Shown here: positions 1-53,333 of the stretch, one piece after another
Numbering within the stretch: position 1 is the stretch's first letter
Layout: each line of letters begins with the position of its first letter
Origin: Candidatus Thorarchaeota archaeon
GTDB lineage: Archaea; Asgardarchaeota; Thorarchaeia; Thorarchaeales; Thorarchaeaceae
Assembly: GCA_021498125.1 (NCBI GenBank)
Contig: JAIZWL010000011.1
Coordinates: 1 to 53,333 of the forward strand
Direction: 5' to 3'
DNA: 53,333 nucleotides
The notes under the pieces: generated by a model
Databases searched by the model: none
Seen by the model: only the letters and a program-made list of their open reading frames with translations
What the model was told of the DNA's origin: nothing
Position numbers and translations under genes: made by a program

Positions 1-156
1 ACAAGACGCAATAGATCACGATACTATAGTTGGATAGTCATAAAATAGATTGGTCAAAATCAGCATCTGTAGGTTCTATACGGTTTTGACTAGCGATTTA
101 TCTAGTATGTTGCGTCAGTATTTTATGATATTACAACGTTGGAATTATATTGGATA

Positions 157-963
157 ATGGAGAAGACGACAATGGAGAAAACTGCAAATACGTCAGTATT
201 TCAATTACTAAAAACGTTCACCACAAACAAAGAAGCGATGTTAGGAGTGGGTATGTCGGTTCTCTTGATCTGCATCTGTACAAGTTGGTTTGCTCTAATA
301 TATGCAGGTTTAACCCGTTATCTGCTCATTATTACATTCCCGCTCTTCAATGGTATGTTCATCATATCAATAATACTTTTTGTGATCCGTGGGGTTAATA
401 AAACTCTGATAACACTACAGACTACAGACGGCGGTCTTAGAAAGGCGCTTGTTCTTAGTTCAATGATTGCATTTGCTATTGTTCTGTCTTTGAATGTACT
501 TTTTGAAATCATCTCTAGTTCTAGACTGCTGCGAAATTGGTTCATTGGATATTATTCCCAGATCAATTCATTTACATTAATTGATTATGTGCCTGATTCA
601 TTGACATTGTTTACGATCATTGTAGACAACCTTTTGCTATATTATCTGTTTGCCACATTTTCTATTTGGATTATTTCTAAATCGAAACGAATAAGGATCT
701 CAACTGAACCTACAAAGAACTTGGCTATACTTGAAGGATTTATCTCGAAGGACTATTTCTTTGTTCTTGTCCTTTTGGGGATTGCTATTATACTTAATGC
801 ATCTGTTATCAATTCTACAATAACTTTTATGGGGTCACCATTCCAAGATGCTTTACCAATCATCTGGCTCACAGGTTCAGTGGTTTTTAACTCACTTCTT
901 TCCTATTTGCTTTGGTTCTCAGCATGGAAGAACATCGATAGGAATCCACCAGTGATCGAATGA
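157..963 (+). CDS. Six-helix membrane protein, unknown function
   Basis: I do not recognise a family. The product is about 268 residues with a short charged N-terminus and roughly six hydrophobic segments: near residues 30-50, 58-80, 100-120, 150-172, 200-218 and 230-255. It is therefore an integral membrane protein with few extended loops. The reading frame is open from a TTG at 139. I prefer the ATG at 157 because an AT-rich TATA-like stretch near 119-133 would place transcription start about at this codon, giving a leaderless message; there is no Shine-Dalgarno sequence. A further ATG lies at 172. It stands alone, with degraded non-coding sequence following it. Confidence 0.6.
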   Translation: MEKTTMEKTANTSVFQLLKTFTTNKEAMLGVGMSVLLICICTSWFALIYAGLTRYLLIITFPLFNGMFIISIILFVIRGVNKTLITLQTTDGGLRKALVLSSMIAFAIVLSLNVLFEIISSSRLLRNWFIGYYSQINSFTLIDYVPDSLTLFTIIVDNLLLYYLFATFSIWIISKSKRIRISTEPTKNLAILEGFISKDYFFVLVLLGIAIILNASVINSTITFMGSPFQDALPIIWLTGSVVFNSLLSYLLWFSAWKNIDRNPPVIE

Positions 964-1159
964 TTTTCTTTAAATGAATTCGGCTACTCTTGAAAAAGTG
1001 CGTTTGGTGTTCTCCACCATTCGGGTTAAATCTGGTCAACTTCTATGTATAGGCTAAGTGGCCGCGCAGCCGATTAGTTCCTCAATCAGGCTAAGTTGGA
1101 GTTTCAGGTCAGTAAGGTTTATGCGTATTTGGTCTAATGATTGGTTGAGGATGGACTTC

Positions 1160-1510
1160 TCATGAGTGAAATGGGGCTAGTTGATCGTGCACTTGATGCA
1201 CGAGTAGAGCTAGGTCGGTCGTCATAGACGTAATCTTTTGAGACTGAGGACTGCGCTGCTTGTGATCGCTGTGTTGTCACCATTGTGGGTCATGCCGCTC
1301 TCGGCACCAGTGGTCTCGGATGTGGTGGTGGTCATGCATCATGATAGTACCGTGAGGACTGCGGTCAGAACTATCACGGCAAATGATCCGCATGTACGAG
1401 TAGTGGAATATGGGTCCATTGATTATGCATTGACCATTCATCGGGCGTTCGGAAGAGTAGTGGAGGTGCCTAAGGAAGTCATCCTGTTCCTTGCGGCACG
1501 CACATTGTGA
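1160..1510 (+). pseudogene. Possible truncated secreted-protein remnant
   Basis: A frame beginning with TTG at 1238 encodes 90 residues. It opens with a convincing signal peptide (charged MRLR, then a hydrophobic stretch to about residue 24), followed by a compact acidic/basic segment with VVVVMHHDS and VEYGSIDYALTIH, and stops at 1510. Directly upstream a short coding-looking stretch from ATG 1160 ends at a stop near 1227. The piece is too short for a normal surface protein, and degraded sequence follows. I read it as the 5' end of a secreted-protein gene that lost the rest. A genuine small secreted protein is the alternative. Confidence 0.3.
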
Positions 1511-1739
1511 GTGTTCGCAGTCACTATGATGGTGCTTTCATCAGCTCGCCCCAAGTCCTGTGGTTCGGACCTCCTCTGAAACGAAGCGTTCCCTGTGTAC
1601 GAGTGAAAACGGCTGCGTATATCACATTGCACTGCTTACGGAAAAGAAGCTTGGCGAACCATGGTATTTTCGAGAGCCGGAACAGGCCTGTCTCATCGAA
1701 AAGAATGACCGTATGGTGGGTGCCATTCAGCAGCAGCAG

Positions 1740-1838
1740 GAGGAGTAGATCAGACTCGCCATAATCTGTAATGCCGTTGGGCACGGCAGTCACTTGCATC
1801 CTCTCCACAGAGACCTGTGATCGTTGCGTGTAGGTTGG
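1740..1838 (-). pseudogene. Fragment of an SBBP-type surface protein gene
   Basis: On the minus strand this stretch reads QVTAVPNGITDYGESDLL. It matches QVTAVTNGVTAYGESDLL of the intact SBBP protein (about 15786-20999), where the motif lies in the N-terminal domain before the propeller repeats. Similarity covers about 30 residues and then stops. The fragment ends in a run of Leu codons built from CTG/CTC triplets (plus strand near 1729-1745), which looks like a small slippage expansion. It is a clear remnant of a paralogue, not a gene. Confidence 0.6.
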
Positions 1839-1969
1839 AGAACAGTGAGAAAAGTCGATGGGCACGTACGTATTAGGACGACTTGCACTATGCTGTTATC
1901 GGATTCGAGACCTTGTAGGATGTATTTTACCTCGATTGGTCCATTGTTGCGGATTTTTCACACAGCTCA
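1839..1969. mobile_element. 131-bp TIR-bounded element (copy 3, degenerate)
   Basis: The right end, GATTTTTCACACAGCTCA (1952-1969), matches the terminal inverted repeat of the 33087-33218 element with two changes. The left end at 1839-1856 (core CAGTGAGAAAAGTC) matches CTGTGTGAAAAGTC with two changes. The distance between outer ends is 131 bp, the same as the 12853-12983 copy and one less than the 33087-33218 copy. The interior is not similar to the other copies by eye, and target duplications are not clear (TTGG is shared at both flanks). Confidence 0.4.
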
Positions 1970-2013
1970 GGATATTGGATCCATGTTTTAACTGTGTCAT
2001 TTGTCAAAAACAC

Positions 2014-2027
2014 GTAAAATAAATAAT
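2014..2027 (+). promoter_or_regulatory. TATA-like box for the 2086 membrane gene
   Basis: GTAAAATAAATAAT lies about 65 bases upstream of the ATG at 2086. An archaeal start site about 25 bases downstream would fall near 2042-2045, inside the longer reading frame that begins at 2032, so it argues for the 2086 start. Confidence 0.35.
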
Positions 2028-2085
2028 TACTATGATAGTCAATGTTTATCTACTATACAGGCTGTGTAAATTTGTGGGAGTCTTT

Positions 2086-4353
2086 ATGGAGATTGATGCA
2101 TTCTTCATTGAATGGTACTGGCTTATAGCAGGAATCATCATTGTTCTTTCTCTTTTCGTTATGGAATTAAGGGATCGAGGGCATTTTCATTTGAAGAGGG
2201 ATCTTACTCGGTCTGAAGCTTGCTGTGCCTGTTTTATCATGGGCTTCCCTTGTTTCGGAGCTCTGCTTGGCCTTGCGCTTTATTTTCTTTATTTATCCAT
2301 GGGGTCTCCAGCGTTTATGGATGGCGTATTCGATCTATTCTTCTTTTTGTATAGGTTCAGTGGTATTGCGTTAGTATCGATAATGTTTGCAATTCTGTTA
2401 AAGGAAGTCCATAAATCTTGGGGGATAATGGGCCTGTCAGCACTCGTCACGATACTCTTCTCCTTCATCTATGTCCTTGGATATTCTGGAGCGCCACAGG
2501 AGTTCTATGCTGATGTCTTGCTTAGCTATATGCCAATGATCGTATTATTTTCAATTGTTGAATGGCCAATCCAAGGAATTCTGTTAGGATTTCTTAGCGG
2601 TAAGATAAACCCGAAAGAGCTGGCACCACATACTTCACAGCACATTACCCATCACTATCCCGAGAAGACAATTTCAATGATCCATCACCTTGCTAAGCGC
2701 GTTGTGATCGATCGGGATAGCGCCTCCCTAGAGGCAATACTTGCTCTTCGTGATAAACGACCTGATGAGTTCAAGAGTGCTGTCACTGGCCTGACGTATC
2801 CTGATCTAGGCGAACATCTGACAGGGGACATTAGTAACGACACACAAGAGCTTCTGCTGCTCTTGAAAAAAGAACGACCAACCCGTTTAACCCGTATCAT
2901 TGGGTTCTCTTTCCCGATCTGGGTTAGTCTCTTGTATGCTATGATCTGGACGTGGGACGTAATCCCTAGACGGACTTGGTTGAATTTCATATGGCCTCTG
3001 GTGTTCGTATTTTTTTTGATGGTGATTCTAAAGGTGGCATCAGACTCACAAGGCGCATCAGGTGCCGTATTTCGTATCGTCAGAAATAATGAGTCATTCC
3101 TGTTGACAGATCAAGAGTTTCGCCAAAGGTGTCTTCTTAATCGAGTTGTGTATGTTATTCTCACGACAGTCTTTCTAATCACATTGTTTGTCCACTATAC
3201 TATTCTAAGCCCTACCATGACCATTCCCTTTTATGGCGTCGCCGTAACCTACCTGATTACAGTTCCCCTTGCACTACGCGATCACATGATAACTGGAAAG
3301 CGAAAGAGAGTCGATATCGTACAAAGAGTACTAGAGAAAGTACCAGAAGATGACGAAGATGAGGTTTCACTGATGCCTCCTCCCTCGCGCTCACCAGATG
3401 AATGGTCCGATCTATATCCTTCTATGCAAGAACGGAAGCCGTCCACATCTGAACGCCCGATGTCTTCTTCATCTCAAACGTCAGAGGTTTCACCTGCGCT
3501 TAACGAATTTCTGAAGAGGTTGGAGCGTCCGAGCTTTTCAGTGTATGAAGAACAGAAAATGAGCAATATTCTCATGGGTGTAAGCATAGGCTCACTCCTC
3601 AGTATTGCTATCACGTGGACGATCACTATCACGGGACCCAGTTCTTTCCCATTAGTGGTCCCAATTGTTGCAACGGTCATCGGAATCCCTGCAACATTGA
3701 TCGCCGCAGCAATGTGGTACTTTGCCATTAAGAAGTACGGGATTCGTGGCTTGGGGCGGCACACCGTGTCCGCAATACTGTCAGCCGTGGAGATTGATAG
3801 TAATGGGATTGAGAACATCGGCTATGTTGCCGTTCCCTCGACCCCTGAAGAGTTCAAGGGATTAGGTTTTCGCCCTAGGATCGGCTATGGTACTCTTGCA
3901 CGTAAAATGGGGCCTGACGTGACATGGCCCCGGGCCAAGCTGGAAGGTGCTCTGCAAGATTACCGTAAGATGAATATGCGTATTACTCTTCTCGCCGGAT
4001 CGTTACTGACCGCGATTGGGCTGTTCTTAGTAATCGTGTTTGGGGGCGGAATGGATGCGTCTGCCTTGGTCCCGTTTGCTCTATTGGCCTTCGGGATCGT
4101 CCTGCTCTTATACTCCCTGTATCTGAGGACTCGCTCTAAGGAGGATTGGGTGTCAACCATTAGCTTATCAGACGCAGTCACTCTCCGTGAGACCTTCGAT
4201 CAGATCGTTCAACTGATTCGATCTGAGAGCAAGTACTGCCTCCGGTTGTTGGTGGTTGGACAATATGACAATCTCTATTACACAGGCAGGATATTCATGA
4301 CCACTGCCAACATTGAGCTTAAGGAAGCCGTCATCGTGCCAGAACATTATTGA
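2086..4353 (+). CDS. Large multi-spanning membrane protein, unknown function
   Basis: About 755 residues; I do not recognise a family. Five hydrophobic segments occur in the first 170 residues. A mainly helical soluble region follows (about 175-275, with His-rich HITHHYPEK), then about three membrane segments (275-400). Next is an acidic, Pro/Ser-rich linker (410-470, PEDDEDE), two more segments (500-560) and a final pair (about 645-690) before a soluble tail. The frame is open from 2032, but the ATG at 2086 has GGGAG five bases ahead and suits the upstream TATA-like box, so I choose it. The repeated pattern of helical pairs and soluble blocks suggests internal modularity, perhaps a scaffold or sensor; no catalytic motif is visible. 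Confidence 0.65.
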   Translation: MEIDAFFIEWYWLIAGIIIVLSLFVMELRDRGHFHLKRDLTRSEACCACFIMGFPCFGALLGLALYFLYLSMGSPAFMDGVFDLFFFLYRFSGIALVSIMFAILLKEVHKSWGIMGLSALVTILFSFIYVLGYSGAPQEFYADVLLSYMPMIVLFSIVEWPIQGILLGFLSGKINPKELAPHTSQHITHHYPEKTISMIHHLAKRVVIDRDSASLEAILALRDKRPDEFKSAVTGLTYPDLGEHLTGDISNDTQELLLLLKKERPTRLTRIIGFSFPIWVSLLYAMIWTWDVIPRRTWLNFIWPLVFVFFLMVILKVASDSQGASGAVFRIVRNNESFLLTDQEFRQRCLLNRVVYVILTTVFLITLFVHYTILSPTMTIPFYGVAVTYLITVPLALRDHMITGKRKRVDIVQRVLEKVPEDDEDEVSLMPPPSRSPDEWSDLYPSMQERKPSTSERPMSSSSQTSEVSPALNEFLKRLERPSFSVYEEQKMSNILMGVSIGSLLSIAITWTITITGPSSFPLVVPIVATVIGIPATLIAAAMWYFAIKKYGIRGLGRHTVSAILSAVEIDSNGIENIGYVAVPSTPEEFKGLGFRPRIGYGTLARKMGPDVTWPRAKLEGALQDYRKMNMRITLLAGSLLTAIGLFLVIVFGGGMDASALVPFALLAFGIVLLLYSLYLRTRSKEDWVSTISLSDAVTLRETFDQIVQLIRSESKYCLRLLVVGQYDNLYYTGRIFMTTANIELKEAVIVPEHY

Positions 4354-4456
4354 ATCTGCCTGAATGTAGTCAAAATTGATTGATTGCCGATGCATCTTGT
4401 TTTATCACGAAACTATGTATAATAACTATCCGATATTTGGTTCTTTTACCTCTTGA

Positions 4457-4747
4457 TTATTCGAGCCATTTGTAGCCTTTGCTTCGATGAATTATCTCGG
4501 TGACTTTTACTTTTCTATCAATTACGAAATAGATTGCTCTGTACATTCCAATCCTCAAACGAAACAAAGGAGGATCCGAATGTATCCTGAGTTTCTTTAT
4601 GTCTGTACCAGAACGTGAATGAAATGGATCTTGTGCAAGACATGCCAATGCGTCCTTGATTCGTTTATTTTGTTTAGACTCTAGAAGGCGCAGTTGAGAA
4701 ACTGCAGTTTCTGAGAGAAGTACCTCATAGGTCGGCAAGAGGGACAA
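4457..4747 (-). CDS. RelE/ParE-type toxin
   Basis: A 96-residue basic protein with the RelE-superfamily pattern: YEVLLSETAVSQLRLL at the N-terminus, a helical KRIKDALACL, then LRIHSDPPLFRLRIGMYRAIYFV and a closing beta strand ending in the basic IIHRSKGYKWLE. The central LFRLRIGMYRAIY corresponds to the family's Y/F-R-L-R-x-G-x-Y-R-x-x-Y core. Members are ribosome-dependent mRNA nucleases (RelE) or gyrase inhibitors (ParE); the sequence does not decide which. It overlaps the upstream antitoxin gene by 23 bases in another frame, the usual toxin-antitoxin layout. Length is normal and it appears intact. Confidence 0.8.
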   Translation of the reverse strand: MSLLPTYEVLLSETAVSQLRLLESKQNKRIKDALACLAQDPFHSRSGTDIKKLRIHSDPPLFRLRIGMYRAIYFVIDRKVKVTEIIHRSKGYKWLE

Positions 4748-4922
4748 ACTCCTCTTCTGAGAGAATCCGTTTTTGAGTTTCGGCGAACTCTAATTGTTCC
4801 GCAAACATAATGAGGCGTCGAATCAATTGATCATAGGTTTCTCCCTTTCGCCCAAATTTCTTTAGCAAATCCCTTGTTTCCTTTTTCACAGGGATTGTTG
4901 TTGTTTCACTCATCTCTATCAC
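4725..4922 (-). CDS. Antitoxin partner of the RelE-type toxin
   Basis: A 65-residue protein. The N-terminal beta-strand/helix TTTIPVKKETRDLLKKFG resembles ribbon-helix-helix or AbrB-like archaeal antitoxins, and GRKGETYDQLIRRLI is typical of small archaeal antitoxins of the VapB/RelB kind. The acidic C-terminal tail (LSEEEFVPLADL) would wrap the toxin. It precedes and overlaps the toxin gene, so the two are cotranslated. Such antitoxins usually repress their own promoter through the N-terminal domain; no operator was identified. MSETTT, four codons in, is an alternative start. Confidence 0.7.
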   Translation of the reverse strand: MIEMSETTTIPVKKETRDLLKKFGRKGETYDQLIRRLIMFAEQLEFAETQKRILSEEEFVPLADL

Positions 4923-4985
4923 TACTTATAGTCTTGATAGTAACTTATAATTGTCGTGTTTTGAGATAAACCTGTTCGGCAGCAT

Positions 4986-5006
4986 CTGCCCACCAACGGC
5001 AGTGGG
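4986..5006. repeat. Hairpin repeat, copy A
   Basis: GCCCACCAACGGCAGTGGG occurs here and again, identical over 19 bases, near 15500. GCCCAC and GTGGG(T) can pair around the 8-base loop CAACGGCA. Short hairpins of this form are typical at the ends of IS200/IS605 elements, but no TnpA or TnpB gene is present, so this would be a solo remnant. In the plus frame both copies can also read SAHQRQW, so a shared coding remnant is the alternative. Confidence 0.5.
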
Positions 5007-5110
5007 TTGCAATTCTTTCTCATCGAGGGAAGAATCTGCTTGATCGGATCAAACGAATGATGCTTGAAATTGATGCTTTTTCAGACATATACCGATTATT
5101 TGACATTATA

Positions 5111-5197
5111 TTAATTAATTGGGGAGAAACATTTGTCAATATTCTCGGGATCTTCCTCAACTGCTCTTCTCAATTCTTGAAGTTTAGTTGTGCTCAT
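5111..5197 (-). CDS. Possible 28-residue small protein
   Basis: A short minus-strand frame starts with ATG at 5197 and stops at 5111, giving MSTTKLQELRRAVEEDPENI and eight more residues. A strong Shine-Dalgarno sequence (GGAGGG) lies seven bases before the ATG, unusual for such a short frame here. The product is helical and charged. It could be a microprotein, or the surviving 5' end of a truncated antitoxin-like gene between two toxin-antitoxin loci. The complementary strand carries a 57-codon frame, so which strand is coding is not settled. Confidence 0.3.
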   Translation of the reverse strand: MSTTKLQELRRAVEEDPENIDKCFSPIN

Positions 5198-5446
5198 ACT
5201 ATAACTCCCTCCTCTTGTAATTTCTAACAGAGTTATATAGACCTTACATATGATCTCTGAAATGTGTTTCCCACAAAACCCGTATTATAATATTTAATTG
5301 CACGAAAATCATGACTGAGGGGGAATCGTGCATCTCTGAGCGATTTCTTCTATGGTGGGTGGCGGGACGCTACTTCAAACGGAAAACTTGACCCGTATGA
5401 TTCCTCGTCGGTCTATCTGCATTCTTGAAGTCACATCATTGACGAT
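5198..5446. other. Gap between toxin-antitoxin loci
   Basis: No gene recognised. A TATA-like box (ATTATAATATTTAA, near 5284) is followed by an ATG at 5311 that opens only a 25-codon frame. GCACGA and TCGTGC near 5300-5332 could form a six-base-pair hairpin enclosing that ATG. Nothing further can be supported. Confidence 0.3.
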
Positions 5447-5875
5447 TCAATTCCCATTGAGGTTCAACCGTTGGATGATCACCTTGACGAATTGGCGAAT
5501 ATCATCAAGGTCCTCGTTAATGAATTTGAAGACCAGTTTGTTGTCAATTGATGAATACATGTGAACAAGTCTATGACGGAATCTGACCATCATCATCATT
5601 TTTTCGGCCAATGAATCGTCTATGATCTTTTGGCGGTGAAGGATTCTGAACACTTCGGCGTAATTAGCAGGTCGTCCCAATCCACTACCTGCAACTATAT
5701 GATTCGCAATATCGATACATGACTCGATTGCAAGATGTAGAGCACGTTCGGCCATCATTTGCGTCTCAAGGGACGAGAGATACGCTTCTAGGCCCTTTTC
5801 ACTTGTCGTTCTGAGTAACAGAAGAGATTGTTCTATTATTGAGATTCGTGAATTGATGACTTCAGGATCGATCAT
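5447..5875 (-). CDS. hepT: HepT-type toxin (DUF86)
   Basis: A 142-residue, mostly helical protein with the HepT hallmark R-x4-H-x-Y, seen as RHRLVHMY near residue 105. This is the catalytic motif of HEPN ribonucleases. ALHLAIESCIDIANHIVAGSGLGRPANYAEVF is the standard DUF86 core. HepT cleaves RNA until its partner MntA adds AMP to the tyrosine of this motif. The gene follows mntA with a 14-base overlap, the usual order. All key residues are present and the pair looks functional, unlike the broken copy at 50.2-50.8 kb. Confidence 0.88.
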   Translation of the reverse strand: MIDPEVINSRISIIEQSLLLLRTTSEKGLEAYLSSLETQMMAERALHLAIESCIDIANHIVAGSGLGRPANYAEVFRILHRQKIIDDSLAEKMMMMVRFRHRLVHMYSSIDNKLVFKFINEDLDDIRQFVKVIIQRLNLNGN

Positions 5876-6305
5876 TTGTTTGTTCCTCCATAAATCGTTT
5901 CAACATGTACCTGTCATATTCTTCCCAGAGCCGCTGCATGTCCTCGTATTCATCCCACGTCAGCCGCTCGAACTGAGCACGTTCAACTGGATTCTTGTCG
6001 TAGAAGAGAATTCCATCCCGGACAACACTGTTTCGAATGGCAACATCGGCTTGGTTGAGGCAGATGAGATCGACCTTGAGAATATCAAGCACCTCGGAAA
6101 CGCGAATTGTCAGTCTCTTTGTCAAATCCATGCAGTAGGTCTCATCCGACGAATCCGCGATGAGAATGGCAAGATCAAGATCGCTCATTGGGGTCTCGGT
6201 GCCTTTTGCAACAGAACCAAAGATGTAACCCGCAATCACTCTTGGCTCGGCCTCTAATACGGGGATAAGCCTCTCAATGATCGTCTTGACCTGTTGTTTC
6301 TGCAT
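5862..6305 (-). CDS. mntA: MntA-type nucleotidyltransferase antitoxin
   Basis: A 147-residue minimal nucleotidyltransferase. The active-site signature is clear: GSVAKG followed by SDLDLAIL, i.e. G-S-x10-D-x-D, near residues 30-46. A third acidic residue is available in LKVDLICL. In this family the enzyme AMPylates the HepT toxin tyrosine and so neutralises it. It precedes and overlaps hepT. The C-terminal 30 residues are charged and helical (EEYDRYMLKRFMEEQ), probably the HepT contact. A fragment closely matching residues around SDETYCMDLT lies on the minus strand near 51.78 kb. Confidence 0.88.
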   Translation of the reverse strand: MQKQQVKTIIERLIPVLEAEPRVIAGYIFGSVAKGTETPMSDLDLAILIADSSDETYCMDLTKRLTIRVSEVLDILKVDLICLNQADVAIRNSVVRDGILFYDKNPVERAQFERLTWDEYEDMQRLWEEYDRYMLKRFMEEQTNDRS

Positions 6306-6699
6306 CTGTATTCACCATATCTTAATCCGTGAATGATACTTCTCTGCTCATATCTTTCATGTATTATTGATCAGACTTGTTCATCTCACCATCGGAACGG
6401 TTAGAACATTTCGGTTTTCGGTTTTTATAAACGATTGCTGTTGTTTTTGCTAAGGGTTTTCACAATGATTTGTGGGCATTTGATAATTGGTCGCTTTTGG
6501 ATACTCTGCTATAGATAGATTTGGAGATCCCTATATCGTAACGATATGCTGATGTGTATGAAGTCCTGATTTTATTGCTATAGGGCGTATAGAAGATCAT
6601 TGCATTAGGATAATTGTGTTAAATTTATATTTTTAGGGTAATCTATCGAAACTCCTGAGTGAAGATTGTATTTATTACGTTTTAACACAGATCTTCTAA
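6306..6699. other. Intergenic stretch, no gene seen
   Basis: AT-rich sequence between mntA and the DUF2283 gene. A TATA-like run (GTTAAATTTATATTTTT, about 6616-6632) lies some 70 bases before the DUF2283 start and could be its promoter. I see no frame with coding character and no RNA structure I can support. Confidence 0.4.
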
Positions 6700-6909
6700 A
6701 TGGGGCGGTATGATATGGTCCAAGCGGTTGTTGATCTGGACAAGGTGGATATGGTCTACGATTTAGAGAATGATGTGCTCTATGTGAGTTTTGGGCCAGT
6801 ACAAGAAGCTGATGGCTCTGAGATGTTACCAAATGGGATCGTTGTCTGTTATAAAAATGGAAATCCAATTGGACTCACAATTGTCGGAAGAAACCATCCA
6901 AACTCGTAA
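6700..6909 (+). CDS. DUF2283 small protein
   Basis: A 69-residue protein with the DUF2283 pattern: MVYDLENDVLYVSFGP, an acidic turn, then NGIVVCYKNGNPIGLTIVG. This all-beta family often sits near toxin-antitoxin genes and is sometimes paired with DUF4258; no such partner is adjacent here. Molecular function is unknown for the family. The C-terminus ends soon after the last strand (RNHPNS), slightly short but plausible. ATG at 6715 is an alternative start. Confidence 0.75.
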   Translation: MGRYDMVQAVVDLDKVDMVYDLENDVLYVSFGPVQEADGSEMLPNGIVVCYKNGNPIGLTIVGRNHPNS

Positions 6910-7065
6910 AGCAGTATTAATTTAATATTTGGTGAATTCGAATCGTGGATGACAAAAGCACGAACAAATAAACATATCTTAGGACTTTGTAAAATCCTAT
7001 GTCTTGAAACATTGCGTTATTTGTAAATATATTCTTATATGTCTTCCATCCAATTCACTCAATTA

Positions 7066-7476
7066 TTAAATAATTTCTAACAACCCCCATTTGTTCTTGA
7101 AATATTCTACGTGTTTAGGCATGATATTCATGTTTCCGTTTATATTACTACTATTTTTCATATGGTTATCTCTTATTTCCTTCATGTGTTTCGAGGGGAT
7201 TATCCAGAAATCTGGGGGATTAAATGGTGGAGATGCATTTGTTCGTATCAGTACAAAATAGAGTATGGGATCCACTTCAAAATTATTTATCAACCAACTC
7301 ATATCTCCCATGGTTGTTCTGAATCTAATTCTGACTTTTTTGCCATTCGGTGTAGTAACGTGAACGTCTTCCCCTTTTTTAAAATCAGGTTCGAGTGAAT
7401 ATCCTCTCTGTAACAGCACAGCGATAAGAAAATGTTTACCAGTTTGATACGATCTTTCTCGGATGTTTTCAATCAT
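7066..7476 (-). CDS. Hypothetical protein, possible degenerate PD-(D/E)XK fold
   Basis: A 136-residue soluble protein preceded by AGGGAGA six bases before its ATG, so translation looks genuine. The order GYSLEPDFKKGEDVHVTTPNGKKVRIRFRTT, then strands ending in YFVLIRTN and DFWIIPSKHMKEI, resembles small PD-(D/E)XK proteins that read ..D(I/V)xV...G...xVKTS...(Y)FVxV......PEFyIVPSxxv. The position where active enzymes have Lys after the second strand reads R-F-R, so catalysis may be lost. The family assignment is inference. It lies in the defence island between DUF2283 and SIR2. Confidence 0.5.
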   Translation of the reverse strand: MIENIRERSYQTGKHFLIAVLLQRGYSLEPDFKKGEDVHVTTPNGKKVRIRFRTTMGDMSWLINNFEVDPILYFVLIRTNASPPFNPPDFWIIPSKHMKEIRDNHMKNSSNINGNMNIMPKHVEYFKNKWGLLEII

Positions 7477-7640
7477 TCATGTCTTCTCCCTGTTATTATG
7501 TTGATCTGTTGGATTATAGTTCAAATATTATTTAGAGTATTGCAATCTATGCTATTTTAATCCATTGATGGACTATTTTATTAATTGGCTTTTTTTTCTG
7601 AAACTGAATGAACCCAGAATATTGTTATAGTCTAATTATA

Positions 7641-8765
7641 TTAGATTTCTGCAATGTTGTTTTGTGTAAGCCTTGTTTCGGTCGAGATTTCGGGGTAATT
7701 ATTGGCAAAGTTTTCAAATGACATTTTAAGATAGTAAATGTTTTCAGTATCTCTGAAGAAACGGTAGAATCGATGATACTCTTCACTAATGTGGTGATTT
7801 TCTTTACCTTCGTGATAGTTGATTATATATATTTCTAACTTTGATTCTTTATTACTGAATCTTGCCATTTCCGCCCGTTTTAGAAGATATTTTATGTGGA
7901 AATCAGCGTCGGGAAATGAATACCCACAAAAGAAAATTCGATCTGCTTTGGATAGTACTCTTTCTGCTTGATACCATACTTTCTGAAAATGCACGTTTGT
8001 TAAGTTTTTAAAGTATGTGGGATACGTTAAGAACGGAGAAAGCGTTCCACGAGATTGCTTACATATAGATGAACCATAACCCTCAGAGGAGAAGTTTGCT
8101 TTATTTCCATCGGGTGTTCTAACCATTCTGTTACAAATAGGGCAATAGAGCCAATTTAATGACCCATGGATTTTATATAATTTCATTGTTAGCCTCTGTT
8201 TTGTACCACTATTTGCGCTATTGCAAAATTCTAGACCGTAATCGACTCTCATATTGTTACCAATTATGGCATTATCAATTAAAATATCATAATTTGTACT
8301 GACTAAGGAAACATTTTCGTAATAGTTATCCCTTGTAATATTACTTACAAGTGCAAAATGCGTATTTGATCTTTTGCTATTGATTAGCTTAAAACTTATC
8401 GTATCTATTATTGAGAATTTAATATCTTCCCTGATTTGAGCCAAATCTGATATGTTTGAGGAACTACGGATTGCAAACTGTTGGTCAACGGCTAGTGCCA
8501 TTTCTATAATCCCAAATGCTTCTTCACAGGTCGGATACAAGAGTGTACTGCTATTATTTATAGGATCTATACCAAAGAATTCCTTGAAAAATTTCAATAA
8601 TCTTTCGTAGCGCTCATTTCTAATCGTTTCATTGCCTAATTTCTTTGTAATATATTTTATTTTTGCGAAATATGTTTGAAACAGATTGGATTGTAACGGT
8701 GCTCCATCTGATGCCGAAGCACCAGCTCCCAAAAATATAACATCACTTTTGTCTGTGGGCGTCAA
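7641..8765 (-). CDS. SIR2-domain protein, defence type
   Basis: A 374-residue protein with NAD-binding SIR2 landmarks: FLGAGASASDGAP at residues 10-22 (glycine-rich loop), STNYD near 155, KIHGS near 198 (catalytic His) and a late FFCGYSFPDADFHI strand-helix typical of SIR2_2 proteins. CPICNRM is followed about 30 residues on by a single Cys, so a full four-Cys zinc site is not certain. In prokaryotic defence such domains usually degrade NAD+ on phage detection rather than deacetylate. The start is TTG at 8765, 15 bases after the stop of the MATE gene in the same direction, so the two are probably one operon. Confidence 0.8.
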   Translation of the reverse strand: MTPTDKSDVIFLGAGASASDGAPLQSNLFQTYFAKIKYITKKLGNETIRNERYERLLKFFKEFFGIDPINNSSTLLYPTCEEAFGIIEMALAVDQQFAIRSSSNISDLAQIREDIKFSIIDTISFKLINSKRSNTHFALVSNITRDNYYENVSLVSTNYDILIDNAIIGNNMRVDYGLEFCNSANSGTKQRLTMKLYKIHGSLNWLYCPICNRMVRTPDGNKANFSSEGYGSSICKQSRGTLSPFLTYPTYFKNLTNVHFQKVWYQAERVLSKADRIFFCGYSFPDADFHIKYLLKRAEMARFSNKESKLEIYIINYHEGKENHHISEEYHRFYRFFRDTENIYYLKMSFENFANNYPEISTETRLTQNNIAEI

Positions 8766-8780
8766 TTATTTTACCCCAAC

Positions 8781-10139
8781 TCACCTATTGGAAACTATTT
8801 CTTTTGTCATTACATGCCGAACGAGTATATATGTTATGATAATATCTATAATATCCACCAGTACAAACATCATCATCACAGACTCAAAAGCCCGTGGAAG
8901 TATCAATGCGTTCATCATATAGAAAAATGGGACAATTATGCATAGATTCAGGATGATGCTAATTATTAGAATATTATATGTTTTACCTGTGCCATAGAAG
9001 ACACTTTTGAGATTCATAGATACTGCAAAGAGAATGTAGGGAATTATCTGCCACCAAAACATTACTGTGGAATAGTGTACAATCTCCGCATTCGATGTGA
9101 AGAAATATCCCATTGCATCTATAGCAAAGATACCTATGATTCCAAATCCTCCGATTATCAATAATGCAAGAATCACAGATACAGTGATGAGACTATGGAT
9201 TTTCGATTCTCGATTTTTCTCATTAAGGTAGTTTCCAACACGAATGCTAGTTCCTTGTGAGATTGCAATCACCGGAATTAATGCAGTCCACATAATTCGT
9301 TGAAATAGTTGAAACCCTGCATATTGATTTGGTCCCATGAAATTAAGAACTTGCAGTACAAAGAAATAGAAAAAGTTCCGTACAAACGAATCGATTCCAG
9401 TCCATCCTCCTACTCCAAAGAGGGGTCGCGATTCGTGTAAAATCGATTGCAATCCCCATTCAGACAGTCGCATTTTTAGAGTCACTACTGATGCGATCAA
9501 CGCCAATCCACAATATAGAACATTGGAGATTAGATATCCTATAGCGACTCCTTCGAGACCTAAATGAAGGGAAAATGGATACGGTGATACAAGGAAAATG
9601 TCAAGTACCATATTCACGGCAACATTAACAACAACTATTCCAAGAGCTAATTTTGCCCTATCCATTGATTTGAGCCCAACGACCAATAGTAGCGACAAAG
9701 AGGCAAAAGGTAATGCTATTGCGCGTAGAGATAGGTATGATACTGTCTGCGCGGCTAATTCAGGGGAGGTTCCAATAAAGTCTACAAATGATGACATATT
9801 TGCTAATATTATCACGGCAAGAGTTGTGGACAAAATAAGTTGAAGGGTTATTCCTGCAACGAATTGTCGTACCACCGAGTTACGATCTTTGTAGGACTGA
9901 CTCACTAGTGCAAGTATTCCAAAAGGAATCGTTTCATTTACAATTTCAATTAATATTCCCATGAACTCGTACTGTTCAGCAATAGCAAGCGAACTGTAAT
10001 CGATATGACCGATCCAATATGTGTTCATGATACTGTATATTCTTGGAATTAACAATGCAAGAAAAATGAATAGCATAAAGTCCCAAGGATATTTCTTTGA
10101 CTGTTCCTTTATTTCTTTAATTAAAACCCTCAGTTTCAC
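8781..10139 (-). CDS. MATE-family multidrug/polyspecific exporter
   Basis: A 452- to 460-residue membrane protein with about 12 hydrophobic segments in two halves. Early features match MATE: IPRIYSIMNTYWIGHIDYSSLAIAEQYE and PFGILALVSQSY, with YLSLRAIALPFASL and the second-half GWTGIDSFVRNF repeat. MATE proteins export cations or drugs in exchange for Na+ or H+; the substrate cannot be told. GTG at 10163 opens the frame, but GTG at 10139 has GGAG eight bases upstream, so I prefer it. It probably leads an operon with the SIR2 gene 15 bases downstream. That pairing is unusual. Confidence 0.85.
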   Translation of the reverse strand: MKLRVLIKEIKEQSKKYPWDFMLFIFLALLIPRIYSIMNTYWIGHIDYSSLAIAEQYEFMGILIEIVNETIPFGILALVSQSYKDRNSVVRQFVAGITLQLILSTTLAVIILANMSSFVDFIGTSPELAAQTVSYLSLRAIALPFASLSLLLVVGLKSMDRAKLALGIVVVNVAVNMVLDIFLVSPYPFSLHLGLEGVAIGYLISNVLYCGLALIASVVTLKMRLSEWGLQSILHESRPLFGVGGWTGIDSFVRNFFYFFVLQVLNFMGPNQYAGFQLFQRIMWTALIPVIAISQGTSIRVGNYLNEKNRESKIHSLITVSVILALLIIGGFGIIGIFAIDAMGYFFTSNAEIVHYSTVMFWWQIIPYILFAVSMNLKSVFYGTGKTYNILIISIILNLCIIVPFFYMMNALILPRAFESVMMMFVLVDIIDIIITYILVRHVMTKEIVSNR

Positions 10140-10295
10140 ATTGCCCACTCCAATTAGCCTCACGACATTTTGATTGGTTCTACAATCCGGATAATATAGT
10201 TTTCCTGTTGCTTATCTTTATAATTGATATTTTATAAGGTTTCAACAAGATTTTATTGTAATAATGAATTACGTCAGCTGGTTGCGTGGATAGAA

Positions 10296-11531
10296 ATGAA
10301 GGAGCTTCTGGAATTACCAATAGGTCCGGTGCAGCATCTGATCCTTCTCAGACAGTGGTTGGTCCCCACCAGCACTAAAAGCAAGCATCGAACAATGAAT
10401 GATTTGGCCTCGAATTTGGCAAGTGTGCAGTACGATCCCATGCCTGTGATTGCTCAGAATCACTACATGGTATTTTGGAATCGGCTCGCAGTAGGCACTG
10501 ATACCTTTCACTTTGAAGAATTGGACGAGGCGCTTTACAAGACACATAGCCTGCTGGAATTCTTTGGTCTGCGTCGGGTCACTACCATTATCCCCTCAAC
10601 TGAATTTCCTCTGTATCGATCAGCAGCGCAACTTACTCTTGAGTAGGGATGGACCCAGCGGATTCAGAAGAGGACTCATTCGGCGAAAGCACGACAGATA
10701 ATTGATCGGATAAGATGGGATGGCCCGCTGACCAAACGCGACATGACCACGGAAGACGAACGGCGACTTCTCTATACGCTCTTCTGGCTGGTCCCCGAGA
10801 TCGTCATTGTGAATCGTCGCCCGGGGATTTTTCGAGAGGCCGAATATGCATGGGGGCCGGATGCTCTTCCGCATGTGGATTTTGATACACAGATGGACAA
10901 GGAGCAAGGTATCTTACAACTCCTGCACAGAATTGTTGAGGCCTTTGGACTTAGCACAGCCCGTCATGTGGCGTTCTGGTTTGGTTGTCGGGTCCGGGAC
11001 ATAACTCCCTTCATGGAGCAATTGGTTGAACAAGATCGAGTGGTGCCAGTGCGTGTCGCAGAACAGAAACCCATCTTCTATGTGACTCCCGAAGATCTGG
11101 GTCGGATTGAAGATCACGAGACCTTTACAGATGAGGCCGATTCGCCTCCGGTATTTTTTCTGACTCCTCTCGACAATCTCATTCGGGATCGAAAATGGCT
11201 GGAGCGATTCTTCGGTTATTCTTTCAAGACCGAGTACTTTCAAGTGAAGGGGATGAGGTGGCACACATCTATCCTCGTAGGCGACGAGTTGGTCGGGTTT
11301 ATGGATCCGAAGGTCGATAGGTGAGCGCATGAGTTCATTGTCAAAGAGGTGGCCTTGCAAAAAGAGCTTGATCCGGTGGCCGTCAACTTACTCTTGGATC
11401 GGCTCAAACAACTGGCAATTGCTCACCGCTGTACTCGGATTCGTTTTCTGAAACCGCCAGATCTTTGGAAGTCCGTGCTCCAAGACTTGGGTGCTACTAT
11501 CGAGCAATCTTCAACAGTGCTTGAACTCTAA
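10296..11531 (+). pseudogene. AlkZ-like winged-helix DNA glycosylase gene with two in-frame stops
   Basis: One continuous reading frame encodes an AlkZ/YcaQ-like (HTH_42) protein of about 411 residues, interrupted by TAG at 10644-10646 and TGA at 11322-11324 with no frameshift. The N-terminal part contains LASVQYDPMPVIAQNHYMVFWNRL, matching the family's Q-x-D/Q catalytic motif. The middle part (IIDRIRWDGPLTKRDM to FMDPKVDR) contains winged-helix repeats, and the tail (AHEFIVKEVALQKELDP) follows the second stop. Members excise alkylated or crosslinked bases. Translation would give three fragments, so the gene is probably dead. TGA could come from CGA and TAG from CAG by C-to-T change. Confidence 0.75.
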
Positions 11532-11575
11532 ATAGGAGAGTAAGACATCCACGTTTTAGTTTATTTAATTGTAAC

Positions 11576-12826
11576 CTAGAGGAGATTTTGGGCGAAGAGA
11601 TCCTCAATTCCAATACCGTTCTTCAAAAATATTTTAACTTCTTTATTGTCACCCGGTCAAGTTATCGTAGAAACCCCTTTTTTGTCCCGAGTGATGAGAA
11701 ATATATTATCGAGATCCACATGTTTTACTATCTCAGGGTGGTCTGTGATCACGATGATTTGTTTTTGTTCAGATGCATTTCTCATCATGTCTACAATTTT
11801 TGACATGAGGTGTGGGTGAATATTCCGTTCGGGTTTTTCAATAATGATTAACGGTCTCTCTTCAAAGTATAATGCGACTGTTAGTGCCGTTATCTTAATT
11901 GTCCCATCAGAGATCAAGAATGAAGGCAAATATTGTTTCTCAAGGTATGTCTCCTTTACTTTGATCAGCGTCTTGCCAGAAGACTTCTCGATATCAAGTC
12001 TGTTAATAAAAGGTAGTATATCCTTTACCAAATCAAGCAATTTTCTTCTTTGATCTTTGTCTGCAATTATTTTAGTAATAATAATCGGGAGATTACTGCC
12101 ATCTTCTTCTAGATTCGCTTTTCCGGTTATTGGAACGGCTCTTTTGGACAGTTCCGGATCAAAATTATATCGTGTAATGACCTCTAAGTTTTTTCTTAGT
12201 GGGCGAATGAACAAGAGTGGTAGATGTAGTAGCAACTCTTTTTCTGAGATCAGTGTATCTGATCTATAAATCGGTGGAAAAAACTCCTCTTTTGTTATTT
12301 CTAATCCCTTGGGACTGATTACTTCGATCTCTACTTTTCCTTTTACGCGAGAAAAGACGATTGTCCCTCGTCCAATATTTTCTTCTTTAAGTTTTTTATT
12401 TTCTCTTCTCACTCTAATGAATCTACACTCAAGTGTCAGTATATCTCGTACAATTTGATAACCCCGATTGTTTTCATTGAATTTTAATGCGAACTCGTAT
12501 GACACCTCTATTGTCCGGATTTCGATTTTTGCGTCCTCCGGTTTTTTCATAAAATGACCGAATCTATCCTGTTCGTCGGCGACTATTTTCAAAGAGAATT
12601 CTTCAGACGATCCTATACTCATATTGCATAGGTACTCGATACCACCCTGCAAAGATATTGCGTTTTCCAATCCCGAACTAATTATGTCCTTCAAAAATTG
12701 GAAAATCTGTACAAAGTTAGATTTGCCCGAAGCATTGGCCCCAATAAATACATTAAATTTCTTGAAATCGATCTCCACATATTTTAAACTTCTAAAATTC
12801 GTTACCTGTATTCTCTTTAGCACCAT
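11576..12826 (-). CDS. OLD/RecF-like AAA ATPase, late in-frame stop
   Basis: A 389-residue SMC-type ATPase: Walker A GANASGKS at residues 29-36, a signature-like FLISDGT, Walker B LIIIEKPERNIHP near 322 (E-K-P rather than D-E-P) and a H-loop-like TDHPEIV. This layout is common in phage-defence ATPases, usually with a partner nuclease; no TOPRIM domain is present. The frame meets TGA at 11657-11659 after VSTIT. The same frame continues with 26 coding-like residues (PGDNKEVKIFLKNGIGIEDL...) to TAG at 11576. Restoring CGA would give the normal family C-terminus (ITRPGDNKE). The truncated protein may still work. Confidence 0.78.
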
Positions 12827-12852
12827 ATTTTATCACATCTGGAGCCTTAGAC

Positions 12853-12983
12853 GGTGGTGTGTGAAAAGTCCCCACTGATGGAACCATCCATATAAAATAG
12901 ATTTTGCGGGGCCTCGTATATGATAACATTGTAGTATAGGTCGTCCCACTACTTACATAATCATCGATTCTTCACACTGCTCC
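12853..12983. mobile_element. 131-bp TIR-bounded element (copy 2)
   Basis: The left end is GGTGGTGTGTGAAAAGTC (12853-12870). The right end, GATTCTTCACACTGCTCC (12966-12983), reads GGAGCAGTGTGAAGAATC on the other strand, and both match the TIR of the 33087-33218 element with about three changes. It lies in the gap upstream of the ATPase gene and may carry that gene's promoter. The interior shows no frame and no clear similarity to the other copies. The flanks share only CTTA, so a target duplication, if any, is eroded. Confidence 0.5.
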
Positions 12984-13065
12984 ACTTAATTGGAACAAGA
13001 TTTGTATTCAAGTTTACTTGCCATAACTAAATTATTAGAAAAACCACTCAGATTCATCTGAAAAA

Positions 13066-13869
13066 TCAATTTTCATTTATATTGCGTTCCAGATCATAAG
13101 TAAAGGATCCCCGTTTTAGAGCCTCATTTGGGTCATACCACCTTGACTCAAAGAAGGTTGCGATCTCTTGTGTATAATTCCAAAGAACTTTCCAATCGAT
13201 AGGATGTTTCTCTCTCAGTTCGCGGATAGATTCTTTATCTCTTCTCTTGTCTTGTGGTAATCTTTTTGCATGTCGTATTGCAAACACATTATCAATATCT
13301 GTTAGACGACAATCTTCTGGGGTCATATCTACATATTCAACAAGAACATAGTATTTTGCAACAGGTACTCCCATTTTTAGTCGAGAAGCAGTCCCACACG
13401 CTTCTTGAAACATTGTCTTATCGAGATTTGTTTTACATTCAGTCGCTATAACTGCTATGACTGTATTTCCTGTTTTGGTGAATTCGTGTTCGAACTTTGG
13501 ATTCGTCGAAAGTTTATAATATATTTGTTTACCTACCACAAAATCCTGATCCTTCTCTTTGAGAATGACTTCGGGTATCGAATCAAACTTTTTAATACCT
13601 GTTGGATAAAATGCCAATGACATAAATGCAGTCTGTGGACCATAGGAGAGAGATGTGCCTGACAATGAAGAAATGGTCTTCGGGGAGATTAGATGTATTA
13701 GAAACTCTTCAAGAATTGTATTTTCAATTTTAAGCTGCCCTTTCTGACGCCACAATAACTCAGAACCTTTTTCAAATATAATATCGAGTTCGACTCTGTC
13801 TTTATACTTGTTTAAAGTTGAAACAAGAGCCTTGACTCTTTTCTTTCCAGTAGATTTTATTTTTACCAT
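13066..13869 (-). CDS. Type II restriction endonuclease, Bpu10I-like
   Basis: A 267-residue protein resembling the RE_Bpu10I family. The central block VIAVIATECKTNLDKTMFQE near residue 140 supplies the PD-(D/E)XK-type E-x-K and continues to GVPVAKYYVLVEYVDMTPED. It would cut DNA at a site protected by the adjacent methyltransferase. The ATG at 13869 is the only standard start, yet the same frame runs upstream with coding-like sequence (KEDWELFRLIKTEYDDWIES) to a TGA at 13936-13938. An ATG in another frame lies just before, so a small indel may have cost the original N-terminus. Same strand and 85 bases after the methylase gene. Confidence 0.65.
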   Translation of the reverse strand: MVKIKSTGKKRVKALVSTLNKYKDRVELDIIFEKGSELLWRQKGQLKIENTILEEFLIHLISPKTISSLSGTSLSYGPQTAFMSLAFYPTGIKKFDSIPEVILKEKDQDFVVGKQIYYKLSTNPKFEHEFTKTGNTVIAVIATECKTNLDKTMFQEACGTASRLKMGVPVAKYYVLVEYVDMTPEDCRLTDIDNVFAIRHAKRLPQDKRRDKESIRELREKHPIDWKVLWNYTQEIATFFESRWYDPNEALKRGSFTYDLERNINEN

Positions 13870-13954
13870 TGACTCGATCCAATCATCATATTCCGTTTTG
13901 ATTAATCGGAATAACTCCCAGTCTTCTTTTATTTTTCATTTTCGAGTGCTTTTT

Positions 13955-15352
13955 CTATCGCGTTACCATTGAGGGGTTTGATTCAATAATCACAACCTCA
14001 CCAAGATTATCTAACAGAGGCGACGGTTCCACAGATTCTATTGAGGAAATGGCAATTTCCAAGTCATCTAACGATCCGGCTTCTCGAGCCTGATCTCTAA
14101 GTTGTTTGAGTATAAACTTAGCAAGCTCACGACAGGCCTGATAAACATCCGGTAATATTTCTTTTCGTGGCGTTAGATGGATAATATCCTCGAATATTTC
14201 GACACCATAATTATTCTTGAAGTGTCTCTCTTGATGAAGCGCCAAGCTAAGGCCTACACAATGAGCAATCCCAATGATTATGTGATCGTTTCTGAGGTTA
14301 ACCCCTCTCACTCTTGATTCTCTTCCGATAACAATGATAATTCGTCCCTCATCTGATACAACACGTTTCATTTCAAGCATGGCCTGTCCCATATCCAATA
14401 TGTATTGGACTATAGTGCGAAAGCGATTGCCGCGATTCTTCCGATTTGCTCCAAATTCTGATCTTGCCAAGTCTAGTACATTCCACCCTATTAATTCAAT
14501 AGCATTCCGGTTCTGTTGATGGTAATTGAATACATTGACATATGGGGGGGAAGTGAATATTAGATCAACAGTATTATCACGTACAGGTAGACAGCGGGCG
14601 TCTTGAAGATAAGCTGCAAAGTAACCCTGAGTGACGGGCAGATTACGAATTATCGTGCAATGTCTCTCAAAAGCAGACCAGAAATCGACTGCCCCCCACG
14701 AATCTCCTTTTCGCATCATGAGCATGAGTGAATTCATTAATATATTACGAATAGGTGGATTATCTTTATGTTTTAAAATAAGATCGGCCAATATTCTTTC
14801 AATGGACTTGTCCATTTGTGTGGTGTGTGCGTGTGATAGTAATGTTCCGGTGGATGATATAGCCTCATTCAAGATGTTTCTGCAACGCCGAATCTCATTA
14901 ATCCTCTCAGTTCGTGACATCGAGATGAACTGGCAGGTCTGCGCCATCTCAATGGCTCCCACGTTAATGTCAGTACCCACTGCATTTAGACCTAGCCGCG
15001 CCGCTTCGAAGATTGTGGTTCCGCAGCCCACAAACGGATCAACAATGAACTGACCCGGTTTGGCGAAATGGCTCAATATTGTTCTTACAAAATCAGGCGA
15101 GAATTGCCCCTTGAATGAGAAGATATTGTGATTTCTTCCATTTTGGAGGTCTAAATCTTCTTGGTTGATTTTATCTTTATCTATCCCTTTTAGTATGTAC
15201 TCGTTTATGGCCTTACCAAAATCAGGTTTCAAGGTCTTCTCGACTCTTCTGTATAAATAGGACTTTTTACTTTTTCGTCTTCTCGACTTCGTAGAATGAA
15301 CGTTGTATACATCCAATGCTATTTGTTTATATTTTCTGTCCACAAAGAACAT
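13955..15352 (-). CDS. DNA methyltransferase (probably N4-cytosine) of a type II R-M system
   Basis: A 465-residue methyltransferase. The S-adenosylmethionine motif I is VDPFVGCGTT near residue 105, followed by GLNAVGTDIN. The catalytic motif IV is FTSPPYVNV near residue 270; SPPY is characteristic of N4-cytosine or N6-adenine amino-methylases, most often N4-cytosine. FSFKGQFSPDFVRTIL precedes motif I as motif X does in beta-class enzymes. It is followed by the Bpu10I-like endonuclease gene, so it should protect the host site. An AT-rich TATA-like stretch lies 10-40 bases upstream of the ATG, implying a short leader. Confidence 0.85.
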   Translation of the reverse strand: MFFVDRKYKQIALDVYNVHSTKSRRRKSKKSYLYRRVEKTLKPDFGKAINEYILKGIDKDKINQEDLDLQNGRNHNIFSFKGQFSPDFVRTILSHFAKPGQFIVDPFVGCGTTIFEAARLGLNAVGTDINVGAIEMAQTCQFISMSRTERINEIRRCRNILNEAISSTGTLLSHAHTTQMDKSIERILADLILKHKDNPPIRNILMNSLMLMMRKGDSWGAVDFWSAFERHCTIIRNLPVTQGYFAAYLQDARCLPVRDNTVDLIFTSPPYVNVFNYHQQNRNAIELIGWNVLDLARSEFGANRKNRGNRFRTIVQYILDMGQAMLEMKRVVSDEGRIIIVIGRESRVRGVNLRNDHIIIGIAHCVGLSLALHQERHFKNNYGVEIFEDIIHLTPRKEILPDVYQACRELAKFILKQLRDQAREAGSLDDLEIAISSIESVEPSPLLDNLGEVVIIESNPSMVTR

Positions 15353-15739
15353 TTCCCAATTCGTATTTATATCTGTAAAGGCGATTATACTATTTATTCA
15401 CAACCTAATCGTGGATTATTCGATCAAAGTGTTTACCATCTAGTGATACAAGTATATCGTTAATTGTAAGTTGGACTTTCTTGGACAGTAGGTCCATAGT
15501 CCGCCCACCAACGGCAGTGGGCAATAGCAAACTTACCATCAAAGTGAAGGTCATACGTGAGCTGTGGTCGGAGGTATTTAAACGCCTATCAACAATGTCC
15601 CGATATGTCCAAGTTTTACGTAGCTGTTTGTTACCCTTCTCCTTCTACTATGATGCACTACCACAATAGTTCGTGCACAATGAAGGAGACCTTTACTCAA
15701 CATAGACGCATTCACATTGTATTCAATTATCTCGCCCGG
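15353..15739. other. Gap with hairpin repeat, no gene supported
   Basis: Frames of 62-73 codons run through this stretch but show no family, signal peptide or ribosome-binding site. The distinctive features are the hairpin repeat near 15500 and the terminator just to the right. Confidence 0.4.
15500..15521. repeat. Hairpin repeat, copy B
   Basis: GCCCACCAACGGCAGTGGGC forms a perfect six-base-pair stem (GCCCAC/GTGGGC) around CAACGGCA. Nineteen bases are identical to the copy near 4986, some 10.5 kb away. See copy A for interpretation. Confidence 0.55.
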
Positions 15740-15775
15740 AAAAAAGTCTGGGGAACTGCACTCCTACAGTCCCCC
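15740..15775 (-). terminator. Hairpin plus T-run after the SBBP gene
   Basis: Reading the minus strand just past the SBBP stop codon: GGGGACTG, loop TAGGAGTG, CAGTTCCCC (stem with one bulged T), then AGAC and six T. This is the form of an intrinsic terminator. Archaeal termination depends mainly on the T-run, so the hairpin may be an extra or an RNA-stabilising element. Confidence 0.55.
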
Positions 15776-15785
15776 TAAGTTCCTA

Positions 15786-18700
15786 CTACGAGCTTGCCTT
15801 TTTCATCTGAAGTACGACGATCACTACAATTACTACTCCCAAGATTCCGGCTATTCCTACTACGATCAGTGGGGATAGTCCCTCGCTAGTAGTACCTGTG
15901 GGTGACGTGGTACCCGAAGTTCCAGTTGTCGTTGTTCCTGTGCCAGTCGTAGTCGTTGTAGTTGTCGTAGTCGTTGTAGTTGTCGTAGTCGTTGTCGATG
16001 TGTGTTCTACAACGTGGACCATGGTCGTGTAGGCTGTTGAGTGCCCCGGTTGATCATAGACCACGATTGTAAAGTTGTACGTACCGAGGCTGAGGCTCGA
16101 CAATGAAATCTCGACCGTATCCGTTGCATCGTACGAATCTGATGTGTACACTGTTCCATTCTGGTACACGACGTAGGTGTTCGGGAACACATCCGCGAGC
16201 TGCCACGAGAGGGTCTCCGACTGCCCGACCTCGATCGTCATCTCCGATACTCCTGTGACGGTGGGCGCATTGTCATCGACTTTGAAGACATACGTCTGAG
16301 ATGCTTCATTTCCTACAACGTCTACAGCATAGACGTAGAGTGTCTGCTCGCCATCGCCCGCCGGAACGGGTATGTTGTACGGACTGCTGATCGTCGTGTT
16401 TGAAGTCTGAGAACTCCAGCGATAGCTGACAGTATCAAGGTGGTCATCCGTGACGGTGACTGAGATACTTTCCGAACTTGTGATGAACGAGTGGTCTGGT
16501 GGGGTGACGAGGTTGATCACGGGAGCATCGGTGTCAATGTAGAAGACAAAGGTCTTCTCGGCCAAGTTCCCAGCAGTGTCGTTTGCTCTCACGACGAGAG
16601 TGTGTTCGCCACCAGCAGAGGGGACCGTTGTCGTGTATGGATCGGCCCAAGTCCTGAAGGCTGCACCGTCCCACGAGTACAGCACCGTATCGACATCGGA
16701 GCCGCCTATGGCCACATCAACAGTGACTGACTGAGTCGACACAGAGTTGTTCGTCGGGCTCTCCAATGTGATCGTTGGGGGAGTTGAATCTGTGTTGAAT
16801 CTGTACAATGCAGAGGCCCAGTTGTCCGCAGAATCGCGAGCATACACATTCAGCGAGTGCCAACCGTCACCAGTTATCAGTGTAAGGTCGTACGGGCTGC
16901 TAAGTGTTGAGTTGGCCCCGCCGTCCCACGAATAGAGTACTTCGTTGACACCTGTTTCTCCATCCGAGACCGATAGATCAATTGTGGTGCCGGGCTGGTT
17001 GGTTGTTTCGTTCGCCGGTGATCTTAGTGTGATTGTGGGTGCTACCGTGTCCATACCGATCTCGGACACAAAGGCATCAACACTGCCTCCAAGGGTGCTG
17101 TCATAGGGCTTCTGTGTCTGGAAGTCGGAAGACTTAGTTTCACCTGTGATGAAGAGCGTACCGTTATTCATTACAGCGATTCCACGACCCTTCTCATCAC
17201 CCGTTCCACCAAGATATGTGGACATCTTCAGGCCACCTGTACTATTGAATCTCAAGATACACGCTTCATTGTTGACAGCCGTTGTGTCAAGAGCATTATA
17301 GAACGGCCAGTCGTCATCACCCGCTGAACCGGACACGAATATATCATCAGCAGCACTAAATGCCGCATCACCACCGTATACGCCATATGCTCCACCAAAG
17401 TAGGTACTCCAGCTGAATGATGAACCGTCTGACGCAAACCGCGTGATGAAGAGATCATAGTTACCGCCATTTGAGCTCTGGTATGCATTCTTAACTGGAA
17501 AGTCGGTTGACATTGTGCTTCCAGTGACCACAATACTTCCTGCGGAATTAATACCAATACCAGTACCATACTCTACGTTGGCACCACCGAGATATGTGCA
17601 GAATCTAATGGTACCGCCACTTGTAAAGCTGGCCAGAAAGGCATCGCTTGTTCCTCCAAGGGTTGTGTCGTTGGCATTATTGACTGGAAAATTTGAGGAC
17701 CACGTTGTACCGACAACGCCGATATTTCCATTTCCATCAATCTCGACATCGTTTGCTTCATCAGAGTGAAAATAATCCGATGATAGACCATCGCCTCCAA
17801 GATAGGTTGAGAAGATAAGACCAGTTCCCGTGGAGTTGAACTTGGTGACAAAGGCGTCCAAATATGACGCCTTAGTGCCCTGATAGGCATTGACTGTTGT
17901 AATACCATTTGTAACGCCTGTAATCACGGGTTCGCCTGAATTAGTGATGGCAATACTCTTTGCACTTGTGTCATCAGTGCCAAAGTAGGTAGAGTAGACG
18001 AGTCCAGTGCCTGTGCTGTTCAACTTCACGAGGAATGCGTTGTATCCACCTGTCAGACTTGAGTCATATGAATTGGCGCACGGGAAGTTACTGGAATAGG
18101 TGACCCCGGTCACGTAGACATTACCATTGGTGTCAACGGTTATTCCGTATCCCATGTCATCACTGCTGCCGCCAATATAGGTACTCCAGATCAGTGTACC
18201 CGTACGCGGATCCATCTTTGTCACGAAGACATCATGGTTGCTGTTCCAAGATGTATCGTACGCATCGGCTGGGAAACCGTTTCCGTCGGTGTAGCCTGTG
18301 ACATAGATATATCCTGAAGAGTCTACTTCAACGTCATACCCCGAGTCCGCACTGCCTCCACCAAGATAGGAGCTAAATAGAAGCCCATAGTCCAGTTTCA
18401 CGTTAAATCTGAACGTTGCCATTGAAGAGTGGCCGAGTGTGTCATATGCGTAGACGTATAGCTCAGCCCAACCAGCAGCGAATGGAATGTGCGTCAGATA
18501 TGGTGAGAAGAATGTCTTGTTTGAAGACCACGTGGACCAGCGATAGAGTACGTAGTTCAGATGTGGCTCTGTGACATTAACATGGACTTTCACGCCCGAA
18601 TATTGAAGCGTATTATTTTCTGGAGTGATCAGACTGAGCAGAGGTGCTGTGTCATCGCACACAAAGGTGTAGACGGTGGACGCCCAATTTCCTGCTGTGT

Positions 18701-20999
18701 CATTCGCATAGACATAGAGAGTATGACTTCCGTCAGGGGACATCATGAACACATTGTACGGATCGTAAAGCGTACTGTTGCTATTACTGTCCCAATGGTA
18801 GAGTGCCGTGTCAAGTTCCACATTATCGCTCACGGACATGTTGATGACGCTTCCCGACCGGGCCACTGAACCGTTTGCAGGCGAGTTCAGCGTGATCGTT
18901 GGTGCTTGGGTATCATTGAAGATCTGTGTCACGAAGACATCCCGACTACCTCCATATGACTGATCAAAGGCATTACGAGTCGGATAGTCCGAAGATGCAG
19001 TCTGACCCAAAATAGTGATGTTACCATCATTCGTGATTGCAACGTCATATCCGTAGTCTTCACCCTCCCCACCAAGGAATGTGCTGAACTTGAGCGACTG
19101 TCCGTCCGCCGCAAATTTAGTGACTGCCACTTCGGCGACCGCTACGTCAGTTTGAATGGCATTCTTAAATGGATAGTTCGTACTGCCTGAGAAGCCCACG
19201 ACATACATGTTTCCTGAAGAATCGACAGCAACGTCTCTAAAATCATCGATGTTTGATCCTCCAACGTATGTTGCATATCCAAGCGAACCGTTGGGTAATA
19301 CCTTAGCAAGATACCCATCTCGTGATCCTCCTAAACTGGAGTCGAACGGATTAACGAGTGGAATATCTGACGACTCAGTGTAACCGACAAGGTAGGCCGT
19401 ACCTGTTGGATCCACGGTCAGTCCAAATCCAAATTCTGCGTCCGTGCCACCATAATATGATGAGTAGGAGATGCTTGAGAAATCGGCAAGGATCTTTGTG
19501 ATGAACGCCTCATCAGAACCCTGTGAAGTATCGAACGCATTCACCCGTGGGAAGTTTGAGGATTGCGTAGTACCACAAACGTAGATGTTGTTGCTGCTAT
19601 CTATTGCAATATCAAATCCCCATTCAACGCTTCCGCCGCCAAGGTACGTGGAGAACCGGAGGCCATTCCCTGTGTTATTGAATACAGTAACAAAGGCATC
19701 TTGCGATCCATTGAGTGAGCTGTACAGTTCGTTGGCGAGATCGAAATTCGCAGATTCGGTCGTACCTGTAATGTATGCATTTCCACTGCTGTCAACTACT
19801 ATCTCTCCAGCGGAGTCTTTATCATCGCCACCCAAGTAGGTGGAATAGAGCAGGGTCGAACCATCAGAACTGAGCTTGGTCACGACTATATCATAGTCGC
19901 TCTGTTTGGTTGACTGATACGCATTGACGACCGGATAGTCGTTGCTACTTGTGGATCCCACAATGTAGATGTTACCTGATCCATCGACTGCGATTCCATT
20001 CCCGTATTCATTTAACGACCCTCCCATGAATGTACTGAACACGAGATCACCGGTCAGGGTCATCTTTACTATGAATATCTCAGTACTACCACTGAAAGTA
20101 CTATTGTATGCATCCTTCAGCGGAAAATTCGAAGAATACGTCCGTCCAATCATATAGACATAGCTACCATCAACATAGACATCGCCGGGTTCCTCTTGCC
20201 CGCTTCCGCCGATAAACCCGGACATTGTTATGACCATTGGGTCGATCACTAAGGTTTCATGTTTGTCATAGTTGCCGACTTGGAAGCCATATGAGTCGCT
20301 GCTCTTCTGGACGAAGACGCCGTTAATGGTCTGGCCATTTTGCAGCATGAGTAGATCTGATTCACCATAGGCAGTGACACCGTTGGTCACCGCAGTCACC
20401 TGTGTGTTTTCAACAACGACCTGTGTCCCTATAATCACTACTTCGATCTGGTTAGGGTCGGCCCACGGATGGACAATAAACTCGCTCTTGAGACCACGTT
20501 CTGTCATGTAGTATCGCAAGTCGATTCCATCGTAGATATTGCGATAGATCACGTCATCAAATGTGGGAATGTTAGTGTATTGCAAATCGCCAATGAAGTA
20601 GTTGATAACATGGGTCTTTTTAGCGGCTCCCTCTGGTTGTACATAGTTCGCTCCACGGAATGAGACCTCTGTAGTGAAGTGCTGACCATCCGGATTGGTC
20701 ACTACGATTCGTACTCTCGAGGGGAGAAAACCCACTTGGATCCCATTAGATCCAACATAGTACTTCAAATCGCTATCCGGCGCCTGTCCGACGTTCTTAA
20801 TAAAGCCACCAAACGGTATCGTTGGAGTCCGTGCTGCTGCTGAACGATCTACTACATTATTGTTCATTGTTGGAATATTCTTCATTGCATTAACAGTAGC
20901 TCCCTCCCCAGTCGAACTGGGCACTGCTGCAGTTAATCCTATAGTTAGTGTGCTCTGTAAAAGTAATATTAAGATAAATAATAGGCCTTTATGGCTCAA
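15786..20999 (-). CDS. Giant SBBP beta-propeller/Ig-like surface protein
   Basis: About 1737 residues. A signal peptide (LSHKGLLFILILLLQ...) is followed by an N-terminal domain found in bacterial and archaeal SBBP proteins. Two long blocks of SBBP repeats follow (STYLGG, then IAVDSSGNIYVTG and SSNFP in each unit). They are separated and followed by Ig-like modules of the form LxSPxNxS...VxVxVTDxxLDTVxYxW. A final Ig-like module, a Thr-rich stalk and a terminal helix with KKASS anchor it to the membrane, facing outside. The frame is open to 21059, but a TATA-like box at 21061-21074 puts the mRNA start near 21045. The TTG at 20999, preceded by GGAGAAGG, is the better start. Probably adhesion or a surface coat. 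Confidence 0.82.
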   Translation of the reverse strand: MSHKGLLFILILLLQSTLTIGLTAAVPSSTGEGATVNAMKNIPTMNNNVVDRSAAARTPTIPFGGFIKNVGQAPDSDLKYYVGSNGIQVGFLPSRVRIVVTNPDGQHFTTEVSFRGANYVQPEGAAKKTHVINYFIGDLQYTNIPTFDDVIYRNIYDGIDLRYYMTERGLKSEFIVHPWADPNQIEVVIIGTQVVVENTQVTAVTNGVTAYGESDLLMLQNGQTINGVFVQKSSDSYGFQVGNYDKHETLVIDPMVITMSGFIGGSGQEEPGDVYVDGSYVYMIGRTYSSNFPLKDAYNSTFSGSTEIFIVKMTLTGDLVFSTFMGGSLNEYGNGIAVDGSGNIYIVGSTSSNDYPVVNAYQSTKQSDYDIVVTKLSSDGSTLLYSTYLGGDDKDSAGEIVVDSSGNAYITGTTESANFDLANELYSSLNGSQDAFVTVFNNTGNGLRFSTYLGGGSVEWGFDIAIDSSNNIYVCGTTQSSNFPRVNAFDTSQGSDEAFITKILADFSSISYSSYYGGTDAEFGFGLTVDPTGTAYLVGYTESSDIPLVNPFDSSLGGSRDGYLAKVLPNGSLGYATYVGGSNIDDFRDVAVDSSGNMYVVGFSGSTNYPFKNAIQTDVAVAEVAVTKFAADGQSLKFSTFLGGEGEDYGYDVAITNDGNITILGQTASSDYPTRNAFDQSYGGSRDVFVTQIFNDTQAPTITLNSPANGSVARSGSVINMSVSDNVELDTALYHWDSNSNSTLYDPYNVFMMSPDGSHTLYVYANDTAGNWASTVYTFVCDDTAPLLSLITPENNTLQYSGVKVHVNVTEPHLNYVLYRWSTWSSNKTFFSPYLTHIPFAAGWAELYVYAYDTLGHSSMATFRFNVKLDYGLLFSSYLGGGSADSGYDVEVDSSGYIYVTGYTDGNGFPADAYDTSWNSNHDVFVTKMDPRTGTLIWSTYIGGSSDDMGYGITVDTNGNVYVTGVTYSSNFPCANSYDSSLTGGYNAFLVKLNSTGTGLVYSTYFGTDDTSAKSIAITNSGEPVITGVTNGITTVNAYQGTKASYLDAFVTKFNSTGTGLIFSTYLGGDGLSSDYFHSDEANDVEIDGNGNIGVVGTTWSSNFPVNNANDTTLGGTSDAFLASFTSGGTIRFCTYLGGANVEYGTGIGINSAGSIVVTGSTMSTDFPVKNAYQSSNGGNYDLFITRFASDGSSFSWSTYFGGAYGVYGGDAAFSAADDIFVSGSAGDDDWPFYNALDTTAVNNEACILRFNSTGGLKMSTYLGGTGDEKGRGIAVMNNGTLFITGETKSSDFQTQKPYDSTLGGSVDAFVSEIGMDTVAPTITLRSPANETTNQPGTTIDLSVSDGETGVNEVLYSWDGGANSTLSSPYDLTLITGDGWHSLNVYARDSADNWASALYRFNTDSTPPTITLESPTNNSVSTQSVTVDVAIGGSDVDTVLYSWDGAAFRTWADPYTTTVPSAGGEHTLVVRANDTAGNLAEKTFVFYIDTDAPVINLVTPPDHSFITSSESISVTVTDDHLDTVSYRWSSQTSNTTISSPYNIPVPAGDGEQTLYVYAVDVVGNEASQTYVFKVDDNAPTVTGVSEMTIEVGQSETLSWQLADVFPNTYVVYQNGTVYTSDSYDATDTVEISLSSLSLGTYNFTIVVYDQPGHSTAYTTMVHVVEHTSTTTTTTTTTTTTTTTTTGTGTTTTGTSGTTSPTGTTSEGLSPLIVVGIAGILGVVIVVIVVLQMKKASS
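15940..16000 (-). repeat. 18-bp tandem repeat coding the Thr stalk
   Basis: The Thr-rich stalk of the SBBP protein is encoded by near-identical repeats of about 18 bases (plus-strand unit GTCGTAGTCGTTGTAGTT, nearly three copies). Such repeats change length easily by slippage and would alter the distance of the propellers from the membrane. Confidence 0.6.
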
Positions 21000-21060
21000 A
21001 GGAACACCTTCTCCTGAATCCTGACACAGGAACCTATCTTTGGGTGCGCAATGGCACAAA

Positions 21061-21075
21061 CGAATATAAATAATC
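21061..21075 (-). promoter_or_regulatory. TATA-like box of the SBBP gene
   Basis: ATTATTTATATTCG on the minus strand. With archaeal spacing of about 25 bases, transcription would start near 21045, downstream of the first in-frame ATG at 21059, which supports the TTG start at 20999. Confidence 0.5.
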
Positions 21076-21309
21076 GCTGATTATTATCATGATTCATCAG
21101 AGGTCGTGTTTCACAATGCACTTTCTTTTCGGTATCATGCTTTAGTTTTATTAGATCAGTTCAATCCGCAGGTCTCATTTTTCTTGGATCTATGTTTGTG
21201 TGTTTCTCTGGTCTGTACTGTGGTGATTCAACTATTGTCGCTACAAATTTAAGTGGAATATCTTGCCTTTTGGACAGAGGTTCGCCACGAGATTTGATAG
21301 GAGGGCGTT

Positions 21310-22395
21310 TTGAGTATGATCAAGCTCGAAGAACTTTTTGAATTGGTCCGGAACCGGACAGGATTTCTTGTTATCTTTGCGATGATGTTACCTTATGCAG
21401 TCCAGATCATCGAACTGAACGATGGAACCCCTGCCTTTGTCTTTATCTCACTAATAGGAGTTGTAGTGGGGGTTATTGTTTTTGAAGGAATTACGTTCGA
21501 TATGCAATTTGTTGGTCTTGGATTATTCACATCGGGATTTTACTGGTTAATCGGATTGATATTCTGTGCGCTGAATATTATGATGATCCGTGTTCTCTGG
21601 CTGTATTCTGAGGATCGGAAGAAACGGAATGAGGTAATTGTCGCAGCACTTTATTTTTCGGCAATTCCATTGTTTCTTGGAGGTGTCATGGGACTATTTC
21701 CGCTGCCGTTTGTTGCTGGTGCAGTAATTATTAAATTATTCGCCGAGAATAACCTACCGCCTGTAATTGTCGAGTCTGATATTGAGCCGGACGAGAAAAT
21801 TCATGGTCAAGTCACAATATCCGAACACGAAACAATTGCATCAATCGAGTCGGAGAGTGCTTCCGTAGAGGGGTTACCAATTGCTACGGCTCCGATGCCA
21901 GAAAAAGAGTTTGATGAAACAATGGTCAGAGAGTCGCCTACTTTTTCCGAACGACTCCCCCGCTTCTTTGTTCATGGTCTCGCATTTTCGCTCATTGATC
22001 TTGTCTTTAGTCTTCTCTGGCCGATTGTCTTGGGCACTTCGATTGCGACAGGCTCGATATTGGGTAATGTTATATTACTTAATTTATTGGCATTCTCAAT
22101 GGCTGTATCACTCATCGGTATTGGTCTCATCAATGCATGGATCTCTGAGCGAGTGTGGCACATCAACTGGAATTATGGACTTGGCTCCCTTTTGTTTTCG
22201 GGAATTATCCTGTTTGCTGTCACTCAGATCTTGATAAAGCCCTTCAGTGCACTAGCCGGAATATTTCTCGAGAGTTCCTTGCTTTTGGTGGGCATCATTA
22301 TCTTCATCCGTTATGGGGTTCTCTCTATATTTATCGGAATGCTTGGATATCTGCTTGGTGATTATTTGCAACGACGCAAGGGCGCAGACTATTGA
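21310..22395 (+). CDS. Membrane protein in two halves, unknown function
   Basis: About 361 residues. The N-terminal half has about five hydrophobic segments (roughly residues 15-35, 40-60, 65-100 and 110-150). An acidic Glu/Ser-rich linker follows (about 155-215, ESDIEPDEK, ESESASVEG). The C-terminal half has five or six more segments ending in LGYLLGDYLQRRKGADY. No family recognised. The two halves joined by an acidic linker recall an internal duplication, though by eye they are not clearly similar. GGAGG ends seven bases before the TTG at 21310, which is the preferred start; ATG at 21316 is the alternative. Confidence 0.6.
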   Translation: MSMIKLEELFELVRNRTGFLVIFAMMLPYAVQIIELNDGTPAFVFISLIGVVVGVIVFEGITFDMQFVGLGLFTSGFYWLIGLIFCALNIMMIRVLWLYSEDRKKRNEVIVAALYFSAIPLFLGGVMGLFPLPFVAGAVIIKLFAENNLPPVIVESDIEPDEKIHGQVTISEHETIASIESESASVEGLPIATAPMPEKEFDETMVRESPTFSERLPRFFVHGLAFSLIDLVFSLLWPIVLGTSIATGSILGNVILLNLLAFSMAVSLIGIGLINAWISERVWHINWNYGLGSLLFSGIILFAVTQILIKPFSALAGIFLESSLLLVGIIIFIRYGVLSIFIGMLGYLLGDYLQRRKGADY

Positions 22396-22506
22396 AGTGC
22401 GACCACGGTACGATGAGGAACACTCTCCTGATGGCTATGCATCGCTCGTATCACAGACTTTATTTCAGTAACAGTAGTGACTTACATGCACTTGTGCTTT
22501 CCATGA

Positions 22507-23226
22507 GTGAATGAGAGTAGGATGTGCCGCGAACTGCCAAATAAAAAACAGAATGGTAAAGAGGATGCAGGTGGCTTGATAATTGCCATTGGAGTTCTCT
22601 TTATTGTATTTCTCGGGATTCATACTATCTATCTTTTGATCCCTATTTTTGTGTTGGTCATTGTTCTCATTTCTACATTGACCACTGAGAACAAGATTAA
22701 GGCTAGGACATCAGAGCGTCACAGGGTCTCGGATGTTTCCTATGCTAACTCGTACACCGAAAAGCCAATCTACGACCAGTGGCGCCGAAAGGAAAAAGGA
22801 GTTTCACTAGGGCTTCTCATTCCAATCTTCATTCTGGGAATGTTCTTTATGAATGCGGATTTCAGCTGGCCTTTTCTGATTCCCCTCTTTGTTCTTGTCA
22901 CCATTTTCTTTGGAGATTTGGTAAGTGACCGACGACGAGGCGAACGAGTCCGCACTGTTCTCACGGAGAGTCACGGGCGTACGCTCTCCGAGATTGCCGA
23001 TGGTGCTGGGCTTCCTGAAGACCAGGTGATTCAACAAGTTGTTCACGAAAAGCGTCGAGGAACGGCTGATGTCTGGTTTGATCCCGCGACTGGTGTTGCA
23101 ACTGATGAACATTTTCGGGATCAGGTCGAGAGACCTGCAAGAGGGACTTGTGTCTACTGCGGTTTCGCGCTCCGGGATGATGATCGTTTCTGTCCGTATT
23201 GTGGTGCTCCAATCCGTGGGAGTTAG
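22507..23226 (+). CDS. Membrane protein with winged-helix-like and zinc-ribbon domains
   Basis: About 239 residues. Two pairs of hydrophobic segments (LIIAIGVLFIVFLGIHTIYLLIPIF and LGLLIPIFILGMFFMNADFSW) are separated by a charged loop. The soluble C-terminal part has RVRTVLTESHGRTLSEIADGAGLPEDQV, which reads like a small helix-turn-helix, then a zinc ribbon CVYCG...FCPYCGAPI (C-x2-C, C-x2-C) at the C-terminus. Such proteins may couple the membrane to regulation or protein binding; no function is assigned. The GTG at 22507 has no strong ribosome-binding site; ATG at 22522 is possible. A hairpin terminator follows directly. Confidence 0.6.
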   Translation: MNESRMCRELPNKKQNGKEDAGGLIIAIGVLFIVFLGIHTIYLLIPIFVLVIVLISTLTTENKIKARTSERHRVSDVSYANSYTEKPIYDQWRRKEKGVSLGLLIPIFILGMFFMNADFSWPFLIPLFVLVTIFFGDLVSDRRRGERVRTVLTESHGRTLSEIADGAGLPEDQVIQQVVHEKRRGTADVWFDPATGVATDEHFRDQVERPARGTCVYCGFALRDDDRFCPYCGAPIRGS

Positions 23227-23252
23227 AGCCAGATCTTAGTCTGGTTCTTTAT
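23226..23252 (+). terminator. Hairpin terminator after the zinc-ribbon gene
   Basis: GAGCCAGA and TCTGGTTC pair over eight positions (one G-T) around TCTTAG, followed by TTTATT. It begins at the stop codon of the zinc-ribbon gene. Confidence 0.5.
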
Positions 23253-23360
23253 TACACAGTCACTTTGGGTCACGCATGATTTGTGTAGTCCTGCTAATTT
23301 TGTTTCATAAAAACCGTTGACTTCCTAGTTATAACGAGTCTTTACGTGTTCAATTTTTCA

Positions 23361-23520
23361 GGATATAAAAATAGCTGGTTATGGGGGTTGCAACATCAGC
23401 AACCAAGGTTGATTGTAGTATTAGTGCTGCAAACAATAGTCCGCGTTCAAGTTTCCATCGGCTCACTTGAAACGTAGTGTATTGACCTGTTGGGTGATTA
23501 GGGCCGCCTAACTATTCAAT
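23361..23520 (+). promoter_or_regulatory. Strong TATA-like box and structured leader before the GNAT remnant
   Basis: GGATATAAAAATAG at 23361-23374 is one of the best TATA boxes in the window. The next 100 bases contain two potential hairpins: GGTTGC/GCAACC near 23386-23405 and TTCAAGT/ACTTGAA near 23448-23473. No frame follows except the GNAT remnant. It may be the orphaned promoter of the dead gene or a short non-coding RNA; I cannot separate these. Confidence 0.3.
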
Positions 23521-23993
23521 AACAGTTGCCACCCATTCGAGTTCAATGAGCAGTAGCTTTTGGTCATCGCTACGTGGTGGTGGTCTGAAGCTTCTTCTGC
23601 GGTTCGGAATACCGCTCGTAAGAAAAATGTTGTAGTTTAACGTGTTTGTCCTAGAGCAGAGGAAAAAGTTTGCAACAGGCTCGTATATGCATCTTAGTAC
23701 ACTTGCAGTAGATCACGAGAAACAGGGACAAGGTTTCTGTAGCAAGACCGTGCGGCCCATATTTGCATACATTGACGAGGTCAGACTCCCTTGCTATCTT
23801 GAAACTCAGAGTGAGCGAAACGTACTTGTTTCAGCCTGTATTCCAAAAACAGTGGTAAGAACTGTTGGCGCTGGGCTTCACTCGAGAAGAAATATTTATT
23901 CAAGGTATCATTCCAGAACGCCCTAGTGAGAACATTAACTGCTCTCTTTGAGGATGATTTTGGAAGGGGAATTAGTCCCTCCACATCCAACAT
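23520..23993. pseudogene. GNAT acetyltransferase pseudogene with internal inversion
   Basis: This is a second copy of the GNAT gene at 30063-30686 broken into two opposed halves. On the plus strand, 23520-23850 encodes the C-terminal part: THSSSMSSSFW, GGGLKLLLRFGIPLVRKML, an in-frame TAG at about 23635, then QRKKFATGSYMHLSTLAVDH and LPCYLETQSERNV. On the minus strand, 23993-23845 encodes the N-terminal part: VEGLIPLPKSSSKRAVNVL through FLPLFLEYRLKQ. The minus-strand ATG still has GAGGTG upstream, as in the intact gene. The two halves converge, so an inversion with a breakpoint inside the gene is required, plus point decay. Confidence 0.8.
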
Positions 23994-24396
23994 CTAGTAA
24001 CACCTCTCTTCTCAGTTGAGCACAATCACTTCCTATTTTATTAGATAATTTGATAGTAATATCATTACTTCAATTTTTTCCTAATCATGCAGTGCTGGAC
24101 TTCTTTTTGTATCTGCAACTTGATCGGATGAACTCTCTCCTGTTTGATCAACCACCTTCGTGAATACGCAATTTGATAATTACTTGTACGATTCCTCAAG
24201 TTCTCAAGTATCGGAGTTGCAGACAGTCTTGCGAATAAACAAGATAATATAATGCTGAATGATTTGGTAGTGGTAGTAGTGCTGATTTTGCTAGGATTCC
24301 GTGTGTCATATCAGCGCTTATTGTTCACTCAGCCGTGGATGATCCTCATTAGTAGTAAAAAAATGATGCCCTCCCCCCAAACGGAATCGGCAAGGT
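23994..24396. other. Intergenic stretch, no gene seen
   Basis: AT-rich sequence between the GNAT remnant and the TPR gene. One 67-codon frame lacks a ribosome-binding site and family similarity. Nothing further can be supported. Confidence 0.4.
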
Positions 24397-24870
24397 CTAT
24401 CTTGCCTGTTGGATCTGGTCCATCAGCTTTTTGTAGTCCTTATCATCGGGTTTGAATTCGAGGCATTTTTTCACGTATTCTTCAGCCTTGTCCCAGTTTG
24501 CCATATTCCCATAGGCGAGGGCCGCATAGTAGTATGCCAGTTCCTTTGAAGGATCGAGTTGGATTGCTCGTTCCAGATGATCGATAGCCTTTGCATGATC
24601 CTTTGTCTTGTAGAAACAGTAGCCTTTGTAGAAATAGACATCAGCATCATCTGTCATTCCCAGTTCGACCGCTTTGTTCAATGACTCCATGGCCTCGGAG
24701 AATCTCTCCGTTCGTGCCTTCACGACGCCGTCATAGTACCAGACTCGGGGATCGTTGGGAGCCATTCCTTTTGCCGATTGAAGATCCAGCTCAGCATACT
24801 TGAGATTGCCAGAAGAAATGTTCTTGACAACCGATTCCAGGATGTTAGTGAGTGCTGCTTCATCAACCAT
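24397..24870 (-). CDS. TPR-repeat protein
   Basis: About 157 residues, soluble, made of tandem tetratricopeptide repeats. Units with the W-x2-L-G-Y-A-P-like spacing include PRVWYYDGVVKARTERFSEAM, ADVYFYKGYCFYKTKDHAKAI and ELAYYYAALAYGNMANWDKAE, each ending in ..AIxLDP-like turns. TPR superhelices bind peptides and assemble complexes; no enzymatic domain is attached and the partner is unknown. I choose ATG at 24870 (MVDEAALT), with AGGAAG nine bases upstream; GTG at 24879 is possible. It stands alone on the minus strand. Confidence 0.75.
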   Translation of the reverse strand: MVDEAALTNILESVVKNISSGNLKYAELDLQSAKGMAPNDPRVWYYDGVVKARTERFSEAMESLNKAVELGMTDDADVYFYKGYCFYKTKDHAKAIDHLERAIQLDPSKELAYYYAALAYGNMANWDKAEEYVKKCLEFKPDDKDYKKLMDQIQQAR

Positions 24871-25230
24871 CACGAACACTTCCTATGTTTTATGAAAATA
24901 GTCTTTTTTCCCCATATACATACTATGGTGCTCGCTAGATAGACTGATAGAAGCAACCACATTTTCGAGATTCTGGTTTCTGTCTTTGGCAATGCCCTGA
25001 ATGAGACCTTATCCAGAGGTGCACGGCCTTTGTTGCTTTCGAGCACAAGCTTTGTTCTAGCTCCCTTGTTACGGTTTTCACGTCAGGGATTGCTCGTTGG
25101 CATTCAAGGTGCAGTAATAATTCTTTTTTAAAAGATGGGAGTTTTTCCATGAACTGATACTTTGCCACCTATCAGTAGATACATGATAATTACTTATAGC
25201 CATTTGTTTGATTTTTTAGTCGAAACTAGT

Positions 25231-28200
25231 ATGAGGGTACGTGACACTAGTGGATTCGTTTTAGGATTAATCGCCCTAATCCTGTGCATTTCTCCGGTGA
25301 TGATACAGACCGGTCTCTTTAGTGTAAACCCGGTTTCCACTGTACACGGCAATACTCCGATCGAGGACACTGTACCAACCAGCGATCCACGATACTATGA
25401 AGGCACACTTAATCCTGTTGAAGTCGAGCAGGTGGGTCACATTTCCACAATTGAGAAGTATGTTGAGACCGATGCTGGAAACGAGACCGGCCAGCTAATC
25501 TCTTTTGACACGGATAATAATTGGGTGGGTAGTCAGGCTGAGGTCGAGGTCTCCAACCTTACACGGCTCTATTCTATTAACGGTTCCTTTGATGATGGTC
25601 TAACAGGAGTCAATTACTACCCAAGCAGCTCTTCTAAGTACTATCCTCTTGGTTGGAGTGCCAGATATACACAGACTGGTCCTAAAAACACAACACAAGT
25701 TGCGTCCTATGTCGAGTCAGACGATCGTTTTGTGTCCGTAGAGAATCAGGGGTACACTGCTTCCACGACTAATCCAAATTATTATCATTATGCAGGCACA
25801 ACAATTCAGTGGAATCAAACTTTTGTAAATGTTCCCTATTCTACAAGTTTTCTCTTGAGTTTTGACTATCTCTATTTTCGAGGACCAATTTACACAGGAA
25901 CGGGCGATGCACTTACTGGAAACTGTAGCATTAATGTCTATATGAATGGTGATAAGGTCTGGAGTCAGAGTCTTCTTCAACTCTCTTCACATAATACATG
26001 GTATCATGTTGGATCTGTGCCAGTAAGTGTGCCTACTATCGGAAATATTTCAGAGGTAAGTATTGGTCTTCTGATCGATGAACAATTATTGCTGGATCCA
26101 AATAATGACTATGATGGGGATGGTATAGCTGATGGTGACCTCAATACGGGGTATATTACAGTCCATCTTGATAATGTGCGACTGGTAATGGCCGACCCTC
26201 CCTCTTTTGAAGCTGTTAATCTACAGTTCCAAGCTGGCTCTCAAGTGACACCAATTACCGGCGTTAACGGTACTGGTTCTGCGACTATTGTCAATTCTTC
26301 TTATTGGACCACTAGTCCGTTGCCAGTACAGGTGACATCTAACACATCCGTGAGTTTCCACTACATTTCTCGTCTACGAGTAATTCGCCTTGGCAACTCG
26401 ACCTACACTACCAACATTAGTGCTGAAGGCGTCGAGTTCTCGTCTGATCCACTAGTGTCAGCTTATCTGTCGTTCTATTATTATATTGGCTATACTGGTG
26501 ATTTATCGAATCGATGGTTGACCGTGCGAATTCCTACTGATTGGGGCAACGTCAGCGTGTACGACTCATTCATGACGGATATTACTTCTCTCTGTACTAT
26601 CGCTCCCGGAGAAATATGGGCTCCTGACTCTCTTCTTGAACGGCTTGGGTGGTGGTTCTTTACTGCTGAATCCCCGAACTATTTACAGTCGGTCAAGGCT
26701 CAGAAATATAATGATTCAACATCGGTTTGGAGTGACAGTTCGATCTTTAGGACCTCCAATGTATCGCGTATTACTGCGTCATTTGGTAAGACAGGTCCTC
26801 AATCTTTACTCGGTTACCCTGCGCGGGTGCAGTGGTACCTGCCAAATGGGTCTCTATGGTATGAAGAGATGAAGACTGGAACTGGTCAGGGGGTATTGAA
26901 TAGTACACCTGTCATTTTTGGGGGCATTAATACCAGTGCGGGTATCTGGTCTGTTTACATAACTTGGAACAACGGTTCAGAGATAGGCTGTGGTCGTGTA
27001 GAGTTCAGACTGATTCATAGGCTCAGATTAGAGCCTGTAACCGCATATATTGAAACAGAAGTTGGTACCGTTGTGAGTGTTGCTGTTTATGTTTATGATG
27101 ATGATCAAGGAACCTTTCTTTTAGACTCTGGACTTTCTGTGTCTGGCAATTGGACGCCAGCGAGCATCGATCTCCTTCCGGATGCGCCACACAATAGATG
27201 GGCTGGCGACTTCAATACATCCTTTGTGTCCCCCGGCAACAATACTGTCAGGATAAATGCAAGCGGTGCTTCTTATGATCCCTCTTCAACCGAAATTGTG
27301 ATTGGTGTGCTGTACACTAGAAACTCGCTCACCGCAAATGTAACATTGATTGATATGGCTCTCAATTCAACTCAGAGCATTCAATTGGAGTTCAAAGACT
27401 CCTTAGGAACTGCAATCAATGAGGCGAACATCTCGACTTCGATCATGCTCGGGTCATCCAATGGCATATCATGGGGATCTGTGGCTGACATTGGTGCTGG
27501 CAATTATCTGATTAATTTCACAGGTCATACCTCTGGAACCTACACAATCAGAATGGTTGCAAGTAAACCAAATTACGAATCGACAGATGTCACTCTTCTA
27601 ATATATGTGGACACTATTCCCACTTCTTTGGCTTCTCTCAATGGCTCTGCAGATGTGATCACTTATGGCGATCAGTATGACCTGTTTCTCCATTATACAA
27701 ATGAGAGTGGGTATGGTCTCTCAAATGCAAGTGTGAGCATTCAAGATGTGAAACCATCAACGGGTCTCCCTTATGGGCTAGTTGAAGATCTTGATGATGG
27801 TTTTTACCATATCCGGTTTAATTCGACGGAGATAGGCATCTACTCAATCGTGGTCCTTGCGAACAAGACCAATTTTCAGCCACAGTATCTCTCATTCACA
27901 CTCACGGTTACGAAAGACACAATGTTCCTCTCAGTCGCTGATCCTGCCCCCGTTCTAACTGTTGGTGAGCTTTACAATTCATGTGTGTATCTTAATGCTT
28001 CTACTGGTCAAGGTTTATCCGGGGCCGTCATCAATGGAGTTGATTTGCCTCAAGCCCTATTGAATCTCTCTATCTTTGATTGTGGAAATGGAAGTTATTT
28101 TGTTACTTTCCGGCTTAATGATACTGGCTTCTTTCATTTTGTTCTGGCTGCGGCCTATCCTAATTACGCAAATACTACTGTTGTGTTCTCGGTCTCGGTA

Positions 28201-29892
28201 GTCCCTATACAGACTACTCTGTCCTTAGTCACAGGTACTAATTTGGGAATCACCCTTGTTGGAACCGAGTATGAGATCTTATTATTCTTCGAGAGCACTG
28301 AACGATCCGAGAACGTCACGGGTGCATCTATCGATGTTCGACTGGATGAAGGCGACCCACTAAATTGGACACTTGAAGAAAGTGAAGAGTATTATGCTAT
28401 TCGTTTCACTGCACCCAGTACTGGACGACGGATTATTACCATTACGGCCTCAAAAATACACTATCAACCGGACTATATTGTCTATATTCTTGATGTCAGT
28501 CCTATTCCCACAGCACTGGAGGCTCTGGGCACGCCAGATCGTCCACTGTTCAACAGAACCAAATATTTCACGTTGAATTATCATTGTGTACTGAATAGCA
28601 GCGGCGTGGGCAGAGCGACGATCGATATTGCTGGTGATGGTCATGAGTGGTTTAACTGGACGTACTTAGGTGATGGGGTCTACAACTTTTCAGTGACCCC
28701 CACTGAACTTGGACAATATAACATCCAAATTTCGCTTACTCGTGAAGGGTTCGTGCCTCAAAAATTGACGATGTCTTTTGAAGTCGTAAAGATTCCAATT
28801 ACTATTGTCATGTCCCCAATTGTCTGGAAAGAGGGTACTCCACTCCTGATTTCTCTCCAAGTTATGGAGGCTGATTCAGGACTGCCTGTCACTGGTGCAT
28901 CAGTAAGTTGTCAGATATCTATCCCGAATTCTGCGCCTGTCAACATTGTGTTACATGAGGAAGCTCCTGGCAATTATTCGGGCTCAGTAGAGATTCCCTT
29001 TACCGGCGAGAACTCATATAGCCTAGAGATCACAGTCACGAAAGAAAACTACAAGCTTGAAGAAGGGCCGCTGCTTACAAGTATAACATTAGTTCCTGAT
29101 TACCGATCACACTTGCTTTCTCTGCTGGTGTCTGTTGGATCCATTGGTGCAATCATCTTTTCAACTGTCTTTATTTCCGCTATTGTTTATCGTATCCATA
29201 GAAAACGTCACCAGCAACGAGAGGCAATTGCTATTGATATGAAACAGCGTCTTGATGATGCTGGTAATCTAATCGGTGTCATCATTCTGCATAAATTGAG
29301 TGGACTACCATTGTATTCCCGGTTTGTCAGAAATGCATTTGATGAGTCTATGGTCGCGGCCTTCATTACTGCAATCACTCACTTCAGAGCTGAGATCGAC
29401 TCATCAACTCAAGTCGAGGGGAAGGTCTCTCCCATGTCCGATATCATTCGTATTGTCACAATGAAGAATCTTCTCTGTGCGTTTGTGACTTTAATGCCTC
29501 CCTCTCAGAATCAAGAACGCAAGTTCGAGACCTATGCTAAGATAATTGGGATCAGATACGCTTCAGATTTCGAAAACCCTCCTGTAGAAGTAATCGATAA
29601 AGAGATGACAGATATCCTAGATGAATTAGTGAACGACATTCTAGATGGAAATCTCCTAAGACCATTCAGGGTCGAAAAAGTAACTGATGGATCTCGTGAG
29701 CTGCAAATTCTACTTGAAGCATCCAATGAGTTCCCAGATGGGGTATTTAGGCTCTCTGAGATTGCCTCGTTTCTGATGACAACGGGCTTCCGAATGATTG
29801 ATACCTATCTTCTTATTCTGAAAGCATTGAACGAAAAAATAGTTGTTCCAGCTGGAAATGACTATCTGCTGGACTCGTCAGATGAGGAATAA
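25231..29892 (+). CDS. Giant secreted Ig-like protein with one TM helix and a cytoplasmic roadblock/longin-like tail
   Basis: About 1553 residues from ATG 25231; the frame is open from 25162 but the signal peptide (MRVRDTSGFVLGLIALILC) fits 25231. The extracellular part is Ser/Thr/Asn-rich with many N-glycosylation sequons. It has a jelly-roll-like N-terminal region (YFRGPIYTG, CSINVYMNGDKVW) and then at least five repeats of about 100 residues (GDQYDLFLHYTNESGYGLSNASV, ELYNSCVYLNASTGQGLSGAV, KYFTLNYHCVLNSSGVGRATI). One helix near 1292-1320 is followed by RIHRKRHQQRE and a cytoplasmic domain. GNLIGVIILHKLSGLPLYSR and ESMVAAFITAITHFRAEI there recall longin/roadblock proteins. The last 60 residues may be a winged helix. 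Domain calls are by eye. Confidence 0.7.
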   Translation: MRVRDTSGFVLGLIALILCISPVMIQTGLFSVNPVSTVHGNTPIEDTVPTSDPRYYEGTLNPVEVEQVGHISTIEKYVETDAGNETGQLISFDTDNNWVGSQAEVEVSNLTRLYSINGSFDDGLTGVNYYPSSSSKYYPLGWSARYTQTGPKNTTQVASYVESDDRFVSVENQGYTASTTNPNYYHYAGTTIQWNQTFVNVPYSTSFLLSFDYLYFRGPIYTGTGDALTGNCSINVYMNGDKVWSQSLLQLSSHNTWYHVGSVPVSVPTIGNISEVSIGLLIDEQLLLDPNNDYDGDGIADGDLNTGYITVHLDNVRLVMADPPSFEAVNLQFQAGSQVTPITGVNGTGSATIVNSSYWTTSPLPVQVTSNTSVSFHYISRLRVIRLGNSTYTTNISAEGVEFSSDPLVSAYLSFYYYIGYTGDLSNRWLTVRIPTDWGNVSVYDSFMTDITSLCTIAPGEIWAPDSLLERLGWWFFTAESPNYLQSVKAQKYNDSTSVWSDSSIFRTSNVSRITASFGKTGPQSLLGYPARVQWYLPNGSLWYEEMKTGTGQGVLNSTPVIFGGINTSAGIWSVYITWNNGSEIGCGRVEFRLIHRLRLEPVTAYIETEVGTVVSVAVYVYDDDQGTFLLDSGLSVSGNWTPASIDLLPDAPHNRWAGDFNTSFVSPGNNTVRINASGASYDPSSTEIVIGVLYTRNSLTANVTLIDMALNSTQSIQLEFKDSLGTAINEANISTSIMLGSSNGISWGSVADIGAGNYLINFTGHTSGTYTIRMVASKPNYESTDVTLLIYVDTIPTSLASLNGSADVITYGDQYDLFLHYTNESGYGLSNASVSIQDVKPSTGLPYGLVEDLDDGFYHIRFNSTEIGIYSIVVLANKTNFQPQYLSFTLTVTKDTMFLSVADPAPVLTVGELYNSCVYLNASTGQGLSGAVINGVDLPQALLNLSIFDCGNGSYFVTFRLNDTGFFHFVLAAAYPNYANTTVVFSVSVVPIQTTLSLVTGTNLGITLVGTEYEILLFFESTERSENVTGASIDVRLDEGDPLNWTLEESEEYYAIRFTAPSTGRRIITITASKIHYQPDYIVYILDVSPIPTALEALGTPDRPLFNRTKYFTLNYHCVLNSSGVGRATIDIAGDGHEWFNWTYLGDGVYNFSVTPTELGQYNIQISLTREGFVPQKLTMSFEVVKIPITIVMSPIVWKEGTPLLISLQVMEADSGLPVTGASVSCQISIPNSAPVNIVLHEEAPGNYSGSVEIPFTGENSYSLEITVTKENYKLEEGPLLTSITLVPDYRSHLLSLLVSVGSIGAIIFSTVFISAIVYRIHRKRHQQREAIAIDMKQRLDDAGNLIGVIILHKLSGLPLYSRFVRNAFDESMVAAFITAITHFRAEIDSSTQVEGKVSPMSDIIRIVTMKNLLCAFVTLMPPSQNQERKFETYAKIIGIRYASDFENPPVEVIDKEMTDILDELVNDILDGNLLRPFRVEKVTDGSRELQILLEASNEFPDGVFRLSEIASFLMTTGFRMIDTYLLILKALNEKIVVPAGNDYLLDSSDEE

Positions 29893-29969
29893 GTGACAAT
29901 CATTGCCCGTTGATTGCAAAGATCAATCATACTCGAGTAGTAGCGATTCCTATTGCTTTTCAGAAAGTA

Positions 29970-30050
29970 GACACAAAATCGGGTTTAACAATCAACTCAA
30001 CTGAAGATACGTTTTCTTTAGATCACATTATAGGAACCGCAAGGTGTAAT
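29970..30050 (+). pseudogene. Remnant of a paralogue of the 42353 membrane protein
   Basis: One frame reads LTINSTEDTFSLDHIIGTAR. It matches FELNSTENQFYFDYVVGTAK in the anchored protein at 42353-43336 (about half identical, the rest conservative). Similarity ends on both sides and the piece runs directly into the end of the GNAT gene on the other strand. It is too short to be functional. Confidence 0.5.
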
Positions 30051-30062
30051 CTCCTTGCAAAG

Positions 30063-30686
30063 TCACTGTTGCGGGGGTCGTATCATGTCCCAGTGCGTAA
30101 ACTCCGTTTCCGGAGGGATGCATTCCGCGACAACTTCGAAACCAAAGTGTTGATAGATTGATACGTTTCGTTCGCTCTCAGTTTCAAGGTAGCAGGGGAG
30201 TTCGACCCTGTCTAAATATGCAAGCACAGGTCGCAGTGACTTGCTACAGTAACCTTGCCCCTGTTTCTCTGGATCTACAGCAAGTGAACTAAGATACATG
30301 TACGGTGTTGTTGCAAACTTTTTTCTTCGCTCGGATGTAAACTCGATATATCTTAGTATTTTTTTTACCAATCCCATACCGTATTTTCGAATCAGCTTGA
30401 ATCCACCATGCCGAAGAGCTTTCAATAAACCGCCGTTCATTGAACTCGAATGTTTCCATATTGCTATGCCCTCTATATCCTCTGAAGTTGTGAGCACATC
30501 CCCACTGACGAGACCCTGTTTAAGCACGTATTCGAAAAATAGTGGTAAATACTGCTGCCGCTGGGTCTCATCAGGAAAGAAGTATGTCATCAAAATGTCA
30601 TTTTTGAATGCGCCTGATAATACATCTACTGCTCTCTTGAAGGACGATTTCGGAAGCGGAATTAACCCCTCTACTTTTATCTCCAT
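30063..30686 (-). CDS. GNAT-family N-acetyltransferase
   Basis: About 207 residues. The acetyl-CoA site is clear: YLSSLAVDPEKQGQGYCSKSL contains Q-x-x-G-x-G, followed by LPCYLETESERNVSIYQHFGFEVV, the usual GNAT motif-B end. The N-terminal part (LPKSSFKRAVDVLSGAFKNDI) is typical of stand-alone archaeal/bacterial GNATs that acetylate small molecules or protein N-termini; the substrate is unknown. I choose ATG at 30686 (MEIKVEG), preceded by GAGGTG; a longer start at 30701 exists. A broken, inverted paralogue lies at 23520-23993. Confidence 0.85.
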   Translation of the reverse strand: MEIKVEGLIPLPKSSFKRAVDVLSGAFKNDILMTYFFPDETQRQQYLPLFFEYVLKQGLVSGDVLTTSEDIEGIAIWKHSSSMNGGLLKALRHGGFKLIRKYGMGLVKKILRYIEFTSERRKKFATTPYMYLSSLAVDPEKQGQGYCSKSLRPVLAYLDRVELPCYLETESERNVSIYQHFGFEVVAECIPPETEFTHWDMIRPPQQ

Positions 30687-31080
30687 GCATGAACACCTCA
30701 CGCTATTCTCTACTACTTTTAGTTTCTATCTCTCTATTCGAATAGATGTATGAAACTGAGCCAACATTTTTGATTTTTAACAGATATAATGTATCTTATC
30801 TGCTTTTTGAGTTTATCAAATTTCTCTTTCGAATCTAATGATGCAAATGTATTTCCTGATTAGTCGGTAACGTTTCAGTCTAAATCTGATACTAATTAGT
30901 TTGCCAAATCCTCTTCGCAATCAAGTATTAATCTGAATGCTGTTGCTTTTGTCACGTGCATCCCTTTCATATTTAAGATAATTAAAGTGTCCAGAAATCA
31001 TATGATTCTGTATGCGAATCAGTCCTGAATGTATTGGACTCTAATTATTGTAGAAGTTACTAACGTAGTATATATTTGAT
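30687..31080. other. Intergenic stretch, no gene seen
   Basis: AT-rich sequence holding the presumed GNAT promoter on its left side and the end of the small gene on its right. No coding frame, repeat or RNA structure is supported. Confidence 0.4.
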
Positions 31081-31299
31081 TTACTTCTTAGGTTTCTTAA
31101 CTTCAACAGCTACAATTTGAGCAAATGGAAACAACTCTTCATACGGCTCGCCGCTGTGTTTGCTTACTGCAACATAATCATCCCCGACATGATGAATATA
31201 TCTAGTTCCGGCAAAGTACCTGCTGACGGTAGATATACTCAGTCGGTATCCCTTCTCACGTGCTTCCTCTAGTATTTCTTTTAAAGATGTCATATCCAT
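31081..31299 (-). CDS. Small protein, tandem paralogue A
   Basis: A 72-residue soluble protein: MDMTSLKEILEEAREKGYRL, then YIHHVGDDYVAVSK and FPFAQIVAVEVKKPKK. It is about half identical to the neighbouring 72-residue protein at 31551-31766, including EEAREKGY, HHVGDDYVA and FAQIV. I do not recognise a family. The order helix, strands and a conserved HHVGDDYVA loop suggests a compact alpha/beta domain, perhaps a binding protein. It is the distal copy of a tandem duplication that also left a piece of the membrane-protein gene between the copies. Confidence 0.6.
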   Translation of the reverse strand: MDMTSLKEILEEAREKGYRLSISTVSRYFAGTRYIHHVGDDYVAVSKHSGEPYEELFPFAQIVAVEVKKPKK

Positions 31300-31404
31300 A
31301 TTTTATGATTTTTCTATTTAAGTATTGGGCCATCCCTTACTGAATTAGTTTTATGGATGATGTTTTCGAAGAGATCGTGTATGATCTAGATGAGATTTGA
31401 GGCC

Positions 31405-31490
31405 CGATCAATTTTGCCATCCCGCTAGATGACTAAGCTAATGATTGGAATACCAGTGGCAAATCCAAGGTGGAGTTGTGGTATTGCTGA
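31405..31490 (-). pseudogene. Duplicated 3' end of the 31849 membrane-protein gene
   Basis: About 75 bases here (core AGATGACTAAGCTAATGATT) match the 3' end of the membrane-protein gene at about 31880-31955 (AGATGACTAAGATAATAATT) with scattered substitutions. It lies between the two small paralogues in the position the membrane gene holds relative to copy B, so it is the leftover of a tandem duplication. Confidence 0.7.
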
Positions 31491-31550
31491 TGTTGAGGTT
31501 TCGCTGGTACACTTGTTTTGTCGCGTTGTAGTATTTCGTCTTACTTTCGT

Positions 31551-31766
31551 TTATGGTTGCCTATTGATATTTACAGAAACAATCTGTGCGAATAGAACCA
31601 CCTCATCATACATTTGATCAGGTTGTTTGCTTATTGCAACATAATCATCACCGACATGATGAACGTACTTGTTTCTGAATTCAAACCCGGTGATAGTGTA
31701 CACTCCCAACTTGTAACCTTTTTCACGTGCTTCTTCTAGTAGATCTTTGAACGATGACATACCCAT
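31551..31766 (-). CDS. Small protein, tandem paralogue B
   Basis: A 71-residue protein, MGMSSFKDLLEEAREKGYKL, with YVHHVGDDYVAISK and LFAQIVSVNI matching copy A. The frame is open to 31817, but similarity to copy A begins at the ATG at 31766; a second ATG at 31760 has GGAG eight bases upstream. It follows the membrane-protein gene at 31849-33030 by about 80 bases on the same strand, so the two are probably cotranscribed. Confidence 0.6.
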   Translation of the reverse strand: MGMSSFKDLLEEAREKGYKLGVYTITGFEFRNKYVHHVGDDYVAISKQPDQMYDEVVLFAQIVSVNINRQP

Positions 31767-31848
31767 ACTCCGAAACCTTTCTTTTTGAGTTATTAGGTCT
31801 CGAATTATGGGCTTCACCTATTGGGCGACTGGTTTCCAGTACTCCTTC

Positions 31849-33030
31849 TCATGGTCTTCCAAAAATCTTCTCAAGTTTGATGTCCCACCAGATGACTAAG
31901 ATAATAATTGGAATTCCAATGGCAAGGCCAATGTAGAGTTGCAGTATTGGTGCGATTAACGAATCGTTTGTGTATATCTCAACTACGAACGATCCGGTCA
32001 CATCCAGATTCGGATTGACTCGTGAAATGGTGAGATTGTACGTGGAGCTCTGATCCAATGATACATTGAGTTTCCACAGAGTAGACTGTTCGAAGAATGT
32101 GATATTTGCTATCTGTACTGGGGAACTTCCTGCTGATTCGAGTGATAGTATGATGGGTGTCGATTTTATATTCGTAGATGAGACCGTCAGTGATGAAATT
32201 ATTGCGTAACAGGATTCGGGGTGAGCCAAATTAGTCGTAGGCAGGGTCACTCTGGTAGTGGGACTGCTTGTTGTCAGATCAAAATTGTATGTTTCTTGAG
32301 CGAGTAGTGTGGGATTGCGGGCGGGTCTTCGGAAGAAGTTATCTCCGTATTGAACAGTGGGACCCGGATCCATTGTGACTAAGACGCCTTGAATTATTAT
32401 TATATATGCCAGAACCAAATAGATTGCGAGTGCCACTGGCGATCTATGACGTGGCCATTTTGCCTTGTATGTGTAATTACCATCTGCCTCCTTGACCGGA
32501 AAGAACCTATACTGCCCCTTATATGCGAGGCCTAAGACTGCAAAAAGCATCACCGCACCGTAGAATCCCACTAGGCTCGCGGGAGTATTTAGTGGTTTTT
32601 GAGTCAGGAGCCAGTATTGATAATCAACAAGGACATGAATGGATGCATTCTTGTCGAGTCGAACAAACTGTAGTACAAGAGTTTCGTAGTCAGGTGTGAC
32701 AATAATGCACGTGTCATCGATCTCAGTCACATTGGTGAATTCGGCAATTACCATCTGAGTATTATCCGTAATCTTAACACTGATCGGCGTATCATTAGTC
32801 CTGAGTGATTTTATCTCCACCTGTGTAATCCATCTAGGGGGATAAATAGTGATATTATATGATGGTGAGCTTGTGGTCAATGTTGCATCATACGGAAGCT
32901 GCCATTGCTCTATAGTGTGATATGGCGGCTGAAATTGATTTAAGAGAGTTGCTCCAAGGTATGGAATGGCACAAACACTGAACACAATTAGCAAAATTGT
33001 TGGTCTTGTAATATATGAAATCTTTCCCAT
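31849..33030 (-). CDS. Membrane protein with two extracytoplasmic domains
   Basis: About 393 residues with four hydrophobic segments: residues 9-30, about 155-175, 205-230 and 360-385. The layout is helix, extracytoplasmic beta-rich domain (SSPSYNITIYPPRWITQVEI), helix pair with a basic cytoplasmic loop (YKAKWPRHRSP), a second similar domain (SSPTTRVTLPTTN), helix. The two outer domains look like an internal duplication. Family unknown. The frame is open to 33174 through a TIR-bounded element. ATG at 33030 has GGGAG just upstream and a signal-like segment follows, so it is chosen. The promoter lies between it and the element. Confidence 0.6.
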   Translation of the reverse strand: MGKISYITRPTILLIVFSVCAIPYLGATLLNQFQPPYHTIEQWQLPYDATLTTSSPSYNITIYPPRWITQVEIKSLRTNDTPISVKITDNTQMVIAEFTNVTEIDDTCIIVTPDYETLVLQFVRLDKNASIHVLVDYQYWLLTQKPLNTPASLVGFYGAVMLFAVLGLAYKGQYRFFPVKEADGNYTYKAKWPRHRSPVALAIYLVLAYIIIIQGVLVTMDPGPTVQYGDNFFRRPARNPTLLAQETYNFDLTTSSPTTRVTLPTTNLAHPESCYAIISSLTVSSTNIKSTPIILSLESAGSSPVQIANITFFEQSTLWKLNVSLDQSSTYNLTISRVNPNLDVTGSFVVEIYTNDSLIAPILQLYIGLAIGIPIIILVIWWDIKLEKIFGRP

Positions 33031-33060
33031 ATCTCCCACTTCATGCGCATCTATCCCAGA

Positions 33061-33073
33061 AAGTGTATAAGTT
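33061..33073 (-). promoter_or_regulatory. TATA-like box of the 31849-33030 gene
   Basis: AAAACTTATACAC on the minus strand, 30-40 bases ahead of the ATG at 33030 and within 15 bases of the TIR-bounded element. It predicts a leader of about 10-15 bases, ending in the GGGAG site. Confidence 0.4.
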
Positions 33074-33086
33074 TTGTTACATGCGC

Positions 33087-33218
33087 GGCTCTGTGTGAAA
33101 AGTCTGAGTGATAGAGGATTATGAAAAGAGTGAACACCATTTTGTTTCCGGATCCGAAACTCTTCAGGATTCATTCTGCCTTGAACGCTCTATGGCCGTG
33201 GACTTTTCACACAGCTCC
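33087..33218. mobile_element. 132-bp MITE-like element with TIRs and target duplication (copy 1)
   Basis: The left end is GGCTCTGTGTGAAAAGTC (33087-33104). The right end, GACTTTTCACACAGCTCC (33201-33218), is its reverse complement except for two positions. A nine-base direct repeat, TACATGCGC, flanks it on both sides (33078-33086 and 33219-33227), consistent with a target-site duplication of eight or nine bases. It has no transposase. The same terminal sequence, GGATCTGTGTGAAAAGTC, stands at the end of the transposase remnant near 48.1 kb, which suggests mobilisation by that IS. This is the best preserved of three copies. Confidence 0.8.
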
Positions 33219-33291
33219 TACATGCGCAGTACCGTTTTTCTGCCCAGTTACCGACAGTGTGCGTTCTGTTCTAATCGCGGTATCTCTCAAT

Positions 33292-34248
33292 TCATACGAG
33301 GCTTCGGATCTTTAGATACACGAGCACTGGAATTGTGATGATCACACTGATCAGAATGAGCATGAGGAACGCATAGGCTTCGTTCTGGAATGGGAGCCCG
33401 ACATTCATGCCGTAGATGCTGGCAATGAGTGTGGGGATCATGGCGACCAGAGAGATCGAGGTCAGCGTCTTCATGACCTTGTTCAAATTGTGGTTGACAA
33501 TGCTGTCGTACGCATTCATTGCGTTATCGATCAGGTCACGGTAGATTGCGCTCAACTCTAATTGCTGTTGCAGGTCCACCTCGAGATCTTCCAGTCTGTC
33601 CTCATCAAGTACCATTCTTCCGATGGACCGTAGCCGCATTAGCCTGCGCAGGACCTTCATGTCCGCCTTCAATGCCGCCTCCATGAACACAGCATCACGG
33701 GAGAGTTGGAAAAACCTGTTGAGTTGGGACGGGTAGATCTCCGTGAAGATAGAGTCCTCGATGCTGTTGATGGTCGCCTCGATCACGTCGAGCATGTGTT
33801 CGAACGAACCGATGACGATCTCCCATAGTACATAGATGACCTCGGCGGCTGTAGTACACAGGCGGATCTTTCGCATGAGCCGATCTTTACGAAGGGGGAT
33901 TCTCTGGTGGCGTAAGATGACGATGTCTCGACCATTCGTAAAGACGCCCACTGGGAACGTGGAGTACTCGCGGTCAGTGACCTCAAGGTTGACCGGGACG
34001 CGGAGGACGAGCATGGTGAATCTGTCCTCAACCTGAAGTCGTGGCCGTTCATCATAGTCTTGGAGGTCTCGCAGATCGTCAAGATCAATGTCAAAGTGGT
34101 GACAGATCTCCACAAGGTCCTCTTCTTGGATCGCCTGAACTTCAACAAGCAGCGGCTCATCTGGAGCGTTCTCGAAATCTGGATATTCGATTCCGCTCTC
34201 CAGTGCGATGATCGAGAATATTCTCTCCGTGTCTGCGTCGCTGCTCAT
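33292..34248 (-). CDS. corA: CorA-family divalent cation transporter
   Basis: About 318 residues, the usual CorA length. The large N-terminal alpha/beta cytoplasmic domain (FDIDLDDLRDLQDYDERPRLQVE) leads into a long helix and two C-terminal membrane helices, with the signature YGMNVG at the end of the first (IPTLIASIYGMNVGLPF). The family forms pentameric channels for Mg2+ (sometimes Co2+, Ni2+ or Zn2+). I choose ATG at 34248 (MSSDADTE), with GAGGTG seven bases before it, over the longer frame to 34275. The acidic N-terminus may bind the regulating metal. Confidence 0.88.
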   Translation of the reverse strand: MSSDADTERIFSIIALESGIEYPDFENAPDEPLLVEVQAIQEEDLVEICHHFDIDLDDLRDLQDYDERPRLQVEDRFTMLVLRVPVNLEVTDREYSTFPVGVFTNGRDIVILRHQRIPLRKDRLMRKIRLCTTAAEVIYVLWEIVIGSFEHMLDVIEATINSIEDSIFTEIYPSQLNRFFQLSRDAVFMEAALKADMKVLRRLMRLRSIGRMVLDEDRLEDLEVDLQQQLELSAIYRDLIDNAMNAYDSIVNHNLNKVMKTLTSISLVAMIPTLIASIYGMNVGLPFQNEAYAFLMLILISVIITIPVLVYLKIRSLV

Positions 34249-34421
34249 CCAAAGCACCTCAACATAAGTACGCACGTAATCCTTTCAGCATCAGCAATGT
34301 TGGTGGTCTCTCTAAGATCACCTCACCTCTCATGAATGTCATGAGGCTGACTAGTTGCCAGATGTCGTATCCATGTATCTCAATCTGACGTGTAATATAA
34401 ATGAGAGGAATATCACGAAGA

Positions 34422-35117
34422 TCACTTTGTAGCAAGGTGCACGGCTGCAACGCCAAAGAAGATCTTTTTGAACCAGACCGACTGGAATCCCGCTCTCCTA
34501 ATGAGTAAAGAGAGGGTCTCGGCATCATAGAATCCTTGAACCGTATCTGCGAGAAATGAATATCCTTCCTTAGAACCTGCAAGAAGCGGGCCAAGATGAT
34601 TCACCGCAAGATCGACGTATCTGTGAAAACTCTCCCGAATGATCGGTTGTGATGGTTGGCTGGTTTCCAAATTTAGAAAGATGCCACCCGGACGCAGGAC
34701 ACGATAGAATTCTCTGAAGACACTTACGAGTTCGGAAGGTCCATTGTTTAGGTTGCGAGTGGCAAAGGATATTGTGACAAGATCCACAGACTCGTCCAAG
34801 AACGGAAGTCTTCGTGTATCGGTCAGAATGAATTGCAGTCTGTGGGATGGCTCCTTATTCTTTGATGCGGTGAGCATATCCTGACTAAAGTCACTGGTGA
34901 CAACTCTTGTTCGTCTGTCTGCGATCTGTTGTAAGAGTGCTGCCATCTCGCCAGTCCCACTACAGACATCGAGCCATGTCCCTCTTAGTTTGAGTTTCTT
35001 GACAATACGGACTGCCAAGCTTCGCCAGATAATATCGAGACCAAGTGTGAACACGTGATTTACCTGTTCATACTTTTGTGCTATGTCACTGAACACCTGT
35101 TGTAGACGAGCAGTCAT
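34422..35117 (-). CDS. ubiE: UbiE/MenG-type quinone methyltransferase
   Basis: A 231-residue class I methyltransferase. The first block FSDIAQKYEQVNHVFTLGLDIIWR matches the UbiE/COQ5 start, then LDVCSGTGEMAALL is motif I, TSDFSQDML motif II, and FATRNLNN and REFYRVLRPGG the later motifs. The C-terminus (LLAGSKEGYSFLADTVQGF) corresponds to the family's Y-x-Y-L-x-x-S-I-x-x-F. It would methylate demethylmenaquinone or a similar quinone. An unrelated methylase of the same family is the alternative. No other quinone genes are nearby. Confidence 0.82.
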   Translation of the reverse strand: MTARLQQVFSDIAQKYEQVNHVFTLGLDIIWRSLAVRIVKKLKLRGTWLDVCSGTGEMAALLQQIADRRTRVVTSDFSQDMLTASKNKEPSHRLQFILTDTRRLPFLDESVDLVTISFATRNLNNGPSELVSVFREFYRVLRPGGIFLNLETSQPSQPIIRESFHRYVDLAVNHLGPLLAGSKEGYSFLADTVQGFYDAETLSLLIRRAGFQSVWFKKIFFGVAAVHLATK

Positions 35118-35179
35118 TATAGTGACCGAGTTCCTTGTTCCTGTTCTTTAAGGTTTCACCTCACAATGACAAAGGTATG

Positions 35180-38100
35180 TCATTTACGTTGTCGGAGTTT
35201 CACAATTACTACGACTACAACAACAACCGCTGCCATGCCTCCGATCAGTACCAAAATAATCTCATTACTGAGAAATCCTGTTGGTATCGTGTTCGTTGGT
35301 ATGGTGGTTGTAGTGTTAGTTGTACTCTCTGGCACAACTGTCACAAAGACGGTGTCCTTGGCATAATTTCCATTCAGATCCCAGATGATAAGCGTATAAT
35401 TGTATACGCCCACATTCAGTCCATCCACGTTTACTACTATCGGTTCTCCATTCCATGTTCCTGAATTGATAGCGACCCCGTTTCGATAGAGCGTATAATT
35501 AGATGGATTCGAATCACTTGGGTTCCATACGATCTGATGGCCAGTCGTTCCTATCTGATAGGTTATGTCCAACGGATGGTCAATAATTGGTGGTAATGAC
35601 ACATTGACAAGGACCCATGTTGTGAAGGAGGTTGAGTGTCCAAACGAGTCTTCTGCGTAGAATGTATAATTATATGCACCCTTCGTGAGACCGTTCAAAC
35701 TGACAGTGGTCGTGTTTGATTGAGTGGTCCATGAAAATTGTGATTCGCGAACGTTGTTCACCCATAACTCTAGGAGAGAGGGATATAGACTTCCAGCCAC
35801 CCATGTTATTGTTTTACCAGTCGGATCTGTACATGCTAGATTGGTCAGACCCCAAATAAGTGGAGGTTGATCCGGAATTGAATCTCCAGCTGTGAACACG
35901 GCATCAGAGATATCTTCAGCATACATGCCACGATCGGTCGTTGTCACCTTTACTACATATGTGTCCCTGTGTTGCCATGACGTTGTATCCCATGTAAACT
36001 CATCAATCGATAGATTCGATGCAACTAGCATGAATGTCGTTCCGCCATCATTTGAGATATAGACCTCATGATTCGGACTGCAGTCTGCATTCTTTGATAC
36101 AACAGTCCAGTCGATCGTTTGACTTCCCGTCCAGTCCTCTCCGCCATTCGGAGTATTCAGTGTTACAGTGGGAGCAAAGAAATTGTTGAAGGTGACATTA
36201 TTCCACGTTCTGACATACGTTGATCCACCTTTTGTCGTGGCTGTGGCAATGATATCCCGTGTCGCATTTTGTCCGAAATTAGTAGTATCATACCATGCAG
36301 AACGGCCAGCAAATTCAACAACCATGCTTTTGCGTGTATCTACATGTAGTGTGAATGTACCTGATTGTGCTGCATAATTGTATATCCCAAAATATATTGA
36401 ACCGGATCTATCTGCAGTGATTGTGCAACTCTCCGGTCGTCTGCTCGTGGCCATCTTACTACCTAGAATGTTGTTTGCGTATGTCCATGTATCACTTACA
36501 GTGTCCGCCCACCATGCCATGACATCACAATCGTCGGAAGTGAAATCTAGGCTTAACTTCACAGGGTCGTCTTTTTGGATCCCATTGACCAGTACCCACG
36601 CAAATTGTGTCTGATCAATTGTCCCGGTGAATGGGTTATAGGACGATGAAGGTATCACCAAATCACCTGTTTTTTCAAAGTACATTCCCGTCTGGAAGCC
36701 GAGGCTCGTATGGTCGATTTTCTTCTCAGGGAAGTTTGGTACTGAAATCTCTGAAATTGTCACATTGACTATGATATGATCTCCATTCAATACGTCGTTC
36801 GTTTCGAATGGGGCTGGTGTCGTATTCCAGTTAGAGTAATACGTCTGTTCCATAGTCGGTTCTGCGATAGCACCATATGTCATTACTTTAATTGTGTAGT
36901 TAAGCGGGAGTGACAATTGCTTGTCCATATCTGTCGGATGAATTAACAGATAATACATGCCTATGGGATTAGTGGGGAGTTCGACCATCACCGCCGTTGT
37001 GCAGTTCGTGCTCGAAGCGTCACCCGTCAATTGTGTACAGTTCTCATTGAAGACTTGTACAGTCATAGCACACCCGGCATCTTCCCAAATGACTCGAACT
37101 CCCATATTCTCCGTCTCAGAATGTGGGTTGTAAATTGCATAGCTCCTATAGTCGCCTACCAAGTCTTTGCCCATAAGTCCGTACACAGGACTATCATACG
37201 GTGAGAGATCCGTGCCAGTTCCAGACACTATTGTATTTTCTTCGGTCATATCCGCCGAGAGATTCCCGACAAGACTGAAACTCCATGGTACCGTCACGGT
37301 TGTTGTGCCATCAGAAATTTCGGCATACCCTTGATAGATGCCTGTGTCATCTACGGGTGCTGTCAATTTCCATGTATACGTTGAAGATCCACTGCCGGGC
37401 AAGGCTGTGATCATCGACGTAGATTTCTTTTCCCAGAAGATCACAGTACATTGGAAAGAGTGACCTGAGTTAGACATATCATCATCAAAAGCTGGATCGT
37501 GGATTACAAGTGTTAAATCACCCTTAAGAATTGCAGAGAGGCTCGACATGTTTGTCGCGAAGGACATCATGCTCGTGCACGAAGAATTGCGCCCATCTGC
37601 CAGACGGATTAGTTCGTTGCCTTGTTGGGTCGATGCGTCCCATCTATTGGGCATGCCATCACTTGGATCATCATCAGACCAGTCATAGAGAAATGACCAT
37701 GGTGCGCCGTATTTGGAAATATCATCTTTGTTGAATGAAATTCCTATTGTGACATATGAATAAGTTGAGACCGCCGAATCATAGGTCGTTGCGCCGATTT
37801 TGTCCCTGAGATCATACCATCCATACATCTGTGCGGAACTAACTGTATCATTATATGTGAAGGTCGTGCCTGAGAACGAATACGTTTCAGCTTTGTGCCA
37901 ATAGTATGCTGAGGTCGTCCACCCCGTCGTATCTGTAATGTATGGACCAGACACATTGGTAAAGATCTTCTGAGTCACATTTGTCACCGAACCTGGAAAG
38001 ACCTGACCAAAATATAATGATCCCTCGCCAAACCCTGAAGGTAGGCTCGAATGGGCTACATCTGTATGTAGCATATCCGACGGGCCGGAACCGCTATGGC

Positions 38101-41100
38101 TCCATGCTTTATTAGCAATTCCCATCAGATTGTCAAATGAATCACTTGACTCGACAATGAATCCAACATCATTTTTGACATACTCACAAGCTGCTTGTGC
38201 ATCAACTCGACCAAAGCCTTCAGTTGCAGGATCATACCCTAATCGCTCAGATGTGCTCTGAATTATGGTCTTGACCTTATCCGGAGACCATGATAGTCCC
38301 TTGTCATTCAGGGCCTCAATGACCAAAGCTGCAACTCCTGCAACAACTGGTGCAGACTGACTTGTTCCTGAGAATAATGTGACATTGGAATAGGAACTGC
38401 CCCAATGTTGGCCTAGATACGAGGCATATACGGGTACTGGGGCATAGGCAGCCAGACCCGGAGCGACAACGTCCGGTTTAACGTATCCTAAGAACGAGGG
38501 TCCTCTGCTTGAGAACGAGGCAATGCCCTCGATATTTTGATCCGGCCCATATAGGTACTCCAAGTATTGATTACTGGTGGAGGCTCCAACTGTTAGTACT
38601 CCTGCTGAACAGCCCGGGGGACCATCGGTCATAAATCCTGAGCCTTCATTCCCCACTGAGAAGATGTGAAGTACTCCGGGATACGCTGGATCGAGATATC
38701 CTGGTGTTGATAGAATTGTCCATATTAGTGACAAATAGGACAGTTCCCCATTAGAAGCAACCTCCCATCCCCAAGAGTTTGTCACGAGGTCAGCTTGATG
38801 ATTTCCTGTATAATTGAATGTGCTAGTTGCCTCATTATAGTCAAATCCACAGATCCATAGATATGCCCCAATTTTGCTGCCTGATGTCAGGGCGCGAACC
38901 GAGAGGATCTTTGATTGATTGGCAATACCAGTCATGTAGAAGTACGAACCATTGTTGGAGTCGTAGTATTGGTGCTTCCCCCGGCTGGCAACATGAGCGG
39001 CTGTGGATGTGCCATGTGTGTCCGCGTCAAAATACAGACAGACTGCGGCACCATCTGATCGGAATCCATTGAAGACTGGCTCGTCGGTGAACCATTCATT
39101 TGCATCGAAGCACCACGAGATAGCTCCTAGACTGTAATCGTTGACGCCGTCCCCGTTCAAGTCTGCCGCCACTACAGGGTTGGAGTAGTTATATGTTGCA
39201 ACAGCGATATCATCTGTGAAGTCCCAGTCACAGAGGTCGAGGATCGGTTGTGTCTCAGCAGGATTGGTGAGGTTGACGTTCTTATAGTAAATCCCGCCAT
39301 CCCAGAACCATGACCACGCCTCAGCGCCCTCCCAATCAATAGCCAAATTCCACTCACTGGTTTTAGATGACTTGTACACGAGTGCAGGAGCAAAGGCCCT
39401 CATGTACGGAGTGGATCTCTGTTGGAAGATGAACCCCACTCGATAATCACCAAGTACCTCTGATGTGTCAGGGAGTCGTATGTCCTGCCATATGTCATCA
39501 GGCATTGTACCAACGTCTACACCCCAATAGTACGCGTAGAGCCATACAAAGCCTATCCGGCGATGATACGGCGAATTTTTGTCTCCATCACCAATCAGAT
39601 ATCTTCCAGACCCCTCATAGTTTAACATTGGATCCCAACTGGAGACGTTGAGATAGACGCCTGTTGCGTTTCGATAGGTGAGCACATTTCCGTCTGACAG
39701 CCACGCATCAGGGTCTGCCACATTAGTTGTATTTGCATGAACGAATAGGTTGAGTCCATATCCAGACGGATCATATGTACCATTGTCATAGGCCTCCGTC
39801 AGATCGGGAACGCCAAAGTCGCATCCAGTATCAATATGCCCGACTACAATCCCATCACCAGTGTATTCTGCCGCAATGCTCTCAGTTGCACCTACAACAG
39901 TACGTATTTCTGACATGTCCAATGAAAACGGCGGCACTTGCACATCCTTTGTATCAGGATTCGCGAATTCATCGACAACGGGGTTTATCATCTTGTCCGC
40001 CCGGATCGCTGTTACGCCGCGGAGGTTCATTATACTCTTGAGAGAATCCTGTGATGGCATCGATACTTTTGCTAGTTTGAATACTTTGAAGTCCATCTTC
40101 CAGGATAGGTCTGCAAATTCTTCTATCGCGTCCATATCGATCCAAGGTGCACAGTAGACCAATACGCTTGGATTCCCATGCACAAGTGAGATCGAATCGT
40201 CAACTGTTCCGCCGGAAAGCCATTTTTCTAAAAGCGGGTCTATATCAGGTCTGAAATCAGGACGTGACCAATTGCTCCAGAGTGCCTCTGATTGTTCTTG
40301 GACAATTTCTGGAAGGCTCTGATCATGTGTTATTGTTGCACTCATATGATTGAGCGCGGCCTGTGATGATTGGATATCGTCATTATTCGGTACAGACCTG
40401 AAGTAGTACGGATTTCTCGTGAGCTCTGTAAATGAGTCCACAGTGTAATCAGTGATATAAAACGGTCCTGAAGTGATCATCGGTTTTACCATTGGATTTG
40501 GATTCCATTGGTTCCATCTACTGGGCTCGAGATTCTGAAAATAGTGTTTGGGAATCACAGGCAAATCTACAAGCTTTGTGAGATGCCAATACGACTCTGT
40601 ATTAAATTCTACAACCAATATGTAATCTTGTGGGGCATACAGTGCAAAGGCATCTTGAAGACTGCTACTATAGGGATTATCTGGGGCATTACGATAATAG
40701 TTGTAAGTGAATGCAATATCTTGAGCTGTGAGGGGTACTCCATCGGTCCAAGAAGCATTTCTCACGATACTGAATGTGTAGCGTGAATGTCCTACGGGAA
40801 TAGCATGATTGTCTGCATGAGTTTCAGTGATGTAGCTGTTACAGAGCCAATTAATAATACTGCCATCCGGGCCTCTTCGTAGTAGAGGTTCATACAGCTC
40901 GCTCAGTACATTCTTAGTAGACTCTGACGTACGGATCATAAAATTAAAGCTCTCAAGGTCGAGGCGATTCCCCCACCGGAATGTACCTCCAAAGGGACCA
41001 CCTGCCTGACTATGGCGTCTGACTTTTTGGTTTGTCCACCAAGACGCTAATCCGTGAGCAATATCGTTGACGTGCCCCTCAAAAGTATCTGTTCTATATG

Positions 41101-42079
41101 CCGACACCATTTTGTTCTCATAGCAGACGATAATTGGGCTCTCATAGGCCAAAATTTTTTGCATTTCGATGGCTGCTTCATATACGTCATTATAATCTGT
41201 TGAGTAGAGTAGTTTGTCCCTCCATGAATCGTAGGATGCATTCCTGAAGTTGGGATAATTGCGGTCGGGCTCAGTAGCGTATTCAGACCAATACTCGAAT
41301 CCAAGCCAGTCCACATCAAAGTCGGTGAACGATTTACCCATGAATGCTACATCATAGTCCCCATGTGTTTGGAGTCTAGAATAATAGTCATAAAAATCAG
41401 TTGGAACAGATGTTGCATCTATGCCTAGTGCCTGTAGTGCGTCTGCTGCCCTTGTACCAACCTGAAGCGCAATGGATGATGACTGTGCACATTCTATTCG
41501 GACCGTGAAATCGGAACCGTCAGGGGCCTCTCGATAGCCATCCGAATCTATGTCGATAAAACCCGCATCTGTAAGGATCTGTTTTCCAAGATTGACATTT
41601 TTGTCGTAATAAGAGTATGATAACTGTCCCTCTGCCGAGAATGGATTGATCTGTGGGACTACACTATCAAGTGGAATTGCAGTATCATCCCAGACCTCTT
41701 TCGAAATATTTTCTTTATCCAGTGCAAACGCAAAAGCTCTACGAAATGCAGTAATATTGAGAGGATACTTTTGACAGTTGATGATCAAATAGCCATAACC
41801 ATTCCGTAAAGTCGTGGCGATTTCTATATTTGAGGAATTTGATAATTGATCCACGAATGATGGATCAACGAACTGGCCAATAATATCAATATTATTATTT
41901 TGAAGCGCAAGGACTTGGTCCGCATCTTCTCGAATGACCTTGAAAACAAGTTTGTCTATGTAAGGTCCTGAACTATCACTGGAAGTTCCTGCTGCACTGA
42001 CAGTTTGCAATGCACCTATGTTCGAGCTCACAAAAGTAACTAAGAATAAACTGAGAATGATTATAGCTGTTTTTCTCAT
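35180..42079 (-). CDS. Permuted family-5 solute-binding domain fused to a subtilisin-like surface protease
   Basis: 2299 residues with a signal peptide. Residues about 40-345 resemble the C-terminal part of OppA/DppA-type proteins (NGYGYLIINCQKYPLNITAF, RRAFAFALDKENI), and 350-560 the N-terminal part (YEPLLRRGPDGSII, WTDGVPLTAQDIAFTYNYY), so the order is reversed. A possible I9-like propeptide precedes an S8 domain with Asp750 (GHIDTGCDFG), His1022 (THGTSTAAHVA) and Ser1242 (SGTSQSAPVVAGVAAL). VTNSWGWE supplies the oxyanion Asn. The Asp-His gap of 272 residues implies a large insertion. Beta-rich domains, two Ig-like modules, a Thr stalk and a terminal helix anchor it outside the cell. All three catalytic residues are present. 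Confidence 0.82.
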   Translation of the reverse strand: MRKTAIIILSLFLVTFVSSNIGALQTVSAAGTSSDSSGPYIDKLVFKVIREDADQVLALQNNNIDIIGQFVDPSFVDQLSNSSNIEIATTLRNGYGYLIINCQKYPLNITAFRRAFAFALDKENISKEVWDDTAIPLDSVVPQINPFSAEGQLSYSYYDKNVNLGKQILTDAGFIDIDSDGYREAPDGSDFTVRIECAQSSSIALQVGTRAADALQALGIDATSVPTDFYDYYSRLQTHGDYDVAFMGKSFTDFDVDWLGFEYWSEYATEPDRNYPNFRNASYDSWRDKLLYSTDYNDVYEAAIEMQKILAYESPIIVCYENKMVSAYRTDTFEGHVNDIAHGLASWWTNQKVRRHSQAGGPFGGTFRWGNRLDLESFNFMIRTSESTKNVLSELYEPLLRRGPDGSIINWLCNSYITETHADNHAIPVGHSRYTFSIVRNASWTDGVPLTAQDIAFTYNYYRNAPDNPYSSSLQDAFALYAPQDYILVVEFNTESYWHLTKLVDLPVIPKHYFQNLEPSRWNQWNPNPMVKPMITSGPFYITDYTVDSFTELTRNPYYFRSVPNNDDIQSSQAALNHMSATITHDQSLPEIVQEQSEALWSNWSRPDFRPDIDPLLEKWLSGGTVDDSISLVHGNPSVLVYCAPWIDMDAIEEFADLSWKMDFKVFKLAKVSMPSQDSLKSIMNLRGVTAIRADKMINPVVDEFANPDTKDVQVPPFSLDMSEIRTVVGATESIAAEYTGDGIVVGHIDTGCDFGVPDLTEAYDNGTYDPSGYGLNLFVHANTTNVADPDAWLSDGNVLTYRNATGVYLNVSSWDPMLNYEGSGRYLIGDGDKNSPYHRRIGFVWLYAYYWGVDVGTMPDDIWQDIRLPDTSEVLGDYRVGFIFQQRSTPYMRAFAPALVYKSSKTSEWNLAIDWEGAEAWSWFWDGGIYYKNVNLTNPAETQPILDLCDWDFTDDIAVATYNYSNPVVAADLNGDGVNDYSLGAISWCFDANEWFTDEPVFNGFRSDGAAVCLYFDADTHGTSTAAHVASRGKHQYYDSNNGSYFYMTGIANQSKILSVRALTSGSKIGAYLWICGFDYNEATSTFNYTGNHQADLVTNSWGWEVASNGELSYLSLIWTILSTPGYLDPAYPGVLHIFSVGNEGSGFMTDGPPGCSAGVLTVGASTSNQYLEYLYGPDQNIEGIASFSSRGPSFLGYVKPDVVAPGLAAYAPVPVYASYLGQHWGSSYSNVTLFSGTSQSAPVVAGVAALVIEALNDKGLSWSPDKVKTIIQSTSERLGYDPATEGFGRVDAQAACEYVKNDVGFIVESSDSFDNLMGIANKAWSHSGSGPSDMLHTDVAHSSLPSGFGEGSLYFGQVFPGSVTNVTQKIFTNVSGPYITDTTGWTTSAYYWHKAETYSFSGTTFTYNDTVSSAQMYGWYDLRDKIGATTYDSAVSTYSYVTIGISFNKDDISKYGAPWSFLYDWSDDDPSDGMPNRWDASTQQGNELIRLADGRNSSCTSMMSFATNMSSLSAILKGDLTLVIHDPAFDDDMSNSGHSFQCTVIFWEKKSTSMITALPGSGSSTYTWKLTAPVDDTGIYQGYAEISDGTTTVTVPWSFSLVGNLSADMTEENTIVSGTGTDLSPYDSPVYGLMGKDLVGDYRSYAIYNPHSETENMGVRVIWEDAGCAMTVQVFNENCTQLTGDASSTNCTTAVMVELPTNPIGMYYLLIHPTDMDKQLSLPLNYTIKVMTYGAIAEPTMEQTYYSNWNTTPAPFETNDVLNGDHIIVNVTISEISVPNFPEKKIDHTSLGFQTGMYFEKTGDLVIPSSSYNPFTGTIDQTQFAWVLVNGIQKDDPVKLSLDFTSDDCDVMAWWADTVSDTWTYANNILGSKMATSRRPESCTITADRSGSIYFGIYNYAAQSGTFTLHVDTRKSMVVEFAGRSAWYDTTNFGQNATRDIIATATTKGGSTYVRTWNNVTFNNFFAPTVTLNTPNGGEDWTGSQTIDWTVVSKNADCSPNHEVYISNDGGTTFMLVASNLSIDEFTWDTTSWQHRDTYVVKVTTTDRGMYAEDISDAVFTAGDSIPDQPPLIWGLTNLACTDPTGKTITWVAGSLYPSLLELWVNNVRESQFSWTTQSNTTTVSLNGLTKGAYNYTFYAEDSFGHSTSFTTWVLVNVSLPPIIDHPLDITYQIGTTGHQIVWNPSDSNPSNYTLYRNGVAINSGTWNGEPIVVNVDGLNVGVYNYTLIIWDLNGNYAKDTVFVTVVPESTTNTTTTIPTNTIPTGFLSNEIILVLIGGMAAVVVVVVVIVKLRQRK

Positions 42080-42120
42080 TAAAACAACCCCACTACTGAC
42101 AAGTTGTGGGAATTATCGAG

Positions 42121-42135
42121 TCTAATATAATTTTC
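42121..42135 (-). promoter_or_regulatory. TATA-like box of the protease fusion gene
   Basis: AAAATTATATTAGA on the minus strand, about 45 bases before the ATG at 42079. The predicted mRNA start near 42100 gives a leader of about 20 bases. Confidence 0.4.
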
Positions 42136-42352
42136 GAGAGGTTTTACAAAAAACCTCGATGTACGAATGGTTTTTGTTGCTGATGACAATCAATGGTTTG
42201 GTATCATCGGTGGTTCTACTTGATCGATTGTCATATACGTTTCCATTCTTCAGGAACGGTCTCATTAATTCATGATGATGATTCAACTTTTTATTCATGA
42301 CTTAGATATTACATGAAACAAATTCTTCATAAGTCAATATTGGTGGATATTC

Positions 42353-43336
42353 ATGGCGGGGCCTATGAGGAGAAACATCGATTCGTATACTTGTCATCAA
42401 TCATCTAGTTGCTTTAGCTCTTTTTCTCCAAAGAGATTCTTGTTCTCTCTCAAGCCTAGAACGAGATCGCTCTATTATCGTGGATTTGCACTTGCCTTTT
42501 CATTGATAGTACTACTACTTGCACCGGTGCAGGTGGAAGGTGACATGGTAGTAATTCAAACAAGATCAATTAACACTGGGCAGCCATACGTGGTTGATCA
42601 AAACACAACAATGCCTCTCGCTGATGTTAACATTAGTATCGTCATTTCGGAGCAATGGCATTACGATATCTCCTTGCGGAGCAGGTTTCAGATCTTTTGT
42701 GGAAATACAGCAAATCTCACGTTAGCATTTGTCTATCCTAGTTCGTGGCATTCCTTTTCAGATTATAGCCCCACCGTCCTACACTTTTTCACAATTGCGC
42801 TCAATGGCTCTGAAGTAGAGTATGATATTTTGACACAGGCTGAGTTGGCCGAAACCTACATACCTAACGCCGCCAACGATAGCTATCTGTACAGCTGTAA
42901 TTTTGCCGTGTTCTCAACAGCAGTCAGTTCAAATACAACTTATTTGGTCGATGTGGATTCGGATTTTGAACTTAATTCGACCGAAAATCAATTTTATTTT
43001 GATTACGTTGTTGGCACTGCGAAAAGTTGGAGCGGGAACACTCATGAGACCGTTCGTATGCGTGTGACGAATCTTACTCAATTTGAGAGTTGTTCTTTTT
43101 ATCCTAGTACGGGTCTAGAAATAAATAAGATTGATAATAATACGCACTTGGCGATCTGGGATTTTAACATCAGTTCCTTCGAAGGTGATGTGGTCGCATT
43201 CCAAGTGGAACAAAGGAGACCCGAGTATCATGGTATGTACCCTCCAGAGCCCGCGCCTCTTCTCGTTGCTATTGTCCTACTAGTGATTTTTGCCCCCATA
43301 ATCGCGCTTGCTGTGTATTTACGAAGATGGCCTTGA
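42353..43336 (+). CDS. Anchored extracytoplasmic protein, unknown function
   Basis: About 327 residues. A basic N-terminus of some 45 residues precedes a hydrophobic segment (GFALAFSLIVLLLAPVQVEG). A beta-rich, Asn-glycosylation-rich outer domain of about 230 residues follows (DVNISIVISEQWHYDISLRS, SDFELNSTENQFYFDYVVGT). A C-terminal helix with RRWP at the inner side ends the protein. No family recognised. The long N-terminus before the first hydrophobic segment is unusual and the true start may lie further in, but no ATG does. A remnant of a paralogue lies at 29970-30050. The next gene starts about 65 bases downstream on the same strand. Confidence 0.6.
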   Translation: MAGPMRRNIDSYTCHQSSSCFSSFSPKRFLFSLKPRTRSLYYRGFALAFSLIVLLLAPVQVEGDMVVIQTRSINTGQPYVVDQNTTMPLADVNISIVISEQWHYDISLRSRFQIFCGNTANLTLAFVYPSSWHSFSDYSPTVLHFFTIALNGSEVEYDILTQAELAETYIPNAANDSYLYSCNFAVFSTAVSSNTTYLVDVDSDFELNSTENQFYFDYVVGTAKSWSGNTHETVRMRVTNLTQFESCSFYPSTGLEINKIDNNTHLAIWDFNISSFEGDVVAFQVEQRRPEYHGMYPPEPAPLLVAIVLLVIFAPIIALAVYLRRWP

Positions 43337-43402
43337 TCTCAGAAGATGTCGCGTGATCGATGAAATATTTTTACTATTATATATTGCCAGAGTTACAAAC
43401 GG

Positions 43403-43723
43403 TTGGCAACACTCGTGCATTTTCTCTTCGATTCATTTTTGATCTTAGCTTTGACTCCGGCATCGGATATGATCCTTGTCATAGTCACTTTCATTGTGCT
43501 TCTGATTTTGGGACGAGCCGTGTTGTCCCGCGCATCCGTGATTCGGACATTGCTACGCGACCGTGCCCCTTCGAGTGCAATGGTTCCGGCAGCGATTCTT
43601 TTTGTGGTCTTCGAACTCGTTCTTATCTCGATGAATTATGGCTTGTTTGGCACCATACTAGCCGGCGTGGCACTGGTTCTTGCGCTTGTTCTTGGTGGTA
43701 TCACGATATGGCGTAATCGCTGA
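43403..43723 (+). CDS. Small membrane protein
   Basis: A 106-residue protein with three hydrophobic segments (HFLFDSFLILALTP, DMILVIVTFIVLLILG, and a longer C-terminal region from MVPAAILFVVFELVLI to LALVLGGITIWRNR) and a basic loop (RASVIRTLLRDR). The start is TTG at 43403 and no good ribosome-binding site is visible. Family unknown. A partial, decayed copy of its first half (PTSDVILTIVTLIVFVIAG) lies after the coiled-coil gene near 45.0 kb, so it has been duplicated around that gene. A frame on the same strand at 43360 overlaps it but has poorer protein character. Confidence 0.55.
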   Translation: MATLVHFLFDSFLILALTPASDMILVIVTFIVLLILGRAVLSRASVIRTLLRDRAPSSAMVPAAILFVVFELVLISMNYGLFGTILAGVALVLALVLGGITIWRNR

Positions 43724-43879
43724 TTGATGTGTTTGTTGTCTGTTTCTCAATGTAACATCACGAGTTAGATCATCACTTGTCATTGTCTGAATATGTACTT
43801 GTTATTAGTATATTATATTTTCCATGGACTTTTGATATTTTATAATGCAACGCGACTTTGAAGTTTGAGTCAGAGATGT

Positions 43880-43889
43880 GCTTATAAGA
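43880..43889 (+). promoter_or_regulatory. TATA-like box of the coiled-coil gene, leaderless spacing
   Basis: GCTTATAAGA is centred about 25 bases before the ATG at 43909, the normal archaeal distance from TATA to transcription start. The message is therefore expected to be leaderless or nearly so, which agrees with the absence of a Shine-Dalgarno sequence. Confidence 0.5.
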
Positions 43890-43908
43890 AATCGTTGGAT
43901 ATTAAATA

Positions 43909-44973
43909 ATGAATCCAATGACTATTGATGACTCCAAAAAAACCATAGAAATTGCAGAGTCTTTTATTACTGCTCTGGAGCAAAATCCCCGATTAAGGGA
44001 CAGGTTAGTCCAGATTATAGCTCCTGCGGATTATGTTAAACGTGACGAACTGGCCGAGTTATTAAAAGAAATTCGAGAGATTAGAGTGGAGTCTATGCAG
44101 CGTTTCGAGGCATCTGAACGCCGCTTTGAGGCCATGCAGAAGCAGATCGATGAACATTTGCAGGAGAGCAGAGAACATTTCGAGGCATCTGAACGCCGCT
44201 TTGAGGCCATGCAGAAGCAGATCGACGAGAACATGCGGAAGAGCGATGAGCGTTTTGAGGCCATGCAGAAGCAGATCGACGAGCATATGCACGAGAGTCG
44301 AGAACGTTTTGAGGCCATGCAGAAGCAGATCGACGAGAACATGCGGAAGAGCGATGAGCGTTTTGAGGCCATGCAGAAGCAGATCGACGAGAACATGCAC
44401 GAGAGTCGAGAACGTTTTGAGGCCATGCAGAAGCAGATCGACGAGAACATGCGGAAGAGCGATGAGCGTTTTGAGGCCATGCAGAAGCAGATCGACAAAC
44501 GTTTTGAGGCGGTGGACAAGCGTTTTGAAGAACTACATCGCGACATCGTAATACTGCAAGTATCAATGTCTGAACTTTCTGGAAAATATGGTAAGAGGGC
44601 TGAGGATGCATTGCGAAAGGTGTTGGCAGAGATACTGAAGGCTGAAGGAATCGATCCGGATAAGATCAATCACGTACAGGTGATTGATCCTGATGGAAAA
44701 ATCTTTGCGAAAGGATATACTACTGATATTGACATATACTATGAAGGCAAGCAACGATGGATTATCGAGTATAAGGCTCGGGCTGAGCGTAATGACATTA
44801 TGCATCTGGTCTTCGTAGGACGGTTGATGGAAGAAGTATACAAGTTAAAACCTGATCGACTACTTATGGTTGCATTGAACGTAAGTGGTATGGCTGAATC
44901 TTTTGCAGAAGAGATGGGTGTTGATATCATTCATGGCATCCAGTCAAATCCACCGTTGAAACCTCCCCCGTAG
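43909..44973 (+). CDS. Repetitive coiled-coil protein with PD-(D/E)XK-like C-terminal domain (DUF3782 type)
   Basis: 354 residues. A short N-terminal helical part (to about 65) is followed by seven copies of an 18-residue unit beginning RFEAMQKQIDE (about 72-196), alternating between ..NMRKSDE and ..HMHESRE forms, which predicts a long coiled coil. RFEAVDKRFEELHRDIVILQ continues the helix. The C-terminal domain (about 220-345) has TDIDIYYEGKQRWIIEYKAR, giving D...E-x-K as in PD-(D/E)XK nuclease-like DUF3782 proteins. The cellular role of that family is not established; structural coil plus nuclease fold suggests DNA handling. Repeats at DNA level are almost identical, so they expanded recently. 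Confidence 0.78.
   Translation: MNPMTIDDSKKTIEIAESFITALEQNPRLRDRLVQIIAPADYVKRDELAELLKEIREIRVESMQRFEASERRFEAMQKQIDEHLQESREHFEASERRFEAMQKQIDENMRKSDERFEAMQKQIDEHMHESRERFEAMQKQIDENMRKSDERFEAMQKQIDENMHESRERFEAMQKQIDENMRKSDERFEAMQKQIDKRFEAVDKRFEELHRDIVILQVSMSELSGKYGKRAEDALRKVLAEILKAEGIDPDKINHVQVIDPDGKIFAKGYTTDIDIYYEGKQRWIIEYKARAERNDIMHLVFVGRLMEEVYKLKPDRLLMVALNVSGMAESFAEEMGVDIIHGIQSNPPLKPPP
44122..44496 (+). repeat. 54-bp tandem repeat inside the coiled-coil gene
   Basis: The 54-base unit starting CGTTTTGAGGCCATGCAGAA recurs with few changes, in a higher-order 108-base period (N-M-R-K-S-D-E alternating with H-M-H-E-S-R-E). The first copy is 25 codons because it includes an extra REHFEASER segment. 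The repeat also produces long open frames on the other strand and in other frames, which are not genes. Confidence 0.9.
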
Positions 44974-44982
44974 AAACAGATG

Positions 44983-45130
44983 GCTTCTTGGACGTTTCAG
45001 TTTACTCAGTCTGTTTCCTACATCGGATGTGATTCTTACTATAGTCACGCTCATTGTGTTTGTGATTGCGGGAGATCAGATGTATTCATGGCGGATTTAC
45101 AGTCTATCCAAAATTCTCCAACGTACATAC
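44983..45130 (+). pseudogene. Partial duplicate of the 43403 small membrane gene
   Basis: One frame reads RWLLGRFSLLSLFPTSDVIL then TIVTLIVFVIAGDQMYSW and ends at TAA near 45138. PTSDVILTIVTLIVFVIAG aligns with PASDMILVIVTFIVLLILG of the gene at 43403, and the DNA is similar over about 65 bases. The rest of the gene is missing. It begins right after the coiled-coil gene. Confidence 0.6.
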
Positions 45131-45211
45131 AATTAACGGTAACTACAAAAGAGCCTGCCTGTTGAGAACGTGTATTGTAGAGCGATAACGAGAGGCTGTG
45201 AGGTCTAATTG

Positions 45212-45985
45212 ATGGGATTCACTGGCAATGATACCCAGCTTGAACTTGGAGATGTCTTTCAAACACGACAATATTTCATGTTTGGACTGTACTTGCTTCT
45301 TGGCTATCTCTCAACGCAGCTCCATGAGCTAGGCCACTGGTCCGCCGCTACAGTTCTGGGTGAGACCTTTCTCCTAGGTTTTGATCGGTGGCAAATCACC
45401 TCTGGATCGGATGCTGGTCATTCTGTTGCAATATTGGCAGCTGGTCCCCTTACCACCTTAGTCCTTATTGTAATGGGCCTTGTCATTGCCCGCCACGTAC
45501 ACGACGCCTACATAAAATGGGTGGGCTTGGCTGTTGCCCTATTCAATTCTTGGTTTGCACTGGTCCCTCAAGTAGTGGCCCTCTTGTTTGGTGGCATGGG
45601 CGATGAGGGGTGGATCTCGTACTACTTGGGCATTCCTCAGTATGTGATCAGGCTTCCTTTAGTCTTAGGTCTCGTTGCTGCATTGTTTGTAGGCCTTAGA
45701 ATGTTTGCCCATACGATTCCCACGAGCAGGTTGACCTTTGCCGGGTTGTTCGTGATTCCTCTGGTTGTTATAGGTCTGATAGTGGTAATTGATCGGTTAG
45801 TCTGGGTGGACTATCATGAGGGACTGCTCCTCTTTCCCTTTTTTGGAATATCCGCCGTGACCGTGCTAGTAAATATTGTTCTCTTTGTTGCCGTTATAGT
45901 GGCTCTCTGGCATCCGCTTAAGAAGAGGCTGGAATTTTTGATCGGTAAAGGACACAATCCGGACTCAGTATCAGGGCAACCTTAG
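45212..45985 (+). CDS. M50-like membrane metalloprotease
   Basis: About 257 residues with six or seven hydrophobic segments. LSTQLHELGHWSAATVLG near residue 38 holds the zinc motif H-E-x-x-H inside a membrane segment, as in site-2 protease family M50. ILAAGPLTTLVLIVMG resembles the family's conserved G-P segment, and the third zinc ligand could be the Asp in GGMGDEGWISYYLG. Family members cleave membrane-bound regulators or signal peptides. No PDZ or CBS domain is attached. ATG at 45212 follows GAGGT by about nine bases. Confidence 0.7.
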   Translation: MGFTGNDTQLELGDVFQTRQYFMFGLYLLLGYLSTQLHELGHWSAATVLGETFLLGFDRWQITSGSDAGHSVAILAAGPLTTLVLIVMGLVIARHVHDAYIKWVGLAVALFNSWFALVPQVVALLFGGMGDEGWISYYLGIPQYVIRLPLVLGLVAALFVGLRMFAHTIPTSRLTFAGLFVIPLVVIGLIVVIDRLVWVDYHEGLLLFPFFGISAVTVLVNIVLFVAVIVALWHPLKKRLEFLIGKGHNPDSVSGQP

Positions 45986-46063
45986 GTCTCAGTCCAGTTA
46001 TCGCTGAACGTATCCTTGTGCCGCTTTTACTGGTCCAGATTATTTCACTAGCCACTATTCTTT

Positions 46064-46876
46064 TCATGCTCTACGAGTCCTGACGATTTTCACCACAATT
46101 ATAATCGCAACTAATGCCGATATTGCGATGACAGTCACAGTCAGGATCATAGGCACCTTCGGAAGAAGCCACGTGTCCCATGGATCATTTTCTGTGTCTA
46201 CAGAATACTCAACGAGTTTGTCCCAGCGATCATTGGAGTCCGGATAGTGGTATTGGATCGCACCGACATTGGGCGCATACCATACCCAAAAGCTGACGTG
46301 ACCATCAGGGGTCAGTTCTTCCTCGTGGACCTTTATGCAGTTCTCAAAGGTACCTGCTGGAACAGTGACGGTCTCGATAGAGTCGATTGTATAGTTGGCC
46401 GAGAACGGAACATTAGAGATCTGAGTACCATCTGCTTTCAGCGTCAGAGTTCCAACTGTCGAGCCCCGATGCACAGCTCCTTCTTTGACTGGTTCTGTGA
46501 CATACGCCAGTCCATTAGTCACAATGATCTTGGCAGACTCGTCTTCAAAACCCCACCAGACTAGGGTGTCATCAGTCTTTGATAGCCACATCTGATTGAC
46601 CCATGTATAATTTGACTCGCCCGGCTGCATCTGAGATTCACACCAGAGGATCGTGAACGTTCCAAATGGTCCTCCCAAGAACTCGGTCTCTTCAGCCACG
46701 TACCGTTTCGTGGACCATGTACCTGTATCATCTGTTGAATTGTATACGAGATAATTGCCTGGTGACAACGGAAAATAGCTCATCTTTAATGCGTTTACGG
46801 GAGCTACACTTGGTACTGCGGTGATGAGAAAGATCGCAAACCCGATCAGCACCAACGTAGAAGACTTGTTGTTCAT
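46064..46876 (-). CDS. Membrane-anchored secreted protein, unknown function
   Basis: About 270 residues: signal peptide (MNNKSSTLVLIGFAIFLITA), a single beta-rich outer domain and a C-terminal helix (LTVTVIAISALVAIIIVVKI) with RTRRA inside. The domain begins YFPLSPGNYLVYNSTDD and has VTVPAGTFENCIKVHEEE and FWVWYAPNVGAIQYH. The last two are typical of a secreted beta-sandwich family in which a G-[TS]-F-x-N-[CV]-[IL]-K-V-x segment precedes W-[YF]-A-x-x-V-G. Function unknown, probably a cell-surface binding domain. I use ATG at 46876 because the signal peptide begins there; the frame opens at 46918. Confidence 0.65.
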   Translation of the reverse strand: MNNKSSTLVLIGFAIFLITAVPSVAPVNALKMSYFPLSPGNYLVYNSTDDTGTWSTKRYVAEETEFLGGPFGTFTILWCESQMQPGESNYTWVNQMWLSKTDDTLVWWGFEDESAKIIVTNGLAYVTEPVKEGAVHRGSTVGTLTLKADGTQISNVPFSANYTIDSIETVTVPAGTFENCIKVHEEELTPDGHVSFWVWYAPNVGAIQYHYPDSNDRWDKLVEYSVDTENDPWDTWLLPKVPMILTVTVIAISALVAIIIVVKIVRTRRA

Positions 46877-46938
46877 AACCGTTACCAAAGGCACTTTGAA
46901 GATAAGGGTATTCTGCATATCTTATTATCCGATTTGTC

Positions 46939-47955
46939 TTATATTATCTCCTGATTAAGGTGATTCCCAATCCTACCGAAAGCAATCCGTAAAGTTATCC
47001 AGAATAGAACAAATAGGAAAAATATGGAAAATGTTTCTGATTTTAAAACTTGAGGAATGAATGGCATTATTGCAAATATCTGTCGGGAAGTTGTTTGAGC
47101 AAGAATGAAGGCGAACAGCCCACTGCTCAGATCGATTAAGAAGATCTGGAATATTGTGAGTGAAGGTCTCTTTGCTTTGGCAATTTCCTCTTCGATCTTC
47201 AATTCCTCATCGGAATGTGGTTGTCGTCCTCTAAAGACAATTATCTTTGAGACCGTCGGATGGACACCATATATTTCTAGTACTCTCTGGCTTGGGCAGT
47301 CCGGTTTGATCACTGTTGTGATAATATCTAATGCAAAAAATCCTACGAGCCCCATTATGCCCAGAGCTATCTTCATATCGAGGGCTGAAAGCCTTATCCA
47401 TAACATGAAGAACGATGGCACCATAATGGTTGAAATTGGAAACCATGTGTTCATTCTCCGACTGGAATACATGTCCACTAATGCTTCAGCCAAGACAATC
47501 TCGCCGTTCTCTTTTTGAGCGAGTATATTTCGCACTGTGACCTCTGAGATCGCCATTGCAGTAAATCTTAGAGTTGAAAGTGTTACAAGACATGGTTTTG
47601 CTGTCACATAAAGCCAGACCTCGAAATTTTTCTCAAGCCCAACATGTTTGCTCGTCCGGTCGAGAAGTTCTTGAAACTCTTCATTCTGATATGGTACTCG
47701 GAATTTTCTTCTTTGGTATGTGGACATCATCAAAATACTAACTACACCGACTATGGTGATGACGATCATTTTGAGCAATAGATCAACAAGCTCGTTTGGA
47801 TTCCATGGCTTCTTGAACAAAAAGTCTGGTGCCGTGAATGCTAAAATGATCATAGAAATCTCCAACGTTGCTTCTTCCCGAAGAAGAAAAGGCGTATTTT
47901 TTCTGATCACAACCAAGTCCTCTTCTTCCGAAATGCATTGTAGACTTGACCCCAT
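46939..47955 (-). CDS. M48-like membrane protein without the zinc motif
   Basis: 338 residues with about seven hydrophobic segments. After two N-terminal helices comes VGLEKNFEVWLYVTAKPCLVTLSTLRFTAMAISE and GEIVLAEALVDMYSSRRMNTWF, then a pair of helices. This order (prediction of a self-referring strand, then E-[IL]-x-x-[VL]-[LA]-H-E-x-x-H) resembles M48/HtpX proteases, but the H-E-x-x-H position reads E-A-L-V-D. If the relation is right it is an inactive pseudoprotease. A 50-residue cytoplasmic insertion (RGRQPHSDEELKIEEEIAKA) separates the helices. AGGAGGGG lies eight bases before the ATG. Family call is inference. Confidence 0.55.
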   Translation of the reverse strand: MGSSLQCISEEEDLVVIRKNTPFLLREEATLEISMIILAFTAPDFLFKKPWNPNELVDLLLKMIVITIVGVVSILMMSTYQRRKFRVPYQNEEFQELLDRTSKHVGLEKNFEVWLYVTAKPCLVTLSTLRFTAMAISEVTVRNILAQKENGEIVLAEALVDMYSSRRMNTWFPISTIMVPSFFMLWIRLSALDMKIALGIMGLVGFFALDIITTVIKPDCPSQRVLEIYGVHPTVSKIIVFRGRQPHSDEELKIEEEIAKAKRPSLTIFQIFLIDLSSGLFAFILAQTTSRQIFAIMPFIPQVLKSETFSIFFLFVLFWITLRIAFGRIGNHLNQEII

Positions 47956-48099
47956 ATCCGAGCCCCTCCTGTGAACTATATGATCGCCTTTAATTTGTTA
48001 CGTTTTATTTTTCTCTTCTCAGCAAGTGGATACCAGTGATCTCGTGATAGGTGAACCATTTGGTTCAAGCAATCGATTTTTTTTTACAAAAATAGCACG

Positions 48100-48465
48100 T
48101 TCTCAATTTTGGGATCTGTGTGAAAAGTCCTCTCCCGTCACACTCTAGGAAGTTGAGCCGCTCGATGTTGTGCAAGATCACCTTCATCAGAACCTCGTGT
48201 CGTTGTTCTCGGAACCCTCGTGAGGTCAGGTTTCCACCGAATCGCATCTTCATCATCCCGAAGACGGTTTCGGCCAGGCTCCGTTGCCCGCAAGCGTGCC
48301 TGACCTTCCGGCCCTCTAGGTCGTGTCGATACTCCCTGATCAACTCCTTATAGCCCCGGTAGCCGTATTCGCGACCGGTCCGTCAGCCTCCTCTTGGATT
48401 CGATGGCAGGGTATGCCCCGCGGTCATGGAAGTACTGGACGTTCGCCTGCGAGAAGTACGTATGT
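48100..48465 (-). mobile_element. IS transposase remnant (3' end, IS5-like)
   Basis: The minus strand encodes the C-terminal third of a DDE transposase: YFHDRGAYPAIESKRRLTDR, then after a frameshift near 48375 REYGYRGYKELIREYRHDLE and GQRSLAETVFGMMKMRFGGN to HNIERLNFLECDGR. The conserved E of the DDE triad lies in SLAETVFG. The terminal sequence GGATCTGTGTGAAAAGTCC stands at about 48113-48131, just after the last conserved residues, and matches the TIRs of the three small elements. The 5' two thirds are gone. It may have been the source of transposase for those elements. Confidence 0.7.
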
Positions 48466-48665
48466 CTTATCTACATAGACCCGTTCGAGCTGCTGCGATC
48501 AGACGTGCCATAGGGGGAAACTTGTTCCTTACCGAACTTGATGGATGGAGATTACGATTTATTAAAGAAATACCATTTCATTTTGGGATTCCATTAGATC
48601 GTATATAATGAGTTTTATCTTACAGAGATCAGTCCAACAGGCCTCTGGCTTTTTTTGTATAGTAA
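48466..48665. other. Gap after the transposase remnant, no gene supported
   Basis: A 60-codon plus-strand frame (48426-48608) overlaps the remnant and has no family or ribosome-binding site. Nothing else is recognised. Confidence 0.35.
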
Positions 48666-49883
48666 TTAATGTTGCCGTAGAAACATGGAATCAAGCGAAT
48701 ACAGAGTTCCATAGTATTTTGCAACTATTAGTTTAATCAGTTTATCTCCATTAAGATCTCCAAGAACTGGTGAGGCAGTAGAATCTTTAAAGATGCCTAG
48801 GAGCGTTTTTTCTCCAGTTGCCCCATCCAGAACATAGAGGTGTCCTGCCAGTGTCATTATGTAGATCTCAATGATGCCATCATTGTCAACATCCATCAGA
48901 AATGGGTTGGTCCAGATGACTGAGTTTCCTCCAACTAAGGTGGTCGTCCATTTTAGTCTTCCAGTACTTAAGTCAAGGCTTCGTACTATGTCCTCGTTGG
49001 AACCAAAAACAACTTCTAATTTACCATCACCATCAATATCAGCAACTGCCGGAGAACTACACACACCATATTCTGTTGTGAAGTTCCAGAGCAGAGAACC
49101 ATCACTACCATTTAAGGCATAGAGCCCATTGTAAGGTCTGTTTGTGGTCCCACCAGAGCCACATTGTCCAAAAAGCACGATTACAGTATCATTTGAAAGT
49201 TTTGCAACTGCGGGTGACGAATCGGAAATTGCCATAGACATATTTTGAGCAAGATAATCACGATATCGCCATACAAGTTCTCCTGTTGCCGCGTTTAGAC
49301 AGTAAAGATAGCCGTCATAAGTACCAAAAATCACCTCAAATTGATTGTCCTTATTAACGTCGGCCACAGTGGCCATTGTTGTTACTCCTTCGTCAAGGTA
49401 AACTGAAGTAGGTTCATCTGTTGTAAAATTCCACAAAAGTGTTCCATTTGATGATATTGCGTAGAAGGACCTGCCTTTTCGACCCCCTTCTGTGGTGTAT
49501 CTAGGAAACTCTCCCATAAAAATCTCCTGGCGCCCATCCCGATCTACATCAAACGCTATTGGCGGATTCCATACGGCCCCATTAGTAGCAAAACGCCATT
49601 TTTCAGCAGGGATCATAGTTTTTGTGGATGGTAACTGCAGAGAAAAACCACTGGATCCTAGCTGAGGCCCAGTTAAGTTTACAACAAATTTCCAATGCAA
49701 ATTTTGTGAGACCGTTGCCTGTGTATTTACTACGAGGTCGCCGATGTCAATGCGCGTTTCAGTCCCCATGGTGCCATTCACGAAAATAAATGATATAACA
49801 AAAACACATAACAACTTGTAGGTCTTACTGCTGGGAATTTTTCGTTCAATTCTAAACACAATATTTCTCCCCATTTTGTTCAT
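48666..49883 (-). CDS. Secreted FG-GAP/PQQ-like beta-propeller protein
   Basis: About 405 residues with a signal-like segment (KLLCVFVISFIFVNGT). Repeats of the form DVDRDGRQEIFMG, DVNKDNQFEVIFGTYDG, DIDGDGKLEVVFGSNED and DVDNDGIIEIYIMTLAG are calcium-binding FG-GAP blades, alternating with PQQ-like strands (YLYCLNAATGELVWRYRD, LYALNGSDGSLLWNF). Such propellers bind ligands at the cell surface. Unlike the other large surface proteins here it has no stalk or C-terminal helix and ends abruptly (SLDSMFLRQH), so it may be truncated at the 3' side next to the IS remnant, or released. Start taken as ATG 49883. Confidence 0.75.
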   Translation of the reverse strand: MNKMGRNIVFRIERKIPSSKTYKLLCVFVISFIFVNGTMGTETRIDIGDLVVNTQATVSQNLHWKFVVNLTGPQLGSSGFSLQLPSTKTMIPAEKWRFATNGAVWNPPIAFDVDRDGRQEIFMGEFPRYTTEGGRKGRSFYAISSNGTLLWNFTTDEPTSVYLDEGVTTMATVADVNKDNQFEVIFGTYDGYLYCLNAATGELVWRYRDYLAQNMSMAISDSSPAVAKLSNDTVIVLFGQCGSGGTTNRPYNGLYALNGSDGSLLWNFTTEYGVCSSPAVADIDGDGKLEVVFGSNEDIVRSLDLSTGRLKWTTTLVGGNSVIWTNPFLMDVDNDGIIEIYIMTLAGHLYVLDGATGEKTLLGIFKDSTASPVLGDLNGDKLIKLIVAKYYGTLYSLDSMFLRQH

Positions 49884-50004
49884 AATCAATGCCCGAACCT
49901 CAAATATTGAGAAATTCTCCTACAAAACCATGGACTTTCTCATACACTTATTCTCCTATCTGCTATCGTATCTTCTTGTTTATAATATGAGATAGACATT
50001 TGAT

Positions 50005-50200
50005 TTGAGATTTACTACCAAACTCTAGCAGTAACACAGCTAGCAGTAACACAAATCCGTTTCTGGAAGACCAGCAGACTCAAAGTTGGATGGAGATCGA
50101 CGATTTGCATAATCTGGGCTATGATGGTGATGGCGAAACTATTGCCATTATTGATAGTGGACTTTATCCACACAGTTACTTTACTAGTACCCCCCATACA
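50005..50200 (+). pseudogene. Subtilase gene fragment
   Basis: One frame reads NPFLEDQQTQSWMEIDDLHN and GYDGDGETIAIIDSGLYPHS, the start of an S8 protease domain around its catalytic Asp (IIDSG). Upstream is a 15-base direct duplication (CTAGCAGTAACACAG) coding SSNTASSNT. The similarity ends at about 50195 and the frame runs on directly into a nucleotidyltransferase. No signal peptide or start is present. It is not a fragment of the intact protease at 35-42 kb, whose Asp motif differs. Confidence 0.7.
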
Positions 50201-50450
50201 CAAGAGAAAATTAGAAGAAAATACAGAGCAGAAGTCCTTAGGATGTTTGGTTCCTATGCCCGTGGTGAGCAGAGTGTGGAGAGTGATGTGGACATCTTGG
50301 TGAGATTCAGAGAAGACGTCACTCTCTTCGACCTGGTGGGGCTTAGAATTCTTAGAAACAAAATTGGGGATTAAAGTGGATATTGTCTCAGAGAGAGCCA
50401 TAAGACCGGAACTGAGGAGGAAAATCCTAGAAGAGGTTGTATCCTTATGA
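50200..50450 (+). pseudogene. Frameshifted MntA-type nucleotidyltransferase
   Basis: YRAEVLRMFGSYARGEQSVESDVDILVRF carries the G-S-x10-D-x-D signature. After LFDLVGL the frame is lost at a run of four G (50338-50341). Removing one G restores LEFLETKLGIKVDIVSERAI to a TGA that overlaps the next ATG (ATGA at 50447-50450), the normal mntA-hepT junction. It is fused upstream to the subtilase fragment, so its own start is missing. Either a dead gene or a one-base assembly error combined with a real fusion. Confidence 0.75.
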
Positions 50451-50789
50451 AACGTGATCACAATCTATTCTTGGTGGACATTCTAGATGCAATCGTAGCT
50501 ATCGAAAAATTCGAAGGAATGGATTATGAAAAGTTTGTTGGGGATGACAAGACTTCAAGTGCAGTCATTAGAAAGTTTGAGATTTTGGGGGCGACATCAA
50601 AGAGTATTCCCACGAGCATCAGGCAAAAGTACCCACAAATCCCATGGAAAAGAATGGCATGGATGAGAAAATAGACTAATTCATGCATATTTTGGTGTTG
50701 ATCACAAGCTGGTATGGGACGCGATTAATGTTGAACTGCCACAAGACAAATCAGAATTGTTGAAAATTCCAAAAAAATTAGATGTATAA
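50447..50789 (+). pseudogene. Frameshifted HepT-type toxin
   Basis: MKRDHNLFLVDILDAIVAIEKF, SSAVIRKFEILGATSKSIPT and KYPQIPWKRMAWMR follow the DUF86 pattern. The frame stops at 50674 because of a run of four A (50668-50671). Removing one A restores RNRLIHAYFGVDHKLVWDAI, which supplies the catalytic R-x4-H-x-Y. As read, the protein lacks the catalytic motif and should be non-toxic, in keeping with its broken antitoxin neighbour. Confidence 0.75.
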
Positions 50790-50995
50790 ATGGACAAGAT
50801 CACATCCTTGAACACACGAAATAGGTGAACGTCCTGTCCAATTGAATGCCCCGTCCAGTTTTTCGAGCAATTAAAAAATAAACTGTATGTCACAAGTATG
50901 TTTAATGATTAATTTAAGTGAAATAAGAGCTAGAATAAGGCTTATGCTGACAAAGACGACTATGGTCCTCGTGTTTATAGGACGGAGTAATGTTC

Positions 50996-51571
50996 ATGTC
51001 AATAGATAAGATAAAAACTCAAATCGAGAATGTAGTTGCATCGGTCATTCTATCGAGGCCAATTGATCTTGACTTAATAGTTGCAAGATTTCCAAAAGTG
51101 GAATATGACCCCGAGCAATTTCCGGGTCTCGTCTTTCGTTTAACTAATCCAAAGACTGCCACATTAATCTTCAGCACAGGGAAGATGGTATGCACGGGAG
51201 GAAAGAACATCACTGAAGCGAAGAGAGCAGTGCGAAAGATTGTAAAAGAGCTAAATGAGGCGGATATCAACATTCCTGGTAGACCTATCATCAATGTGCA
51301 GAACATAGTTGCTAGTGGCGATCTTGGTGGCTTTCTCAATCTTGAACTCGCCGCCATGACACTTGAGAACTGTATGTACGAGCCAGAACAATTTCCCGGA
51401 CTGATATACAGAATGAGAGATCCCAAGGTCGTAGTGTTACTCTTTAGCTCGGGCAAGATTGTAATTACTGGTGCAAAGACTGAGGAGCAAATTCCTGAGG
51501 TCGCCCGGAAAGTCAGAGACCGAGTAGTTGAGTTAGAAATTATGCAGGATTCCGATGATATTGAGGTCTAA
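50996..51571 (+). CDS. tbp: TATA-box-binding protein
   Basis: About 191 residues forming the two-fold TBP saddle. Each half has the DNA-binding core: YDPEQFPGLVFRLTNPKTATLIFSTGKMVCTGGKN and YEPEQFPGLIYRMRDPKVVVLLFSSGKIVITGAKT, about 90 residues apart. The N-terminus has IENVVASVIL, as in archaeal and eukaryal TBPs. It recruits TFB and RNA polymerase to TATA promoters. It ends in an acidic tail (MQDSDDIEV) common in archaeal TBPs. ATG 50990 and 50996 both fit GGAG at 50984; the second has better spacing. Intact, and the best evidence that the organism is an archaeon. Confidence 0.95.
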   Translation: MSIDKIKTQIENVVASVILSRPIDLDLIVARFPKVEYDPEQFPGLVFRLTNPKTATLIFSTGKMVCTGGKNITEAKRAVRKIVKELNEADINIPGRPIINVQNIVASGDLGGFLNLELAAMTLENCMYEPEQFPGLIYRMRDPKVVVLLFSSGKIVITGAKTEEQIPEVARKVRDRVVELEIMQDSDDIEV

Positions 51572-51774
51572 ATAGTTCGATTTGTGAATTTATCACTGGA
51601 ATGGTATTTTTCGACGAAACAGAAGATCAAGAATGTCTGCATAGACTATGGCCTTTGCGCGATACGCTCCAATGCGATCGTCCTACTGCCCGAACGGTGT
51701 GGCCTCTTCACCCTCTATGATCACCGTTCTCCTATCGAATTTCAATTCCATGCAGTGGTTGTAGCATTTGTCAG

Positions 51775-51835
51775 TTCCATGCAGTAGGTTTCATCCGTAG
51801 GATTCGCGATTCGAAAAGGATCGGTGTTTAAGAGA
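51775..51835 (-). pseudogene. MntA-gene fragment
   Basis: The minus strand reads IANPTDETYCMELT, matching IADSSDETYCMDLT of the intact MntA at 5862-6305. The DNA agrees over about 30 bases around TCCATGCAGTAGGT. No further similarity is visible on either side, and the next gene begins at 51824 on the plus strand. Confidence 0.5.
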
Positions 51836-52321
51836 ACGCACTGGGCAAAGACGAAAGGCCCTGAATCCGAGTTCGTAAAACGTATTTCTCTTGTTGCTGC
51901 AATGTATATTGAACTCGAGAAAAAATTCGGTCAAGAGAAGGCATTCGAAATCGTGAGAAAGATTGCAGTGCCTATTGGCAGCGATGAGCAGTGGGAACAC
52001 CTCAAATCCATGGATCTCGCGGGCCTCGGGCCTATGGGCCGTCTTATGGCGTTTCACGACCTCATGGATCTTAAGGGCGCACCCCGGCTTAATACACGTG
52101 AATATATCGAACAGAATGACAACACCTGCCACTTTGTGATCACGCGGTGTATATTCCACGAGTTTTTTGTGGAAACGGGTACACCACAACTCACACAGTT
52201 ATTCTGTGAGGTCGATCGGGAGTTTTTCCCGAACGCTTTTCCCGAGTTCGAGTTCCACCGCAATGGTTCATGGCAGAATACAATTGCCTACTGTATGGTA
52301 ACAAAACATTTGGGACGGTGA
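51824..52321 (+). CDS. ATC-hydrolase-like (L-2-amino-thiazoline-4-carboxylate hydrolase family) protein
   Basis: A 165-residue soluble protein. The C-terminal half has CHFVITRCIFHEFFVETGTP and QLFCEVDREFFPNAFPEF, the family's C...C-x-[FY]-x-E-x-x-x-x-x-G-x-P-x-L-x-x-x-F-C-x-x-D core, with two conserved Cys. Named members open a thiazoline ring to make cysteine, but most members are uncharacterised. The start is GTG at 51824 with AGGA five bases before; the N-terminus is slightly short. The stop lies three bases before the left end of the IS481 element, so the original C-terminus may have been replaced. Confidence 0.65.
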   Translation: MFKRTHWAKTKGPESEFVKRISLVAAMYIELEKKFGQEKAFEIVRKIAVPIGSDEQWEHLKSMDLAGLGPMGRLMAFHDLMDLKGAPRLNTREYIEQNDNTCHFVITRCIFHEFFVETGTPQLTQLFCEVDREFFPNAFPEFEFHRNGSWQNTIAYCMVTKHLGR

Positions 52322-52324
52322 GAG

Positions 52325-53293
52325 TCACAGAAGATGATCACTTTGAGTGAAGTGATTAGAAATGATCTCTTCGGTGACTCTCAGGGAAAAGATTGTGCAG
52401 CTTGCACTTAAGAGGTCTGTCTCTGAGGCGGCGGTGATCTATTCTGTTGCTCGTTCCACCATCTATCGCTGGCTCCAGGCCTACTCTGCTCATGGTCGTA
52501 CCGGCCTCGTGCCTCGTTCCACCGCCCCTCTCAGACCCCGGACTGTGCTTCAGCAACACCTCATTCGCAAGATCCTCGCGCTTCGCAGGCGCTACCACTA
52601 TGGTCCTGTCCGGCTCGCGGCCGTCCTTGCGCGGCGTCAGGGGGTCTCACTCTCTCATATGACCGTCTATCGCCTCCTCAAGCGAGAGGGGCTGATACGC
52701 GCGCAGCGCCAACGCCGTCGGCGACGGTATAGGGCCTGGTCACGAGAACGCCCCAACGAACTGTGGCAGCTGGACTTCAAGGGACCGTACTGGAGAGGCG
52801 GGCGGCGTGTCTGGCGGCTGGATGTCATCGATGACGCCAGCAGGTATCTGCTGGCCAGTGTCGAGTGTGAGCGCGCCAGTTCCAAGATGCTGCTTGAGAC
52901 CATGAGGCGGCTGGTCACGAAGTACGGGCGCCCGCTACAGGTCCTGACGGACAACGGGGCAGTGTTCGCGTCGGTGAGAGGAGGCCTGAGCGCCTTCCAA
53001 CAGTGGTGTATCACCATGGGGATCCAGCACATCCGGGCAAGGAGATGCCATCCGCAGACCCTGGGGAAGGTGGAGCGGGTCCACCGGACGATCGACGAGG
53101 AGCGGGAGCGGCTCGGGCTGTGCCTGGAGGAGTACCTGGAGTACTACAACAAGGAGCGGCCGCACACCTCCCTGCTGAACCGGGTGCCGGGGGAACTGTA
53201 CTGGAGTGTGAGGAGGATCCAGAGATGAGAGAGGCGAAGATAAAAAAGGAGGAGTCCCAAAAGTGGTGGTACAAAGTCCTACATCTTCTGTGA
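52325..53293. mobile_element. IS481-family insertion sequence, apparently complete
   Basis: Inverted repeats bound a single transposase gene: TCACAGAAGATG at 52325-52336 and its reverse complement CATCTTCTGTGA at 53282-53293. The length is 969 bp, within the family range. The element is visibly richer in GC than its surroundings, which points to recent arrival. No clear target duplication is visible. It has landed immediately after the stop codon of the ATC-hydrolase-like gene. Confidence 0.8.
52362..53228 (+). CDS. IS481-family transposase
   Basis: 288 residues. The N-terminal helix-turn-helix is RSVSEAAVIYSVARSTIYRW followed by a second (SHMTVYRLLKREGLI). The catalytic rve domain has the three acidic residues: Asp in LWQLDFKGPY, Asp in VLTDNGAVF and Glu in TLGKVERVHRT, with the usual spacing. 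YNKERPHTSLLNRVPGE is the standard C-terminal end. ATG 52362 is taken because the family start fits. Arg-rich and GC-rich compared with neighbours. No frameshift, so probably active. Confidence 0.9.
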   Translation: MISSVTLREKIVQLALKRSVSEAAVIYSVARSTIYRWLQAYSAHGRTGLVPRSTAPLRPRTVLQQHLIRKILALRRRYHYGPVRLAAVLARRQGVSLSHMTVYRLLKREGLIRAQRQRRRRRYRAWSRERPNELWQLDFKGPYWRGGRRVWRLDVIDDASRYLLASVECERASSKMLLETMRRLVTKYGRPLQVLTDNGAVFASVRGGLSAFQQWCITMGIQHIRARRCHPQTLGKVERVHRTIDEERERLGLCLEEYLEYYNKERPHTSLLNRVPGELYWSVRRIQR

Positions 53294-53333
53294 TTCCACA
53301 CATCTCCTAATAACTAGAAAGAGTTATAATTTG

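Follow-up and report, generated by a model that had tools for sequence, protein, structure and literature searches.

Family-5 (SBP_bac_5 or cluster-C) solute-binding proteins (SBPs), including OppA, DppA, AppA and TM1223, and S8 subtilases with an N-terminal propeptide, including Tk-SP, SubHal and fervidolysin, are the closest described relatives of the protein reported here. The propeptide of known subtilases is cut off during maturation. Binding proteins are circularly permuted by engineers to build sensors; the open-access literature searched contains no description of a natural permutation of OppA-type proteins, of either of the permuted forms described below, or of SBP-protease fusions, which falls short of proof that none has been published.

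The window is the whole stretch of DNA analyzed, 53,333 nt of the forward strand of contig JAIZWL010000011.1 from Candidatus Thorarchaeota archaeon (GCA_021498125.1). It contains a gene whose product is almost certainly a membrane-anchored subtilase with a circularly permuted family-5 solute-binding domain at its N-terminus (Table 1). As in the family-5 SBPs, both halves of this domain match the family profile, the sequence is colinear once rotated, and relatives are located in Dpp/Opp ABC operons. However, the C-half comes first, the free-standing relatives mostly have C-terminal transmembrane (TM) anchors, and a protease is fused. The S8 profile, the Asp, His, Asn and Ser residues and a propeptide-like module are common to this protein and the subtilases (best solved homologues: SubHal, protease 1wmd and Tk-SP), although it adds an SBP before the putative propeptide, a gap of ~270 residues between Asp and His within the S8 domain, a long beta-rich region and a TM anchor. 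A large Asp-His insert is also present in pyrolysin/TPPII-type enzymes, with TPPII matched over the C-terminal part only.

Table 1. Coordinates of the fusion gene and its parts in the window.
Feature	Coordinates	Strand	Evidence
Whole gene, 2299 aa (permuted SBP5, propeptide-like module, S8 subtilase, beta-rich region, TM anchor)	35180..42079	-	ORF, Pfam
Signal peptide, residues 1-30	41990..42079	-	Sequence; hydropathy test
SBP_bac_5 C-half (second half in ordinary SBPs), residues 37-354	41018..41971	-	PF00496 profile 145-357; local HMM
Joint of ancestral C and N termini, residues 355-362	40994..41017	-	Local HMM
SBP_bac_5 N-half (first half in ordinary SBPs), residues 363-560	40400..40993	-	PF00496 profile 17-152; local HMM
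Variable linker and start of pro-region, residues 561-635	40175..40399	-	Alignment, conserved-column comparison
Propeptide-like beta-alpha-beta-beta-alpha-beta module, residues 636-694	39998..40174	-	Predicted secondary structure; alignment
Peptidase S8 catalytic domain, residues 741-1288	38216..39859	-	PF00082 E 8.7e-33; alignment
Catalytic Asp750	39830..39832	-	Invariant in 16/16 S8 sequences
Catalytic His1022	39014..39016	-	Invariant in 16/16 S8 sequences
Oxyanion-hole Asn1144	38648..38650	-	Kept in 15/16 S8 sequences
Catalytic Ser1240	38360..38362	-	GTS motif, invariant in 16/16 S8 sequences
Beta-rich/Ig-like region, residues ~1300-2273	35261..38180	-	Pfam; weak DUF3244 at 1643-1714
C-terminal TM anchor, residues 2274-2293, basic tail KLRQRK	35201..35260	-	Sequence

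Half order of the solute-binding domain

The Pfam SBP_bac_5 profile (PF00496) matches the protein in two stretches (E = 1.6e-50; 172.7 bits against a cut-off of 32.4), with residues 38–260 corresponding to profile positions 145–357. A genome profile search gives the same arrangement, with coordinates 41300–41968 matching positions 145–357 and coordinates 40370–40786, downstream in the gene, matching positions 17–152. The canonical order of N-half then C-half is absent from this domain and is reversed, as the first-pass annotation had proposed from landmarks in the protein; these are present (AFRRAFAFALDKENI at ~111–125, YEPLLRRG at 396–403 and WTDGVPLTAQDI at 444–455), and its expectation that the early residues belong to the C-terminal side of the profile is borne out. 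The N-half is assigned to SBP_bac_5 by sequence profiles, and because the half order is reversed the domain is classed as a permuted variant and not as an ordinary family member. The profile match is strong and four paralogues in the genome repeat the order, which argues against chance. The ORF is intact and its stop-to-stop frame (2310 aa) extends just 11 codons beyond it on the upstream side, so no in-frame N-half was missed there; an ordinary SBP with a lost upstream N-half is therefore ruled out.

The SBP domain was rotated in silico to place residues 358–566 before residues 38–357. In the native order, solved SBPs match either as two separate stretches or over one half, whereas in the rotated order the alignment is a single colinear one and most homologues score higher. 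Rotation raises the scores from 63.4 to 74.7 bits for AppA, 77.9 to 82.2 for TM1223 and 38.5 to 45.6 for DppA, and those of the Opp4A and NikA models from 110.7 to 127.2 and from 52.1 to 68.6 bits, respectively; a few matches (4pfu and the Vibrio chitin-binder series) are slightly lowered. With an alignment of 94 permuted relatives as input, AlphaFold predicts residues 34–566 as a single compact domain (mean pLDDT 95.9, pTM 0.92). Foldseek, which keeps sequence order, aligns 282–350 of 533 columns (~60%) with SBP5 structures (TM 0.39–0.52), and such a partial match is expected where half of the fold is out of order.

The confident compact model, the colinear alignment after rotation and the common order throughout the family indicate, as far as sequence and predicted structure can, that the domain is genuinely circularly permuted and does not consist of two fragments of separate copies; the latter outcome had been named in the first-pass annotation and does not fit the single predicted domain. 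That the domain is a degenerate remnant or an assembly chimera, with two partial SBP domains of adjacent copies joined by a deletion, is extremely improbable. Tandem permuted SBP genes, present in this genome (contig C7) and elsewhere, would make unequal recombination easy, but the half order is identical in ~90 distinct proteins and in several families, the predicted fold is compact, and the fusions retain the conserved SBP columns and are kept in six genomes without stops. The occurrence of the fusion in six genomes rules out an assembly chimera, and the colinear rotated alignment with the single-domain model rules out two unrelated partial domains.

Permuted solute-binding proteins and their gene context

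The 3.11 Mb genome contains two SBP5 genes of normal order, both in Dpp operons, and five of reversed order: the window gene and four that are free-standing (a tandem pair on C7 and one each on C1 and C9). Homologues with the same order in other archaea, for which the first-pass annotation had suggested a search, number ~90 in Thorarchaeota and Hermodarchaeota. In a scan of named genomes most hits were Thorarchaeota, with a few entries named Lokiarchaeota or 'archaeon' and two Hermodarchaeota; the scan patterns derive from the Thorarchaeota C-half, such that distant permuted forms may be missed. Local HMMs place the C-half first in all of these Asgard records where both halves are present, and the non-Asgard matches found with both halves have the N-half first. 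The permuted SBP is thus a stable, inherited natural form, of which Asgard archaea have many copies.

In a crude hydropathy test, 91 of the 92 complete permuted SBP proteins have a hydrophobic N-terminus and 84 have a TM-like C-terminus. The permuted SBP gene lies with DppF, DppD, DppC and DppB genes in seven loci (L040, L041, L043, L047, L048, L054 and L093), similar operons are present at L190 (Hermodarchaea) and L191 (another Asgard family, f18), and a DppC-like gene adjoins one permuted paralogue in L014. From this context and the C-terminal anchors, the free-standing permuted SBP is probably a working ABC transport receptor. Other permuted SBPs are carried on Ig/PKD-like stalks without a protease (L055 8004–11780; L056 7968–12017; L120–L124), which fits a receptor on a stalk, and in L117 a stalked permuted SBP is directly upstream of a protease fusion on the same strand. 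Seven consecutive permuted SBP genes are present on one Thorarchaeota contig (AMARA_8; L084 520–14223, + strand).

The DppC-like permeases of the Thorarchaeota operons have 254–272 residues between the first TM segment and the core, compared to 70–107 in most non-Asgard DppC proteins. The DppC proteins of the two normal operons in the genome analyzed here have 163–209 residues at this position, with a different, TM-rich sequence. The full insert profile is found in Thorarchaeota-family genomes only, among 34 tested; the large DppC proteins of the Hermodarchaea and f18 operons are 505 and 737 aa long. The insert begins APxWMxVFDPxGV (genes in L014 4100–5704, + strand; L038–L048; L054; L093), and there are often two insert-bearing DppC genes per permuted-SBP operon.

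A second order is seen in other Asgard families in a scan with the permuted profile, in which the last third of the domain is followed by the N-half and then the first part of the C-half (C2-N-C1). Segment HMMs confirm it in L143 (1261–3015, + strand), L147 (910–2829, - strand) and L154 (826–2655, - strand), and several tandem genes of L172 and L176 have it. In comparison with AppA, query residues 227–542 align with 51–345 and 23–165 with 360–490, the latter piece being weak on its own. Like the form in the fusion gene this is a natural circular permutation of SBP5, and its Asgard copies are C-terminally anchored, but the cut lies in the loop after the AGF/AGY helix and not between the N- and C-halves. 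The same C2-N-C1 order is present on plasmids of Nitratireductor sp. OM-1 (L205 3848–5446, + strand; within a Dpp-type operon) and Haladaptatus (L206 3842–5692, + strand). A search with the Nitratireductor protein finds ~50 more records from plasmids, chiefly haloarchaeal and alphaproteobacterial, each aligning as one colinear piece that covers at least 75% of the query. Natural SBP5 permutation therefore extends beyond the Asgard archaea. Pfam PF00496 alone misses this second form because the moved part lies mostly beyond the model, and many of the plasmid copies bear only the label 'ABC transporter substrate-binding protein'. Permuted SBPs are hidden by order-dependent annotation; they provide a natural setting in which to test the effects of permutation and anchor position on ABC import.

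Chains with several SBP5 domains are also present, with four normal-order stretches in one protein of L165 (2706–10970, + strand) and two in L164 (3–9431, - strand), tandem arrangements of a kind that could give rise to permutations. A receptor-like protein of another Asgard family (L166 4098–9731, + strand; 1877 aa) combines a normal-order SBP5 with a beta-helix/NosD region and a C-terminal TIR_2 domain (E = 2.9e-11).

The protease and the origin of the fusion

The first-pass annotation had the protein continue into an S8 protease and a membrane anchor, and both are present; the Peptidase_S8 match (PF00082) scores 114.3 bits against a cut-off of 21.8. It had also named a triad of Asp750, His1022 and Ser1242, of which the Asp and His stand and the serine is instead Ser1240 of the GTS motif. 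The catalytic residues are intact: in an alignment of 16 S8 relatives the triad is invariant and the oxyanion Asn1144 is kept in 15. The model of the S8 part is weak (mean pLDDT 63.9; Foldseek TMq about 0.2), with local pLDDT mostly 70–90 in the beta-alpha-beta-beta-alpha-beta module. There is no Pfam propeptide match in the protein, and the module is a putative propeptide by its predicted secondary structure and its place before the catalytic domain, from which it is separated by a variable segment of low model confidence (residues ~697–737).

Single matches across the fusion junction are found in 6/47 genomes of the family (G000, G003, G009, G224, G013 and G004). The five fusions placed in a tree form one clade (SH-aLRT 95), whose sister group is L119, where 2/3 proteins join the same SBP to the beta domains of this protease family without the S8 domain. 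Many family genomes, including the one analyzed here (C1:805626; L126 5396–10255), also encode unfused S8 paralogues of ~1600 residues that start at the pro-region. The Thorarchaeota examples resemble the fusion from the pro-region to the beta-rich region (~42–48% identity among best hits) but lack the SBP, with the signal peptide running straight into the pro-region. Residues 561–635 of the fusion occupy the position of the T-rich linker and TM anchor of free-standing SBPs.

The fusion appears to have arisen once and to have replaced the SBP's own anchor. In the simplest history there was a single fusion, in which a permuted SBP minus its anchor was joined to a pre-existing S8 protease at its pro-region; alternatively, the L119 branch may have lost S8, or an SBP may first have been fused to the beta domains without S8. 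As permuted SBPs are mostly free-standing, anchored and often operonic, the fusion derives from a permuted receptor that already existed. Of 95 conserved SBP columns the fused domains keep 88–97% (unfused median 95%). A neighborhood comparison found no shared flanking genes around the fusions.

Readings of the fused domain

The anatomy is firm, and the function read from it is conditional. The best explanation as a whole, which we put at about even likelihood, is that a permuted receptor domain was fused to a protease for surface capture and cleavage feeding ABC import. An SBP of the permuted, anchored Thorarchaeota/Hermodarchaeota family appears to have lost its anchor and joined the S8 pro-region; placed outermost on the anchored protein, it would capture oligopeptides or peptide-bearing material and, if it stays attached, hold substrate or products near the protease. 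The local supply would then rise for separate importers with permuted SBPs, which may take over and import the fragments. That capture and cutting by an attached domain feed ABC uptake in this manner is slightly less probable than even. No Dpp-type ABC genes were found beside the fusion within the window, in agreement with the first-pass annotation, and this counts against capture and import. The fusion suggests how Asgard archaea may couple surface protein breakdown to uptake.

The first-pass annotation had put forward both a surface machine that binds and cuts peptides and a binding domain that regulates the protease. The SBP is N-terminal to the propeptide-like module, and maturation as in ordinary subtilases would detach it from the protease and its anchor unless it remained bound; capture by an attached domain is for this reason kept apart from two other mechanisms. 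In one, rather unlikely but the stronger of the two, the SBP and propeptide would together hold the protease inactive or aid its folding, and closure on a ligand would alter propeptide release such that activation tracks ligand supply. The order of signal peptide, SBP, propeptide-like module and S8 domain is consistent with this, as are residues ~697–737, whose variability and low model confidence would suit a processing site, and the unfused paralogues, which share the pro-region without the SBP. However, the SBP is connected to the pro-region by a variable, apparently flexible linker, which weakens mechanical coupling, and no precedent was found in the open-access literature searched. In the other, which we consider improbable, autoprocessing would release the SBP-propeptide from the anchored protease and the two would act separately, with the fusion serving only co-expression and co-secretion. 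The position of the SBP before the propeptide-like module would allow this, but the free SBP would be anchorless, in contrast to the TM-like C-terminus of most permuted SBPs, and would be lost to the surroundings of a single-membrane cell; archaea have a single membrane.

A wider picture is, as a whole, rather unlikely. In it, SBP5 would have been naturally permuted at least twice, at two cut points, and the permuted forms would serve functional ABC importers, which in Thorarchaeota include DppC-like permeases with an extracytoplasmic domain of ~260 residues; one permuted form would have become the ligand-responsive front end of a membrane-anchored protease.

The ligand assumed in the preferred reading, capture and cleavage feeding import, is a peptide. 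The ligands of the nearest homologues with solved structures are mannosides, chito-oligosaccharides or a nonapeptide, and that of the permuted domain need not be a peptide. It could be a sugar, a glycoprotein glycan or a metal chelate, with the SBP steering the protease to glycosylated surfaces or polymers like a carbohydrate-binding module. By profile and fold the best solved homologues include, besides AppA, TM1223/TM1226 (mannosides) and the Vibrio chito-oligosaccharide binders. Nevertheless, this is quite improbable: the closest NCBIfam model is the oligopeptide SBP Opp4A, although the match is far below its cut-off, and all five fusions keep Asp255 and Asp257, which lie in a stretch that we take to line the DppA/OppA peptide site.

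Three other genes of the window encode noteworthy products. Two are large surface-type proteins, an SBBP beta-propeller/DUF7948 protein of 1757 aa (15786–21059, - strand) and an Ig/filamin-like protein of 1576 aa (25162–29892, + strand). The third (43909–44973, + strand) has a globular C-terminal part preceded by near-perfect RFEAMQKQIDE(N/H)M repeats, which probably form a coiled coil.
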